Shown here one piece after another: positions 1-64,000 of a stretch of DNA of 64,000 nt. Location: NCBI GenBank assembly GCA_026874595.1, contig CM049318.1:32086956-32150955 (forward strand). Direction: 5' to 3'. The position numbers were made by a program, and so were the translations under genes. The stretch is from Sipunculus nudus (lineage: Eukaryota > Annelida > Sipuncula > Golfingiida > Sipunculidae). The notes under the pieces are model-generated. The model did no database searches and was not told the DNA's origin. It was given only the letters and a program-made list of their open reading frames with translations. Every line of letters starts with the position of its first letter. Position 1 is the first letter of the stretch.

Positions 1-62
1 CGGACAACGGACAAAGAGCGATCGCTAAAGCTCAGATGACTTTCAGTCAGATGAGCTAAAAA
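1..62 (-). mobile_element. End fragment of a dispersed repeat (GTCCGTTGTCCG / TTTTAGCTCAGCTGA type)
   Basis: Read on the minus strand, this begins with TTTTTAGCTCATCTGACTG, continues through an imperfect inverted stretch (AGTCAGATGAGC / GCTCAGATGACT) and runs into TTGTCCGTTGTCCG at the window edge. The same start occurs on the plus strand at 16252, where it is followed by GTCCGTTGTCCGTCCG, and a short version occurs at 23519. This is one end of a multi-copy element cut by the window boundary. No coding potential was seen. Confidence 0.65.
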
Positions 63-254
63 TATGCCAGAAAAACAATGCAGACAACAGTACTAATACA
101 GACTACATGTTTTCTGTTTGGTAGAGTCACCCAATTTTACACTGCCAATTGTAACTTGATTGGTTGCTCGCAACTGCTCTGGTCATGATTGAATGAATAT
201 GCAATCGAATAAGGTCACAGAGTTCATGGTTAGGTCAATTCTTTCCTAACTTAC

Positions 255-3200
255 CTCGATCTTGTCTGACTGGAAGATTTCTGCTAGAGCATTGGGAACA
301 TTCAGAAGACCTTCTCCAGGACACTGTATCTCCTTCTCATTTTTAAAATTATAGAAAGGATGCATCTGAAATGAAGAGAATCCGATATATAAACTGGTTG
401 CAAAGATATACAAATAAATATTATTCTTTTTTGCCTCTGCCAAGAGGGAATGCATTCCTTCCCATTCATGAATGTGTGTTTGTGTATTTGTTCACAATAT
501 AACTCCTAAGTTTCCAGATATATTCACAAATGTGTAGTTTCATATGCACAATTGACCATGGGAATATGGTCTGAATTAGTGAAAGCAAACACTTCCTGGC
601 AGAACTTATGTACCAATGAACTTAAGACATGGGCCAATAAGTCAATAAAACACAGACTACAGAGTACCCAACATCAAGGAACACCAACATGGTGGAGGCC
701 TGCATTCCTGAGAATGCATATTTCTAGTATAAACTAATATAAAGTCAAATTACCTGATTTTCTGACAGTACTTTTAATTTGAATGAGCCCATGAGCTGTA
801 GACAGATGAGAAAATATTGAGACATACCTTAACATGACACCTGACATAGTCGTTAGGTATAACCACTCTCTTTGCATGGTATTTCAGTTTTACTCTATTC
901 CAGTTTGTTATTCCATGAAAGAAACTGGAAGATCTGGAGAAAACCTCTGACCTTGGGCCACCAGTGAATTTTTATAGACTAGAAAATGGTCTCATATCAT
1001 TAAAATCATATCAGATAACTGAAGGATGAAAAATGACCATTAATCAATTTTAATTACCTGTATTACCATGAAATCAACCTAAAAGATTTACTCAGTAAAT
1101 GCAGCCTGGCTTGTACATGATGCTGATATGTCAAGGTAATGGCCAGGTTACTGACACTTATTCATTGCACAAGGTTAAGTTTTAAAGCTGTTTGCTGTTT
1201 TGTGCCCAGTTTTTCTTTCATTTCTGACAGAATAGAAATATTTTATTGAGATAATATGACTTCATACAATATGCAGGTAAAGTTTTTTCTGATCGACTAT
1301 GCAAAAAACAATCTATTTAAATAATTATGAAAGAAACTGACCCATCATTGATATAATTTATTAAATGACACACCAATAGAATTTACACAAAAGATGGTTG
1401 ATAAAATATCTAGGAAATGTGCCTTATATAAAGTGTATACATAGTATCTGATGTGATCATGTACAACAATGTATGAAATGTGTATTGTGTGAGTTTTGCA
1501 ATAAAATATATTAAAAAAAATGTAAAAACAATTTAATTGGTTTCTTGTTACAAACCTGAGTGAATGTTGCAGCGAAATGGAAAGCTCGACATGCCCTCAG
1601 CTGATTAAACACATACACTACATCTAAGTGCTGCTGCTCCCTGGCTTCCTGTATGAACTGCATCACAGACTTCCACAAGTCCAAGGTCATTCGAATCTGA
1701 AAATATCAACACAAGATGTCAGAGACATCAAACCCCAGCAAGGATGATCTTCAAATCACCCGTTAATATCAATAAACAGCTCTATTATAATGAAACAACC
1801 ATAGCAAATAGGACAGAATCCTTTGAATTAAAGTTTTTTTATTGAACAAGATTACCTCAAAAATTCAACAGATTGTGCTTTGGGTGTTTTTAAACCCTTC
1901 CATGAAAATTCAACACACTCTATTCAGGGTTTTTTTGTATAAATTTGCTGAGAGACAAACCGAAGGTGAAGTATAACATCTCACACCACCTAGCTGAGGT
2001 ATAAATATATTAGAGGCAAATATATACTGACAGATATGTAAGAGGCTGTGTTTACGGACCTTGACCTTTTTAATCCTATTCACTCACCTTGACTTTTGGC
2101 TTGCATAACTGCTTATGATATAACCCATATAACATGTACAGGCCACCAACTTTCAACTGGAAGGAGTTAGTTGGCTGTAAATACTGGCTGGCAGCATACA
2201 AACACTCCTCTGTCAGCTACAAGTATACAGCAAATACAGATACTGTAGATTCTTTATCTAAAGCCGCATGTCTATTATAAGCTGTACTTAAAGCAATTTG
2301 GTGCAGTTAGCTATTATGTCATCATTAATCAAATAAAGTATCCACCTATTTCCACGCACACCCAAACTCGTGTGTGTGTGGGCATATTAAAGAGACCTAC
2401 TCATATACCAGGTATATATATATAAACATATACATGAAATAAAGTGTATTCTTCTGAAAACATTAAAGGATCTGCCTACATTTTGTTCTATATCAATTTA
2501 CTTTCATCTGGACATTCACAAGTAGAAATACAGATAATACACTTGCACCAGACTTGTTCAGTAGCACATAACACACACATAAACCATGTGCATACGCAAA
2601 TTGCTTGCCATAGTGTGCAACTTTACATTTCAAGATTTTTTAAAGTTTCAAACAAGGTGTCCTCTTTCATGCACTATATATAAGACCTTGCTTAGATGAC
2701 CACCTCAAAAATGAAACAAATTTATCAAGGTCCAACTGGTGGTTGTAATTTAAAACATTTTAAACTACACAAGATCCACTAACCTCTGTGACTTCTCTTA
2801 TGTCCTGCTGACCATAGTATATCAGTGGCATTTTGCATTCCCTCCAGACCTTGACAAATTCATCATAACGCACACTGTCTGTGGCGGAGAACTTACAGAG
2901 CAGCTCTTCAAAGTCTGTCTTTATCCCGATAAAGCATTTCTGAACTGAACTCTTGGAATATCTGGAAGAGATAGCATGTGCTTATTTATGACAAATATTA
3001 ACTTATTATAAGAGGACATATTAAAACAACACTTTCATACACAATAATATCATAACATGTCACATCACATGATCCAATTTATTCACTTATTCACATGACA
3101 CAAAGTAATGAACATGTAATAGATTAGGGTTGGCTTGCTCTGGTTGGCTTTGGCCATTATGCTTGGTGGCATTTAAAAAGACACTGTTTGAATTTTTCAT

Positions 3201-5093
3201 GTATGTCTAGCATAACCTCAAACCAAAACAGTATTGGTCAAATATTGTTTTACTCTGTGGCCAGTCAAAAGACATGGGGTCAAAATGCTTGTTTAGAACA
3301 GCTAGAAGGGGTTATTTTGGCTTCACTGTATTTGAACTAGGATTGTGAGAAAATGGGATACACAAGCCCTGATTTTCATGGGCTTGTATGATTGCAAAAA
3401 TGACAAACGTTCAGGTTAAAAAAAAAGATTCAATACCATCATTTAAATAGCATATTTTTAAAGTGGACCACACTTCAAGGGTTTTACAGATTTTATTAAA
3501 AAATGAACAGGGCCAAGTGCACTTAAACAGACCTTTTCGACGATAGAATTGTTGACAAATGACACTAAGTGCTAATGTTTATTATATACCAGCTAGAAAG
3601 ATTACATTTTGCAGGAGTGTAGCCTATGCACAAGTGTCAGTGCCTAGATGAAGGTACAGGTGAGTTGGTCAGATACAGGTACTTTCAAAAGTGTCTAGTT
3701 ACAGGTATATCAATCTGGTTCAAATCAAAGACATCTAACTTTAAAATTTTTAATTCAATCCATCTATATATGCAAGTCAACATGCCCATTTCCAGTGCAA
3801 TATCTGTACCTTGAATACATATTTTAATTAAGTACATATACTTCAAACCAAGGGACAGGTACCATTTCTACTTTCCATTCATGACATCCAGGAATAGGTC
3901 CACTTACTTTAAATTAAGGACCTAGGTATAAATACATGCACAAGTACCTGGCCTTGACCTTGGAATACAGGTACAAACAAGCAAATTCAAGGAATTTATG
4001 TCCCCTGCTAGTGACACCTGTTGGCAATTAGTGACACTAAATATGCTGATTCATCATATCAACAATGAATGATCCTATTGTATTATTACCTTATCAGCAG
4101 ACACACCAAAACCAATCCCAACCAAGTAATGCATGAGAGCAATCACTGACCCAAATTTGAATGAAATTGGATAATATTTAGGAAAGATATCACACAGAAA
4201 TGAAAACGGATGGATGGACAGACAAACAAACCTTAATCAATGTCCCCTATTCTGAGGAAGTAAGGGACAAGTTCTGAGGAAAAAGGGACAAAAATACAGC
4301 ATGTTTAATCATCAATGGGATTTCCTGATGAAGCGTCTATGATCTGTATGACATTTCCCAAGACACTTATAAATTGGAACCTGTCTTTAAGATTACCCTT
4401 GAGTATATTAATTTAGACTGAACAGACCACCTGTGACTTGAGATCACTTTTGGCTAGTCCCATCGGTGGTCTTGTTTCACAGGTTTCACTGTAACTGTAT
4501 TACTCACTTTTTGTCACTCACTCACTTCTAAGACAGCTGGCAGATGATCATTATGTGAAGTTAAAATGCATTTGGAAAGGGTTTATTACATCATAATGCA
4601 GAAAAATAGAGCTACCATGGTACATTCTTTTGAACTAATACTTATTACATGGTTTCCCTTCAGACCTTAATTTCAATAAATAATTCATAGTGTTTCTAAT
4701 ATGAGAATGTACTCTCATGGAATCCATGAAAGCAAAATCATCAATAAGTATTCCAGAATTAGTCATATATAATTAATCATCACTTGTATACTGACATAAC
4801 AGTGCTGCCAATTCCATAATAGTCTCAATGAAATCCAATTACACCAAATAAGCACAACTATTTCTGAATTAACTTCTCACACAATATTTGTAGTTTTGTA
4901 CTTGTGTAGAGTCTCAATATAGAATAGAGCTTGATCAAACACACAGACTACTTAGCAAGTATTAAAGCTGATGTTTATATCCAAGACTGAGAACTCTGCA
5001 TATCTGCATGTATGTAAATACCACAATTATTCAGCCATGACTTATGATAGTTACTTACCTTTTACCACCAACCACATCAGATCCAGATGTCAT
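255..5093 (-). CDS. SNAPC1: SNAPC1 (SNAP43), snRNA-activating protein complex subunit 1, 5' part
   Basis: This is a subunit of the SNAPc complex, which binds the proximal sequence element of snRNA genes and recruits RNA polymerase II or III in the nucleus. Five coding exons can be joined on the minus strand: 5093-5059, 2961-2784, 2216-2088, 1696-1556 and 365-255. All have GT-AG borders and compatible phases, giving 198 residues. The conserved part starts with DFEELLCKFSATDSVRYDEF and runs through LQPTNSFQLKVGGLYMLYGL, HLDVVYVFNQLRACRAFHFA and GLLNVPNALAEIFQSDKIE. These match the vertebrate SNAPC1 regions around CEALLSRFQETDSVRF, VGALYLLYGLYNTQLC and LRLDRAFHF. The ATG at 5093 opens an 11-codon first exon just after an in-phase 5'UTR. 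An acceptor-like TTCATTTTCAG lies 20 bases upstream, so a 5'UTR intron is likely. The gene continues past the left edge, so the C-terminal half is missing. The family assignment is strong; the first 20 residues are not conserved. Confidence 0.93.
1035..1390. repeat. Dispersed repeat, copy 1 of 3 (family with copies at 44.2 and 61.2 kb)
   Basis: Lying in SNAPC1 intron 4, this segment shares an ordered series of words with 44170-44510 and 61215-61590. They include ATTTTATGTACC or AATTACCTGTATTA, CTTGTACATgaTGCTGA, GGTTAAG, TTTCTGACAG, ATATGACTT and a TGATTAA/TTAATCA tail followed by GGCACACCA. The copies are diverged but co-linear over about 350 bases. There is no ORF. It is probably an old non-autonomous transposon. 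Confidence 0.6.
3975..4275 (+). mobile_element. Short dispersed repeat (GGGGACATTGATTTGG family)
   Basis: It starts with CAAGCAAATTCAAGGAATTT and ATGTCCCC. It continues with CACACCAAAACCAATCCCAACC, ATGCATGAGAGCAATCACTGA, AATTTGAATGAAATTGGATA, a GACAGACAAAC tract, and TCAATGTCCCC near the end. It is co-linear with the copies at 57365 and 59110. It lies in SNAPC1 intron 1 and has no ORF. Confidence 0.75.
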
Positions 5094-5111
5094 TTTGCAA
5101 CTCAGAAGACC

Positions 5112-5325
5112 TGAAAATGAAGAGGAAGCATTATGGACAAAAACAATTATTTGATGTTCTAAGTTAATCACAAGACATAGATCATCAATTCACCATACAC
5201 AGTACTAAGAGACTTTAAAAAGAGGAAGCATTATGGACTAAAACAATTATGTGTATGTTCTAAGTTAATCACAAGACATAGATCATCAATTCAACATACA
5301 CAGTACTACTAAGAGACTTTAAAAA
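5112..5325. repeat. Tandem duplication (2 x about 100 bp) upstream of SNAPC1
   Basis: The block GAGGAAGCATTATGGAC...GAGACTTTAAAAAG occurs twice head to tail, at about 5120-5220 and 5221-5325. The copies differ by a few substitutions and a 3-base ACT insertion. It lies immediately upstream of the predicted SNAPC1 first exon, so it may fall in the 5'UTR intron or the promoter. It looks recent because the copies are nearly identical. Confidence 0.85.
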
Positions 5326-5414
5326 GTGCAATACAGGTGGCACTGCTCAGACCAGTATGGTGCACCACTAATTCTAACTGGGACTGTGGGAGTGGGGTTG
5401 GTGAGATAGGTTGG

Positions 5415-5429
5415 AGGGGGGGGGGGGGT
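5415..5429. repeat. Poly-G tract
   Basis: A run of G, about 14-15 bases, follows GGTTGGAGG. It is simple sequence in the SNAPC1 upstream region and its length may be unreliable in an assembly. Confidence 0.8.
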
Positions 5430-5775
5430 ACCTGCAACCCTATATAAAATATCTATGAATGCTAAATTAGTTTAACAATTGACAGGTAGGTAACACTTCA
5501 CCATTAGATTCAATGGTCTGTATTTTAGCTTGTGTAGTACTGACAGATACCTGTGTTGTTACTGATCACAAGAAGCCAGAACAGACTATTAATGATATAT
5601 TTTCTCATAAATCTTGTTTTACAAACAATCTGTCTGATAAAAATGATTACCCGTTGGAAAGAATGGCATATTTAAAGTAAGAATTATTTTTTCTTGTGCA
5701 GCCTTTTAAAGTGCATTGAAAATTCTGTAGTTATATGTGTTTTTCTATCAAATGTGATTTTACTTTTATATCTAG

Positions 5776-6876
5776 GATGGTGAACAACCAACTGAAGAAG
5801 ACTGTGCAGGATTATTTTGGAAAAGTTATCTTTTTTCATATTACAGGGAACTTATACTTGTAAATTTATACATATTTTGAATCAAATTAAATGTGTATGC
5901 ATGTTTATTTCCATATCTGAACATGTTCCTGAGCTTACTTTTCATCTCAAATATATAAACACACTAAATACAGTGGTAGACATTAAACAACATCATAAGC
6001 ATCATGAGTTCGTCTGGGTTCCCCGGTTTCCTTCACCTATACAGTCTACTGAACACCACAATCTGAGCCATGGACAATGCCACAATTAGTTATAACTATT
6101 TGTACAATCCATGTAAAATAAATGTTTATATTTCAAGTTTTTATTTTACCCGTCTAACTAATAAATATTACATGACAATGAAAGTACTTAAATTTTTAAG
6201 AGTGTCATATATATTTTTTTTTGTTTAATTAATTTAAATTGTTGTCTTTCTTCATGTCCTAGCCCGAGCCGCCAGTTTCAGAGATCAAAGGACCCACATG
6301 GAACCTGTTACTCCAAAACAACCACTTTTCATACATGGTAATTAACACTGTTAATCAGTGATTAAGACCCGCTAGAGTATCACCAACTCGCATTATTGAT
6401 ACAAGGTATCGGGTACGATGATGGGGGTGTCAGTGACACATGGTGAACACCCTGCCATCTAGCAGGAGTGTGACAGATTATACGCATGCGCAATTAACCT
6501 GTGTGTCAATAAGTGTTTGTTAGAAGACTCATTGTCCTGTGCTATGATTGAGACAAGATCATCCAAGCTACAAATGGGAAATCATCTTCAGCACGACCCT
6601 AAACCAAGGGTTGCAAATAATGAAAGGAAACACTCAAAAATTCTTAACTGTTTAAACTGGATAATTTACTGCAATGGAAGGACCATATGGTAAATGATAT
6701 TTTGGTGGCTAAATAACATCTTTATATAACACAGTATCTATGATAATAACCTAAAATATCAGATATGACTAGCATATTATCTTGGAACTTAGTGCTAACC
6801 CCCCATACAGGACTCCTCTGTTCACGTGCATGATGGTGGAGGATTCAAGGGAGTTTTGAAGTGCACACTCAAGTAG
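5776..6876 (+). CDS. Possible unrecognised gene, three exon-like blocks (3' end)
   Basis: Three blocks on the plus strand have splice-like borders and one shared phase. Block 1 (5776-5858) follows TATATCTAG and ends before GTAAAT; it reads DGEQPTEEDCAGLFWKSYLF and onward. Block 2 (6263-6337) lies between TGTCCTAG and GTAATT and reads PEPPVSEIKGPTWNLLLQNN and onward. Block 3 (6811-6876) follows TGCTAACCCCCCATACAG, a textbook branch site plus acceptor, and reads DSSVHVHDGGGFKGVLKCTL before K and a TAG stop. I do not recognise the protein, and no start exon was found. It would be divergent from SNAPC1. Chance ORFs of this length are possible, so this is tentative. Confidence 0.33.
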
Positions 6877-8640
6877 TGTATTTTATGATATTAAACAAAG
6901 CCATATTTGACCTTGTGTATTATGTGCATGAAAAAAAAAACCTAGTTTTCAGCCATTCTGTTCCAAGTTGGCAAGAGTGCCTGCAAATAAACCAATGGTT
7001 CACTCATCCACAACGTTGTATGGATGTAACTTGTGTAAGGAATGTCAACTCATGACCACGACAAGAAGACAAAGTGCTCAGTGTGTGGGACAGACTATTC
7101 ACAGAAATTCACTGAAATTGAGTAAAACTGACTTAAATTGACCATTAAATAAATTGGTTATTTACCAGTTTATATGTTATAGGGGTCAATTTTCGTCAGA
7201 GTATGAGAATGGGAGCATTTAATTGAAATTCTGTAGTTGCATGTATATTCATGATCATTGTCATCACGACCATTTATGCTGTATTATTCTCACTTTTACA
7301 TATACATGTTATTCACCAATTATATTATATATTTAGTAAGGATAAGTACAGGCCTGCCAAAGGTATATGACAGAAAAAAAATTAATCTTCTGCAAAATAA
7401 AGAGTGAAAAAAGAGTAAAATATGCAGCAGCTTCCCCTTATTTATCACAGACTGAATAAAGATGTGCTTCATAACTATGTGAAATGTATCAATCCCAAAA
7501 TCAGAAACGTACATGGTGCGCATCCCAGTGCATGAAGATAAGGGCATTTTCCACATGTTGTGACACATGATGGACATTTGCACACACAAAAATTGAGAAG
7601 TGTTCCGTTCTTGTTCTGACTGGATTCTAATAGCAGGAATGTCATAGTATATACAACAGAAATTTTCACAAAAAAAAAATAGAAAATAAAAAGAGCTGCT
7701 AAAAAAAAGGTGAAAAAGAGTACTTAGCATCATTTTAAGAAATTCCTAAAAAAAAGAGCGACTCTTTTATAAAGAATTGTTTTGCAGGCCTGAAGTAGCT
7801 GCTTAGTGCTAATGTTTTGATATATGTTTTATAAAGTTCAGACTTAAGATAAATCTAGTCGAGTTGATTTGGGATATGGGAGGGGGAAGGCTATATTTAC
7901 TTGGTCATTTATTGTCAGAAGGGGGGACATTGATTTGGGTTTATCTGTCTGTATGTCCGTAAGGTTTTTGTTTTCTTGTGATAACTTTCCTAAATATTTT
8001 CAGATTTCAATTTTCATTCAAGTTTGAGTCAGTTATTGCTCTCATGCATACCTTGGTTGGGATAGGTTTTGGAGTGTCCGTCTGATGTAACATTTCACAA
8101 ACTCCTGTCAAATGAAAATAATCCATACACTGGATTTATACCCATTATCTGCACAAATTTATAGACTCCACAAACACTTGTTTATGTTATAAGAGTAAAT
8201 TTTAAAAAATTGAAATTATCTGTCTGAAGAAATTTATGAAATAAAATAGAAATTAAAATGATTGATTCTTAACAATGAAGAAAAAATTGGTCTCTGAGAA
8301 AGGGTTTAATCTAAAGCCCCAACCCTTTCAGTTTCACGTGTGAATTTAAAGTAATTAATGCTCTGAAAAATTGAGTCTTTTGAATTTTATATCACTTATG
8401 TAATAATAAACTATGCAACAGTGCTTTTGGTAAAATAAAGGCCCATGATCAATTTCGGTCAATTTAACTCAATTTCGGTGAATAGCCTGTCACCTCAGTG
8501 AGTGTCACTGCCACTGGTCAAGAGGCAATTGCCTTGTTACACATAATATCGCCCATCATAAGGCCAGTGGCCAAGGAGAAAGCTCGATAACATTGTCATG
8601 ACAACAGTGAGATATGTAAAGGAATACACATGGTAAACTT
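6877..8640. other. Intergenic sequence with one dispersed-repeat copy
   Basis: AT-rich sequence with no supportable exon. Long A-runs at 6930, 7373, 7670 and 7700 generate lysine- or phenylalanine-rich chance ORFs. A reverse-oriented copy of a short dispersed repeat lies at about 7860-8115 and is listed separately. Confidence 0.6.
7860..8115 (-). mobile_element. Short dispersed repeat (GGGGACATTGATTTGG family), inverted copy
   Basis: This reads GGGGACATTGATTTGG, TCTGTCTGTATGTCCG, GATAACTTTCCTAAATATT, TTGCTCTCATGCATACC, GGTTGGGATAGGTTTTGGAG. The reverse complement of the same ordered words is present at 3975-4275, 57365-57850 and 59110-59520. It is non-coding, a few hundred bases long, and present at least four times in this window in both orientations. 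Confidence 0.75.
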
Positions 8641-8703
8641 TGGTACCCTATATATGAGAACCATACCTTTTAAATGCTTTGATTTTCAAGTTTCTTTTCA
8701 CAG

Positions 8704-8880
8704 CTGAGAAACGAGCGTCAGCAGGTCGACGGAAACGTTACACACATTAAACTGCAAGGCTTCACAGATTTCTTGGAGAATATCGAGGAGTTCATACTTC
8801 TGGGCAGGATAACGGGATCTGGGCGCCTTTCTCCAGGAATCGCTCAGAATATAGTATGTACTACGGGCTTCCCCTTACTT
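8704..8880. other. Exon-like GC/CpG-richer block open on both strands (probable 5'UTR exon of the phosphatase)
   Basis: The block follows a strong acceptor (TTTCTTTTCACAG) and has more CpG than its surroundings. On the plus strand it is open for 58 codons (LRNERQQVDGNVTHIKLQGF and onward) to TGA at 8878-8880. On the minus strand it is open for about 57 codons, ending in LLTLVSQL and a stop. Neither product was recognised. The simplest reading is the 5'UTR of the phosphatase mRNA, whose ATG is at 8941. Against this, an upstream out-of-frame ATG at 8856 overlaps that start. A terminal exon of another gene on either strand is also possible. Confidence 0.45.
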
Positions 8881-8940
8881 TGACAGGAGTCACACTCACA
8901 AGGGGCAGGGAGCTGTTATCATCGTCATTACCTCATCACA

Positions 8941-9033
8941 ATGGAGGGGCCATCTCTGGGAATCGCCTCAATACTGTTCATTCAGCTTGCGAACTTCCTT
9001 GTCTCGGGATCAAATTTAGAACTTGTACATATC
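8941..9033 (+). CDS. ACP2: Acid phosphatase exon 1: start codon and signal peptide
   Basis: Thirty-one codons start at an ATG in the context ACAATGG. The first half encodes a hydrophobic stretch (SLGIASILFIQLANFLVSG) typical of a signal peptide. It ends with LELVHI, directly before the VYRHGARSP of the next exon. The donor is GTGAGT. The following intron is 12.3 kb and carries most of the transposable elements of this gene. Confidence 0.85.
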
Positions 9034-12000
9034 GTGAGTACTATATTCTGTGTCTTGAATTGATGGGGTACAGACCAGTATAAAAATAAAATGCAAACTG
9101 TTGAGTGTTGTAGTACTGTACTGTATACAACTAGATATCTTGAGTACATAATCACTTCATAACCACTTGTTTGGCCATATCCACTCATGGTTTCATGAAT
9201 GTCATCGTACCCTGACATTTAACAGGATACAAGGCAGTATTACCAAATTTGAGATAAGGTTCATTTCTGAGATGAAATTTCTTTCATGAGTACCAGTACC
9301 ATCATTTTTCTAACTGTTGACTGCATATATCTATGCAGCAGAACTGTTGTCAAGTTGTCTCATCCCAATATGCTTTATTCTGATTTCCTTGATCTGCAGC
9401 TGCCCTGACAATAGTGTCACAGTTGGGCATTTCACAACAAGCAGCAGACTCGGAGCCAGAGATATATCCAGGACTTGGATACTATTGGATAAATAGGTTC
9501 AGAAAAAATGCTAGAACTTAAAAATGAAATAGCTATAATGATATTGCTTTATGATTTTGTATTTATGACAAGAAGACTTGCATGTAACCTGTGGCACAAA
9601 GTAGTAATTTATTTGTATGACAAAGAAATTAATCTAGAAATTGTATTTATCAATGAGAACAAAACTCAACTTTTAAACTTTGCAGTTTGAATCTGTGAAC
9701 TTTGTGACCTTTGTAAAAACTGCTTTTAGGAACAGTACCTTCTAGTCAATATTTAAAGTGATAAACGCTTTCTAATTGTTAAGTATATGCATTTGATAAA
9801 ATATTTGTGTTTTATGGTGAATATGACAGCCAATATATCAGATTATTATTGTTAAGGGGAATATATAATTCAGATTTTCTAATACAGTAGAACTTTAAAT
9901 ATCTGAATGGTATGGGGTACATAAAATTTATTCAGATAATGGAGATTAGGGATATGTGAGGTCAGAAATTTTTTCATTAAGTATACTGCCAGTGCGTTGG
10001 GTACATATAATTTTCAACATTTCATAAATATGAAAATTCTGGCAATTACAGCAATTTTTTTCTCATCAGACCATTTATAATCATCATTGATCCTATTTTC
10101 CTTTCAAAAGCTGAGAAACATTTAATTGTGATATATTTTGGTTCTTTACTTTAAATTTCTGAATAACAAATTTAAGGAAAAAGAGATATGGAAATTAGAG
10201 GCTATACTGTACGACTGAGGATTTTCTAGGGCAGAAAGCATGGCAGCTAAAGGCTATGTATATAACTTTGTGTCATATTGGTTTGAGTCATTCGAATAAA
10301 TGGCCATGCAATAAAAGTTTCAAAATTAGTCTAAGAAAAGTATTACCAATTCTTCTTTTTTTATTTACAAGAAGATGAAATGAAAACTAAAGGCTTGTTA
10401 TCAGGTTACTTAGTGGTGGACATGATAGCCAGAGTATTACAGACCATTCCATGGCCCTTCCTTTTTTCATATTTTTAAAGAATATTTTGTCCACAAGTAC
10501 TTAATGTTGAAAATGACATGCCAATTTATAAATTATACAAACAATTTTATAGAAAGAAATCATCACCATTTCTTCAAAAGAAAGATTGAGATCTGAAGAG
10601 CCCATTTTGTGGTGTAAAATAAGAGTGTAAACAATTGTAGATATTGTGGCAAGATATGATATAATTCTTTTGTCTGAACTTAAAAAAAATATCAGTGGAA
10701 GGGAAATGATTTATCATTTACACCTTCTTATCACATTCTCTTTGAAAGTTTAGGCCATGCAAATTTATAGATTTTGTTGGACACTTATTTTGCACCTCGG
10801 TGGGAAAAAAAGAAAACTTGTCCAGTGACAGAAGTAGGTTGAAGCTACCAACTATCATTCAGGCTTAATCAGTCAATGGCTTCCCTGTGTCACCAGGAAT
10901 GCGCTGTGATGTCAAACAAGAGTGTCAGTATCAGTAGATTGTAAGATGTGACACAACTGGAACTTAGTAAACTGGGAGATTTTTTTGGGGTACAAAACAT
11001 TTGTGTAAAATTAATTTTCAGAGCACCTTTGAATATGGTATTAATTATTAAATTATTATTATTATTATTTTTATTTTATAACTTGGAATAAATGTAATAT
11101 TTCAACTTTTGATGATCCTACTGTGCCTCTCGTTGTGACACAACTTGAATTTAGTACAAGTGTTTGTTTTGGTACAAAAACATTTGTTAAACTGATTTTT
11201 AGAGTACCTATTGAATATGGTATTATTATTATTATTATTATTATTATAATTGTTATTATTATCATTTATAACTTGGAATAAATGTGATATTTAAAATTTA
11301 AATTTTCCTCCTGTGCCTTTGAGTCCCCCCCCCCCCCCCCCCTGAAGATAACTCAAGGCCACTGCTGTTAAGACTGTTGAATTAAGAATCACAGCAGACA
11401 TCACTGTGTATCCTGTTTCCTTGTCAATGTGTATAATACTTCCTAAGTGGGACAATGAGGAAGAGTTTAAGTGATAGCAGATACTGACATGGAGTAATTT
11501 TAATAAAAATGTAAATAATTAACAAAGCCTAAAGTAAAGACACATCCTTTGAAGTTTTATTTGTTAAAGAATTTAAGGTCAGCATAAGTTTAGATCTAGT
11601 GTGTCATCTTTTGTTTCCACAGCAATTTATAATAATTTTATAAAGTTAATTTTAGTTGAGTGAGATATCAGGCATATGTTTCTTTAACACCAGTATTATA
11701 AATATAACCATATTACTATTGAAGTGCTGCATATATATATGTGCCAGTATGTAAGTAAAGCACATTTACAGATCATGATGGCTAATTATAAGACGAAAAT
11801 TGACTTTGATAAAAACTACCAAGATAAAAAAAAGCTAAGATAAAAATGGCTGAGGTAAACATAACAGTTTGATTTTTTATTGTAATTCTTCAAAGTTTCA
11901 AATTCAAAATTGAACCCTGTGATCTAGTAACAGTCTGAATAAAGCTGTTTTTTTTCCTTTGCTATTTTTTACCTGTCTCTTTAAGATGCCCCCCCCCCCC

Positions 12001-15000
12001 TTTGTGACAGCTTATAACCACACCACAATGTGTTTAATGAAAATGGCAAGGGCAGATTGCACATGTTCAGACAAGCCCTACATGATGTTGGAAAATAAAG
12101 ATGATTGAAAAATCAGCCCCTCACAACATTGAATAAATGTTGGTTCACTAAGTCAGCATATACAACTTTATCATTGTTTTAGTCACAAAATAATTCAAGT
12201 CACAGTCAGAATTGAAGGCTGTTGGATTGTCAGAGACAGTTTTTATAGGATTCATTTATTTCCCATTAAAACACTCAGTTTGTTTGGTGTCTGGTATGTC
12301 ACATGTTGCATTGTCAAATCATGACTGTAATTGCATGTGTATCAATCTGCACTGACTTAAAACAGCATTCTTTATAATACACATAGACACATATAGAGCG
12401 TAACCTGTTTAATAAGACTGGTCATCCTAATCAATGGAATACCCCGGAATACCGCCTAAATTAAAAACCATCCAGGCTTATATGATACGTTTAACCATTT
12501 TCAATAGAGAGAAGGGCTAAATCGGAATTTTAAATTGTCATCATATTACTGGTAAACACCTTACAGACCAGCGCTATCTTTTACCACTTACCATGCATTC
12601 CGCTACACAAGCTAGATAGACCCGGTCTGTAAGGTCTTTACCAGTACTCTGATGACAATTTAAAATTCTGGTTTAGCCCATCCCTATAATGAAAATGATT
12701 ATTTATTGGCTTAAACGTATCATAGTAGCCTCAATGGTCTTTGATTATAGGGTATTTTTACCATGTAAGTGGTATTTAAGCGGTATTCTGGGGTATTCCC
12801 CAGTATTCGTTTGTTTAGGACCACCGTAATGAGACCACCCTTGGTACTCAGTAAATGGTGTAGTATATAACAGGCGGTCCCCCAAAACACCGGTGTTTAC
12901 ACCAGTGTTTTGGGTATCTGTGACAAAACACCTTGAAACACCCACTCAAATGGTGTCGTATATTACAGATGGTCCCCCCTTAAGACCCAAAACACCGGTG
13001 TTTTGGGTATCTGTGACAAAACACCACGAAACACCCACTCAACTTCAAATCTGAACCCAAAACGTAACACCAATCAATAAATAATCATGTGATGAATCTG
13101 CAATATTGTTTCATAAATTTATGACATAAAGATAAAAACGAGTGTTTCTTGCCGTAGTCGGATCACCGGTGCCCAAGGCAGCCATTTATTCCAGCTATGA
13201 CCCTGCCCCCTAGTGGCGCAAGTCGCAATCAAGCAGCGCACTTGTCAGTTGTACAAAAAACTATTGCTTTCTTTTATTTTACATAATATTGGCACAATTC
13301 TGCATTACCATATGCAACAGATGATGGTTTATTAACTAAAGCCAGTGTTTCGCTTCAAATTCGAATTTAAAAGGGTGTTTCGAGGTGTTTCGTCACACAT
13401 ACCCAAATCACTGGTGTTTTGGGTGTTTAGGCGGACCTATTACAGGTGGTCTTGTCAGACAGGTCAGTTATAACCAATGGGAAAGCTAATGATTGGTGCA
13501 GGGATGGTCTTTATAGACAGGTGGTCTTATTAGACAGGTGGTCTTTAAGAATTCCCCTCAACTCTGACTGATGTTTTGGCAGTCTTCCAGCCTTCCTAAT
13601 GATGTTCAATGGAGCAGGGAAGCAAAGCTGCACCAGATCAGACTTCGTATCAGATAAAATTATACTGAATGATTAAATACAGTTATTTTATGGTAATATT
13701 TAAACATATCAATTTTGATTTTGCTTTCCATTGTAAGCTTATGTTAATACACCAGGTTTAAAGACACTAAACCCACTAATGCAACTACAAATCCAAACCT
13801 ACAATTGGTATACATTGATAAAATTCTGGATCAATGGTTATACTGTTCTATATGGCAGGGGAACCATTTTACGACCGGTAACCTGAACACCAGTGTCAAA
13901 TGCATACACTGTAAAACATTACAAACCCTGAGGGAATGCATTTCCTTCGGAGGGAATTTAGTTCCAAAACTTAAATTCCCTGAGGGAATTTAACTTTTTC
14001 AACATTTTGAATCCTGCATTGAATTAATTAAGTATTTCTGCTTTCTCATGGGGAATTAATTAACATGCACCTTATGGTGGAACAAAATAAATGTTTTTAA
14101 ATTGCTTATCACAGCTGTGTAACACCTGTTGTGCAGAAGTTCTAAAATAAGTGTTGCACGCTCTGAAACATAATTACATCATGCAGCTAAAACAGCTGCA
14201 GCATAGTCAGACTTCCTGGTGTTGAGTAAAGTGTAAAGTAAAGTCTGGTATAATATGACTCAGACCTTAAAGCTAGAGCCTCAGTAAAACCTTAGAACAA
14301 AAATGGTTATCTATGTTATAATTAGCTGCCTGCAGCAACAAAACGTCTTGCACCATTAGCAGAAGACTATTTTGTCACCTCCCCATATGTAGAGATTGAT
14401 AAGTAGTATAAATTTTTTTTTCCAGAAAAGGCAGTTTTATGATCAGTTCCACAAATGGGGTGACATTAAACTTTTTCACCATCTCAAAACTATCTTGTTT
14501 CAATACAACTGCAACATATTGGCAACTGTAAGTGCGTTTACCGGTAGTAAACCTTAGTTATTGTGTATTTTGGTCCATGAAGACACTGGTCGTACTGCGC
14601 ATGACAGCCATGACAGAAGCAGTAAGAATGTATACACAGCAGCGACAATGCTATGTGTACTGGTCTCATTTTATGAGGGTTATAGACATATTTAAATAAG
14701 GAATTACTGCAATTAGCTTATCATAATAGAATTTTTTCTATAAAACATGAGATGCCTGAGATGCAGATGGGGTTTCTCCCTTTTATAGACATAGATCATA
14801 CCGAGCTTAGAATCCCATGCAGGTGCATACATTGGGTAGTGACTAAAAAGTACTCACAGATATATTTATTGTTTAAGTCACCCTTGGTGGCAATGTTAAA
14901 ATAAATGGTGAGGGCACTTGACCTCTGAAACAGAAATATCTGTGGTCACACCTTGTAAATACCAATTTATTGGCCTTGAACTGTTGGGAATGATGCCAAG

Positions 15001-18000
15001 TGTGTCAAGGGTTTTTTATGCCCCCGCCACAAAGTGGCCGGGGCATATAATTTTACCCATGTCCGTCCTTCCGTCCTTCCGTCCTTCCGAAATCAAACAG
15101 TTGTACGGACTTTTTTTCGCAATGCCTGCAGATATTGGCCTGATTTTTGGTGTGTGGGCAGATAATGACCAGTTACAGATTGAGTTCGCATTTCGTCCCG
15201 GCTTACCTACTTTTGACTGTTTTACGGCTCCTAAACTTTGAAAATTTCATGAAAAATTGAAATTTGCATGACAAATACACATGTACGGACTTTTTTCGCA
15301 ATGCCTGCAGATATTGGCCTGATTTTTGGTGTGTGGGCAGATAATGACCAGTTACAGATTGAGTTCGCGTTTCTTCCCGGTTGACCTACTTTTGACCGTT
15401 TTACGGCTCCTTAACTTAGAAAATTTCATGAAAAATAGAAATTTTCATGACAAATACACATGTACAGACTTTTTTCGCAGTGCTTGCAGAAATTGGCCTG
15501 ATTTTGGCTGTGTATGCAGATATTGACCAGTTACAGATCGAGTTCGCGTTTCCTCCCGGTTGACCTACTTTTGATCGTTTTACGGCTCCTTAACTTAAAA
15601 AATTTCATGAAAAATAGAAATTTTCATGACAAATACACATGTATGGACTTTTTTTCGCAATGCCTGCAGATATTGGCCTAATTTTTGGTGTGTATGCAGA
15701 TATTGACCAGTTACAGATCGAGTTCGCGTTTCCTCCTCGTTGACCTACTTTTGACCATTTACGGCTCCTTAACTTAGAAAATTTCATGAAAAATAGAAAT
15801 TTTCATGACAAACTACACATGTACGGACTTTTTTTCACAATGCCTGCAGATATTGGCCTGATTTTTGGTGTGTATGCAGATAATGACTAGTTACAGATCG
15901 AGTTCGCGTTTCGTCCCGGTTGACCTACTTTCGATTGTTTTAAGGCTCCTAAACATAGAAAATTTCATGAAAAATATAAATTTTCATGACAAATGTACAT
16001 GTACAGCCATTTTTAGCCCTCAGCTCATAGGCTGATGGGCTATTGTCGTCACCCAAGCTGTCCGTCTATCCGTCCATCTGTCTGTCGGGTGTCAGTCTGT
16101 CAGTCCGTCCGTTCCGCGTCTGTTAACTTTTACCTTGTGAGCGGGATATCTCTAAAAGGATTCACTGTTGGAATTTTATTTCCTCAGTGAAGATGTATAT
16201 CGATAAAATCTCGATCAAATTCATCGAAGATGGGTGACCTTGACCCATTTTTAGCTCAGCTGACTATAAGTCATCTGAGCTATAGTCGTGGTCCATTGTC
16301 CGTTGTCCGTCCGTCTGTCCGTCCGTCCGTAGATGTGGCACCTTTTGAAACCATAAGACCTAGGAATCCAAAATTCGGCATAATGTTAGATGTCCCCAAG
16401 ATCTCCTACCAAGCCTAAAACTGGGTCTTTGCAACTTCGTTCCTTTGAGAAATTAAGGAAAAACCTCAATTTTTTATTAAAAACCTATTTTCACACTTCA
16501 GGACTGCCTTATATCAAAACCACTCATCTGTTTTTCCTCATATTTACCATAAATATTCATCTATATAGTTCCTATGTACATGCCAGAAATTATGCCTGTA
16601 TTATTTAATTTAAAAAAGTTATGGGCCCAAACATAATGCATTTTGTAAAAAATCAGGAAAGATATTTGATCACTTAACACAAAAAATGTTAAAGCTATGG
16701 ACCTTTTTTCCAGTAATATAACTTTAATTAATCAAAATTAAATTGTATACCCAAAATTAGATGAAAATCTTTTAAATTTTTTAAAATATTAATAAAATAA
16801 AAAATTGGTACCTTAAATTTTGCTCAACTTTGACCATGGCACGCTTTTTTCCTGTAAGTACTGTGGATATAATTTTCACAGCATGTTTTTGTTAGCATTT
16901 CAACTGTTAACACCAAAAATTTGAAACCAGTTGATGAAAAACTGTAGATTTTATTCAAGTTTTCAAGCACCATGTAACATATTGTTTACATCAAGCTAGT
17001 GTTATGCAGTTTGCAAGAGCTCAGCTCCCCAGCTTCAGCTCTAAGTTCCTTAAATTCGGCATACAGTTAGATGTCTCCAAAATCCCCTACCATGCCAAGA
17101 ATTTGGTCACTAGGACTTAATACCTTCGAGATATTAATGAAAAACTTCATTTTTCCATTAAAAACCCATTGTTACACTTCAAGACTGCTTAATATCTAAA
17201 CCACTGATCTGACTTTAATCATAAATAATATACATATTTTTCATTCTCTATGTACATGCCAGAATGATGTCAGTATTGCGTAATTGTTTTAAGTTATGGG
17301 CCCAAACATAATGCACTTTGTAAAAAATCAAGAAATATATTTACTCCCTTAACAAGGGCATTGCTGAAGCTAGATTTTTTTGTCAGGGATGTAACATTAT
17401 TTAATCAAGATTCAATTGAATACCCAAAATTAGTTCTGAATTTTTCAAATTTTATAAGTTATTAGTATAAATATAAAATTAGTACCTTAAATTTTTCCCA
17501 ACTGTGACCATGGCACGTTTGTTTCCTGTGAGCATTGTTGATATTATTTTCATATCATGCACACATAAGGCTTTCAGCTTTTTAGTTTAGAAAGCTGAAA
17601 GAAATTGGCCAAAAATTGTAGCTTTTATTAATGTTTTTTATGAGACCCTGTCAGACTTTGGCTCTCTCCAGCCCCTCTTGAGTCACCTGTATTATGCATG
17701 CTTGAGGCGAGGCATACACGGAATCCAGGCAGCTTATGGCCAGCCACAGTTGATCCAGGTGTCCAACCCAACTCATCTAGTAGTTTTAACCAACAACATA
17801 ACAATAAACAATAAATTAATTAATTTTTATTGGTTTTTAATAACAAATTAAAGAAAAATAGAAAAGGAATTTGTTAGTTTATAATAACAGGAAATTAACT
17901 TGCTGTTACTGATGATATAAGAATCTTGTATCGATGGGTAGAATGTCACATATTCCAAATAACACCATGCAGTCTCCTATGGCATTTTTCAGTTCAATTT

Positions 18001-19853
18001 TAATGATAAAGAAGTAAATCATATTATTCATTACTAATCATTAGGGATCATATGAAGGAAATTAATGATAGACAAAGATGCAGTTGATAATATTAATCTA
18101 GATTCCTACTGTGTCTAGTGTGTACATTGATGTGAAATTAGCCTAAAATGAATTTTTTACAGTTATTTTTTAATATAAATAAAAGCCATAAAACCAGGTA
18201 CTTATGATCATTATTTAAATGTGTGAATTTTGTATATTCTGGATTCTCAACATCATTGTTTGGTGAAAACTGAATAAATACCAGACATGGTGCGAATACT
18301 TTGTAATTGTATTTAAATACGAATATGATTATGTACACCATTATAAAATTTCTTGCATAAAGAATGGGAATTCAGGTAAAAATGAAAGTATATGAATTGT
18401 GCAAATACTTTCAAAATGTATTCATGAATACATTCATGAATTTATTCTTCAATATTTTTTTAATAATCATATCAGTTATATTTCATTTTGAAAAATCATA
18501 TGATTCTCTTATTATTTTTAATAAAAATTATATTTGGGACAATATTTGTAATTTTTTTTAATAAATAGTTAAACTCTTATATTATATGTTCTGCTTATAA
18601 GTTTTATGGCCAAGTCAAAATCTGTGTGACAATAGTACTCCATTTGTTAATAAAATAAATGAAATCAATCCTCTTCCCTGTCTCCAAAGGTACTATCAAA
18701 ATCATACATAAGCTAAACAACAACAACTCATAATACAGCTTTTATTTATTACCACACAAAACCAGCATGTGCCTCATTTCTAAATCATATTTTTTTTCAT
18801 ATATAACAGCTGAGCGTCGTGACCCATAGGTCCCTTGTTCTACTTTTTAGAGCTGATTATAGAAAAACACTCAGAAGCTTATATCTCAGGAACCATTGTG
18901 TGGATTTTCACAAAACTTACTATGATCATTGGGACTGACGGTCTGTACGTGCTGCACAATTTTGGTGGCATCACCTGCAGTTTCTGATTTTTTAATGAAA
19001 TTTTATCGGATTTTTCAATTTTGGCCTTTGTGCAGGAGATCTCCAAAGGTATTCAACTAAGGAACTTCATTACTTCAGTGCTTTTGCATCATATTTACAA
19101 AATCTTGGTCAGGTTCAAAGATGGGTGGTCTTGACCTACTTTTCAAGGTCACAGAGCTTAGTATAGAAAAAAAACTTAGGGGGATATTTCTCAGGAAGCA
19201 TTTGGTGGATTGTTATAAAACATGGTACATACCTCTCCAATTTAAATTTATAACTGATTACCAGCTTTTGCTAATATTCTAGTTTCGCAATGCAATGCTT
19301 ACAGATACTGGCCCAATGTTTGGTCTGTGTGCGCATAATGACCACTTACAGGTTGAGTTCGCGTTTCGTCCCAGTTAACCTATTCTTGACCATATGACAG
19401 ATCCTGAACATAGAAAATTTCATGAAAGACAGAAATTTTTATGAAAAATGCACATGTATGGACTTTTTTTCACAATGCCTGCATACTGGCCTGATTTTTG
19501 GTGTGTTCCTTGATAATGACCCGTTACAGATCGAGTTTGCATTTTGCCCTTCTTGACCTACTTTTGACCATACAACACTTCCTGAACTTAAACAAATTTT
19601 ACAAAATTTAACAAATGTTTCTAATTTGCCCCAGGCAGGGGCATTCGTGTCGTACCGACACATCTAGTTTTTCCCATCAATTATAGTTTTATGAATTCAC
19701 ATTTAGGGCTATTTGGAATGCCATCTATGTTGAAAAGCTATGCATATCAGGCAAACTGACCCTATGGAAAACTTGGATGTCACAAATAAGATGTTGGAAC
19801 TATTGGTACAAGTACTAGTATATGATTTATTCTCTGAATTAGAGGTCAGTTGG

Positions 19854-19923
<70 letters not shown>

Positions 19924-22900
19924 GACAAAGTATATAACATTGTGCTGTGGTGTGAGGGTTACAAAAACAAAGACTGGCGGTAGAAGATTTTGTCCTTTTT
20001 TATGTAATGTTATTTCAATGATGTCACTGACATGTAAAAAAAAAAGTTAATAAAAAAAAAATGCTAATAATAAATAATAGGGGACAGTTCATCATATTAT
20101 TTTAAATGTGTTAGTTTAAATGTCCAAAGATTTAAATCATGTAGATCATCAGTAAATACTGTCTGTATGGCATCAATAACTGTGATATTTCTGCTTAAAG
20201 GTACATAATATTTTGCAAAAATAATTGTTTTATCTTACACTGTTATTCAATAAGGATAAATATAAAAGTTGACCAGCAAGACTTACTATCTTCCATTCAC
20301 CTGTTTTATACATTGTTATACTTCTGTGTGTGAGTAAACACAGTCCAACTGTGTCTGTTTACCAAAACAAGAATGAATGGTCAGAATCAATTCCTAATTA
20401 AATCAAGGAGAATAAAGATAAAAGAAGAAACACCAGCTGGAAGCCCCAGTGGGGCAGGTCAGACTTAAAACTGAAACAGACTAAAAAACACCAAAAAGCA
20501 CCAAGTTTATCACTTACTTCTACTTTCAAGTGGTTTTAAAATAGTACATTTGATTGAATCTGGTACAAATCAGCTTGCAAAAATGTGTAAACTGAGATTG
20601 TCAACATAACGGTAAAATGACAACTGTGAACGGGCATGTGGTGATTTTGTATGTAAAGTGGCCACCAGGTGTCAGCAGTGCATACAGGCACTACCAATAG
20701 AGGACGCCAGTGACAGTTGATAATGGTGGTGACAGTTGGCAGATTATTTTGACAATTATGTAAATATTTGTACCAATTTCAACAAAATTTTTTTTTAAAG
20801 ACCATTGATAAGTAGAAACAGGTGAGAATATTGGAGCATTTTTGTGGTTTTTTGGTCCTTTTCAGTGCTTTTTGGCCCTTTCAGTTATTAGTCTGACTAA
20901 AAGGGGCTACCATGTGGTGTGCATGATATGTTATTGTTTTGTGTCTCTGATTGTGCCCAGTGCAACCTATTTCAGACCTGTGTGCAATGGTATACTAATG
21001 GTTTCAATGCAAAATGTTGCCAGATACTGTAATATTTCAAGGAGAAAACACTATGCTTCATGAATATGTAACATGCTTTCCAATAAATATGTCACTTTCT
21101 TATATTAAGTCTTCCTTATGGTACCTTAGATTTTAATGTGGAGCAAGGTCTCAAAATAAGATCATAATCTTTAGTGTGGAACATGCAGTAATAAGTCAAA
21201 CCTTGGGTCACCCTCTCTGAAGAATAATCATCATTTGTGCAAAAGTAATCTATATATTTCAATCAATACAAAATTGCTGTTGTTGTAAATATTATGACAG
21301 TGCTTACACTCATATATAAATTTTGTATTCCAGGTGTACCGTCATGGAGCCAGAAGCCCTATGCAGACCTTTCCCACAGACCCAAATCGTCATCTCTGGA
21401 AGAAAGGATTTGGTCAGCTGACAAAGGTATTTAAATACAATACCATCTCTCAATTTCTTTCTGTTTAAGATCATATTGAATTCATCATATGGAATTCATA
21501 TAAGACAATAAGGAAGTGTTATTACTTTGCTATTGGTTAAATGCCACACTTTCTCATTTGTTCTGGTGCCAAGGTATGCTCTGTACACAGCGCGCCCTCA
21601 AGGAGACCTTCCACTCACATGCTGTGAGAAATGGAAGGATTTTTCAGGTTTGGCAATGCAGCCAACTGACGCAGGGTAAAACAAAATCTGATTGAATCAG
21701 CATGCAAACAAAGATGGATGCTCCCATGCAGAGCTCATAAACCAAAATTTGATTGGCTCAGCATGTAAACAAAGATAACTGTGCCCATGCAGTTTTTGTT
21801 GTGCAGCACTGCAAGAGAGGATATTTGTAAACAGTGGGTGATTATTAATGGACCTTAAACCTCACCATCAAGTTAGTGTAGACACTGTCCTGAGAGGTAA
21901 CGATTGCATCCTGTGTATTCCAATGGAGGTGGTTTAATATTACACTGCAAGGAATTCCACAAAGACAGCAGTTACAGTGGAGCAAATAGTGAGCATATTG
22001 TAACCACAGCCCCTGGAGTGTAGTGCCAAGGCATTGAACAAGGTGATTAATAATACAATTTTAATTTCATTAAAAAAAGCAGGTGGAAAGGAGTATTAAA
22101 TTTGAATGGATTTCACCCATTTTTTAAACATAAAGAGACATAAAACATCACTTTCTGATAGATATCAAAAAGAAAATTGAATTTTTTATTTGTATACATT
22201 TGAGTCTTTGGCATTACTTATTTTTAAATAGGATCTTGGCATTTACTTTGAGAGGAAACTTAAATTGGTCCAATTTTTTTGCTAAAAGTCTTGTTATCCC
22301 AAAGACCAATTGGATGTTCCCATTGATCTTAGAGTTCTCTGTCCATTGACCAAGAGTATCATGTTGCCTCTGATACTCCTCTTGTTATTATGCACTGTCA
22401 CTGTAAATGGTGACAGAAAAATTTGAATTACTGGAAATATAATGAATGGACATTTGTGGTATTTAGCATTTTAAGTGATAAGATTCAGATGGTTGAGCCT
22501 ACCATAAAGTTCCCAATAGAAGTCATCACTTTTATTAGGAAAATGACTTCTAAAGACCAAATTTGTTTTGCAAAGTGAGAATACTACTTGTATTATGTAC
22601 TTATCCTTGCAAAGCAAGTTTTGCGAGTACATGGGACAACATATGTAGACTTCTAATAGGGACGTGCCTTCTATAAGGAATTTTTAAAATGTTTAAAAAG
22701 GCATCCTGCTGAGGTCTTTGGCTATTTGTATAGATTTAAAGAAAGGGTCCTTTATAACAATTATATTAGCAGCAGATGTATATATATGGAGAGATAGTAA
22801 GATTAAGAATAGATTAAGATTTAGATCTAAATGAGGTAAGATTATATTCCATATTACATTTCTTATTAGATTAGATAGCTTAGGTTATATAGATTAGATT

Positions 22901-25900
22901 AGATGGTTTAGTTTAGATAGATAGATAGAATAGATAGATGGATAAGATAGACTAGATAGATAGAAATAATTAACTGTCAGGTAGAAATGATTTGATAAGA
23001 AATGTTTTTATCACAAATATAATTAGTAAAATAAGTATTGGTTCAGGCAGGCAGTAATTTGTTAACACATTAAATAATGTGCATGTTTCTTCTTCTTAAA
23101 GCGTGGTATGGCAGAACACTTCCAACTGGGCCAGTTCTTCCAAGCAAGATACGTTAATGATTCAAGTCACCAGATATTATCTGGAGAATACAGTGTGTCA
23201 GAGGTGAGGTCATTTAGTGCTTACTTTACTTTTGCTAAATTGTTCACCTTAAAACAAGATTTGTAACAAGTATAGATTATTTATAATGTGAAATATAAGG
23301 GCTTTCTAATTGCCATGGAGTTTACAAAAGGTTCTAAAGCTAAAAATCTAGAATTCTTTTATCAGTGGTCTGATTTCTTCAGTAGATCCATATCAGATAT
23401 AAATTGCATGTTGAAGACAATAGAAATATCGTCTCTGTTGCTTGTGTTATTTTCACTTTTTCATATGACATACAGGAAAACATTTTAAAACATATATTAG
23501 AAATGCTGTTTGTTTAACTTTTAGCTCAGCTGACTGTAAGTCTTCTGTTTCAGTGCTAATAAATTATCCATGTTATATATACATTGTCTCAATCCATACT
23601 TCATTAACAATACATGAAAGAGAAACCATCATCTTCTAGTGGTTGAATAAGTGTACTCATATGAGTAAATAAGCACCAGCAGTCACTTTTGCTTTTCTTT
23701 TGTGACAGTTTCAATTTTCATAATAGAAGAACCTTTCAAATGCTTTTTAACAGAAGCATCACAAGGCACCAAAGCTGTGCCTTAAAGGGGCATATTCTGT
23801 TATCTGACATAATTCAACTAAAGATGATATCTTTAGCCTTAAATAAAAATAGGCCAGAAAATGCCGATTCCACCCCTCACTGGCTTTTCATTACATTTAC
23901 ATCCATGTGTTTATAAGATAAAGGGGTCTGCCTAAATAATCCAAACACATTCAACAAGGACATCTGGTGGCAAGACAGAGGAATCAGGGTTTGGCAAAGG
24001 CTGTTCTGCAACTCTTGATGTTTCAACTTTTGCAGTGTTAAATAACAGCTTGTAGATAAACTAGCTCATTCATTCATCACAGAGGCATTATCAGAATTTT
24101 TTTATAACAGAAATTACGTACAGTTCATTAATATGTACAAATTAATCCAGAAATAACACCATTTCTACAGGGAAGATAGGGGTATAGCTTGCTTTAATTA
24201 ACTGGTTTTATTTTCAGATCGTAATTAACAGCACAAATGTAGACCGGACACTGATGAGTGCCCAGGCCAACCTAGCAGGACTCTACACTCCGAGTCCAGA
24301 TGAAATGTTTGAAAACAGCCTGCCATGGCAGCCGATACCAGTTCACACCAAACCGGTAGATGAGGACTATGTGAGTGTCAAAGGAAGGGGTACACTCCTT
24401 ACACAGCTGTTATACACTGCAATCGCCCCTGGTCTCCTTCTCTTTAACCGCTGCATTGTTTAGCAAGCATGTGGAGGTCTCAAAGCTAATGCTGGCACAG
24501 AGCCAAGAATCAGACCAGTGAGAGGGGGTTTTGAAGTAGATTTGATGCACTATGCAATACCAGGACCTCATTGGTCTAATTATAATTCTTTGCACTGTGC
24601 AAACCTCTAAAAGCTTGCAATACAAAGTAGTGTGTTAAAAAAAGGGGATATAAAATGACTGTAGTGTGGAACTATTGCACGAGTAGTTTTAAGAAGGGGG
24701 AGGCATAACACTATGTGTGACAGGGTAAAGCTTTTGTTTAACATGAATATTATATTGTTCTAAATGTAAGAAGCTTACTGTAAAATTAGTTAGTTACAAA
24801 TTTCAGGGTTGAACTGGTAAGAATCATATGATTGTGTAATGCATTAATGTCTGTCTAGCTTTTTACTGTGTTTGTTTTATTATGTTAGAAAGGTACATTA
24901 AAAAATTGCAGTAATATATAGATAACCTCATGGTGTTAGTTCATTTTGACTGAAAAATCAAAAGTTTCCCACAAAACCATCCTGATACACAGACATACTA
25001 TCTTCAATTTACCTGTTTAATATGTTGTTTAGGTCCTGTGTGTCAGAAAATACATATCTGTTTACCTTAACAAGAATGCATAACCAGGGTTCTGATTTGA
25101 CACTGGCATGACAACTAAAACACCTTAAGGAAGCTTCAACATTCTTGATTTTTAACTTAATTCGTACAGCCACCAGGGGGTGTTAGACCTTGGAAGTAGA
25201 GACTTTTATCTGTAGGTACATTTTAGTTTGACATAATATAGTTAAAATGTATTTGCATCATTAGATTTCTTTCCTTACATCAATGTTCATATTTGTTTTT
25301 TTTTTTTTGTTTTTTTTTCTCAGATACTCAGTGTGGATGTCCCATGCCCTAAAGCTGAAGCTCTCGAAGAAGAAATTTTGAACTCTCCTGAGATCCAGAA
25401 AGAGGAAAAGGAAAATGAGGTGTCGTACTGTTTTCATTCTTAACCAGTTATCTAAAACATAGACTCTTTACACAGTGGTTATCACATTCCATATCTCTGG
25501 TTTAAACTGTAAGATTCTTTCTCAGTCTCAAGGGCTGACAACAAGAGAGGAGTGTTGTGGTTTTAAAAAATGTCAGAGTTGGAGGCCCAATGCGATTGCA
25601 CAATGCAATAGAGTGATCTATATTCCTAAAATTTTTTTAACAAAAACCTCAAGATGCCATCCACCCATTTGTTTATGGGGCAAAAATCCCAACCATAAAA
25701 CCCAGGAAGTTCAAATTTAACATGCTACCTAATATGATCTGTGTGGAAAACAAAAGTAGATCACTGTAACCTTTATTCTCTGACTTTAAACTCCATGGCT
25801 AACTGGAACAGATAGGGCCTCTTTGGGAACTGAAAAAGACCCAGGAAGTTTAAAACTTTAGATTTGTAAGTTTAGCACAGAGACCAGTCTGTTGTGGGCA

Positions 25901-28900
25901 ATACCCAGATCCTGCCATGCAGTGTATGTAAGCATATATAATACCCAGTTAAGTAAGCCAGGAGATTGTGAGTTGGCCCCCACCCAGGGTGAGCAGTCTC
26001 CAGGCTTAATCGGGAGAGTGTTCCCAAAAGCAGTGTTTCAATCCCAAAGAGTGTGCCTTTTGGGAGCTCCTTGGCATTGTGATCCAGCAAATACGGATAA
26101 CAAACACCCAGGACCCACTGGGGTTATATACTGATCCCAGTTGACGCCAGGAATATCCCGTGTAATCCCGTCACATAGTCTGGAACCAGAATTGAATTCT
26201 GCAGATGTACATAGTATTTATAGTTAAGTAAACATTTAAAAAATGAACCTACACCAAAAATATCCATAAAAATAATTTCACACTTGCTTTATATTTATCT
26301 TTGTAGAAATTTTACCAGTTTGTCTCCAACAAGACGGGGGTACCACATGAAGGCCTCAGAACCATCTGGTGGATCTACGATTCTCTTGAGTGTGCGGTTA
26401 GTGCTGTTGTCATAGTAACAAAAACAAGATACTTATGATTAATGCAAACATATGAAGGAATAAGGGTTATGTTTTGATAAAATCATGTTTGAGTGTCTGT
26501 CAGGTAATTTGTTCAGCTTCATTAAACTAATGTCATTCATAAATAGTAAATAACTTCCCTAATGTTTTGTTCTGCTTATGAAACTCCTAAAATTAGTCTA
26601 CAGTCTATCATGTGTAAATCATACATTTTGTATAGAGAATGAAACCTTAGAAATAAAGTAATCATGATAATACATATATATTGTTACTGGGTTCATATAA
26701 AGGTGGACCTGTCTCATCATTGTATCCACCTAAACAGTTTTGCGGATACCTATGTTTTCAGTCAGACGCCACCGCCGCCACATAGGTTTCCGGAGAACTT
26801 CTCCGTAACCACTGGGCGCAATTTTTTTTAAATTCTGAATTATGATGTGAACTGCTGCTCCCTCTTTTTGGGTTGACCTCTGACCTTTCCTCTCTGTCCA
26901 GCGTCCATTTGTACATCTGTTTCCAGACATAAACCCACATATCTCGGGAACTGTTTGACCCATCAGGCCATAAATTTTGCACAAATGTAGCCCCTGGATA
27001 GCTTTATAACATACTTTAAAAATGGTTGCGCCTCCTGCAACCATTTTTGCACAGCGTCCAACGGTTCATCTACCTTGCGATAAAATCACTGATATCGCTG
27101 CATTGGTTGGACTTATCCACCTGAAATTTTGCATGTGTATACATCCTAGACAGCTTTCTTGATTTTTTGACAGGTGACAACACCAACATTCACACTTATG
27201 CTGCATACATCCAAGGCATTCGATTTGGCCAAAATTTTGCATGTGTATAGATAGCACATAGCTCTTTATCATGCACAAAACTGGTGGCGCCACCTGCAAC
27301 CATTTTTGCACAGAGTCTGTCTGTTTGTTTGCCGTGGGCTAAAATTACTCCTATCTCAGAAGTGGTTTGATTTATCTGCCTAATATTTTGCATGTTTATA
27401 CATCTTGGATAGCTTTCTTGATTTTGTGGCAGGTGGTGCCACCTACATTTATGTTTACACTGCTGACATTCAGGCTTATATCTAAGGACTGGTTTGACAT
27501 ATCCCCCTGAAATTTTGCATGTGTATAGATCTCACATAGCTCTTAAACATATACAAAATTGGTGGCGCCACCTGCTACCATTTTTGCACAGTGTCCTTCT
27601 GTTTATCTGCGTTGGGATAAAATCACTCATATACAAGTAGTGGTTTGACTTATCTGCCTAAAATTTTGCATATATATACAACTTGGATAGCTTTCTGGAT
27701 TATGTGGTAGGTGGCACCACCGACCTAACACATTTCGGCTGCAGACATCCATGCAAATATGCAACACACCTCACTCATTTCCCCTTGCCACTCAATCCAT
27801 GCCATACTTCACCCATCCCACTCTGATTTCAGCAGATACACGTAGTCGCTTGTCGACTACCCGTATTCTTGTTGAAGCTTGCTCTATTGGTGAAGTGTTT
27901 GGAACACACTGGACTTGCATGCCACTGACATGAGTTCAAATCTGGGATTGACCCTACTCCCTGATAATAAGAAACCTTATATTTTAGGTCTGTCTACATA
28001 ACAATGTGTGTGTGTGTGTATATATATATATATTATTAGGGCCCTTCTGGACAAGGGGTGTCCTATAGTGATCACCGTGTCAGTCCGTATATCCATCCTT
28101 CCATCAGTGACACTTTCTTTTGTGTGCAAGAACTCAACAACAAAATATTTCAGCTTCTCCAAAATGACAGGGATGATTGGTACATATGAGGTCCCAAGAC
28201 ATACTGAATTACAGACCTGTCGGAATTCCAAAAGGCCACCGCAGCCCAATCACTGATTTTCTTTCGCGCACAATAACAACAACAACATACTACAGCTTTC
28301 CCAAATTCTCAGGGATAATTGGTACATATGAGGGCTCCAGACGTATTGAATAACACACCTGTCAGAATTCCAATATGGCTGCCATAGCCCAGTTGCTGAT
28401 TTTCTTTGACGCGCGATAACTAAACAACAACGTACTTCAGCTTTCCCAAATTCACAGGGATGATTGGTACATAAGAGGGCTCCAGACCTATTGAATTACA
28501 GACCTGTCAGAATTCCAAATAAGCTGCCACAGCCCAATTGCTGATTTTCTTTAATGCAAGACAATTCAACAACAACAACATACCTCAGCTTTCCCCAATT
28601 CTCAGGGATGATTGGTGCTAATTGCAAGGAGGACTCAGTCCCTATCAATTTTCAGACCCATCAAAAATTCAATATGCCTGCCAGAGCACAATCAGTGATA
28701 TTTTTTTCATGCAAAAAAAATGTTTTATCAGACAGGTTGGTTTTAGAAAAGTTTCACTCTACACTTATGCATTCTGCAGGCCTTCTGAGGACCATCGTCT
28801 GATTACATCTAGTTTATCTATATATTATCTATAATTAACAGTTCTGCTGATTCGTTGTTTCTGTGTATCTTATGGTGTTCCAGAATGCTAATAATTTCAC

Positions 28901-31900
28901 ATTGCCTGACTGGGTATACATGAAATGGGAAGACACCACTGTTTTTGAGAAGCTAAAGCAGTTAGATGCTCTGGAATTTGACCTGAGGTACACTGCCCCT
29001 CAGCTGAGGAGACTAAGAGGAGGTAAGGAAACATAGTTATTATCACCTGCCAGTGTTTGTGTAAATATTATTCAACTAGCAATTACCCGTGCTAGGCACG
29101 GTTTTGGGCGAGCATTTACTTCTGATGTCAAATAGTCTGTCATAGTTTTATGTCTTGGGTGTACAATGTTACTGTCTCTTTGAATCCGACATTTGGTATA
29201 AGTGTTCTGTCTCTGAAGTAACCTTGTGTCGGAGTCTGAATGACCTGAACGAATACGTTCCTGTCCAAATGGTAGAATGTCTTCAGATAAACCTGGAGCA
29301 TATGTATGTCAAAAATCACGGCAAACCGTAGTGTCAGAGGAGACATTTAAATTCACACAAATCGCGTTACGCTATTAATATATAAATCCATTATATGCAT
29401 GGTGTTATGCATGAAAATCTAATTGAAGCCGACAGGTTGGCCGGAGAATTTTCGAAAAATTTGATATGTTAAATAAAATCATTTTTATATGAAAATATAT
29501 ATTATGCTGAACATCACCATTTAAAGTTGCCCTCCGCGCCTGTGAATCCGCCAGTAAAGGAACCTGTTATTTTGCATGGTAGTACAGTACAGCGCTGAGA
29601 CGTGATCTCGATAATTGCATTCCGGTTATAACGCACAAAAACAGAGCACTCACATGGTCGGGCAATCCCGCTGCGCAAAAGTTCGTGGTAGCATTATATT
29701 ATGTGGTACATTTAATGGCTGTATATATTTTTAAATATCACACACTCCTTTCTGTTTGAAAGCTGAGCCAATGTTTTCCAGTGAGACATTTAGGGACTTT
29801 GCTCTGTACTTACATCAACAATAGTGGTGTCTTTATCGGTATAAATAATGGAAAATGAGGAAATAGGTTTATGGGGTCCGGGGACCGTGGGGTTCGGGTT
29901 TTACGCACTACCCTGCATTCACTACCGCTCGGAAAATTTTCATTCTTTGAAAGATCCCCCTTTTGAGCATTTTCCTTACGCAAGATTCCCTTGTGCACAA
30001 TAGACCTTTTCGCTGCGCAGAGGTTGCCTTTTGAGAAGGGATCACCAATTGGGATTATTTCTGGCCGTTCACTGCAAATTTAAGAAAAGCCCAGATAGGG
30101 CCCCCGGAGAAAAACTCTGTCCCACCATCAAACACTCTGAGGCCATTGTGTTACAAGGCCCGAAGACACAAAGAAAAGAGGCGCCCGCGGGGGAGCAAAT
30201 ATTAAAATTATTAATTATGCAGGTAATACGCAAATATTGCAAATAAAAGGGGGCGGAATCTCTTTGGACAAACCCAGAGCATATGTATGTCGAAAATTGG
30301 GGAAATCTGTACGGCGGTATCAGAGGAGATACGGAAAATCTCAAAAATCGCCTTACGCTATTAATATATAGATATCATCTGAGCAACTTATCTGTGGGTG
30401 AAGTTTAAATTTAAAAGCCTCAGGTTTCAGTATATACCTTTCACCTAAAATTTTAAAATAAGTAGGAAGATTTTCAGAGGCTGATGATTCAGATTTTGAA
30501 AAGCCCTGTCTGTTCAGGGATAAGCTACATTTACTTGACACATGGTATAAAAGTAAGTGACTGTCGGAAAGTATAATTTTCTCTCCAACTAATTTTCAGT
30601 TGACCAATAATTTGCCTATGGTATGCAGTACGTGGATTGCTGATTTGAGAATTTGATCAGTACATGGTACAGCAACCACTTGACCTGGTTAATATACATT
30701 TGCAGTCTGAAGTAGTGGGTGTTGACATCAACAAGTCAAATATTAAAGTAGTTAAAACCCAGCAGGGAGTAACAAAAGTGGTAGAAATTAGCTGTAAAAT
30801 CATGTTTTATTACGTAAACCTGAATGTGAGGATTTTCTGTTTGGAGTTTATTCGCCAGATCGTATCAATGATAATTTCCCCTAATCAACCTATAGTCACC
30901 CACTTCCACCCCACTCTCATGCCATCCCCATCCTACTTGCAGTCTGTTTTCATATATTTCATCTGGTGCCATGCTAGATAGGTACAACTGCCGTCACTGG
31001 GTTTGTTGAGCTGGGTCGTTCCATTAAACTGTAAGTAGTTTCCTTACTCCCCTTTCCGCCTACCAGACCATGGATTTGGCTGGATATTGTTCCCTTTGCT
31101 GTTCCGTTGTGAAAGGGAAAAATTCTCACTGATACAGAAAAGGCTTGTAAACATTAGTGTACTTACAAAACCAAAAATAGAGGGGGGGGTTTGGGGGCTT
31201 GATGATTGGAAGGAATAAAAAAAACCTATGATCGATTCTTATGTTCCTGTGTTACTCTGAAATGATTGTATAGTAAGAAGAAAATGTTTACCATAAGGTC
31301 AGGAAACATTAGTGATGGCATAACTTTAGAGCTGAAATAGATGTGCAGTTTTGAGTTTTAAGGTACCATTGCTGAGGAAAAACAACAGAAAGAGTTTTTT
31401 AGTTATATTTTCCTGTGGTTTGATATATATATAAGCCCAAGGGTGGTTGGTTGTTACTAGTTACTTAAAATTGTGTGACTTTTAAGGAATTAGAATTATC
31501 AAAAATATATGAAAATGGAGGTGAAGTTCAAATATACATATACCATCAGAAAAAATCTTTGGTTTAAAATGAAATTTATTCTATTGGGTTCAGTTTGCTT
31601 TTGAAACAACTTTAGAGTTGATTATAAAGTTAGGGGTTTTGCCATAAGTTATACATAATAATGCAAACCTGCTAATTAAATAATATTTTCTGGACATGGA
31701 GCATTTAGTAGACGTATAACTGGAAAATTACTATTACTATACTGTTATTAGCCCATATATAAATTAAATCTTGATTCATGCCAGGAACTACTGTGTGCAT
31801 GGATTCACTGTTCCTTCAAACATGTATTTTCAGGGCCTTTGCTCAAAACAATTATACAGAATATGCGGGATTTTGTCGCAGGAAAATTAACACATGGGCC

Positions 31901-34900
31901 AAAAGTCTTCATGTACTCTGCGGTGAGTTTCTATGCCTTTATTTGCAATAACAGGAACATTAGTGTTGAGCTTTAGTGTTTCTTCTGGTGTGTAAGGCCT
32001 GTCCTCTACCACAAGGTGGCACCCTTTGCTGACATGGCATGTGACAGAAATGGTTTTGCTAGTTTATCATCCCCTGTCGGTAAATCAGCCTTACCCAAAG
32101 TGATTTATGCACAAAATTAGTGCTTAAATCCAGGATTATGTTTATTAGAAGCAGCATGACAGAGTAACATGAAAGTGTCTGGACCTTTATATGATGAAAC
32201 TGCATACATATTTTTACTTTATAATCACAAAAGTTGCAACTCTGTAAAGTAGACACAAGTTGAAAATCAGAGAAAATTTAACAAATTTCATGATAATTTT
32301 AGCATATCTAGTGCCCTAGATGCCCATTTTAGTATTCCTGGAAAGTGCTCCAAATAGACCTTTTCCACAAGCCTGCGCACTGCGTTTGTTTGAGCAGGGT
32401 TCAGGTCTGCAGGGTTTAGGTCATCTGAACAAACAGGTGAGACAAAGACATCGAGTATTCAGGTGTCTAAAGTTAATAAATACTAGGTAGAATGCTACTA
32501 TATTATAGCTAGATAGCTTCTTATTTTTGTAATATGACCAAAAATAAAGGAATTAACATCATTATTTTGGTGACGTATGTACCGTGGATTGTCAGATATA
32601 GAAACGTTCAAAACATACAGCGTTTCCTAATTGAACCATTTTGTTCAGGTCCTCACGGTTATCAAGGATGCTTTAACTTGTAGTATAAGTTATGTAACTA
32701 CAACTGAGCCAAAAACACAACCTCTTTGCCGTGGATTACCATGCATGTGTATGCTATAACCCCGAAACATACATGTTAGATATCTCTGATAGGTGTCGCT
32801 AGTGAAATGGAAAAGATCTATTGAAGTTAAGTGAACCAATCATATTCAAGTACTGCATCCGAGTTCTGTTCATAAGCTGTGTAACCTATTTAAACAGAGC
32901 CTTTCCCAGTAAACTATACTCTTACCTTCACACCACTTCAGGACTCCCGCCACGACTCATAAAAACTATAATGCACCCCAGCCTCTCATCAATCTATATA
33001 TAATGTTTTTACTCATGTTTTTATTGATGTACTTTTAATATGTAACTTTAAAGACGGGACTTTTTTGTGCCCCACCTTTCCCATATCATGTATTGTTCTC
33101 AGTTTCAGACTCTGAAGCATCATTATGACCATTGGACCCTATTTCTCATGAAAGACTGTTTTCTGTGTGGATGTATATGTGTGGTTGCACAAATGGTCCT
33201 GTAACATGATGTTGATGAAAACTCCTGATAACAAGCCGCCCAAGACTCTGACATGAGAATTTTTTCATTCCTTTCAATATGACATAGACTAGCTAGGATA
33301 CAATTTCTGTTCTACATACCATGTTTGTATGTGTCTTGTAGGATATGACTCACTGACTTCGGAGAACAGACTGTCATGTTTATTTTTTGTTGTTTTAGCA
33401 TGACAGTACTGTAGCCGCCTTGCTGAGTGCCATGGATATATACGACAGAATACCTCCGCCTTTTGCTGCCGCTGTAATGATAGAGCTGTACAACGATAGC
33501 GGGAAATATGACGTCAAAATCTACTACAATAATGACACTGAAGTGGACGTGTCAACAAAGCCACATCCACTGGTCACAAAAGGTGAGTAAATATAGAAAG
33601 GTAAATCTGTGTTTATTATAGGTTTGCTTTGGTTTAATATGTCCTGCTCATTGTACAACTGTCATTTAACATTCAGTGTCATTGGATAACTTACCAGGTA
33701 TTTGATGGATTTTCATGATACAAGTTATAGATTAATAAATAAAAAAAAGTTTATCTAGTTTCTATTTCAGTTTTTGCAGAATCGATTTATATTTCATGAG
33801 TTCAGAGGTCACCAGGTTTCTTTGTAGTGTCACCGTAATAACTTACCTGGAATTTGCTGGATATTCATTAAAATTGATATAACTACATGAATATACCATA
33901 AGTTTATCTAGTTCTATTAAATTCACAGCAAAATTCATTTATATTTTAACTAAAGGAATATGATACATTTTGATGCAATGATATGAATAATCAGCTCAAA
34001 TGAGGATCAGTCTGTTCAGATATGTATGAACACAGCATTTAGGGTCTGTCTGTTTTCAATTCACAGGGTGCACCATTGATTCTTGTGAGCTGGAAAAATT
34101 TGCCGAATCTATGAAGAAGAACATTCCACGTGACCGGAATGCAGAGTGTAGAGTGGGTAAAATATCTAAACGTAAGTACCTAATGCAGGGTGTAGAGTGA
34201 ATAAAATATCTAAACATAAGTACCAAATGCAGAGTGTAGAGTGAATAAAATATCTAAAAGTAAGTACCAAATGCAGAGTGTAGATTGAATAAGATATCTT
34301 AACGTAAGTACCTGATGCATAGTGAAGAGTGTATAAAATATTTAAAAGCAAGTACCAAATGCTGAGTGTATGGTGAATAAAATATCTAAATGAAAGTACC
34401 AAATGCAGAGTGTAAACTGAATAAAATATCTAAACATTAGAACCAAATAAAAAAATTTAAACGTAAGTTCCAAATGCAGAGTGTAGAGTGAATAAAATAT
34501 CTAAAAGTAAGTACCAAATGCAGAGTGTAGAGTGAATAAAATATCTAAACGTAAGTTCCAAATGCAGAGTGTAGATTGAATAAGATATCTTAATGTAAGT
34601 ACCCGATGCATAGTGAAGAGTGTATAAAATATTTAAAAGCAAGTACCAAATGCAGAGTGCAAAGTGAATAAAATATCTAAACATAAGTTCCAAATGCAGA
34701 GTGTAGAGTGAATAAAATATCTAAAAGTAAGTACCAAATGCAGAGTGTAGAGTGAATAAAATATCTAAAAGTAAGTTCCAAATGCAGAGTGTAGAGTGAA
34801 TAAAATATCTAAAAGTAAGTACCAAATGCAGAGTGCAGAGTGAATAAAATATCCAAACGTAAGTTCCAAATGCAGAGTGTAGAGGGAATAAAATATCTAA

Positions 34901-37900
34901 ACATAAGTTCCAAATGCAGAGTGTAGAGTGAATAAAATATCTAAAGTAAGTACCAAATGCAGAATGCAGAGTGAATAAAATATCTAAACGTAACTTCCAA
35001 ATGCAGAGTGCAGAGTGAATAAAATATCTAAAAGTAAGTACCAAATGCAGAGTGCAGAGTGAATAAGATATCTAAACGTAAGTACCAAATGCTGAGTGTA
35101 GAGTGAATAAAATATCTAAAAGTAAGTACCAAATGCAGAGTGCAGAGTGAATAAAATATCTAAACATAAGTTCCAAATGCAGAGTGTAGAGTGAATAAAA
35201 TATCTAAAAGTAAGTACCAAATGCAGAGTGCAGAGTGAATAAAATATCCAAACGTAAGTTCCAAATGCAGAGTGTAGAGTGAATAAAATATCCAAACATA
35301 AGTTCCAAATGCAGCGTGTAGAGTGAATAAAATATCTAAATGAAAGTACCAAATGCAGAGTGTAAACTGAATAAAATATCTAAACATTAGAACCAAATGT
35401 AGAGTGTAGAGTGAATAAAATATCCAAACTTAAGTTCCAAATGCAGAGTGCAGAGTGAATAAAATATCTAAACATAAGTACCCAATGCAGAGTGCAGAGT
35501 GAATAAAATATCCAAACGTAAGTTCCAAATGCAGAGTGTAGAGTGAATAAATATCCAAACATAAGTTCCAAATGCAGAGTGTAGAGTGAATAAAATATCT
35601 AAAATTAAGTACCAAATGCAGAGTGCAGAGTGAATAAAATATCTAAACGTAGGTTCCAAATGCAGAGTGCAGAGTGAATAAAATATCTAAAAGTAAGTAC
35701 CAAATGCAGAGTGCAGAGTGAATAAAATATCTAAATGTAAGTACCAAATGCAGAGTGTAGAGTGAATAAAATATCTAGAAGTAAGTACCAAATGCAGAGT
35801 GCAGAGTGAATAAAATATCTAAATGTAAGTTCCAAATGCAGAGTGTAGAGTGAATAAAATATCTAAAAGTAAGTACCAAATGCAGAGTGTAGAGTGAATA
35901 AATATCTAAACGTAAGTTCCAAATGCAGAGTGTAGAGTGAATAAAATATATAAAAGTAAGTACCAAATGCAGAGTGTAGATTGAATAAGATATCTTAACG
36001 TAAGTACCCGATGCATAGTGAAGAGTGTATAAAATATTTAAAAGCAAGTACCAAATGCTGAGTGTATGGTGAATAAAATATCTAAATGAAAGTACCAAAT
36101 GCAGAGTGTAAACTGAATAAAATATCTAAACATTAGAACCAAATAAAATATCTAAATGTAAGTTCCAAATGCAGAGTGTAGAGTGAATAAAATATCTAAA
36201 AGTAAGTACCAAATGCAGAGTGTAGAGTGAATAAAATATCTAAACGTAAGTTCCAAATGCAGAGTGTAGAGTGAATAAAATATCTAAAAGAAAGTACCCA
36301 ATGCAGAGTGAATAAAATATCTAAATGTAAGTACCCAGTGCAGAGTGTAGAGTGAATAAAATATCTAAAAGTAAGTACCGAATCATGAGAAAGAGTGAAT
36401 AAAATGTCTAAATGTAAGTACCCAGTGCAGAGTCTAGAGTGAATAAAATATCTACAAGTAACAACTGAATCATGAGAAAGAGTGAATAAAATATCTAAAT
36501 GAAAGTACCCAATGCAGAGTGCAGAGTGAATAAAATATCTAAATGAAAGTACCGAATGCTGAGTCTAGAGTGAATAAAATATCTAAATGTATGGACAGAG
36601 TTCTGAGTGAATAAAATATCTAAAAGTAAGTACTGAATCTTGAGAAAGAGTGAATAAAATATCTAAATGAAAGTACCCAATGCAGAGTGCAGAGTGAATA
36701 AAATATCTAAATGAAAGTACCGAATGCTGAGTGTAGAGTGAATAAAATATCTAAATGAAAGTACCCAATGCAGAGTGCAGGGTGAATAAAATATCTAAAT
36801 GAAAGTACCGAATGCAGAGTGCAGAGTGAATAAAATATCTAAATGAAAGTACCCAGTGCAGAGTGTATAAAATATCTAAATGAAAGTACCCAATGCAGAG
36901 TGCAGAGTGAATAAAATATCTAAATGAAAGTACCAAATGCTGAGTGTAGAGTGAATAAAATATCTAAACTAGACGACCATAGGTCGAACGCTTGCCGGAA
37001 AATCGGAAGTGAAACACAGACGGACAGACAGAACATATTGTCGGTTTTCTATCAATTGAATGACTCTCAGGGCCATTGCTGAGAATATATGGCCCGTAGA
37101 ATGACATATGAGACAAAAGAACAGGCAACCAGACAAAGCTGACAACAAAAGACGAACAGACAGACATACTGACTTTGTGAGACAAGATTGACACCAGATG
37201 ACTTAACCTAGTTATGGAGAAGATTCAAAGGAAGAAAATTAGTCATAATTTATGTAATTTAGATTTGTAGTTTTGGAGGTATGGCGAATTAATGATATAC
37301 TTGGGAGGTTCGACATTAGCGCCCTCTAGCGGACATATTCCGAAGACGACAAATGCGTTTCGTATTATTAGTGTATGACATGAGATGTCCCAGTTTCAAA
37401 AGGATTCCGTCAAAGCTGTGGCCTGTAGAATGCTATATGGAAGGCGTAAGAACCAGCTAGCAGGCAACTTTGAAGATAACGGACAAACAGATGGACACAC
37501 TGACAAAGTGACAGAAGTTTGAAACCAGATGCCTTAATCAGAATATGGAGAAGACTCAAAGGAAGAAAATAAGCTATAGTTTATGTAACTGAGGCTTTGG
37601 GTGTAGAGATATGGCCAATACAATGGTATGTGAGTGAGGGTCGTGTGCAGCACCCACTAGTGGCCATATCCGGAAAATGAAAAATTTATTTCGAGATATT
37701 AGTGTAAGACATAAGATGTAATAGTTTCAAAAGGATTCCGTCAAAACTGTGGCCTATAGAATGCTATATGTGAGACACAAGAACCAACAAGCAGGCGAAT
37801 TTGAGGACAACTGACAAACAGACGAACACACTGACAAAGTGACTCAAGATTGAGTCCAGATGACTACACCAGGTTATGGAGTAGACTCAAAGGAAGAAAA

Positions 37901-40900
37901 AAGCTAAAGTTTATGTAACTGAGGTTTATAGTTTTGGAGATATTGCCAAAGCATGATATGTTGGGAGAGGTATGAGTTCAGTGCCCCCTAGCAGCCATAT
38001 CCGGAAAATGAAAAATTAGTTTTGAGATATCAGTGTAAGACTTAAGATGTAATAGTTTAAAAAGGATTCTTTCAAAACTGTGGCCTGCAGAATGCTATAT
38101 GTGAGAAGCAACTGACAAACAGACGAACACACTCACAAAGTGACTCAAGATTGAGCCCAGATGACTACTCCAGGTTATGGAGAAGACTCAAAGGAAGAAA
38201 AAAGCTACAGTTTATGTAACTGAGGTTTATAGTTTTGGAGATATTGCCAAAGCATGATATGTTGGGAGAGGTTCGAGTTCAGCGCCCCCTAGCAGCCATA
38301 TCCAGAAATAAATTGGTTTTGAGATATAAGTGTAAGACTTATGATGTAATAGTTTAAAAAGGATTCTTTCAAAACCTAGGCCTGTAGAATGCTATATGTG
38401 AGACGCAAGAGCAAGCAGGCGAATTTGAAGACAACTGACAAAAAAGACAGACACACTGACAAAGTGACACAAAATTGTGACCAGATGACTACACCAGGTT
38501 ATGGAGAAGACTCAGAGAAAGAAAATAAGCTATAGTTTATGTTATTGAGGCTTATAATGTTGGAGATATGGCCAAAATATGATATGTTGGGGAGTTTTAC
38601 ATCCAGCGCCCCCTGGTGGCCCTATCCAAAAAATGAAAAAACAAAGTCAAGATACTAGGGTAAGACTTGAAATATATCAGTTTTAAAAAAAAATTCCTGC
38701 AAAACTGTGGCCTCCAGGGCAAGATTAATGAAATCTCGAAATATCTCGTTTGATGATATATCTTACGAGATATTGCCAGACTTTTAATAAAATCATGTAG
38801 TACTAAACGAATGCTACCTGATGCAAAAAACTAGACCTCTCTAGCATTAAAACTGACAAATTAGTCCATTCATTTTCAAATATGATAATTTTTCCCCGAA
38901 AATGTGTTACAATGATAATGGCAAATTTGAGTCAGGTACCCATCAGAAGAAAGGCCATTGGATGACGATTAAAATGAACTGTAGTTCAAGTAGATACGAC
39001 TAATAGTTACAAAGATATGAAGAAAAACCCGTTTTGTATACTTTTGATGACCTCGACCTTGACCTCTGACCTATTTGGATCAAAAACAATAGGGCACCTA
39101 GAATTTTGTTTGTCCATCATCTCTGAAAGTTTCAAGGTGATGGTGGCTAAATTGTGGCCAGGAAAGTGCAGACAAACAAACAAACAGACAAACAGACATA
39201 CGCAACTAACCAATATGCTTGCCGAAATCTTTGATTCCGGCAAGCAATGAAAGTACCGAATGCAGAGTGCAGAGTGAATAAAATATCTAAATGAAAGTAC
39301 CAAATGCAGAGTGCAGAGTGAATAAAATATCTAAATGAAAGTACCCAATGCAGAGTGCAGAGTGAATAAAATATCTAAATGAAAGTACCAAATGCTGAGT
39401 GTAGAGTGAATAAAATATCCAAATGTAAGTACCCAGTGCAGAGTGAATTAAATATTTAAAAGTAAGTATCAAATCATGAGAAAGAGTGAATAAAATATCT
39501 AAACATAATTACCCAATGCAGATGCAGAGGGAATACAATATCTAAACGTAAGTACCCGGTAGCATGTAGTATTATGTTTTTATGCCAAAATAACCTTTGT
39601 ATACTGGATTATGTAATACCCATCATCATTATGTTTCATAAATATTGTGTTTGTTTCTATGCTAAATTATATAACACATATTATTATTTGTTAACTGTGT
39701 TTTCAATCATACTGCAGTTTGTATACGTGTCATATTTTATATTATCTGGCCCCTGGCCAATGGTCCCAACCTTTCACAAAATGTCACAGAAATCAATTCA
39801 GTAATTTCTGTGTAATTCTTATAAAAGCAAACCAACAGACACAGGAGAACATACATTTTGGTTGAAGTTACAACTGGTCATGCCTCAGGTCCTGGCTATG
39901 TATGTATAAAGGTGGCGTTCCATTATGTGTATGGACTATGTATGGGTTACGTATGTGTATGCAGCTAGGAATCACACACATTATATTTTCACAGAGTGAT
40001 TTCACATATTTATATGTGTATATATGTGTGAGTATGCAACATGTTCTGATCACTCAGTGAAGTGATTAAAAACACATACGTGTCGTAACGGACACGGAAA
40101 TTCATAAATTTGACACCAGCGATAAGGTTATTTCTCCAGCATATGACTAGATTCAACTCATCCAGCTCTGTACTATAGGCCCAAATATTACAGCATTTTG
40201 CACAGTATATGCATACATAATAATGGCATCACAGGTATTTGTTTTCTGGCTGCATATGCATATGTACTGCATACACATATGTACTGCATATATGGAATCC
40301 TAGCTTAAAACAAACAAATCAAAACCATGTAGATACCTATCTTGGTTCCTTAACAGTGGGCTCCTCACACAGACTTTATACACTGCCGTCATCCCAGGCC
40401 TCCTTTCTTGTAACAGCTGCTTTGTATAGCAACTTATCTAAATTCTCCTGGTTCGACCACCAGGATGGGTACAGACCAATGAAGTTACACCGGGACACCA
40501 GCTGGTCTGGTTCTTGGATCTGTGCCAGAAACGATGTTATCAGACCAAAGAGAGTGGGTGTCACATATTTAAAATTTGAAGCTTGATGCACTATATGAAA
40601 CAGTGAAACCCTTGGCTGTGGACACCCCTCTAAGGCGGACAACCAGTGTAACGGACAGTCTTCAGGATGACCAAATGTTTTTACTTCTTTAAGAACCCCT
40701 CTGGGGCAGACACCCTGCTATTCAGTAAACAGAGGCTTTTTGTCTTACCAACAGTTAAAATCAGCCCCATAAACAGACACCGCATGACCGGCATGGCTGG
40801 TGACAGTACAGATACCTTGTAACTGGAAATATGTTTTGCTTCTGGTACACTTCTCACCACTCTTAAAATAATCAAATTATTTAAACAGGTAGCAATAACT

Positions 40901-41611
40901 ACAAAACAAACAACATGTGCACTAAATTTATCTTCAAGTAAGTTTGTTATTTGCGACTTCTAGGCATTTGTAAAGATTATTATTTAAAGTGTTGCCCAAA
41001 AGTTACAGTATATGCAGAATTTCCATTAAGCCAAACTTTCACAGAAGTGATATTGTCATCCTGATTTTCCAGGCCTCATTATTCTATCATAGGCCTGGAA
41101 CCGAGGATAATATATATGAACAAAAAAAACTTTATGGATGACCTGACCCACTCTTTGGCAGACACCCTGCCATAATGGACAAATTTGCCGGTCCCCTGAC
41201 TTTCCACGTTAGAGGGGTTTCACTGTACCATGCTCTGATTGGTTTGATTACCCTTCTTTACTCTGTGCCCACCCTGACTGTCAAACCGAGAGAATCTTGC
41301 AGCCGTTAAAGGAAAGGAGATCAGGATCAAGTGTACAACCACTGCACTGGGAACATATATATACTGTCACACTGAAGACATACCTCCTATATTAATGTCA
41401 GTATTGTCACCTGTGTTACTCTTTTGATGATATGTCACTCAGAAGAATAAACAACACAAATTCCTTTTTATTTTATCCAGTTACATATTTCATCATTGGA
41501 GGAGTGGCTGCATTCTTGGTTGTCATTACCATCTTGATTGTTGTCATCTGTTGTATCCGGAAAAGGCAACGAAGATATGTTAGCTACTATGGACTGGCTC
41601 AAGATGGCTGA
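8941..41611 (+). CDS. ACP2: Lysosomal/prostatic-type acid phosphatase, complete, 11 coding exons
   Basis: A histidine acid phosphatase that hydrolyses phosphomonoesters at low pH in the lysosome or outside the cell. Exons: 8941-9033, 21334-21426, 23102-23203, 24218-24370, 25324-25419, 26307-26396, 28884-29022, 31834-31922, 33399-33582, 34067-34171, 41481-41611. All borders are GT-AG and the phases match, giving 424 residues; human ACP2 has 423. Residues 1-22 or so are a signal peptide. VYRHGARSP (32-40) holds the nucleophile His35 with Arg34 and Arg38. DRTLMSAQANLAGL and WQPIPVHT are family blocks, and HD at 286-287 is the proton-donor motif. N-glycosylation sequons include NDSS, NST, NKT, NFT and NDT. 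A transmembrane helix spans about 383-406. The tail contains RKRQRR and YYGL, a YxxPhi-like sorting signal. Whether it is the strict ACP2 orthologue or a lineage-specific ACP2/ACP3 relative cannot be settled here. Confidence 0.94.
9895..10209. mobile_element. Short TA-flanked inverted-repeat element (CAGTA ends)
   Basis: The left end is CAGTAGAACTTT. The right end reads CAGTATAGCCTCTAATTTCC on the opposite strand. TA dinucleotides at 9893-9894 and 10210-10211 flank the element, as expected for a Tc1/mariner-pogo type target duplication. It is 315 bp with no ORF, so it would be a non-autonomous (MITE-like) copy. The inverted ends are imperfect. Confidence 0.6.
10945..11300. repeat. Tandem duplication (about 190 bp x 2) with ATT microsatellites
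   Basis: Two successive copies share AACTTGAATTTAGTA or AACTGGAACTTAGTA, GGTACAAAAACATTTGT, AGAGTACCTATTGAATATGGT, an (ATT)n run and TTATAACTTGGAATAAATGT. The ATT runs are at about 11047-11070 and 11220-11262. It lies in phosphatase intron 1. Confidence 0.8.
11326..11342. repeat. Poly-C tract
   Basis: An uninterrupted C run of about 17 bases after GAGT. A second one of about 10 bases lies near 11991-12000. Simple sequence in an intron. Confidence 0.85.
12438..12800. mobile_element. Long-inverted-repeat (foldback/MITE-like) element
   Basis: The two halves are reverse complements over most of their length. The left arm, GGAATACCCCGGAATACCGC ... GGGCTAAATCGGAATTTTAAATTGTCATCA ... ACCTTACAGACC, pairs with the right arm, GGTCTGTAAGGTCTTTACCAG ... 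TGATGACAATTTAAAATTCTGGTTTAGCCC ... GCGGTATTCTGGGGTATTCC. Arms of about 140-150 bases flank a spacer of about 60 bases. No ORF. Such a palindrome could form a long hairpin in the pre-mRNA. Confidence 0.8.
12876..12957. mobile_element. Extra copy of the left end of the adjacent GGTCC-tipped element
   Basis: GGTCCCCCAAAACACCGGTG, then GTTTTGGGTATCTGTGACAA and CACCTTGAAACACCCACTCA, repeats the left terminus of the 12971-13437 element about 95 bases upstream in the same orientation. It is preceded by tataacaggc, similar to the target-like sequence of the full copy. Confidence 0.75.
12971..13437. mobile_element. Inverted-repeat element with target-site duplication (GGTCC tips)
   Basis: The left end is GGTCCCCCCTTAAGACCCAAAACACC. 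The right end on the other strand is GGTCCGCCTAAACACCCAAAACACC. Similarity of the arms continues through TTTGGGTATCTGTGACAAAACACC and GAAACACCC for about 100 bases. The element is bounded by tattacagat (12961-12970) and tattacaggt (13438-13447), a one-mismatch direct repeat that looks like an 8-10 bp target duplication, as in hAT-like elements. There is no transposase ORF. Confidence 0.75.
15018..16010 (+). repeat. Repeat block: element end plus five 179-bp tandem units
   Basis: The block starts with ATGCCCCCGCCACAAAGTGG CCGGGGCAT and a (GTCCTTCC)n stretch. Five units of about 179 bases follow, beginning near 15102, 15282, 15461, 15640 and 15820. Each has GTACGGACTTTTTTTCGCAA, TGCCTGCAGATATTGGCCTG, GTTACAGATTGAGTTCGCGT and AAAATTTCATGAAAAATAGA. 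Open frames across the units are a by-product of the repeat. Two more diverged units lie at 19284-19620. Confidence 0.85.
16011..19670 (+). mobile_element. Nested mosaic of dispersed elements
   Basis: From 16011 and again from 16252, new element ends appear (TTTTAGCCCTCAGCTCATAG and TTTTAGCTCAGCTGACTATA). Both are followed by GTCCGTCC-rich sequence. The second is followed by two diverged copies of a roughly 620-base segment (16360-16980 and 17050-17690), recognisable by AAATTCGGCATA, TTATGGGCCCAAACATAATGCA and GACCATGGCACG. At 18810-19640 the sequence returns to a relative of the 15.1-kb repeat. It closes with CAGGCAGGGGCATTCGTGTC, the mirror of the start at 15018. This suggests one element interrupted by others. 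No intact ORF. Confidence 0.55.
19855..19921. repeat. (TA)n microsatellite
   Basis: About 33 uninterrupted TA dinucleotides in phosphatase intron 1. The true length is hard to assemble. Confidence 0.97.
20280..20350. repeat. Diverged dispersed segment, relative at 24975-25080
   Basis: ACTATCTTCCATTCACCTGTTT, then CTGTGTGTgAG and CTGTTTACCAAAACAAGAATG, is matched in order at 24990-25080 (ACTATCTTCAATTTACCTGTTT, CTGTTTACCTTAACAAGAATG). Low-copy repeat of unknown type; the limits are uncertain. Confidence 0.45.
21334..21426 (+). CDS. ACP2: Acid phosphatase exon 2: RHG catalytic motif
   Basis: Thirty-one codons between TTGTATTCCAG and GTATTT encode VYRHGARSPMQ and then FGQLTK. His35 of RHG is the residue phosphorylated during catalysis in this family; Arg34 and Arg38 bind phosphate. 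WKKGFGQLTK matches the GFGQLTKEG block of vertebrate ACP2 and ACP3. Confidence 0.95.
22895..22975. repeat. Degenerate GATA/GATTA microsatellite
   Basis: Interrupted TAGATAGATAGA and GATTAGATTA runs in phosphatase intron 2, with a similar degenerate stretch at 22800-22880. Simple sequence only. Confidence 0.75.
24395..24615. mobile_element. SINE-like dispersed repeat, copy 1
   Basis: Shares TTATACACTGCaaTCgCCCC/gGcCTCCTT, TGTtTAGCAA, GTGcCAGAgcCAAGAATCAGACCA/CAGAGCC and TTTGATGCACTAT with 40365-40590 in the same order. About 220 bases, no ORF of significance, located in intron 4 right after exon 4. The family is unnamed here. Confidence 0.55.
25295..25320. repeat. T-rich tract forming the polypyrimidine tract of exon 5
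   Basis: Two T runs broken by single G bases directly precede the TCTCAG acceptor of exon 5. Confidence 0.7.
26700..27740. repeat. Block of degenerate tandem repeats (ATTTTGCATGTGTATA words)
   Basis: AATTTTGCATGTGTATA-like words recur near 27126, 27234, 27387, 27514 and 27663, each accompanied by GGATAGCTTTCTTGATT or CACATAGCTCTT and GGTGGCGCCACCTGC...CCATTTTTGCACAG. Units are about 110-150 bases. The block lies in intron 6. The open frames seen in it follow the repeat and are not genes. Confidence 0.75.
27865..27952 (+). mobile_element. Possible tRNA-derived SINE head
   Basis: TGGTGAAGTGTTTGGAAC resembles a Pol III A box region. GAGTTCAAATC, about 40 bases later, resembles a B box (GGTTCGANTCC). 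The segment does not fold convincingly into a complete tRNA by eye, so it is taken as a decayed SINE head rather than a tRNA gene. A (GT)n(AT)n microsatellite follows at 28005-28033. Confidence 0.4.
28040..28790 (+). repeat. Five tandem units of about 140 bp (AACAACAACATAC... family)
   Basis: Recurring words are TTTCAGCTTTCCCAAATTCTC, AGGGATgATTGGTACATA, GAGGGCTCCAGACCTATTGAA, ACAGACCTGTCAGAATTCCAA and GCCCAaTtGCTGATTTTCTTT. The units begin near 28130, 28270, 28415, 28560 and (decayed) 28715. A typical mollusc-like TCAGTCCGTATATCCATCC start precedes them. Non-coding, in intron 6. Confidence 0.8.
28884..29022 (+). CDS. ACP2: Acid phosphatase exon 7
   Basis: Encodes NANNFTLPDW (sequon NFT), corresponding to THGLRLPPW of vertebrate ACP2, and then the helical LKQLDALEFDLRY and QLRRLRG. 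Acceptor GTGTTCCAG, donor GTAAGG. It ends in phase 1 and joins exon 8 (31834-31922), which gives GPLLKTIIQNM and KVFMYSA just before the catalytic HD. Confidence 0.93.
29065..30375. repeat. Repeat-derived segment with two copies of a CGCTATTAATATATA end
   Basis: Two stretches, about 29272-29388 and 30258-30375, share AGAGCATATGTATGTCgAAAAT, GTATCAGAGGAGAtA and AATCGCCTTACGCTATTAATATATA. The first begins near ACTAGCAATTACCCGTGC. Between them lies CpG-bearing sequence without a recognisable gene. Probably two related element ends in intron 7. Confidence 0.55.
33399..33582 (+). CDS. ACP2: Acid phosphatase exon 9: HD catalytic motif
   Basis: Starts with HDSTVAALLSAMDIYD, equivalent to HDTTLVALQMALDVYNG in human ACP2. 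The Asp is the proton donor of the family. It continues with FAAAVMIELYNDSGKYDVKI. At the place where the human protein has Cys in YASCHIFELY, this protein has Ala310. Confidence 0.95.
34067..34171 (+). CDS. ACP2: Acid phosphatase exon 10 and its duplicated donor site
   Basis: Encodes GCTIDSCELEKF and then RDRNAECRVGKISK, carrying the three C-terminal cysteines of the luminal domain (GCPHRC and QQEC in human ACP2). Two donors are possible in the same phase. One is GTGG|GTAAAA after 34156. The other is TCTAAAC|GTAAGT after 34171, which is stronger and is the one used here. The last 38 or so bases of the exon plus the donor are the founder sequence of the 44-bp minisatellite that fills the start of the next intron. 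Confidence 0.85.
34172..36968 (+). repeat. 44-bp minisatellite derived from an exon/intron boundary
   Basis: About 63 head-to-tail units, consensus AAATGCAGAGTGTAGAGTGA plus ATAAAATATCTAAA(A/C)GTAAGTACC. The first unit is the real end of exon 10 and its donor (from about 34134). Units differ mainly in the last third: cGTAAGTACC, aGTAAGTACC, cATAAGTTCC, tGAAAGTACC. A run of about 190 bases with unusual variants (gattgaataagatatctta, gcatagtgaagagtgtata, cattagaaccaaat) is present at 34262-34450 and again at 35961-36148, showing larger internal duplication. Long open frames on the minus strand here are by-products. Confidence 0.97.
36969..39247 (+). mobile_element. 2.3-kb insertion that splits the 44-bp array
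   Basis: The array stops after ATATCTAAA at 36968 and resumes at 39248 with ATGAAAGTACCGAATGCAGA. The insert carries GCTTGCCGGAA near its left side (36990) and the reverse complement TTCCGGCAAGC at its right edge (39233-39245). Inside are GACAGAC tracts and about five diverged tandem units of about 320 bases (next entry). There is no transposase ORF. It is probably a non-autonomous element. Confidence 0.7.
37145..38700 (+). repeat. Five tandem units of about 320 bp inside the insertion
   Basis: CTCAAAGGAAGAAAA recurs near 37226, 37556, 37878, 38188 and 38512. Each is followed by AGTTTATGTAACTGAGGTTT, ATGGCCAAAACATGATATG, GCGCCCCCTAGCAGCCATAT and AATAGTTTCAAAAGGATTC. Units are 70-90 percent alike by eye. 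Confidence 0.85.
39248..39555 (+). repeat. 44-bp minisatellite, distal remnant
   Basis: About seven more units after the insertion, mostly of the tGAAAGTACC variant that also fills the distal end of the main array (36500-36968). This supports a single array cut in two by the insertion. Confidence 0.95.
40365..40595. mobile_element. SINE-like dispersed repeat, copy 2
   Basis: Co-linear with 24395-24615 (ACTTTATACACTGCCGTCAT, CCAGGCCTCCTTTCTTGTAA, TTTGATGCACTAT-like TTGATGCACTATA). Contains GGTTCGACCACCAGG, which resembles a Pol III B box. Confidence 0.55.
40601..41225. mobile_element. CAGTGAAACCC inverted-repeat element
   Basis: Left end CAGTGAAACCCTTGGCTG. The right end on the other strand is CAGTGAAACCCCTCTAACGT. 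The tips resemble those of the 50658-50845 element (CAGTGGAACCTC). A TA follows the right end but AA precedes the left, so the expected TA duplication is damaged. 625 bp, no transposase ORF, so a pogo/Tigger-like non-autonomous copy is likely. Confidence 0.65.
41481..41611 (+). CDS. ACP2: Acid phosphatase exon 11: transmembrane anchor and cytoplasmic tail
   Basis: After TTTATCCAG the exon encodes LTYFIIGGVAAFLVVITI and continues hydrophobic to VICC. Then come a basic stop-transfer KRQRR and the tail YVSYYGLAQDG. YYGL fits YxxPhi, the class of signal (GYRHV in human ACP2) that directs the precursor to lysosomes by endocytosis. The stop TGA is at 41609-41611. The membrane anchor is wholly in this exon, so any transcript that does not reach it would encode a soluble enzyme. 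Confidence 0.92.
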
Positions 41612-41850
41612 TATCCTTTGCTGTTGAAACCAGAGAGATGTAACAGTTGCAAATCTTGTAGGAGAATATATAAATTCATCAGTTTCATGTAAAACATTTA
41701 AAAGAACATAACCATTTGCAATAATGTGTGTTATCTCATGCTATTAGTTTATTTTGGTTGAATACAAAAGTTTCCCAGCAAATTAATCCTGGCACACAGT
41801 ATAACATTTAACATACCTGGCACCTTATTTGTTTTGCTGAAGAGTGTATT

Positions 41851-41897
41851 AATAAATGATATAACAGATAAAATGCAAGGTAAACAAAATGAATAAA
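41851..41897 (+). terminator. Candidate polyadenylation signals of the phosphatase gene
   Basis: AATAAA occurs at 41851-41856 and again at 41892-41897, about 240-290 bases after the stop codon. Further AATAAA copies occur downstream (for example near 43720), as expected in AT-rich sequence, so the real site cannot be fixed by eye. Confidence 0.3.
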
Positions 41898-41899
41898 CA

Positions 41900-44165
41900 T
41901 ACTAAAGAATTAAGAAGTGGTTTTTACTTTATACCTCTGTTTTTTTTTTGTTTTTTTTTTCATTTTACATTAATTTTGTTATACATGTATGTATATTTTC
42001 TGAAGGATTAGTGTATACGGGTCTAAGGTTTCAGTCCAGGGAGATGTCACAATTGCCATTTTAGATAAAAGGGAATTAAATTCATTTATGCATAGTATTT
42101 CATACAAAATAATAAATAATTTCCTTTCATTGAAAAAATGTTTTTTTTTAATGCTTTAACAAATTAACTCGATATAAACAAATTAAAATATTTTTTAAAA
42201 CCTTACAAAGGTCTGCACATTATACCTAAGTTTTTTTTTCCATTTTACAATAATAAATATTGTTTAATACATATTTCCTGGGAGATGAGAGTGAAAAAAG
42301 GGTCACATTCACATTGGTCGACATTGTGTAATACTCATCAGTCAATGAACAATGTGCATAAACTGGGAAATAAGAACAATAAGAGATTCAATAATTTAGT
42401 TTTACTGTCATTTTAGAGCTTCTGATGTTGTTAAAGCTTTGATTGTGGTCACATTACAATCTCTTCATGCAACTTGTGATTGATCTGAAACATTTGCTTG
42501 ATTTCCACATTACAGAATTGTGTCATGCATTGTTAATTAATACACATTATATCCTTTTTGAGGACACAGAGTCAAGTGTACAAATTAAACCTCTGCTTAA
42601 CCTCACACAAGTGTAATATTTTTTTTCTGTAAACAACTCAATGAAACTGCAGTTTTTATTTTAGAGTGATGTCAGTTTTTCACTTGTTTTTGCATGTGTC
42701 TGAACTGTATTTTAATTGTGTATATCATCTGTTGGCATTGCTGTATGTATATAATATGTATATTTGTTTCAACAATGAGACTTGTATGTTTTTGTACTAA
42801 ATGGAATCTTGATGATGTTTGTTCATTGATATTACCAGTATGATAGCATTTATATATGGTGATGGGTTTACATAGTAATCTCATTATTTTACACCTGTAC
42901 CTTACATGTAAATACTTCACAGGTAGATAAATTTTGTATGTCAAAGCTGTATTGCTCAGTATTAAAATATAATTTAGAAATGTATCCCACTGCATAAGCT
43001 ATTAGGTAAATGCGCAAAAAGGATTAGCATTTCAATAAGAATATTAGATAACACAAAATGCAAAGATCCCTTTAGTGGCCTGTACTTGTAGTGCATGATT
43101 GTTCCATGTATGTATAAAGAATATTTTCTAGTGTAGACTGACACCCTGCAATGTAATGTTGCCACTGGACTCAGTATATCTTGTTTTGCGTCATATTCCG
43201 ACAAATTTTTGTGTTTGTTCAAATTCATCAGGTTCCAGTAGATTTGTTCCTTCATCATCAGATTCAAGTAGACTTGTTCCTTCCTCAAAACATACAGGTG
43301 TAATGCCTCTGATTGCTCATGCACTAGCAGAGAATAATAGACTGTTACCCTGTAACACTAAGTGAGGAAAAAAAAAGTTCATATGAACCTCAGTAGTTGC
43401 TACAGAAAATATAGCCCTTCTTTACATTTGAACTATTTCCTTTGGACATAGAAATGGTGCAAAGTACCAGTCTATTTTCACCCTGATCAATTATATTATT
43501 AAAGCATTCCAGTATATATAGGTCAAAATAAACTAGTTTCCTTACCATTTTAGTCATCTCTTCATGTGTATACATATATTTTAATTAATGCTTAATTATT
43601 AAAGGTATCTCATATATAAGATTTATCTTACCTTTATTTTAAGATTAAGTTTGTTTTTATCCTCATTTCCCTCTTTAGAAAACTGTATGCATGTGCATGT
43701 ACTTGTAATTGTTGAGAAATAATAAACCTTCCATTCTTCAGGCAATATGAAGGGCTTATCATTATACTTTTTGTCCTTGTAACCAATGCTGCATTAATTT
43801 TTTATTTTTAGTGATCTGTTCTTCAGGACTTGGCCAGTATTTTTATCTTCAGCAATTATATGCATTTCCATTATAAGACCAGTTAAATATTATTTGACTT
43901 TTATATTAAAAGTTGATGACAGGAATGTAGATCAATATCAGCTTTGTTAATTTCACATTCCAAGTATCATCTTCTAATTGGACTAGTTAATTACCATGCA
44001 TAAAAATTATAATCTATTTTGCATCATATATCTTGCTTTTCAGCAGTTGCAAATAATACGATATGGAATGCATAGATAAATGTATTCACATTATATATAC
44101 ATATTATAATAGTGGTAGCAATCAACTGAAAAGTTAAATTTGATGATTGAAAGATGATGAAATTT
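41900..44165. other. AT-rich 3' flank of the phosphatase gene
   Basis: No exon, no ORF of interest on either strand, no recognisable element. T-rich runs at 41940-41960 and 42228-42238. Part of it may be 3'UTR. Confidence 0.6.
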
Positions 44166-44169
44166 GATG

Positions 44170-44510
44170 ATTATTAATCATTTATTTTATGTACCATCTG
44201 TACTTCTGTGAATTACAGTATTTAAACCTCAAATATTGAACAAGTAAATTCTGTCTAACTTGTACATTGTGCTGAAAACTCAAAGTAATGGCCAGGGTGT
44301 TGACACTTGTTTGTTGCAGAAAGTTAAGATGTAATGTTGTTTGCAGTTTTGAGCCCTGTCTTTCTAATATGTCTGACAGAAGAAGATTTTATCAGGATGA
44401 TAGGACTTCTTCAGATGTACATACTTGATCATTTGTGATTGACTATGAAAACGACCAATCTTTGATGTAATTGATTAATTGGCACACCACTAATATAGAA
44501 CGGTACATGA
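44170..44510. repeat. Dispersed repeat, copy 2 of 3
   Basis: Co-linear with 1035-1390 and 61215-61590: TTATTTTATGTACC, AACTTGTACATTGTGCTGAA, GTCTGACAG, TGATTGACTATGAAAA CGACCAATC, TAATTGATTAATTGGCACAC. It lies in the convergent intergenic region. Confidence 0.65.
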
Positions 44511-44514
44511 TTTT

Positions 44515-46299
44515 TTTTATCTTGTATTGCTGTTGCCACTGGCATTGTTCTCATGTATACAAGTATTCTTATTTACTGATCAGTGTACCAATTTTCCAAT
44601 AAATCATTTTTGAAAATGTCAGATTTTGCTATTTGTTTAGACAAGTGCCAGTGGGTTTGATCAGACATTCTTTGCAGGGTATGTCAAGCTCTAGTTGAGT
44701 TCCTGCAGAAATAACATATATACATTTTCTCTCATAGATTCAAAACATTACACTGGCACATGTGCATACTTAAAAAATAAAAAGCAAATATTCTTTATAC
44801 TTTTTTTTATTTCTTCATGAATAAAAAATAAAAGTGATGATTTTGACAGAACAAAAATGAAGTGTGAAATTTGGTATCAGAAACCACACATGAAGGTTAA
44901 TTTACTTTCCACTTTGCAATAATATATTTGAAACAATAACTCTGTCTTATTACTGTGCAGTTGAACACTTTTCTATGATTTGGCAAGTTATACATGTATA
45001 CACAGTTGAATGTTTCATTGTCCTAACTAAATCTTGGCTTAACAAAACCTAACCAGATTCTATAGAAAATTTCACAGTGAACAGAAAACAAGAAAAAGAA
45101 ACCTTGCTGTAGATTTTCCAGTTTTATTGTGAGTAGCTGTGCTAACCATATAAAGAGATAAAGAGTAAACTTTTACTGGATCTCAAGATTTTTAGGGATT
45201 TCCTAAGGACTGATCTGATATATGACCTGGTAGTGTTTAAGTAATAATATTTTAGCAGGGCTCTCAGGAACATTTGAGTATGCATCAGAGATGCCCCAGA
45301 TCAGTTTAGGATGCATGATTGCTCGTCCCAAGGGGGAAGCGCAGTTTCTGGCTGTAAAACTTGAAGAAAAAAATGGGCTCCCCTCACAGTTTCTGACCAG
45401 TGCCACTTTCTTGAAGCCATTCTACCATACCATTGTACCTTATGACCACATACAGTTCACACATTAATATTGTGAACAAAAACAAAACTAATGTTCCCTT
45501 TTTGTATTACTGAATGTATAAGGAAACAAATTCTGATTTAATTCATATGTACCTTTCAAAATAAGCTACAGACCACTGAGACCCTCCTAATTCTGATGGA
45601 CTCTTCAAAATTTTTACCTGAGAGTGGTAGACTCTGCAAAAAGTTAGCTTTTCAAAAGTCCCCATCATAGTCAATACCTTTGAGTTAGTATGAACTGCTA
45701 TGTTGCTGTACTGACAATAGTGTGTATAGCAACCATAACGGTTGCCAAGGTGCCCTTGGAATCAAAGCAACTTCCTACCAACTTACTCTAACAGAATCCT
45801 GCTTGGTGTTTCTTCTTGAGAGCAAGTCAATTTTTAACCACACACAATTGAACTGGATTTGATCTTTAAATATATATTTGAGATATAAAATATCACAGGA
45901 GATAACTTCTAATTCAGCTGTTTAACTTACTGAGATGCTGATTTGTTTATATTACTGAAGTCTCATTGTCATTTGTTTAATAAATATAAAATAAAATACT
46001 GTACAGGAACCAATATAGGCAAAAAGCTAATCATTGTCAAATAATCCGAACTCAGAGTCTATCTTTTCGAAGCTGGCATTATAATTTTTTTACTGACCCC
46101 AAGCCATTTGCTAAAATAACACTAACATTAACAGTAATAACACTTGTCTTGTCAGAACAAACATAGCTAAATAACAACAGCTATTTAATTGTCAAATTGA
46201 GGTAAGGTATATAATTTTAAAAGGCACCGGCCATATGAGATGAGAAAACCAACTGAAATTCTTTGAAGAAAATATCATCTAAGCTGGTAATGTAGCATA
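44515..46299. other. Convergent intergenic region / 3' flank of FBXO38
   Basis: No gene seen. TTTATT (AATAAA on the minus strand) occurs at 45123-45128 and near 44817; either could serve FBXO38 but both are far from its stop. A segment near 45250-45420 starting AGCAGGGCTCTCAGG resembles a dispersed element, but no second end was found. Confidence 0.5.
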
Positions 46300-46451
46300 T
46301 CAGATGTAGATGTCATCGACCACTGGACCATCCATGTCACAGGTACTAACGAAAACAAACGCTATATGTCTGTAGATTGGTCTCTTCTCTTCCATGGCTT
46401 CACACATGTCCTGTGTGATTAACTCCATTGCATCCTCCATGGTTTCTCTGC
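46300..46451 (-). CDS. FBXO38: FBXO38 last exon
   Basis: After ATTTTGCAG it encodes RETMEDAMELITQDMCEAM, then HIAFVFVSTCDMDGPVVDDI-YI and TGA (46302-46300). This corresponds to the human C terminus around FIHYCDVNGEPVEDDYI, one of the best-conserved parts of the protein. Confidence 0.95.
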
Positions 46452-49400
46452 CTGCAAAATTATGATTTATTTATTATTACGCACACAACCTTATAAAGCA
46501 ACATCATGAAAACTAGCCCATAAAAATGGACTCCTCAATTGTTTTATTTTAGTGACTGACGCAATGTGGAGTCCATAGGTTGCCCCTGCAGCTAACTGTC
46601 ATTATAAAACTCCATACACAACTTGGATTTAACATATATCAATCGATTAATGTTCAATATATTCATGTGTATTGTTTATTTGACCACTGAAAAACATTGC
46701 TGTTCTATTCTCAGCACTATTTTGCACCAAGAGAGTGAAAATATGAACATAATAGTACACGGGCCTAAAGCATTATACAGGACTGCTACCAAATGCAAGA
46801 TGTCTGCCAGGCTGTTAATGCTTCAATTCCCTTAGGACCCTCTGGACAAATAAATCAGTTGTTGATGTAACAGGTGTTTCATGCATTCCAGAAAGGTTAT
46901 TTTTTATTACAGGCCTTTGAACATACAATAATAATGTGAACATTGGTATGTTAAAACCATAGGAAATATTTTTTTTCAATTTCCTTTTAAAGAGAAACAG
47001 AGTGTATCTTGCTATAACCCCAGTTAGCCCTTTGATGGGCTGGCGAAGCAACAGAAACCTAAAACCTGATGCGTCGCCGTCGGCAGCTACATGAAAACTG
47101 AAGTGTGAAAGATAGGTATTTCAGAAGACATGAATTTTAAGAAAATGTTCAAAATATCATGACAATCTTTATCATGACAGTTTTTAATCACTTAAATACT
47201 CTGAAATGTGTAAAATTAGACCATCCTTGAGAATGGACAAAGAGGTGTTAATTTGGAGGTGGTCCTATTTGATGGGTTTTTTAAAACCAAAGTGAATTCT
47301 GTTGTTTCACTCAAGGGTGGTCTCAATAGACAGGTGGTCTTTAACCAGACAAGTGGTCTTTCACACAGGTTCTACTCTTATCAATAATCCCAATCAAATA
47401 GGTTTTCTGATTATCTAGTATAACCTGCATGAGTATATATTAATCAAGCATGTGCAACCCAAACATATGGTCTTTTAAATGTCATGAACAGAACTGACAC
47501 TATATTGTGTGATAAGTTCCTCAAATTTCAACCTGCCCTTGAAATTTTTACCTTATGGATGCGTGTGAAGCATGTTTTTTGGTAACCCAAGTAGGTAAAA
47601 CCCTGCCTGAAACAATCACTTTTGGGATCACCAAATTGACTGTATTACCAGGGTGTCTGTTTTACTAAATTATCATTATATACTAACTGATGGGCAAAAC
47701 TAGTGATCTCATCAGTGGAGTGCTCATGTAATCTATATGATCATCAGTCATGCACCTGTTACAGGTATGGCTGCACAAATACAGATTTTTTTTTATTTTG
47801 CAATATACCCTATTTTCATTAGCCGAAACAATGACCATTTTAGGTCAAACAATGCCCATTTTAGGTCAAACAATGACCATTTTAGGCCAAACAATGACCA
47901 TTTCAGCAGGGTCTTTTTTTTTGTCATTTCAAACCAGCTTTGCATGAAGATAATCCTTATTTCGTGCCTAAAAAGTGCTAAAGTTAACAACCAAATTCTC
48001 TGCATTTAAAATAAATCCCTGCATTTAAAATATTTTTTATCTAACTTTATATAATGTAAGACAAAGCATTGCGAAACTTGTCAATGTACGACAAAGCAGT
48101 GTCACACTAGTCTGAATTACCTCATGAAATCTAAAAATTCCAAGACAATTATTTCAGCCTACTTTTAGTCTGATATATATTCAGTGTTGCCGCAGGCATA
48201 GTACATAACAACAGCCTAATGTCCAGAACATGATAACAAGGGATATCTACACTGATAATCCACCACACTCAATCATCCAATGGGCACACAATCAGGACAT
48301 GAGATGAGCCATAACAAACTAACCACTTTCCCTGTCAGGCCAATCAAATTTCTGGATTTTCTTTGATTCGAGACAATTTTTTAAAGTCAGCAATGTTTCT
48401 GAGTGGAAAACGGAAATCACATTTTCATAATTTTCCTGAATTTAAAGACAGCCAGAAACCCTGTGACAGGTCCTGTCACAAAACAGTCTGACACCACCAT
48501 GTACTGGAGAAAATTTAACATAAAGTGTATCTGTAGGCAGTAATGGCAAACCATCCAAAGGTGTAAAGCAGGGTTAGCAATGCTGAGTATTTAATTATGT
48601 ACAAGATATCCTACCTGTGCACACCATATATGATGCAGCCCATGGAACCATTGGAAGGTCTGTGATCAGATCCCATGGAACACAGCTCTCATCTGCATCT
48701 GGAAGTCACAAGTTAAATAATATATACCTTTTATATATACTGTATGGGTCAAATAAGAAATGAGTTTGTCGAGAGAAATCAAATTAAAAACTGAATTAAG
48801 TAGGAACTTTATTTCTGAAGATAAGGTTAGTTTTTTTAATATTGATCACCTTAATTATGACATCTTCGCATTAGTCATCTAAACCGTTGCTACTGTTTTG
48901 CCAGGTAAGTCTTACTGAGATAATTTGGGGATACTTAAACATACAAGATATTGACTACTATTACCACAGAAATATGTACTTTTGCAATGGATGTCTTTGA
49001 AAGTATCCTAACTTGCATATACCTGAAATTGGCTCTGTAAAAAAAGGTAATATAAATTTAAATATATACAAGAGCACTGTGAAATTGCATAATATGCCCT
49101 TCATATGTCTTGTGACATTTGACCTCATTAAATATGCACAGATTTGTAGTTGACTGAACTCGGGCAAACAACTTTGTTGGTTAAACATAAAGACTGAATT
49201 TCATCAGTTACATCAAATTCCCAGTTATCAGAACAATACCTCGGACCTCATTAAATATTTGGGGATATTACTGTGAATTAAAACAGGTGAGAAACTTAAT
49301 TGGTAAATATTTAGAGCGAGTTTCATGAAAATGATTCAAATTAGAGCGAGTTTCATGAAAATGATTCAAATTAGAGCGAGTTTTATGAAAATGATTTAAA

Positions 49401-52400
49401 TTCTTGGTCAGTCAACACCTTAGTCTGGTGACCTCATTTAAATATGAATGGATATTCCAAGAATCAAACTTGGGTGAGATAACCAATTGGTAAATATATT
49501 TAAAGTGAGTTTCATGAAATTCCCTGTTACATTATATAAAACATCACAGTGCCACTGAAGGAAGATTGACTGTCGGACGCTGCTCACACCCTAATATGAC
49601 GTGTCAAGGTTAAATGTAAACTTACAAGCCTCATGAGGCATTCCAGCGATTTGTCTGTTGCTGCCCTGTACCCTAATAAGCCGCCGACCATATGGGTACT
49701 TGTGGGACCACTGGTTTTTCTGTTCAGCTTCCACAAAATCCAACTTGTCCAAACATGCACTGCAACAACAAACATACACATTAAATACACTTGTGCAGGA
49801 TGCCAAAAAAACATGACAAAATGTTATTCAAAACATATGTTGCATAATTATACATACAGAAAAAAATACTTTGTACATAGGATCTGCAAGCTTATCCAAA
49901 ACAGAAATTACTGGTATACAATACTGGCAAGCTAAATCTTCAGCCAATGAAAAATTTTCAGTAAATGATAGCAGTAATGCTCAATTCACACAATATATAC
50001 AATGATGTGTGATCTGATCGGGGAGAACAGATTTAACATATACCTACATGAAGCAGGGTTTTTATCAAACTGTATATAAATACTGCACATAATTAAATTA
50101 TTATTTCCTAATCTATTTATGAATACATTATATTGTTATATTAATAAGCTTTAAGCATATATCTAAGATTCTGTTTGTCTAAGTCTGTTGCTTCTCCAAT
50201 ATTTACTCATTTCATAGTTACACTATTCCCACCCAGTCTCTATTATACATGCATGCTATGACAATAAACATAGCAGTCACACATCGAGAAGTTGGTTTAG
50301 TATACTTCTCACTGGTTTAAGAATTATTCAATTTCACTACCCACCTGTACATAGTCTGAAGACTGCTAATACAATCACGGAATGCTGTTCTCTGCTTCAA
50401 CATGGCCTTCGGGAGACGGCAATGATCATGCAGCAAGGCCACATGATAATTGTACGACTCACAGGACAACAACTGGTATTCCAACTGCACTGGATCATAC
50501 TGTGAACAAAATCCAAATGGAGACTTACATTAAATATGAGTAACTTTTTTATTCATTTATTTCTATAATAGAAAGGGATCCCTGGAAATACTGTTTCATG
50601 AAAACTGATGTACTGTCTTTTACACAAACATCAATGAAAAGGATTTGAGATCACTTACAGTGGAACCTCTCCTTACGGGCACCTCTGTAAAACGGGCATC
50701 TCCTATTTACGGCCACTTAATAATTTCTTATGGGCAGTCCCTTGAAAGTTGGTACTGAAATATATGACCTCCCTATTAAATGCACCTCTCTAATGCGGGC
50801 AAAATGTCCAGTCCTGTCAGTGTCCGTAATATGGAGGTTCCACTGTATTTACATTAAAGCCAGCTATTCACCTGCCATTTCTATCTATAGAATTTATGTG
50901 ATTTCTTGATTACTGTGCATTCATATTAATGAACTCCAGAAAGGAAATTTCTTATATTGCCTCTGTGGTGGATGTTTGAGCTTATACATTTACAAGCTGT
51001 AAGTAAACACTGCACTGTTGACAATCAGAAAAAAAAAAAATTTAACCTAAGGTGGTTGCTTGAGTATATGTAGAAGCTGAAAGGTCATAAGTTGCAAAAT
51101 GATCTTTGCAAAACTGGTGTGTCTGACTTGCCACCAGTTATCCTTGTTGAATGTATTTGAATTATTTTGGTGTGGGCCCTTTTTGTTATAATCACATGGA
51201 TATAAACAAAACAAACAGCCTGAATGTGTTGGGAGCAGTGTTTTCTGGTATATTTTTATGAAAGGTTCAAGGGTAGTTAATAGACATAAGAAAATAGAAT
51301 AGGCCCCTTTAATGTCTGAGTGAGTGTGTGCGGGTGCAGAAGGAAGAGTGAACAGCATTATCATACCCCAGGCATTGGTCTAAGACTGATGAAGCGGCTT
51401 CTTTCCGTCTTTTGCGTGAAGTCACCTTTAAGTAGCTCATGGACCACTTCATCCTCGCGAATGCATCTACACTGTGAAAATGATGAGTATGTCAACTTGG
51501 GTGCACACTCCACCATGAAACTTGATAAACTTCTGCAGCCATGCACTGAAATAAAGACAATAACAGTCTCAGTAAACATATCATTTGTAGGGCTGAAACA
51601 GGCAGCAAATTTTCGGACACTACAAGTACTAAGTATGAGATGACTCGGACACAATTACTCCGAACAACAACAACAATACACATGGAAACATTGGGGCTCA
51701 ACATTAATGTTAACTACTTGCCCATTGCAAGCTTAAGTTCCAGAAAATGGTAGTAGGGCAACCAAAAGCAGGCTCCTGCTTGTCTGACTGGGTATCTGGG
51801 TCCAAGATAAACCGTCACCAACAGGCCTGAATCTCAACTTATCTTCAGTCTACAAACATCTTTTCATAGAGAAATAAAATCATATTGATAATAACATCTT
51901 TATCTTAATTTCCTCTATGTTCATCCATGTAAGTACTAAAGAGAACTTTTATTAACAAACAGACATTTTAACATGTTTATTGTCTAACATGCTATATAAC
52001 GAGCAACATAAATGTGGAACACACTTTGTGTTCATGGCTGCATTCACTGATATTTTGTAGGTGTAACAGTAGGACAAGTAAACTTTCATGCTCGGCAAGT
52101 AAAAGTTAGATGCTACTTGCCCTGTTGGGCAAGTACTTTAAACAGTTACTATTGAGCCCTGTTAAAGTTAAAAATGATAAAATGGGAATTTGATGTCATT
52201 TTTCTGATGTGACCGATATGCTGCTTACATATACAAATAAGAACCAGACATTTCTTGGCACCGCAGGTGCCAGAGTATCCCCAGACATAGTAGGGCCCCC
52301 CCCCCCTTTAAGAATAGGCCCCCATTTTTAGCAGCATATACTGACACTTTGCATATTTATTGTTTCTTCCATCTAACAATCCACAATCTTGTTGAAGATG

Positions 52401-55400
52401 TTGGTCCTGTGACCTTGATCTTTTTAAAGATGTGTCATGTGACCTTGACCTTTGACCTCATGATCCCATCACCCTTGGCAGGTGAACTATATGTGCAAGA
52501 TGAAAGATCTGAGATGAATTGTTTGGCTGAAAATGCATCCACAATCTTTTTAAAGATGTTTCCTGTGAACTTGACCTTTGACCTCATGACCCCAAAATCA
52601 ATTTGGGTCCTGCTTTTCCAATGGGTCAAATACAAGTCAAGTTTGAAATCCATACATCATTAAAAGCAGGAATTATCATCCAGAAACTAATTTTTGGACA
52701 GATGGCTCCTGTGACCTTCACCTTTGACCTTGTGACCTCAAAATTGATAGGGGTCTTCCACTCTTGGCAGATGAACTATATGTGCAAGATGAAAGGTCTG
52801 AGATGAAACGTGCTCCTGAAAATGCATCCACAATCTTTTTAAAGATGTGTCCTGTGACCTTGACCTTTGACCTCATTACCCCAAAATCAATTGGAGTCTT
52901 GCTTTTTCAATGGGACATATGTAAGTCAAGTTTGAAATCAATACATCAATAAAAGCAGGAATTATCATCCAGAAACTAATTTTTTGACAGATAGCTCCTG
53001 TGGCCTTGACCTTTGACCTTGTGACCCCAAAATTGATATGGATCATCCACTATTGGCTAGTGAGCTATATATTCAATATTGAAGACCTAGGATGAAAGTT
53101 TGGCTTAAAAATGCATCCACAGTATCTTTTAAAATGCCAGTCCAGTGACCTGGACCTTTGACCTCATGACCCTAGAACCTATAGGGTTCTTACTTTAGTG
53201 GTGGGCCATACATAAGTCATGTTTGAAATCCATATGGCTATCAACACTGGAGATATCATAAGAGGTGTGTGATTTTCACCATATATGGCAATATTCAAGG
53301 TCAAGGCCACTCTCATAGGAAAGGTCATGACCCCAATTTAAATAAACATCATCCCATAACCCATGCCTATGTATATGCATAATATAAAAGACATCTGTCA
53401 ATTAGTTTTTGACTTATAATGCTCACAGTACTGTAAGGTGACAATTTTGGGGGTATTAAACGGCACGAAAACAAGTAAAGAATAATAGGTAGCGCCACCA
53501 GTTTCTGGAACATGACAACCCTATCAATGATTTTCCATCAACTTGATTTTGGGATAAATCCATGCAAGATTTCTTGAGATATTAAAGAATTTGTGTGATT
53601 TCCCCCAAAATTGGATCTATTCAAGGTCAAGGACACTCTCCTAGTAAAGGTCATGACCTCATTTTAAATCATCCTCTTACCCATATTTATACATATACCA
53701 AGTTTGGTAAAGTTCCATGAAATATTTTTTTGGGTTATCGCGCCAACAAGATTTATATGCGGCGGCGGCAGCGGGACCGGTATGAAAACATAGTATCCCC
53801 TGACTTTGTCTGGGGATACAATAATGGCTTATATTTAAGCTAGTAAACAATGGATGGGTGCTGTGACATGAAAATATGTGAGAACATTTATCTATTTATG
53901 GAACAATACATATAACAGCCACAATCCCTACAGGAGGAACTGCTTAAACATCTCAAAATGCCCAGACCATGATTTCAGACTCTCCAGTGCAAATTTCTGC
54001 AGTAATTATGATATATACAAATAGTGTATTTTATAAAGGTTAAATGGCACAGGAAATAATAATAGATTAAAAGACATGAAAAACCTCACCTGTAAGACTT
54101 TCCAGGTTCCCACATAGGTCTATGACTAGGTCCGTGATACCACAGTTCCTGATGCTCAGATTGATAAGTGAATGGCTATCAATCACCAGGATCTAAAAAT
54201 AAACGTTCAACAGTTATAACTTATAAACAGGTGCTTGAGTAAGAAAACTGAGTATTAGGCCAAACAAAATAAATTATATGTTTCTCAGGCACTTTTTGAG
54301 AAAATGATGGATTTCTCCTTATAGAAATTTTGATTGCAAAATCAAGTATATTGGAAGTTTGTTTAAAACATGATTTCTGCCAATGGGCTGCAATGGCAAC
54401 CATGTTTAATCCCAACGAATGGTCACAAAGCATGAATTTAGTGAAAGCAAGCAAATATATTCTCTTTGTGGGACGAAATTTTACATTTGAATACCATCAC
54501 ACAAATATTAGACCCATTCTAAGTGTTTATTTAAATATTAGTAAAGGTTTTTTATTTAAACCGAACATATTAACACCTCATTAGCTATGAACACTGACTC
54601 CACAAGCCAACAAAGCGGAGGCCCCTCATGAAAATAGTTCTCAAAGACAGAAATATAGGATATAATAAACTTAATAAATGATGTTAAGGTCAAACTGGCC
54701 AAAGTTTTATAGGAATTTTCTGTATATTGAAGTATATACATGAGCCAAAATGGTCAAGTGTCATTACGAGGGAAACTGACCGATGCGGAAGTCTCAGATT
54801 TTTTTTGGTAGTGATCAACAACGTAACCTGACCACCACTTGACACTTGAGCATTAAAAACATTTGACACGGGGGGGTTTAAAGTGACGCGAGTGGTGCCC
54901 GAGAAACATATTAATAATTTTTTTTGGCCTTACTACACCAGTACTTGAGTATACAATCAGCAATTAGCATATATATTAAAATATTCACTTTGGTTATAAA
55001 TGTAACCCTTTTTTGTGGTTATGAATGTAGTTATTTACTCTGATTACATTTAATATTTTTGGAAGGTGTGAATACACTTTAGTAGTAAGCTTTTTAGTGA
55101 TGATATATAACCAGAGTAACATACTCCAGGTTTAGTTAAGTAATACTGATCAATTTTGAAAGTGGTGTTGTGCCAATTAATTAATTATATCAATGTCTGA
55201 CATCAGGATTTTGGCAAAGTCACTTAAATGGTAGTGTGGTTCCAAAATCTTTTTGCATTAACTTTTTGGTACTTTTTCAGTGTCTGCAATCTAACTGCAA
55301 TACCCCCCCCCCCCCCCCCCCCTTTGAGGATAAGGATAATTATTCGACTATTCGGTCCATTATGTAGTGTATACTCCCTGTATACCTTGGATGGGTTTTC

Positions 55401-58400
55401 CGTGATGACCGGATCACTGGTGCTGGTAGCTTGATCATGCATCTCTGGTTTCTTGACCTTTGACCTCTTGGTTGGTTGAGCAGGTACAAAAGTTATCTCA
55501 TTCTCCTCAACAGTGCTGCCACCTGTTGGGAATAAATAAAATTTAATTTTTCAAGACAGATTGATGGATACATATATATTTTGTGAGATGGAAATGATAG
55601 AAGTGTTTTTGTTTACCCATGTTAAGAGTTTTCAACATTTTCATAACACTCCCATTTCAGGATTCCTTTTCAGATTGCTGGAACAACATTCCCTGAAAAT
55701 TTCCATACATAAACCACAACAGAAAAAATAACAGCATTTCTTTTTACTTGCTGGATAAAGCATGTGTCCAAATTTCGTATTCGGCCAAAAGGAGCTAATA
55801 TCATGAGATAATACAGGTTTTTACAAATAAATATGAACCTTTAAAGTTCTGTCGGTCCACTATAAAGTATTTTCACCATATACAGCTGTATCTGCTGTGA
55901 GCAGACCCCAGCATGAGCAGACATCTCCAATTACAGAGTTAAAGAGCTGGCATGCATGCCATCCATGGAAATTTACAATCTGACATGACAGTTTAGTAAT
56001 CTCTGTTAAAATAATATTTACCTGTAGATTTACTCCTATGCTTGGATTTCTTTCTTCTCCTATGTGACCTTGACCTTTGGTGACCTCTGCTGTTTTTTTC
56101 AGGAGCTTCTCTCAGCTCATCACTAGATGCTTGGCAGGCTTTGTCCACTTTCCCCACCATCATGGCCTGGTCCCTTTTATGTCCACTTTTATTAACACTT
56201 TTACACTTGCACACACAGAGAGGTTGTTTTCCCTTTCTGGATGACTTAGCATGACCTTTCCTCTTACTTTTAGACTTATTACTACCATAAGTCCTATTCT
56301 GCTTGCTACATTTGGCACAAAAGTCACTATTTGAGCTCTGTGAACTTTTCTTGGACCGTTTCCCACCTCTTCCCGATGTTGAAGGAATCGGTCCTGCTTT
56401 GGCTGCCCTCTTGTGGGAACCTGATGCACTAGTCTGTTTTACATTTTGTTCATTGTCACTCCCACCAGTTTCTTCATCCTGTTCTTGGTTATCACCAGTG
56501 TCACCATGGTTACCAGGTTGCTGGTGACCTTGACCCTGAGGTTGGTTATTGTTCTGTGCTGCGGCTGGCTGGTTAACCTGACTGGATGAATGTGGTCTAG
56601 CTACGAAGGCAGCAAATATGCCCAGACCCGTACCACTGCTTATACCCACTCTGTAATAAAATAAAATCAATCAAGGCGCATTTAAAACATGTTGACATTA
56701 ATGTCTCAATGTTAACTAGGCCAAGTCTTTTATTACACCTGGTGAAAACTCAGGTTATGAAAGTTCAAAATGTACATCTGTACTTGTCCCTCTGCAGTTC
56801 TAGAGCTACTGCCAGTAAGATTACATCTGGTGGAAAAACAGTATGATTTTCAAGAATTAAGATCATTGACTATTTGGAGAAATCAATGTTTACTGTTATA
56901 ACATGCTTGTTGCAGTGGAGTCACGAATCCTGTTTAGTTTCTTTTTCAATTCTTTGTAGATAACCATTATTCTCACTGCATAATTTTTAGTTTCAGATGA
57001 GAAGAAGAAGACAGCACCTGAGCTATACTAATGACATGGCCAGTTTTGGCCATCAGCAATGTGAAAGTGGATGGTTCAGAGGTTTTGAGTTTTATCGTGA
57101 ACAAATTTGAGGAGAAATTATGAGATGATAGGGTTGAGATGGCATAAGCTGTAAATTGTAGCTGCATCATCAAGCCAAATCAAAAGTATCCAAGAGACAA
57201 CATCCAGCACAGCAAAACAAACCCCAAACTGGAGGGCAAGCAGAGAACTCAGACAAGCCAGCAGAGCAGCAGAATATACGCCCATTTAGTAACAAATGCC
57301 TATAGCTATGCACCCTTACCACCAGCATACAGGCAGTTAGAAGCTGTCAAGAAATCATACAACAATCAAATTCATGGAATTAATGTCCCTTGCTTTGGGC
57401 TCTTGTTGTCTTTCATGCTTGATAAGCAACCAAAATTATAACATGTGGACAAAGTCGTGAGGGCACAACCTAAAAAAATCTAAAACAGATGCACTCTGAC
57501 ATGTGGCGACATCTGCAGGGGAACATAAAAACTAAAACACATTGAGAAATAGGACCAAAATCCTCTATGACATGTGGAAGACATCTGCAGGCGAACATAA
57601 AAACTGAAACACACTGAGAAATTTGACCAAAATTTTAGAATTTTGTTTTGAGCTGGAGAGAAATAATTTTCAGATAGACACTCCAAAACCAATCCCAGCC
57701 GAGCTACGATGAGAGCAATTGCTGATCCAAATTTGAATGAAATCCAATAAAATTTAGGAAAGTTATCACATGGAAGCAAAAACACCTGACAGACAGACAG
57801 ACAGGGGTACAGACAGACAAACTGAAATCAATGTCCCCAGCATCCGGGGAGCGGGGGACAACAAAGGATTGAGAGTGACCTCAGTTTTCTTCATTAGCAT
57901 TTGTAATATCAGCCAGTGGAAGAAATTGATTCACTTACCTTGCACATCCTCTAGGTAACTCATGGAACAAGTCTTCAAGAAACAGAGATTCCAGAGCACT
58001 GAGCATGGAGAAGGTGGACGAGAAGTCACTCAGGTCTAGGGTCTGGCACGAACAGATGCTCAGCTCTCGCAGCGTGAACCACCAACCTCCTCGAAATACA
58101 TACTTTATATCAGTCACTTTTATATCACTTGAAATCAAATAATAAACTGACTGCAGAAAATGTTAAATTTGAAAGCCATTGCATTTTCATGTGTTTTCTA
58201 TTATGAGTGTCAGCAGTGACTTGAAGAAAAATACCTTGACATATGGACTTCCTTCAAATATTCAATAACTTAGCATACAGAATCAGTTAAAATATACTTG
58301 TCAGCCTGGAGAAATGGGAAACCAACTAATAAGTTACAATGTTAATTGATAACAAAATCGTGGACATTGTCATGTTTAAGAAGTATGTAACTAAAATAGT

Positions 58401-61400
58401 TATTTTATGTTTAATCTATTAATAATCCTTATTATTAATCCCTGTTTATGGAACTCTATAATAATGACCTGGTACAAATGTCCTGCCACACAAAAAGGCT
58501 TGAATATCATAGTCCGAAATGTCCCTGTCTGAAACGTCCTACATTTGTCACAGACTTAAAGCCTATAAGAACCTACCTATTATAGGGATCCACAGTGAGG
58601 GGAAACGCAGGAAGGGACAGTTGATGAGTGATAAGGATTTAATCGTATGAAACACTTCATAGATAGCCATCATTCCCCTGTCTGTGATGTCACAGGCTTT
58701 TTCAGCATAATCATCGAGTCCTTGGTCGGCCAGGTCTTTCATTGTATGTTTTCCTGCAACATCCATTAATCATATCAATTAATGATGAAGATTTACGTAA
58801 TAAAGTAAAATATGTTCAGTTCGCATTGGTCAACAATTATCTAATGATTATGAGATAACCAAGGATGAAATTCAAATTTACATTTTTTAAAATGTAAGGT
58901 GAACGATAAAACTATGGCACATAAATTTTAACAAGAGCATGCAAACTTGCATATCATCCCTGTCGGATATCTGGTGACCTCTGACCTCAAGTCTAAAGCA
59001 AACAGGCAGACTTTTTGAAAGAGTGAAGCTTTCTTATATTGCAAATGCCCCAGCTGACTTGGGGTTTTCGGTGGCCATGTCTCTTGAGGACTGGAAGACA
59101 ACTTAATTGTTAACAAGCAAATTCGTAGAATTTATGTCCCCCCGCTTCTGCCTCTTGTTGTCCCCCTTTTGCCTTCTTAATATGTTTTAGTTTTTATTTT
59201 CCCCTGAAGATGTCTCCACATGTCATAGTGCCTGTGTTTTAGTTTTCATTGTCCCCTGAAGATGTCTCCACATATAATTTTTTTGTAAATTGGGAACAAA
59301 AGGACAATTTTTTTCGTTTTGGAGCTGGTGATAAAAATTTTCAGACAGACAATTCAAAACCAATCCCAACTAAGGTATGCATAAGAGCAATCACCGACCA
59401 AAGTTTGAATGAAATCAGGTAAAATTTAGGAAAGTTATCACATGGAAACAAAAACCTGACAGTTGGATGGACAGACAGACAAAACCAAATCAATGTCCTC
59501 GTTCTGCAGATGCGAGGGAAAACAAATGAAATAATATTTCATTACAATGTCATCTTAAAAAATCTGTGTAATTCTCTGTCTTTTTCCAGCAAAACTTGAG
59601 TACATTGTCTGTGCAAGGTATTGTGTAATGAATGACAATGACAGTGGTTCTGCACTTATAACAGTTGGTTGGTTTATTCCTGTTTTTTATATTTGGGTCA
59701 ATTTTTTTCAAGGGGGCGGGGTTTTTAGGCCCCAACCCCCATCCCTCACCCCCAGGGGAAAAGTATTAACTATTTTTTTTTTTTTATTTCCTTTTTAATT
59801 CTTCTGTCTGAGCTTGTACAAAATTTCCAATATATTCCAACCCATCTTGGGTCATAGATAAAGTCACAAGTGACCAATTTACACATGGTATATATTTTCA
59901 GCTTGACCTACTATCCAAGATTGTACACTACATAGCTTATTCCCTATAATTACTCAGTTCTGTGTTTATGCTGGATCTCTAATGTGGCTGATTTTCAAAA
60001 ACTGACCATTTGTCATGTTATAAATATGTGGGCATAAAAAACAAACAGCCTGCACAATGTGGGATCAGAGTTTTGGCTTATTTTTATAACAGATCCAAGG
60101 ATTTGTTGTTATTTAATAGACAGTAGCTACAGGAATAGGCCCTCATTGTATTCCACAGTATTAAATCACCAATAAGGGTGAGAAATCTATAAGCACATTC
60201 AATATTCCTCTGAGCTTCATTTTTACTATTTAATGTAAGAAATGATCTGTTGTGTACAACTTACCTGTATCTGGGAAACTGTCCTGCCAACCCATAACTA
60301 GAGTGTCAAACTGAGGGAACCTGGCACGAGACTGCTCTAATGAAATGAAGAAGCTGTCCTTACACAGGGAGGGCTGCAGAGACAGCTCTGTAAGCCTGCA
60401 AGTCATAAGGTCAGGTCACATGATCAGTCATGTACCATGGTACAACATAGAAAATACATGTAAACATGCCCTGGCAGTCACAGCCCATTCAGACACCATG
60501 AGCTCAATGTTCTTTGTGTTCACATTATGTGTACATGTACACTGTTTAATATTTTGACAAGCTCTGAAAGAATAGGTTATGTGAGCCAAATACAGGCAGA
60601 AATATATGTCAACTTTCACTTATATAAGTATTACAGTGTCATACATGAGAAAATGAATTAAACATATTTTCAAATGTTTAAAAAAAGTGGTATTTCATAC
60701 TATTTGAGAAAAGAACCATGATTTCATCTGAAGATTTGCGAGTAGGATAGGTAAATATTCAAAAGCATATCATATTAATGAAATAAATTTTACATTCTAG
60801 TTTCATGAATATCAATACATATAAATTGTGAGCGTTATAAAACTAGAGATAGATCATAGATTGGTGTAGACCACCAGTATTCATACACTGTTAACACTGG
60901 TAAAGAGCCCTGTGATTCCTTATATGAGAGGTTCCTACCTCTGACAAGCTGTGATAGCCAGAAACCCCACATCAGATTCTGTCACATGTCGACAGGCTCC
61001 AAAAGTGATCTGCTTCAGTTCCCGAAACCCTCCGAGCCTCCATGTGTCTTCAACCAGCTGCTGGATGTGGCCACCTGGTGACAATGTTACAAACTAAGTA
61101 TCAGAAATTTTAGACAAGGACTCCACTCAAGTTCAGTGTTCACAACACACACCTGTGTAACTGAATATGTAAAAACTTGTAAAGCTTATGCCTAAGTCAT
61201 ACCAAGTTCCTATGATCAATAATAAATCAATTATTTTATGTACCTCTTATATTACTGTGAACTCTCTTTATAGAATTATACGTAAAATATTGACTGAGTA
61301 AATTCACTCTGTCTTGTACATGTATCATGCTGAAAGGTCATGTTAACGGTTGGGTTGATGACAATTGTTGTACACCACAAAAGGTTAAGTATTAATTCTG

Positions 61401-63151
61401 TTCATTACCTTCTGTCCCATCTTTCTCATATTTCTGACAGGATCAGAATATATTTTTCTTTGTAATATGACTTAACTTCTTGTGGATACATAATTGTCTG
61501 TGATTAATTATGCAAAATGGCGACCAATTTAATCATTTATGAAAGAAAATAATCAATATAATTGATTAACTGGCATAACACTACTTGACGTTAAGGTTAT
61601 ATAAATATTCACAACAAGAAAATGTATGAGATAGATGTTAATAATGTTTCTGTTTTATTTTATAAAATGTCAGTACAGTGACATCAGCTCTTAAACCGGA
61701 CTAGAAGTTAACTTTGCCTTGCCATCTACACTTACATAATCCCCGTGATTTTTAAAATTCTGTATAATATGGAGATTTTGTCTTATAAGAGCTTCATACA
61801 TTTAGAAAATATGAGACACTTGTTAGTACATGGATGCAGTTAAAACTCCCATCAGAAAGCCAACAGGTGTGTCTAATTTCGCCTACTGGGTGCATGACTT
61901 TTATGGTATTCCACTCATGCTACTGACACCACTGATGCCACAAAACATAAAATGAACCTTACATTGCCATTTTAAATTCACATCAGCCATGCAAGGTTAA
62001 AACTTTAAAACCAAATATCATTGAAATATGGAAAATTTTATATAAATCTAACAAGCTGGTTCACAAGTGATTTCATGCCAAAAATTCTCTGCTGATAGAT
62101 TTATATATTAGTATTAATTTAAATACCAGTTTAAAGCCAGTGGGAACCAGTATTTATATTTTTGGCTTTACCAGATTAGCTTTATAAATCAGACATGATG
62201 TACTTGTAACAAATTTAAATATAAAGCCTTAACCCTACACAACTGGCAACAAAAAAATATTATCAATTTATTCTCACCTACAAATGGTACCCGAACAAGT
62301 TCCAGTCGATGCAGCACTGGTGAGGATCCTAGGACAGCAATCAGTCGGGCGTACTTTAAGGGAGACTTGGGTCCTGCACAATTATTCATACAAAATGTCT
62401 GTAGCAGCGGAGCTAAAAAATCCTCAAATGGATCTGGATTTGTAAACCGTACCCAACGCAACTGAAGGTGCTTGATGTTCTCCATTTGGGGTAGGTCTGG
62501 AACGATGACTCCCGACAGGTGTAGATTGGTGACATTCATATTTGATATCAATGTGATCTTGTTTGACTGCGGGATTGGAAATTGACCATCCATGTTTTTA
62601 AATGTGTTTAGTATCTCCACATCTGGCATGTGTGTGATTAGTGCCTCTAAAACCTTGACTATTTTTGTTTCTACTCCTTTCAGCTTAATCAGAGAGCTTA
62701 AGGCTCCGATTATTCCTGGAACTGTTAGCTGATCACTCTTAGGCTGCCTCTTGTGCGTCAGACCCAAAGGGTCAAGACCATAGATGTATTCAACCTCTGG
62801 ACAACGCTTAAGCAAGCGTGTGAATATACCATCTGTGAATGCCCACGGGAGCCACCCACACAATTCATCTTCTTGGAAATGAAGTCTGGTTCTCAGCCTC
62901 AAATGGGATGTAACTGCTTGTTGCAACTGCTTGTTCATCATATCAAGTTTCATAATATCTCTAAGTGGCAAATCTTTCATAATATGACATAATATCTCTA
63001 ATGACAAGTTACTTATGTAATCTCTATTCTTCCAGTTTTCCAACACATTCTGACTGTGTCTCCCTTTCAGTTTTTTGGCTCTGTGACCCCGACCTTTGTC
63101 TGGGAACTTTTGATCGCTTTTCATTCCCTGGGATCCCTGAGTGCGACCCAT
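46300..63151 (-). CDS. FBXO38: FBXO38, F-box/LRR-like SCF substrate receptor, complete
   Basis: F-box proteins link substrates to SKP1-CUL1 ubiquitin ligases; in mammals FBXO38 targets PD-1 and ZXDA/B and co-activates KLF7. Thirteen coding exons on the minus strand: 63151-62278, 61074-60939, 60395-60265, 58753-58577, 58089-57939, 56650-56022, 55522-55386, 54192-54090, 51545-51367, 50499-50345, 49759-49626, 48698-48615, 46451-46300. Borders are GT-AG and phases are consistent, giving about 1013 residues against 1188 in human. The F-box is at about 48-85 (LEILCHIMKDLPLRDIMKL). Blocks matching human FBXO38 include GVET, FPIP, NCAGP with SLKY-like PLKY, VPFVGG, RGCARVG with SGTG, TSTSDPVI, NCGITDLV, PYGR and the C-terminal CDMDGPVVDDIYI. 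The central disordered part is shorter than in vertebrates. The exon at 58089 could start three bases later (58086). Confidence 0.95.
47817..47908 (+). repeat. 21-bp tandem repeat, about 4 copies
   Basis: AACAATGACCATTTTAGGTC is repeated with single changes (tgcccat, ggcca). Because the unit is 21 bases, all frames through it give periodic peptides. Intron 12 of FBXO38. Confidence 0.9.
49312..49402 (+). repeat. 30-bp tandem repeat, 3 copies
   Basis: AGAGCGAGTTTCATGAAAAT GATTCAAATT is repeated three times; a decayed fourth version is near 49504-49520. Intron 11 of FBXO38. Confidence 0.9.
50658..50845. mobile_element. CAGTGGAACCTC inverted-repeat MITE, TA-flanked
   Basis: Both ends read CAGTGGAACCTC inwards (12 of 12), and TTACGGGCA / ATTACGGACA follow. 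TA dinucleotides lie at 50656-50657 and 50846-50847. 188 bp with no ORF. Ends and target fit a pogo/Tigger-type non-autonomous element. Intron 9 of FBXO38. Confidence 0.88.
51693..52160. mobile_element. GGGCTCAA inverted-repeat element
   Basis: The left end, GGGGCTCAACATTAATGTTAACTACTTGCCCA, matches the right end read on the other strand, AGGGCTCAATAGTAACTGTTTAAAGTACTTGCCCA. Inside, ACTTGCCC and GGCAAGTA words recur. About 470 bp, no ORF. CAGGGCTC-like tips are seen in hAT elements, but no target duplication was identified. Intron 8 of FBXO38. Confidence 0.7.
52274..53820. mobile_element. 1.5-kb GTATCCCCAGACA element with internal repeats
   Basis: The left end is GTATCCCCAGACATAG; the right end on the other strand is GTATCCCCAGACAAAG. 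The inside holds about three tandem units of 290-300 bases marked by CCACAATCTTTTTAAAGATG, TGACCTTGACCTTTGACCTC and GAATTATCATCCAGAAACTAA, then a unique-looking part (53270-53760). The last part is shared with 63665-64000. Non-coding, in FBXO38 intron 8. A poly-C tract sits near 52297-52306. Confidence 0.8.
55305..55322. repeat. Poly-C tract (poly-G on the FBXO38 transcript)
   Basis: An uninterrupted run of about 18-20 C within FBXO38 intron 7, about 65 bases downstream of the exon 7 donor on the minus strand. The exact length may be unreliable. Confidence 0.9.
56022..56650 (-). CDS. FBXO38: FBXO38 exon 6: disordered, Gln/Ser/Lys-rich linker
   Basis: 629 bases encode about residues 490-700. 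The start, VGISSGTGLGIFAAF, matches VGLSAGTGIGVSSAL of human FBXO38. The sequence then becomes low-complexity: QPQGQGHQQPG, EQDEETGGSDNE, GRGGKRSKKSSQSSNS, a Cys cluster (FCAKCSK, CVCKCKS) and a basic C-terminal SRSHRRRKKSKHRSKS, a likely nuclear localisation signal. Acceptor TTTTATTACAG, donor GTAAAT. Confidence 0.92.
57365..57865 (+). mobile_element. Short dispersed repeat (GGGGACATTGATTTGG family)
   Basis: Starts with CAATCAAATTCATGGAATTAATGTCCC. It includes two tandem ATGTGGnGACATCTGCAGGnGAACATAAAAAC segments, CAAAACCAATCCCAGC, AATTTGAATGAAATCCAATA, a (GACA)n tract and TCAATGTCCCC. Relatives at 3975, 7860 and 59110. Confidence 0.78.
59110..59525 (+). mobile_element. Short dispersed repeat (GGGGACATTGATTTGG family)
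   Basis: Starts with CAAGCAAATTCGTAGAATTT ATGTCCCCCCGC, has GATGTCTCCACAT twice, CAAAACCAATCCCAACTAAGG, ATGCATAAGAGCAATCACCGA, GGAAAGTTATCACATGGAAA and ends near TCAATGTCCTCG. In FBXO38 intron 3. Confidence 0.78.
61215..61590. repeat. Dispersed repeat, copy 3 of 3
   Basis: Co-linear with 1035-1390 and 44170-44510 (TTATTTTATGTACCTCTTAT, TCTTGTACATGTATCATGCTGAAA, TTTCTGACAG, GTGATTAATTATGCAAAATGG CGACCAAT, TTGATTAACTGGCATA). In FBXO38 intron 1. Confidence 0.65.
62278..63151 (-). CDS. FBXO38: FBXO38 first coding exon: F-box
   Basis: 874 bases from the ATG at 63151. After a basic, non-conserved N terminus comes YISNLSLEILCHIMKDLPLR and DIMKLDMMNKQLQQAV, the F-box that would bind SKP1. The rest aligns with the first LRR-like part of human FBXO38 (GWLPWAFTDG, KRCPEVEYIYGLDP, GVET, HMPDVEIL, FPIP, NCAGP). 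The ATG was preferred over an in-frame upstream one at 63229 because an acceptor-like GATTATACAG lies between them (about 63171) and the homology begins later. Confidence 0.94.
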
Positions 63152-63238
63152 TTTGAGATGTCTGTATAATCCAGCAATTCTATTATGAAAAATTTTCTTT
63201 GTAATGATAACCAAATGAATGCATAGCAAATATTACAT

Positions 63239-63322
63239 GAGTGATCCCTATTTGTTGGAGCCTCCATCTTGGATAGATGGTTTAAGTTCCTCTGGGGCCT
63301 GCACTCTGGCTGACTTCATCTT
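63239..63322 (-). other. Possible FBXO38 5'UTR exon with a short upstream ORF
   Basis: On the minus strand an acceptor-like TTTATTATTTCAG is followed by GCAAGATGAAGTCAGCC. An ORF of 23 codons (MKSARVQAPEELKPSIQDGG then SNK and TAG) starts there. A donor-like GTAATA lies at about 63238, leaving an intron of only about 70 bases before the exon carrying the FBXO38 ATG. Expression evidence is needed to call this an exon. Confidence 0.4.
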
Positions 63323-63664
63323 GCCTGAAATAATAAAAAAAACTGCCAATCATACAAAATGTTTGATTTCTGTATCTTTTTCAAATAAAGCTAGAAGTCT
63401 ACAACCTTGGTTGTTTATAAAGTAAATGTGCATGTTCTGGTTAAGGGTGACAAAACACAAACTTAATTCCAAATTTGATGTCAAAAACTGAAAGCAATCA
63501 ATGAATAATCATTTCAGAATGTATAGATCTTTGCAATATATTATTATATGATCTGCAGCCACAAGAAATAAACTTAAACAGAGCACACAGTGTTGCAGCC
63601 ATGAACTGGCAAACATGGAAGATATAATATGAGAGAAAATTCTATTGGTATTAGTAATACATAT

Positions 63665-64000
63665 ATACATGTTTTCAAATGGTCATAACTTGTCATGATC
63701 CCAATCAAATATACCTCATCCCATAACCTACATCAAATGATCTATGTATATGCAAAATATGAAAGAAATTTGTCCATTAGTTTTTTACTTGTTATGCTCA
63801 CAGTACAGACAAGTGGCAATGATGGGGTATTAAAAGGCCCAAAAACAAAAAAAGGACAGAAGGTGGCCCACCTGTCTTCCGCAGAAGACAAAGCTATTCC
63901 AAGATCTTCAATCTATTTAATTTTTGGACCAATCCATTCATCCCTTATTGAGATATTTATGATTTTGTGTAATTTTTACCATATATTGCAATATTCAAGG
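63665..64000 (+). mobile_element. Partial copy of the 52.3-53.8 kb element, cut by the window edge
   Basis: CATGATCCCAATCAAATA, CATCCCATAACC, TATGTATATGCAaAATATgAAAG, GTCCATTAGTTTTT, TTATGCTCACAGTAC and ACCATATATTGCAATATTCAAGG all occur in the same order at 53275-53620. It continues beyond 64000. Confidence 0.8.

Follow-up and report, generated by a model that had tools for sequence, protein, structure and literature searches.

Minisatellite-like duplications that run across an exon-intron boundary have been described in amphioxus, where these so-called mirages occur in Adh3, in the globin genes BflGb6 and BflGb9, in PGBD5 and in the gene for troponin C; as far as the accessible text of these reports goes, mirages are unstable in length and normal splicing is reportedly undisturbed by them (PMC3087553, PMC3902484). 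In human, the available account of IFI6 (6-16) describes a minisatellite at a donor site, two downstream repeat units of which themselves serve as donors so that three mRNA species arise (PMC4526556), and genes in segmental duplications are stated, in the consulted portion of another report, to carry variable internal tandem repeats at exon-intron boundaries that affect splicing, with repeat numbers that differ among recent paralogs and cryptic sites that create novel introns (PMC2812944). At the level of titles and abstracts, the papers listed on mirages (12 of 15) and on exon-boundary minisatellites in molluscs (12 of 33) yielded no mirage outside amphioxus, which does not prove their absence. 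Here we describe an array that probably is a mirage-type minisatellite, grown from the boundary of an exon in an acid phosphatase gene, with its first donor most likely still in use.

The gene lies on the forward strand of the window, i.e. the whole stretch of 64,000 nucleotides that was analysed. Judged by its sequence, it is a histidine acid phosphatase of the prostatic type, known here from exons 9-11 (in the numbering of the original prediction): when joined, these exons match prostatic acid phosphatase (PAP) chains (phmmer, E 1.8e-17 to 1rpa_A) in an alignment that reaches the conserved E-C, and they contain the HD motif as well as the C-terminal E-C, with a transmembrane exon coming after it (hydrophobicity judged by eye). 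Exon 9 (33399..33582) starts with HDSTV and ends AAAAG/GTGAGT, the stroke marking the junction. Exon 10 (34067..34171, 105 nt) encodes the peptide GCTIDSC...IPRDRNAEC, which aligns to PAP as far as E-C; it ends in phase 1 at its main donor AAAC/GTAAGT (at 34172) and joins exon 11 in frame when spliced. The terminal coding exon (41481..41611) supplies the transmembrane helix (by eye) and a short tail, its reading frame running ...VTYFIIGGVAAFLVVITILIVVICCIRKRQRRYVSYYGLAQDG and then a stop. Reading through the exon 10 donor, the first in-frame stop is the TGA at 34198..34200.

The array starts inside exon 10. Tandem Repeats Finder delimits it at 34138-36969 with a period of 44 and 65.8 copies, and a wrap-around unit alignment places 66 slots there, some of them partial, and 8 more at 39246-39556 (one haplotype). 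Unit 1 (34138..34181) joins the final 34 nt of exon 10 to the 10 intron nucleotides that follow and hence straddles the boundary of an exon that is backed by both homology and a paralog; slots 2-66 follow at 34182..36969. The distal continuation opens with a 13-nt remnant, and its last unit, ending CGTAAGTACC, closes with the intron-derived bases. The original prediction of about 63 copies from 34134 was right about a tandem array, the start and the copy number of which are here revised and to which a distal part is added. Between the two parts lies an inserted high-copy mobile element of 2.3 kb (36970..39245), the first 214 nt of which have at least 40 matches in the genome at 97-100% (40 scored, out of 1953 first-look candidates), while for the last 181 nt there are at least 45 matches (40 scored, out of 1361); its left end, a CTAG adjoining a short hairpin, suggests a Helitron-like element.

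That exon 10 is the founder of the array, as originally proposed, is most probably true, because unit 1 carries the E-C codons that are conserved in solved phosphatases and because the same boundary is found in an array-free paralog from the same genome. There, the exon ends ACAAAAT/GTAAGTA, at a lysine codon and in phase 1, and the intron of 265 nt contains GTAAGT once and AATAAA not at all; the acid phosphatase loci on contigs C4 and C15 offered no usable comparison for exon 10. The founder departs from the array consensus in its last base and at unit positions 19-20, where it has GG in place of AA; depending on which of the two is ancestral, the sequence that was first duplicated may differ from present-day exon 10. 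In the scenario that we favour, a tandem duplication would have copied the exon end together with the first intron bases, unequal exchange would have expanded the copies to about 70 units, and the mobile element would later have split the array. At the 5' edge, coding and splicing constraint presumably still acts on the original boundary, whereas the intronic copies were freer to mutate, frequently at the CpG that spans the donor junction.

The donor hexamer is readable in 71 of the 74 slots and reads GTAAGT in 36 (33 + 3 by direct scan), another GT hexamer in 4, a GC hexamer in 3 and neither GT nor GC in 28, so that splice signals are kept in many, but only in some, copies. The many exact decoys that had been predicted thus exist, in the form of 35 copies of GTAAGT downstream of the founder donor. 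Their predicted proximal enrichment is visible in the counts per third of the array (15/23, 13/24 and 8/24 units; first two thirds versus last, Fisher p = 0.047, for units that are related and hence non-independent), but the distal "decay" is mostly a single allele: of the 14 donors lost in the distal third, 12 read TGAAAGT. Among all 28 lost donors, 15 read TGAAAGT, which is one amplified variant, 10 have CA at positions -1/+1 and 3 are single types. Over the 71 units these two positions read TG (23), AG (21), CG (14), CA (10) or otherwise (3); both the CA losses and the change from C to T that precedes TGAAAGT are compatible with CpG change, whereas the T-to-A loss at +2 in TGAAAGT does not fit it. 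Because it consists mostly of one amplified variant and of CpG-type changes, the distal decay is no evidence of selection, and selection as its cause is unsupported. The donor GT columns do show 7 and 5 changes, against a mean of 1.5 for the exonic columns; CpG mutation accounts for only part of this excess, which could hint at selection against decoys.

The strength of the founder donor does not single it out either. Its computed pairing energy with U1 is -7.1 kcal/mol, that of the best copy -7.5; counting the founder, 26 of the 71 units reach -6.8 kcal/mol or better and 6 of the 71 lie at or below the founder's value. As the founder is no stronger than the best copies, the donor itself does not explain a choice of the first site. 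All 35 decoys lie at least 59 nt past the stop at 34198, and the use of any of them would, as read from the sequence, run into that same early stop and cost the protein its membrane anchor, the outcome being in every case the same protein lacking the anchor, or else a transcript open to decay. Most likely the first donor is still the one that is spliced, the array being removed as part of a single 7.3-kb intron, and the array would then persist through adequate recognition of that donor rather than through purging of the copies. Some use of decoys is nevertheless a real possibility by analogy with human IFI6, the donor minisatellite of which is credited to Turri, Cuin and Porter (1995, NAR 23:1854). 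The IFI6 repeat has a unit of 12 nt.

The original prediction had considered this origin of a minisatellite unusual. It is, however, of a published kind (amphioxus mirages, PMC3087553 and PMC3902484, and IFI6), and this genome contains nine further arrays that begin where an exon with protein homology ends. Of the nine, seven are strong, namely those in genes for a multidrug transporter, a PKA regulatory subunit, XPD, an aquaporin, TOM20, a Kunitz and an LRR protein, and two are weak (L033, Arv1 at 19.5 bits with a cut-off of 20, and L025, PDB E 0.0015). New here are seven more well-supported mirage-like cases in this genome, plus the two weak ones.

Arrays were collected with two donor patterns, AGGTAAGT on contigs C1-C4 (20 of at least 22 among the matches listed) and AGGTGAGT on C1-C3 (17 of 17 among the matches listed). 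The baseline of single sites was drawn for AGGTAAGT only, leaving the AGGTGAGT arrays without one, and comprised 43 sites, from which nine rows belonging to a single array on C12 and two almost identical copies on C15 were removed. The upstream stretch was about 1200, 700 and 600 nt for AGGTAAGT arrays, AGGTGAGT arrays and single sites, respectively, and open reading frames of at least 30 codons (19, 18 and 18) were searched against Pfam. Scored as misses were loci without such a frame, four loci where Tandem Repeats Finder gave no donor array and the first pattern match was used (L024, L031, L084, L088), and two where the array fills the whole stretch and starts beyond it (L040, L074); a match at E 0.01 (L029) was left uncounted. 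PDB was searched for four AGGTAAGT arrays (L025, L026, L028, L038), of which L038 and L025 fall outside the Pfam count.

Upstream of the first donor, Pfam matches with E < 0.01 were found for 3/20 AGGTAAGT arrays, 4/17 AGGTGAGT arrays and 4/32 single AGGTAAGT sites; at the curated cut-offs of Pfam the counts are 0/20, 4/17 and 3/32. The resulting 7/37 for arrays versus 4/32 for single sites (Fisher p = 0.53, in small and imperfectly matched samples) gives no support to the idea that minisatellites are specially drawn to splice sites: in these small samples, arrays and single donor-like sites coincide with exon ends at similar rates, and chance seeding therefore suffices. The same counts hint that cells tolerate dozens of decoys. 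Raw pattern counts on both strands (723 versus 589 control places for AGGTAAGT arrays, 892 versus 436 for AGGTGAGT arrays), like those for single sites (43 versus 75), include overlapping places, which for the arrays stem from a few large arrays, and they were not used as a test.

Among the alternatives, the one that survives best, although we consider it unlikely, is that the intronic array is regulatory and makes exon 10 a switch between a membrane-bound and a soluble phosphatase, read-through or decoy use ending at 34198 and intronic polyadenylation at AATAAA being restrained by U1 bound to the donors nearby. The array contains 62 AATAAA, versus 1.5 per kb elsewhere in the window, 28 of the 62 are followed by a GTAAGT at 15-16 nt, and the first of them, in unit 2, opens on the last base of the in-frame stop; moreover, mammalian PAP is described, in the accessible text of two reports, as having secreted and transmembrane isoforms with different C-termini (PMC2617779, PMC3289678). 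On the other hand, the motif arises from two base differences and subsequent copying, its columns show no particular conservation (1.33 changes on average, with 13 of 44 six-column windows equal or lower), the paralog intron lacks it and the other mirages of this genome need no such role. It is improbable, too, that the array has become a self-grown isoform switch, its poly(A) signals lying just behind the in-frame stop and ahead of the exon for the membrane anchor; if U1 no longer covered the donors, or if these decayed as in the distal block, the product would shift from membrane-bound to secreted, and the array length of an allele would set the ratio.

There is likewise only a slim chance that exon 10 really ends at the weaker G/GTAAAA (34157..34162), located 15 nt before the main donor and present in the founder unit only, which would make every GTAAGT intronic. 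This site is also in phase 1 and leaves the protein uninterrupted, its U1 energy is -6.5 kcal/mol and its GT is missing from the other aligned units, column 20 being A in 68 of 69; the paralog, however, has its end (K/GTAAGTA) nine codons past the conserved Cys, nearer to the downstream site (seven codons) than to the upstream one (two). That the repeat is older than the exon end, a mobile element or minisatellite having been exonised to supply the donor, is very improbable in spite of the high-copy element inside the array, since that element is a later insertion, the first unit bears the PAP-conserved codons, the boundary recurs in a paralog that has no array and the 44-bp unit shows no dispersal, all 47 of at least 47 genome matches to a two-unit query lying at the phosphatase locus.

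Growth of the array from the exon 10 boundary thus remains the preferred reading, and with the phosphatase gene and the seven strong cases at least eight well-supported genes of one genome have a real 5' splice site followed by tandem near-copies. The question of donor choice is usually addressed with two-site minigenes; a comparison of cDNA junctions across such genes would directly measure the choice of the first donor among equal donors. With respect to the known systems, the human boundary repeats differ in that the consulted part of that report describes no long array of donors (PMC2812944). The likeness to the amphioxus mirages, as far as the available text on these extends, is that the phosphatase unit crosses the exon-intron boundary and that many copies contain splice signals, but the array is much longer, with about 70 units versus the 6 and 3 stated for BflGb6 haplotypes (PMC3087553), and it stands apart in its 36 GTAAGT, its break by a mobile element, the position of its junction before a membrane anchor and its occurrence in another animal genome. 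In human IFI6, finally, downstream repeat donors are in use, whereas at the phosphatase locus such use would meet the stop at 34198.

Judged from its coding sequence, the gene that carries the array is a prostatic-type histidine acid phosphatase (PAP). Its last exons, when joined, match PAP chains (E 1.8e-17), and the best alignment stops at an E-C pair coded by GAGTGT within the first unit of the array. The gene model was checked for the last three exons, the number of exon 10 (34067-34171) being taken from the original prediction; this exon joins in phase 1 to a terminal exon at 41481 that codes for a hydrophobic helix with a short tail behind it. The 44-bp array predicted for the intervening intron is indeed there: it runs with a period of 44 from 34138 to 36969 (66 readable slots) and has 8 further slots, the first one a short remnant, at 39246-39556. 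Since the 2.3 kb in between are an insertion with array units on either side, both parts were formerly one array. The first 214 nt and the last 181 nt of the insert both recur widely in the genome (1953 first-look candidates for the former), and a genome search with a two-unit query gave at least 47 matches, 47/47 at the array locus. The high-copy element (36970-39245) has CTAG and a hairpin at one end, ACAG-type short repeats near both ends and 331-bp internal repeats (3.1 copies), and looks like a non-autonomous Helitron-like element. The same block of about four variant units occurs nearly unchanged at 34270-34444 and 35966-36133, 1.7 kb apart, a sign of long-range exchange within the array.

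The boundary itself can be compared with that of a paralog 10 Mb away (L005; exon match at G000:C13:22134626), whose 265-nt intron contains one GTAAGT and, when searched, no tandem array. The paralog exon ends in ...CNQLPFHMTK plus one base, followed by GTAAGTATA, with a hydrophobic exon next; exon 10 ends in ...CRVGKISK plus one base, followed by GTAAGTACC. Because the phase, the lysine and the first seven intron bases are identical in this array-free gene, the exon-intron boundary appears to be older than the array, in line with its proposed role as founder, and the same match makes GTAAGT at 34172 a better candidate for the true donor than G/GTAAAA at 34157, which is also in phase.

As predicted, many copies keep a consensus donor and others do not: the 71 readable donors comprise 36 GTAAGT (founder counted), 4 other GT, 3 GC and 28 lost ones. 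In pairing with the U1 end, the founder donor has a duplex energy of -7.1 kcal/mol, which is equalled or bettered in 6/71 units (founder included), 26/71 having -6.8 or lower. The supposed distal concentration of decay holds in the counts of retained GTAAGT by array thirds (15/23, 13/24, 8/24), but 12 of the 14 distal-third losses represent one amplified TGAAAGT variant. On a neighbour-joining tree built on 69/74 slots, the donor G and T change 7 and 5 times versus a mean of 1.5 for exonic columns, and only 5/44 six-column windows, the donor's own included, are as variable as the donor hexamer. The C and G across the exon-intron boundary form a CpG, and a C precedes the donor in all ten G-to-A units; mutation pressure thus accounts for part of the donor variability, and selection against decoys may conceivably contribute to the remainder.

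Read-through of the first donor adds the tail RVGKISKRKYLMQGVE and then meets a TGA at 34198. The 35 decoy GTAAGT are all located 59 nt or more past this stop, so that use of any of them would yield an identical protein without the anchor, or a transcript exposed to nonsense-mediated decay by its premature stop. The isoform switch of mammalian PAP presumably uses the junction homologous to the exon 10 boundary. Secreted and transmembrane forms of mammalian PAP, different at the C-terminal end, are described in the relevant passages of PMC2617779 and PMC3289678. Most copies, the founder excepted, also contain AATAAA (62 in the array versus 1.5 per kb in the rest of the window), with GTAAGT 15-16 nt downstream in 28/62. 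A poly(A) role is possible but unlikely, since no special conservation of the AATAAA columns was found among the array units.

Elsewhere in the genome, arrays were sought as three AGGTAAGT, or three AGGTGAGT, at minisatellite spacing, and 20/22 and 17/17, respectively, of the arrays among the matches listed were analysed. Homology upstream of the first donor was found to an MRP-type ABC transporter (L026, PDB E 8.7e-10), a PKA type I regulatory subunit (L028, E 1.1e-25), XPD helicase (L038, E 3e-8), aquaporin (L077, Pfam E 1.6e-12), an LRR protein (L081), TOM20 (L083) and a Kunitz domain (L087), and weakly to a PH domain (L025) and Arv1 (L033). The homology reaches the donor across the duplicated bases in L026, L028, L038 and L025, which argues that an exon was the founder there as well; in L033, L077, L081, L083 and L087 the matched domain ends before, or barely touches, these bases. 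First-donor read-through meets a stop within 1-14 codons in 8/9 arrays, the exception being L026 (G000:C2:8512586 onward), whose 42-bp unit (14 codons) is open in frame over all 99 codons examined; use of a later donor would here add 14-residue repeats to a membrane domain. Two further loci bear donors in long arrays. At L040 (G000:C4:24481272-24482772, matches to 24479403), 33.4 copies of a 45-bp unit occupy the entire 1.5-kb stretch examined, the array start lying outside. At G000:C3:57750292-57755173, about 5 kb of 41-bp units bearing AGGTGAGT form a very large array, at whose start (L086) Pfam homology revealed no exon.

By a common yardstick (Pfam E < 0.01 upstream of the first donor), which overlooks many exons, a homologous exon precedes 7/37 arrays versus 4/32 single AGGTAAGT sites (Fisher p 0.53), and by Pfam curated cut-offs 4/37 versus 3/32, the samples being imperfectly matched. 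These small samples of 37 arrays and 32 single sites give no sign that minisatellites prefer or avoid donors. The simplest reading is that minisatellites arise anywhere, sometimes by chance on exon ends, where copies would be tolerated, and persist, as long as the first donor works.

The claim that the array has an unusual origin finds no support, as comparable arrays occur at other genes here and the kind is published for amphioxus. The 'mirages' of its globin, Adh3, PGBD5 and troponin C genes, as portrayed in parts of PMC3087553 and PMC3902484, are likewise tandemly duplicated exon-intron boundaries, and are said there to leave splicing undisturbed; in human, IFI6 contains a minisatellite with multiple splice donors, as told in a passage of PMC4526556.
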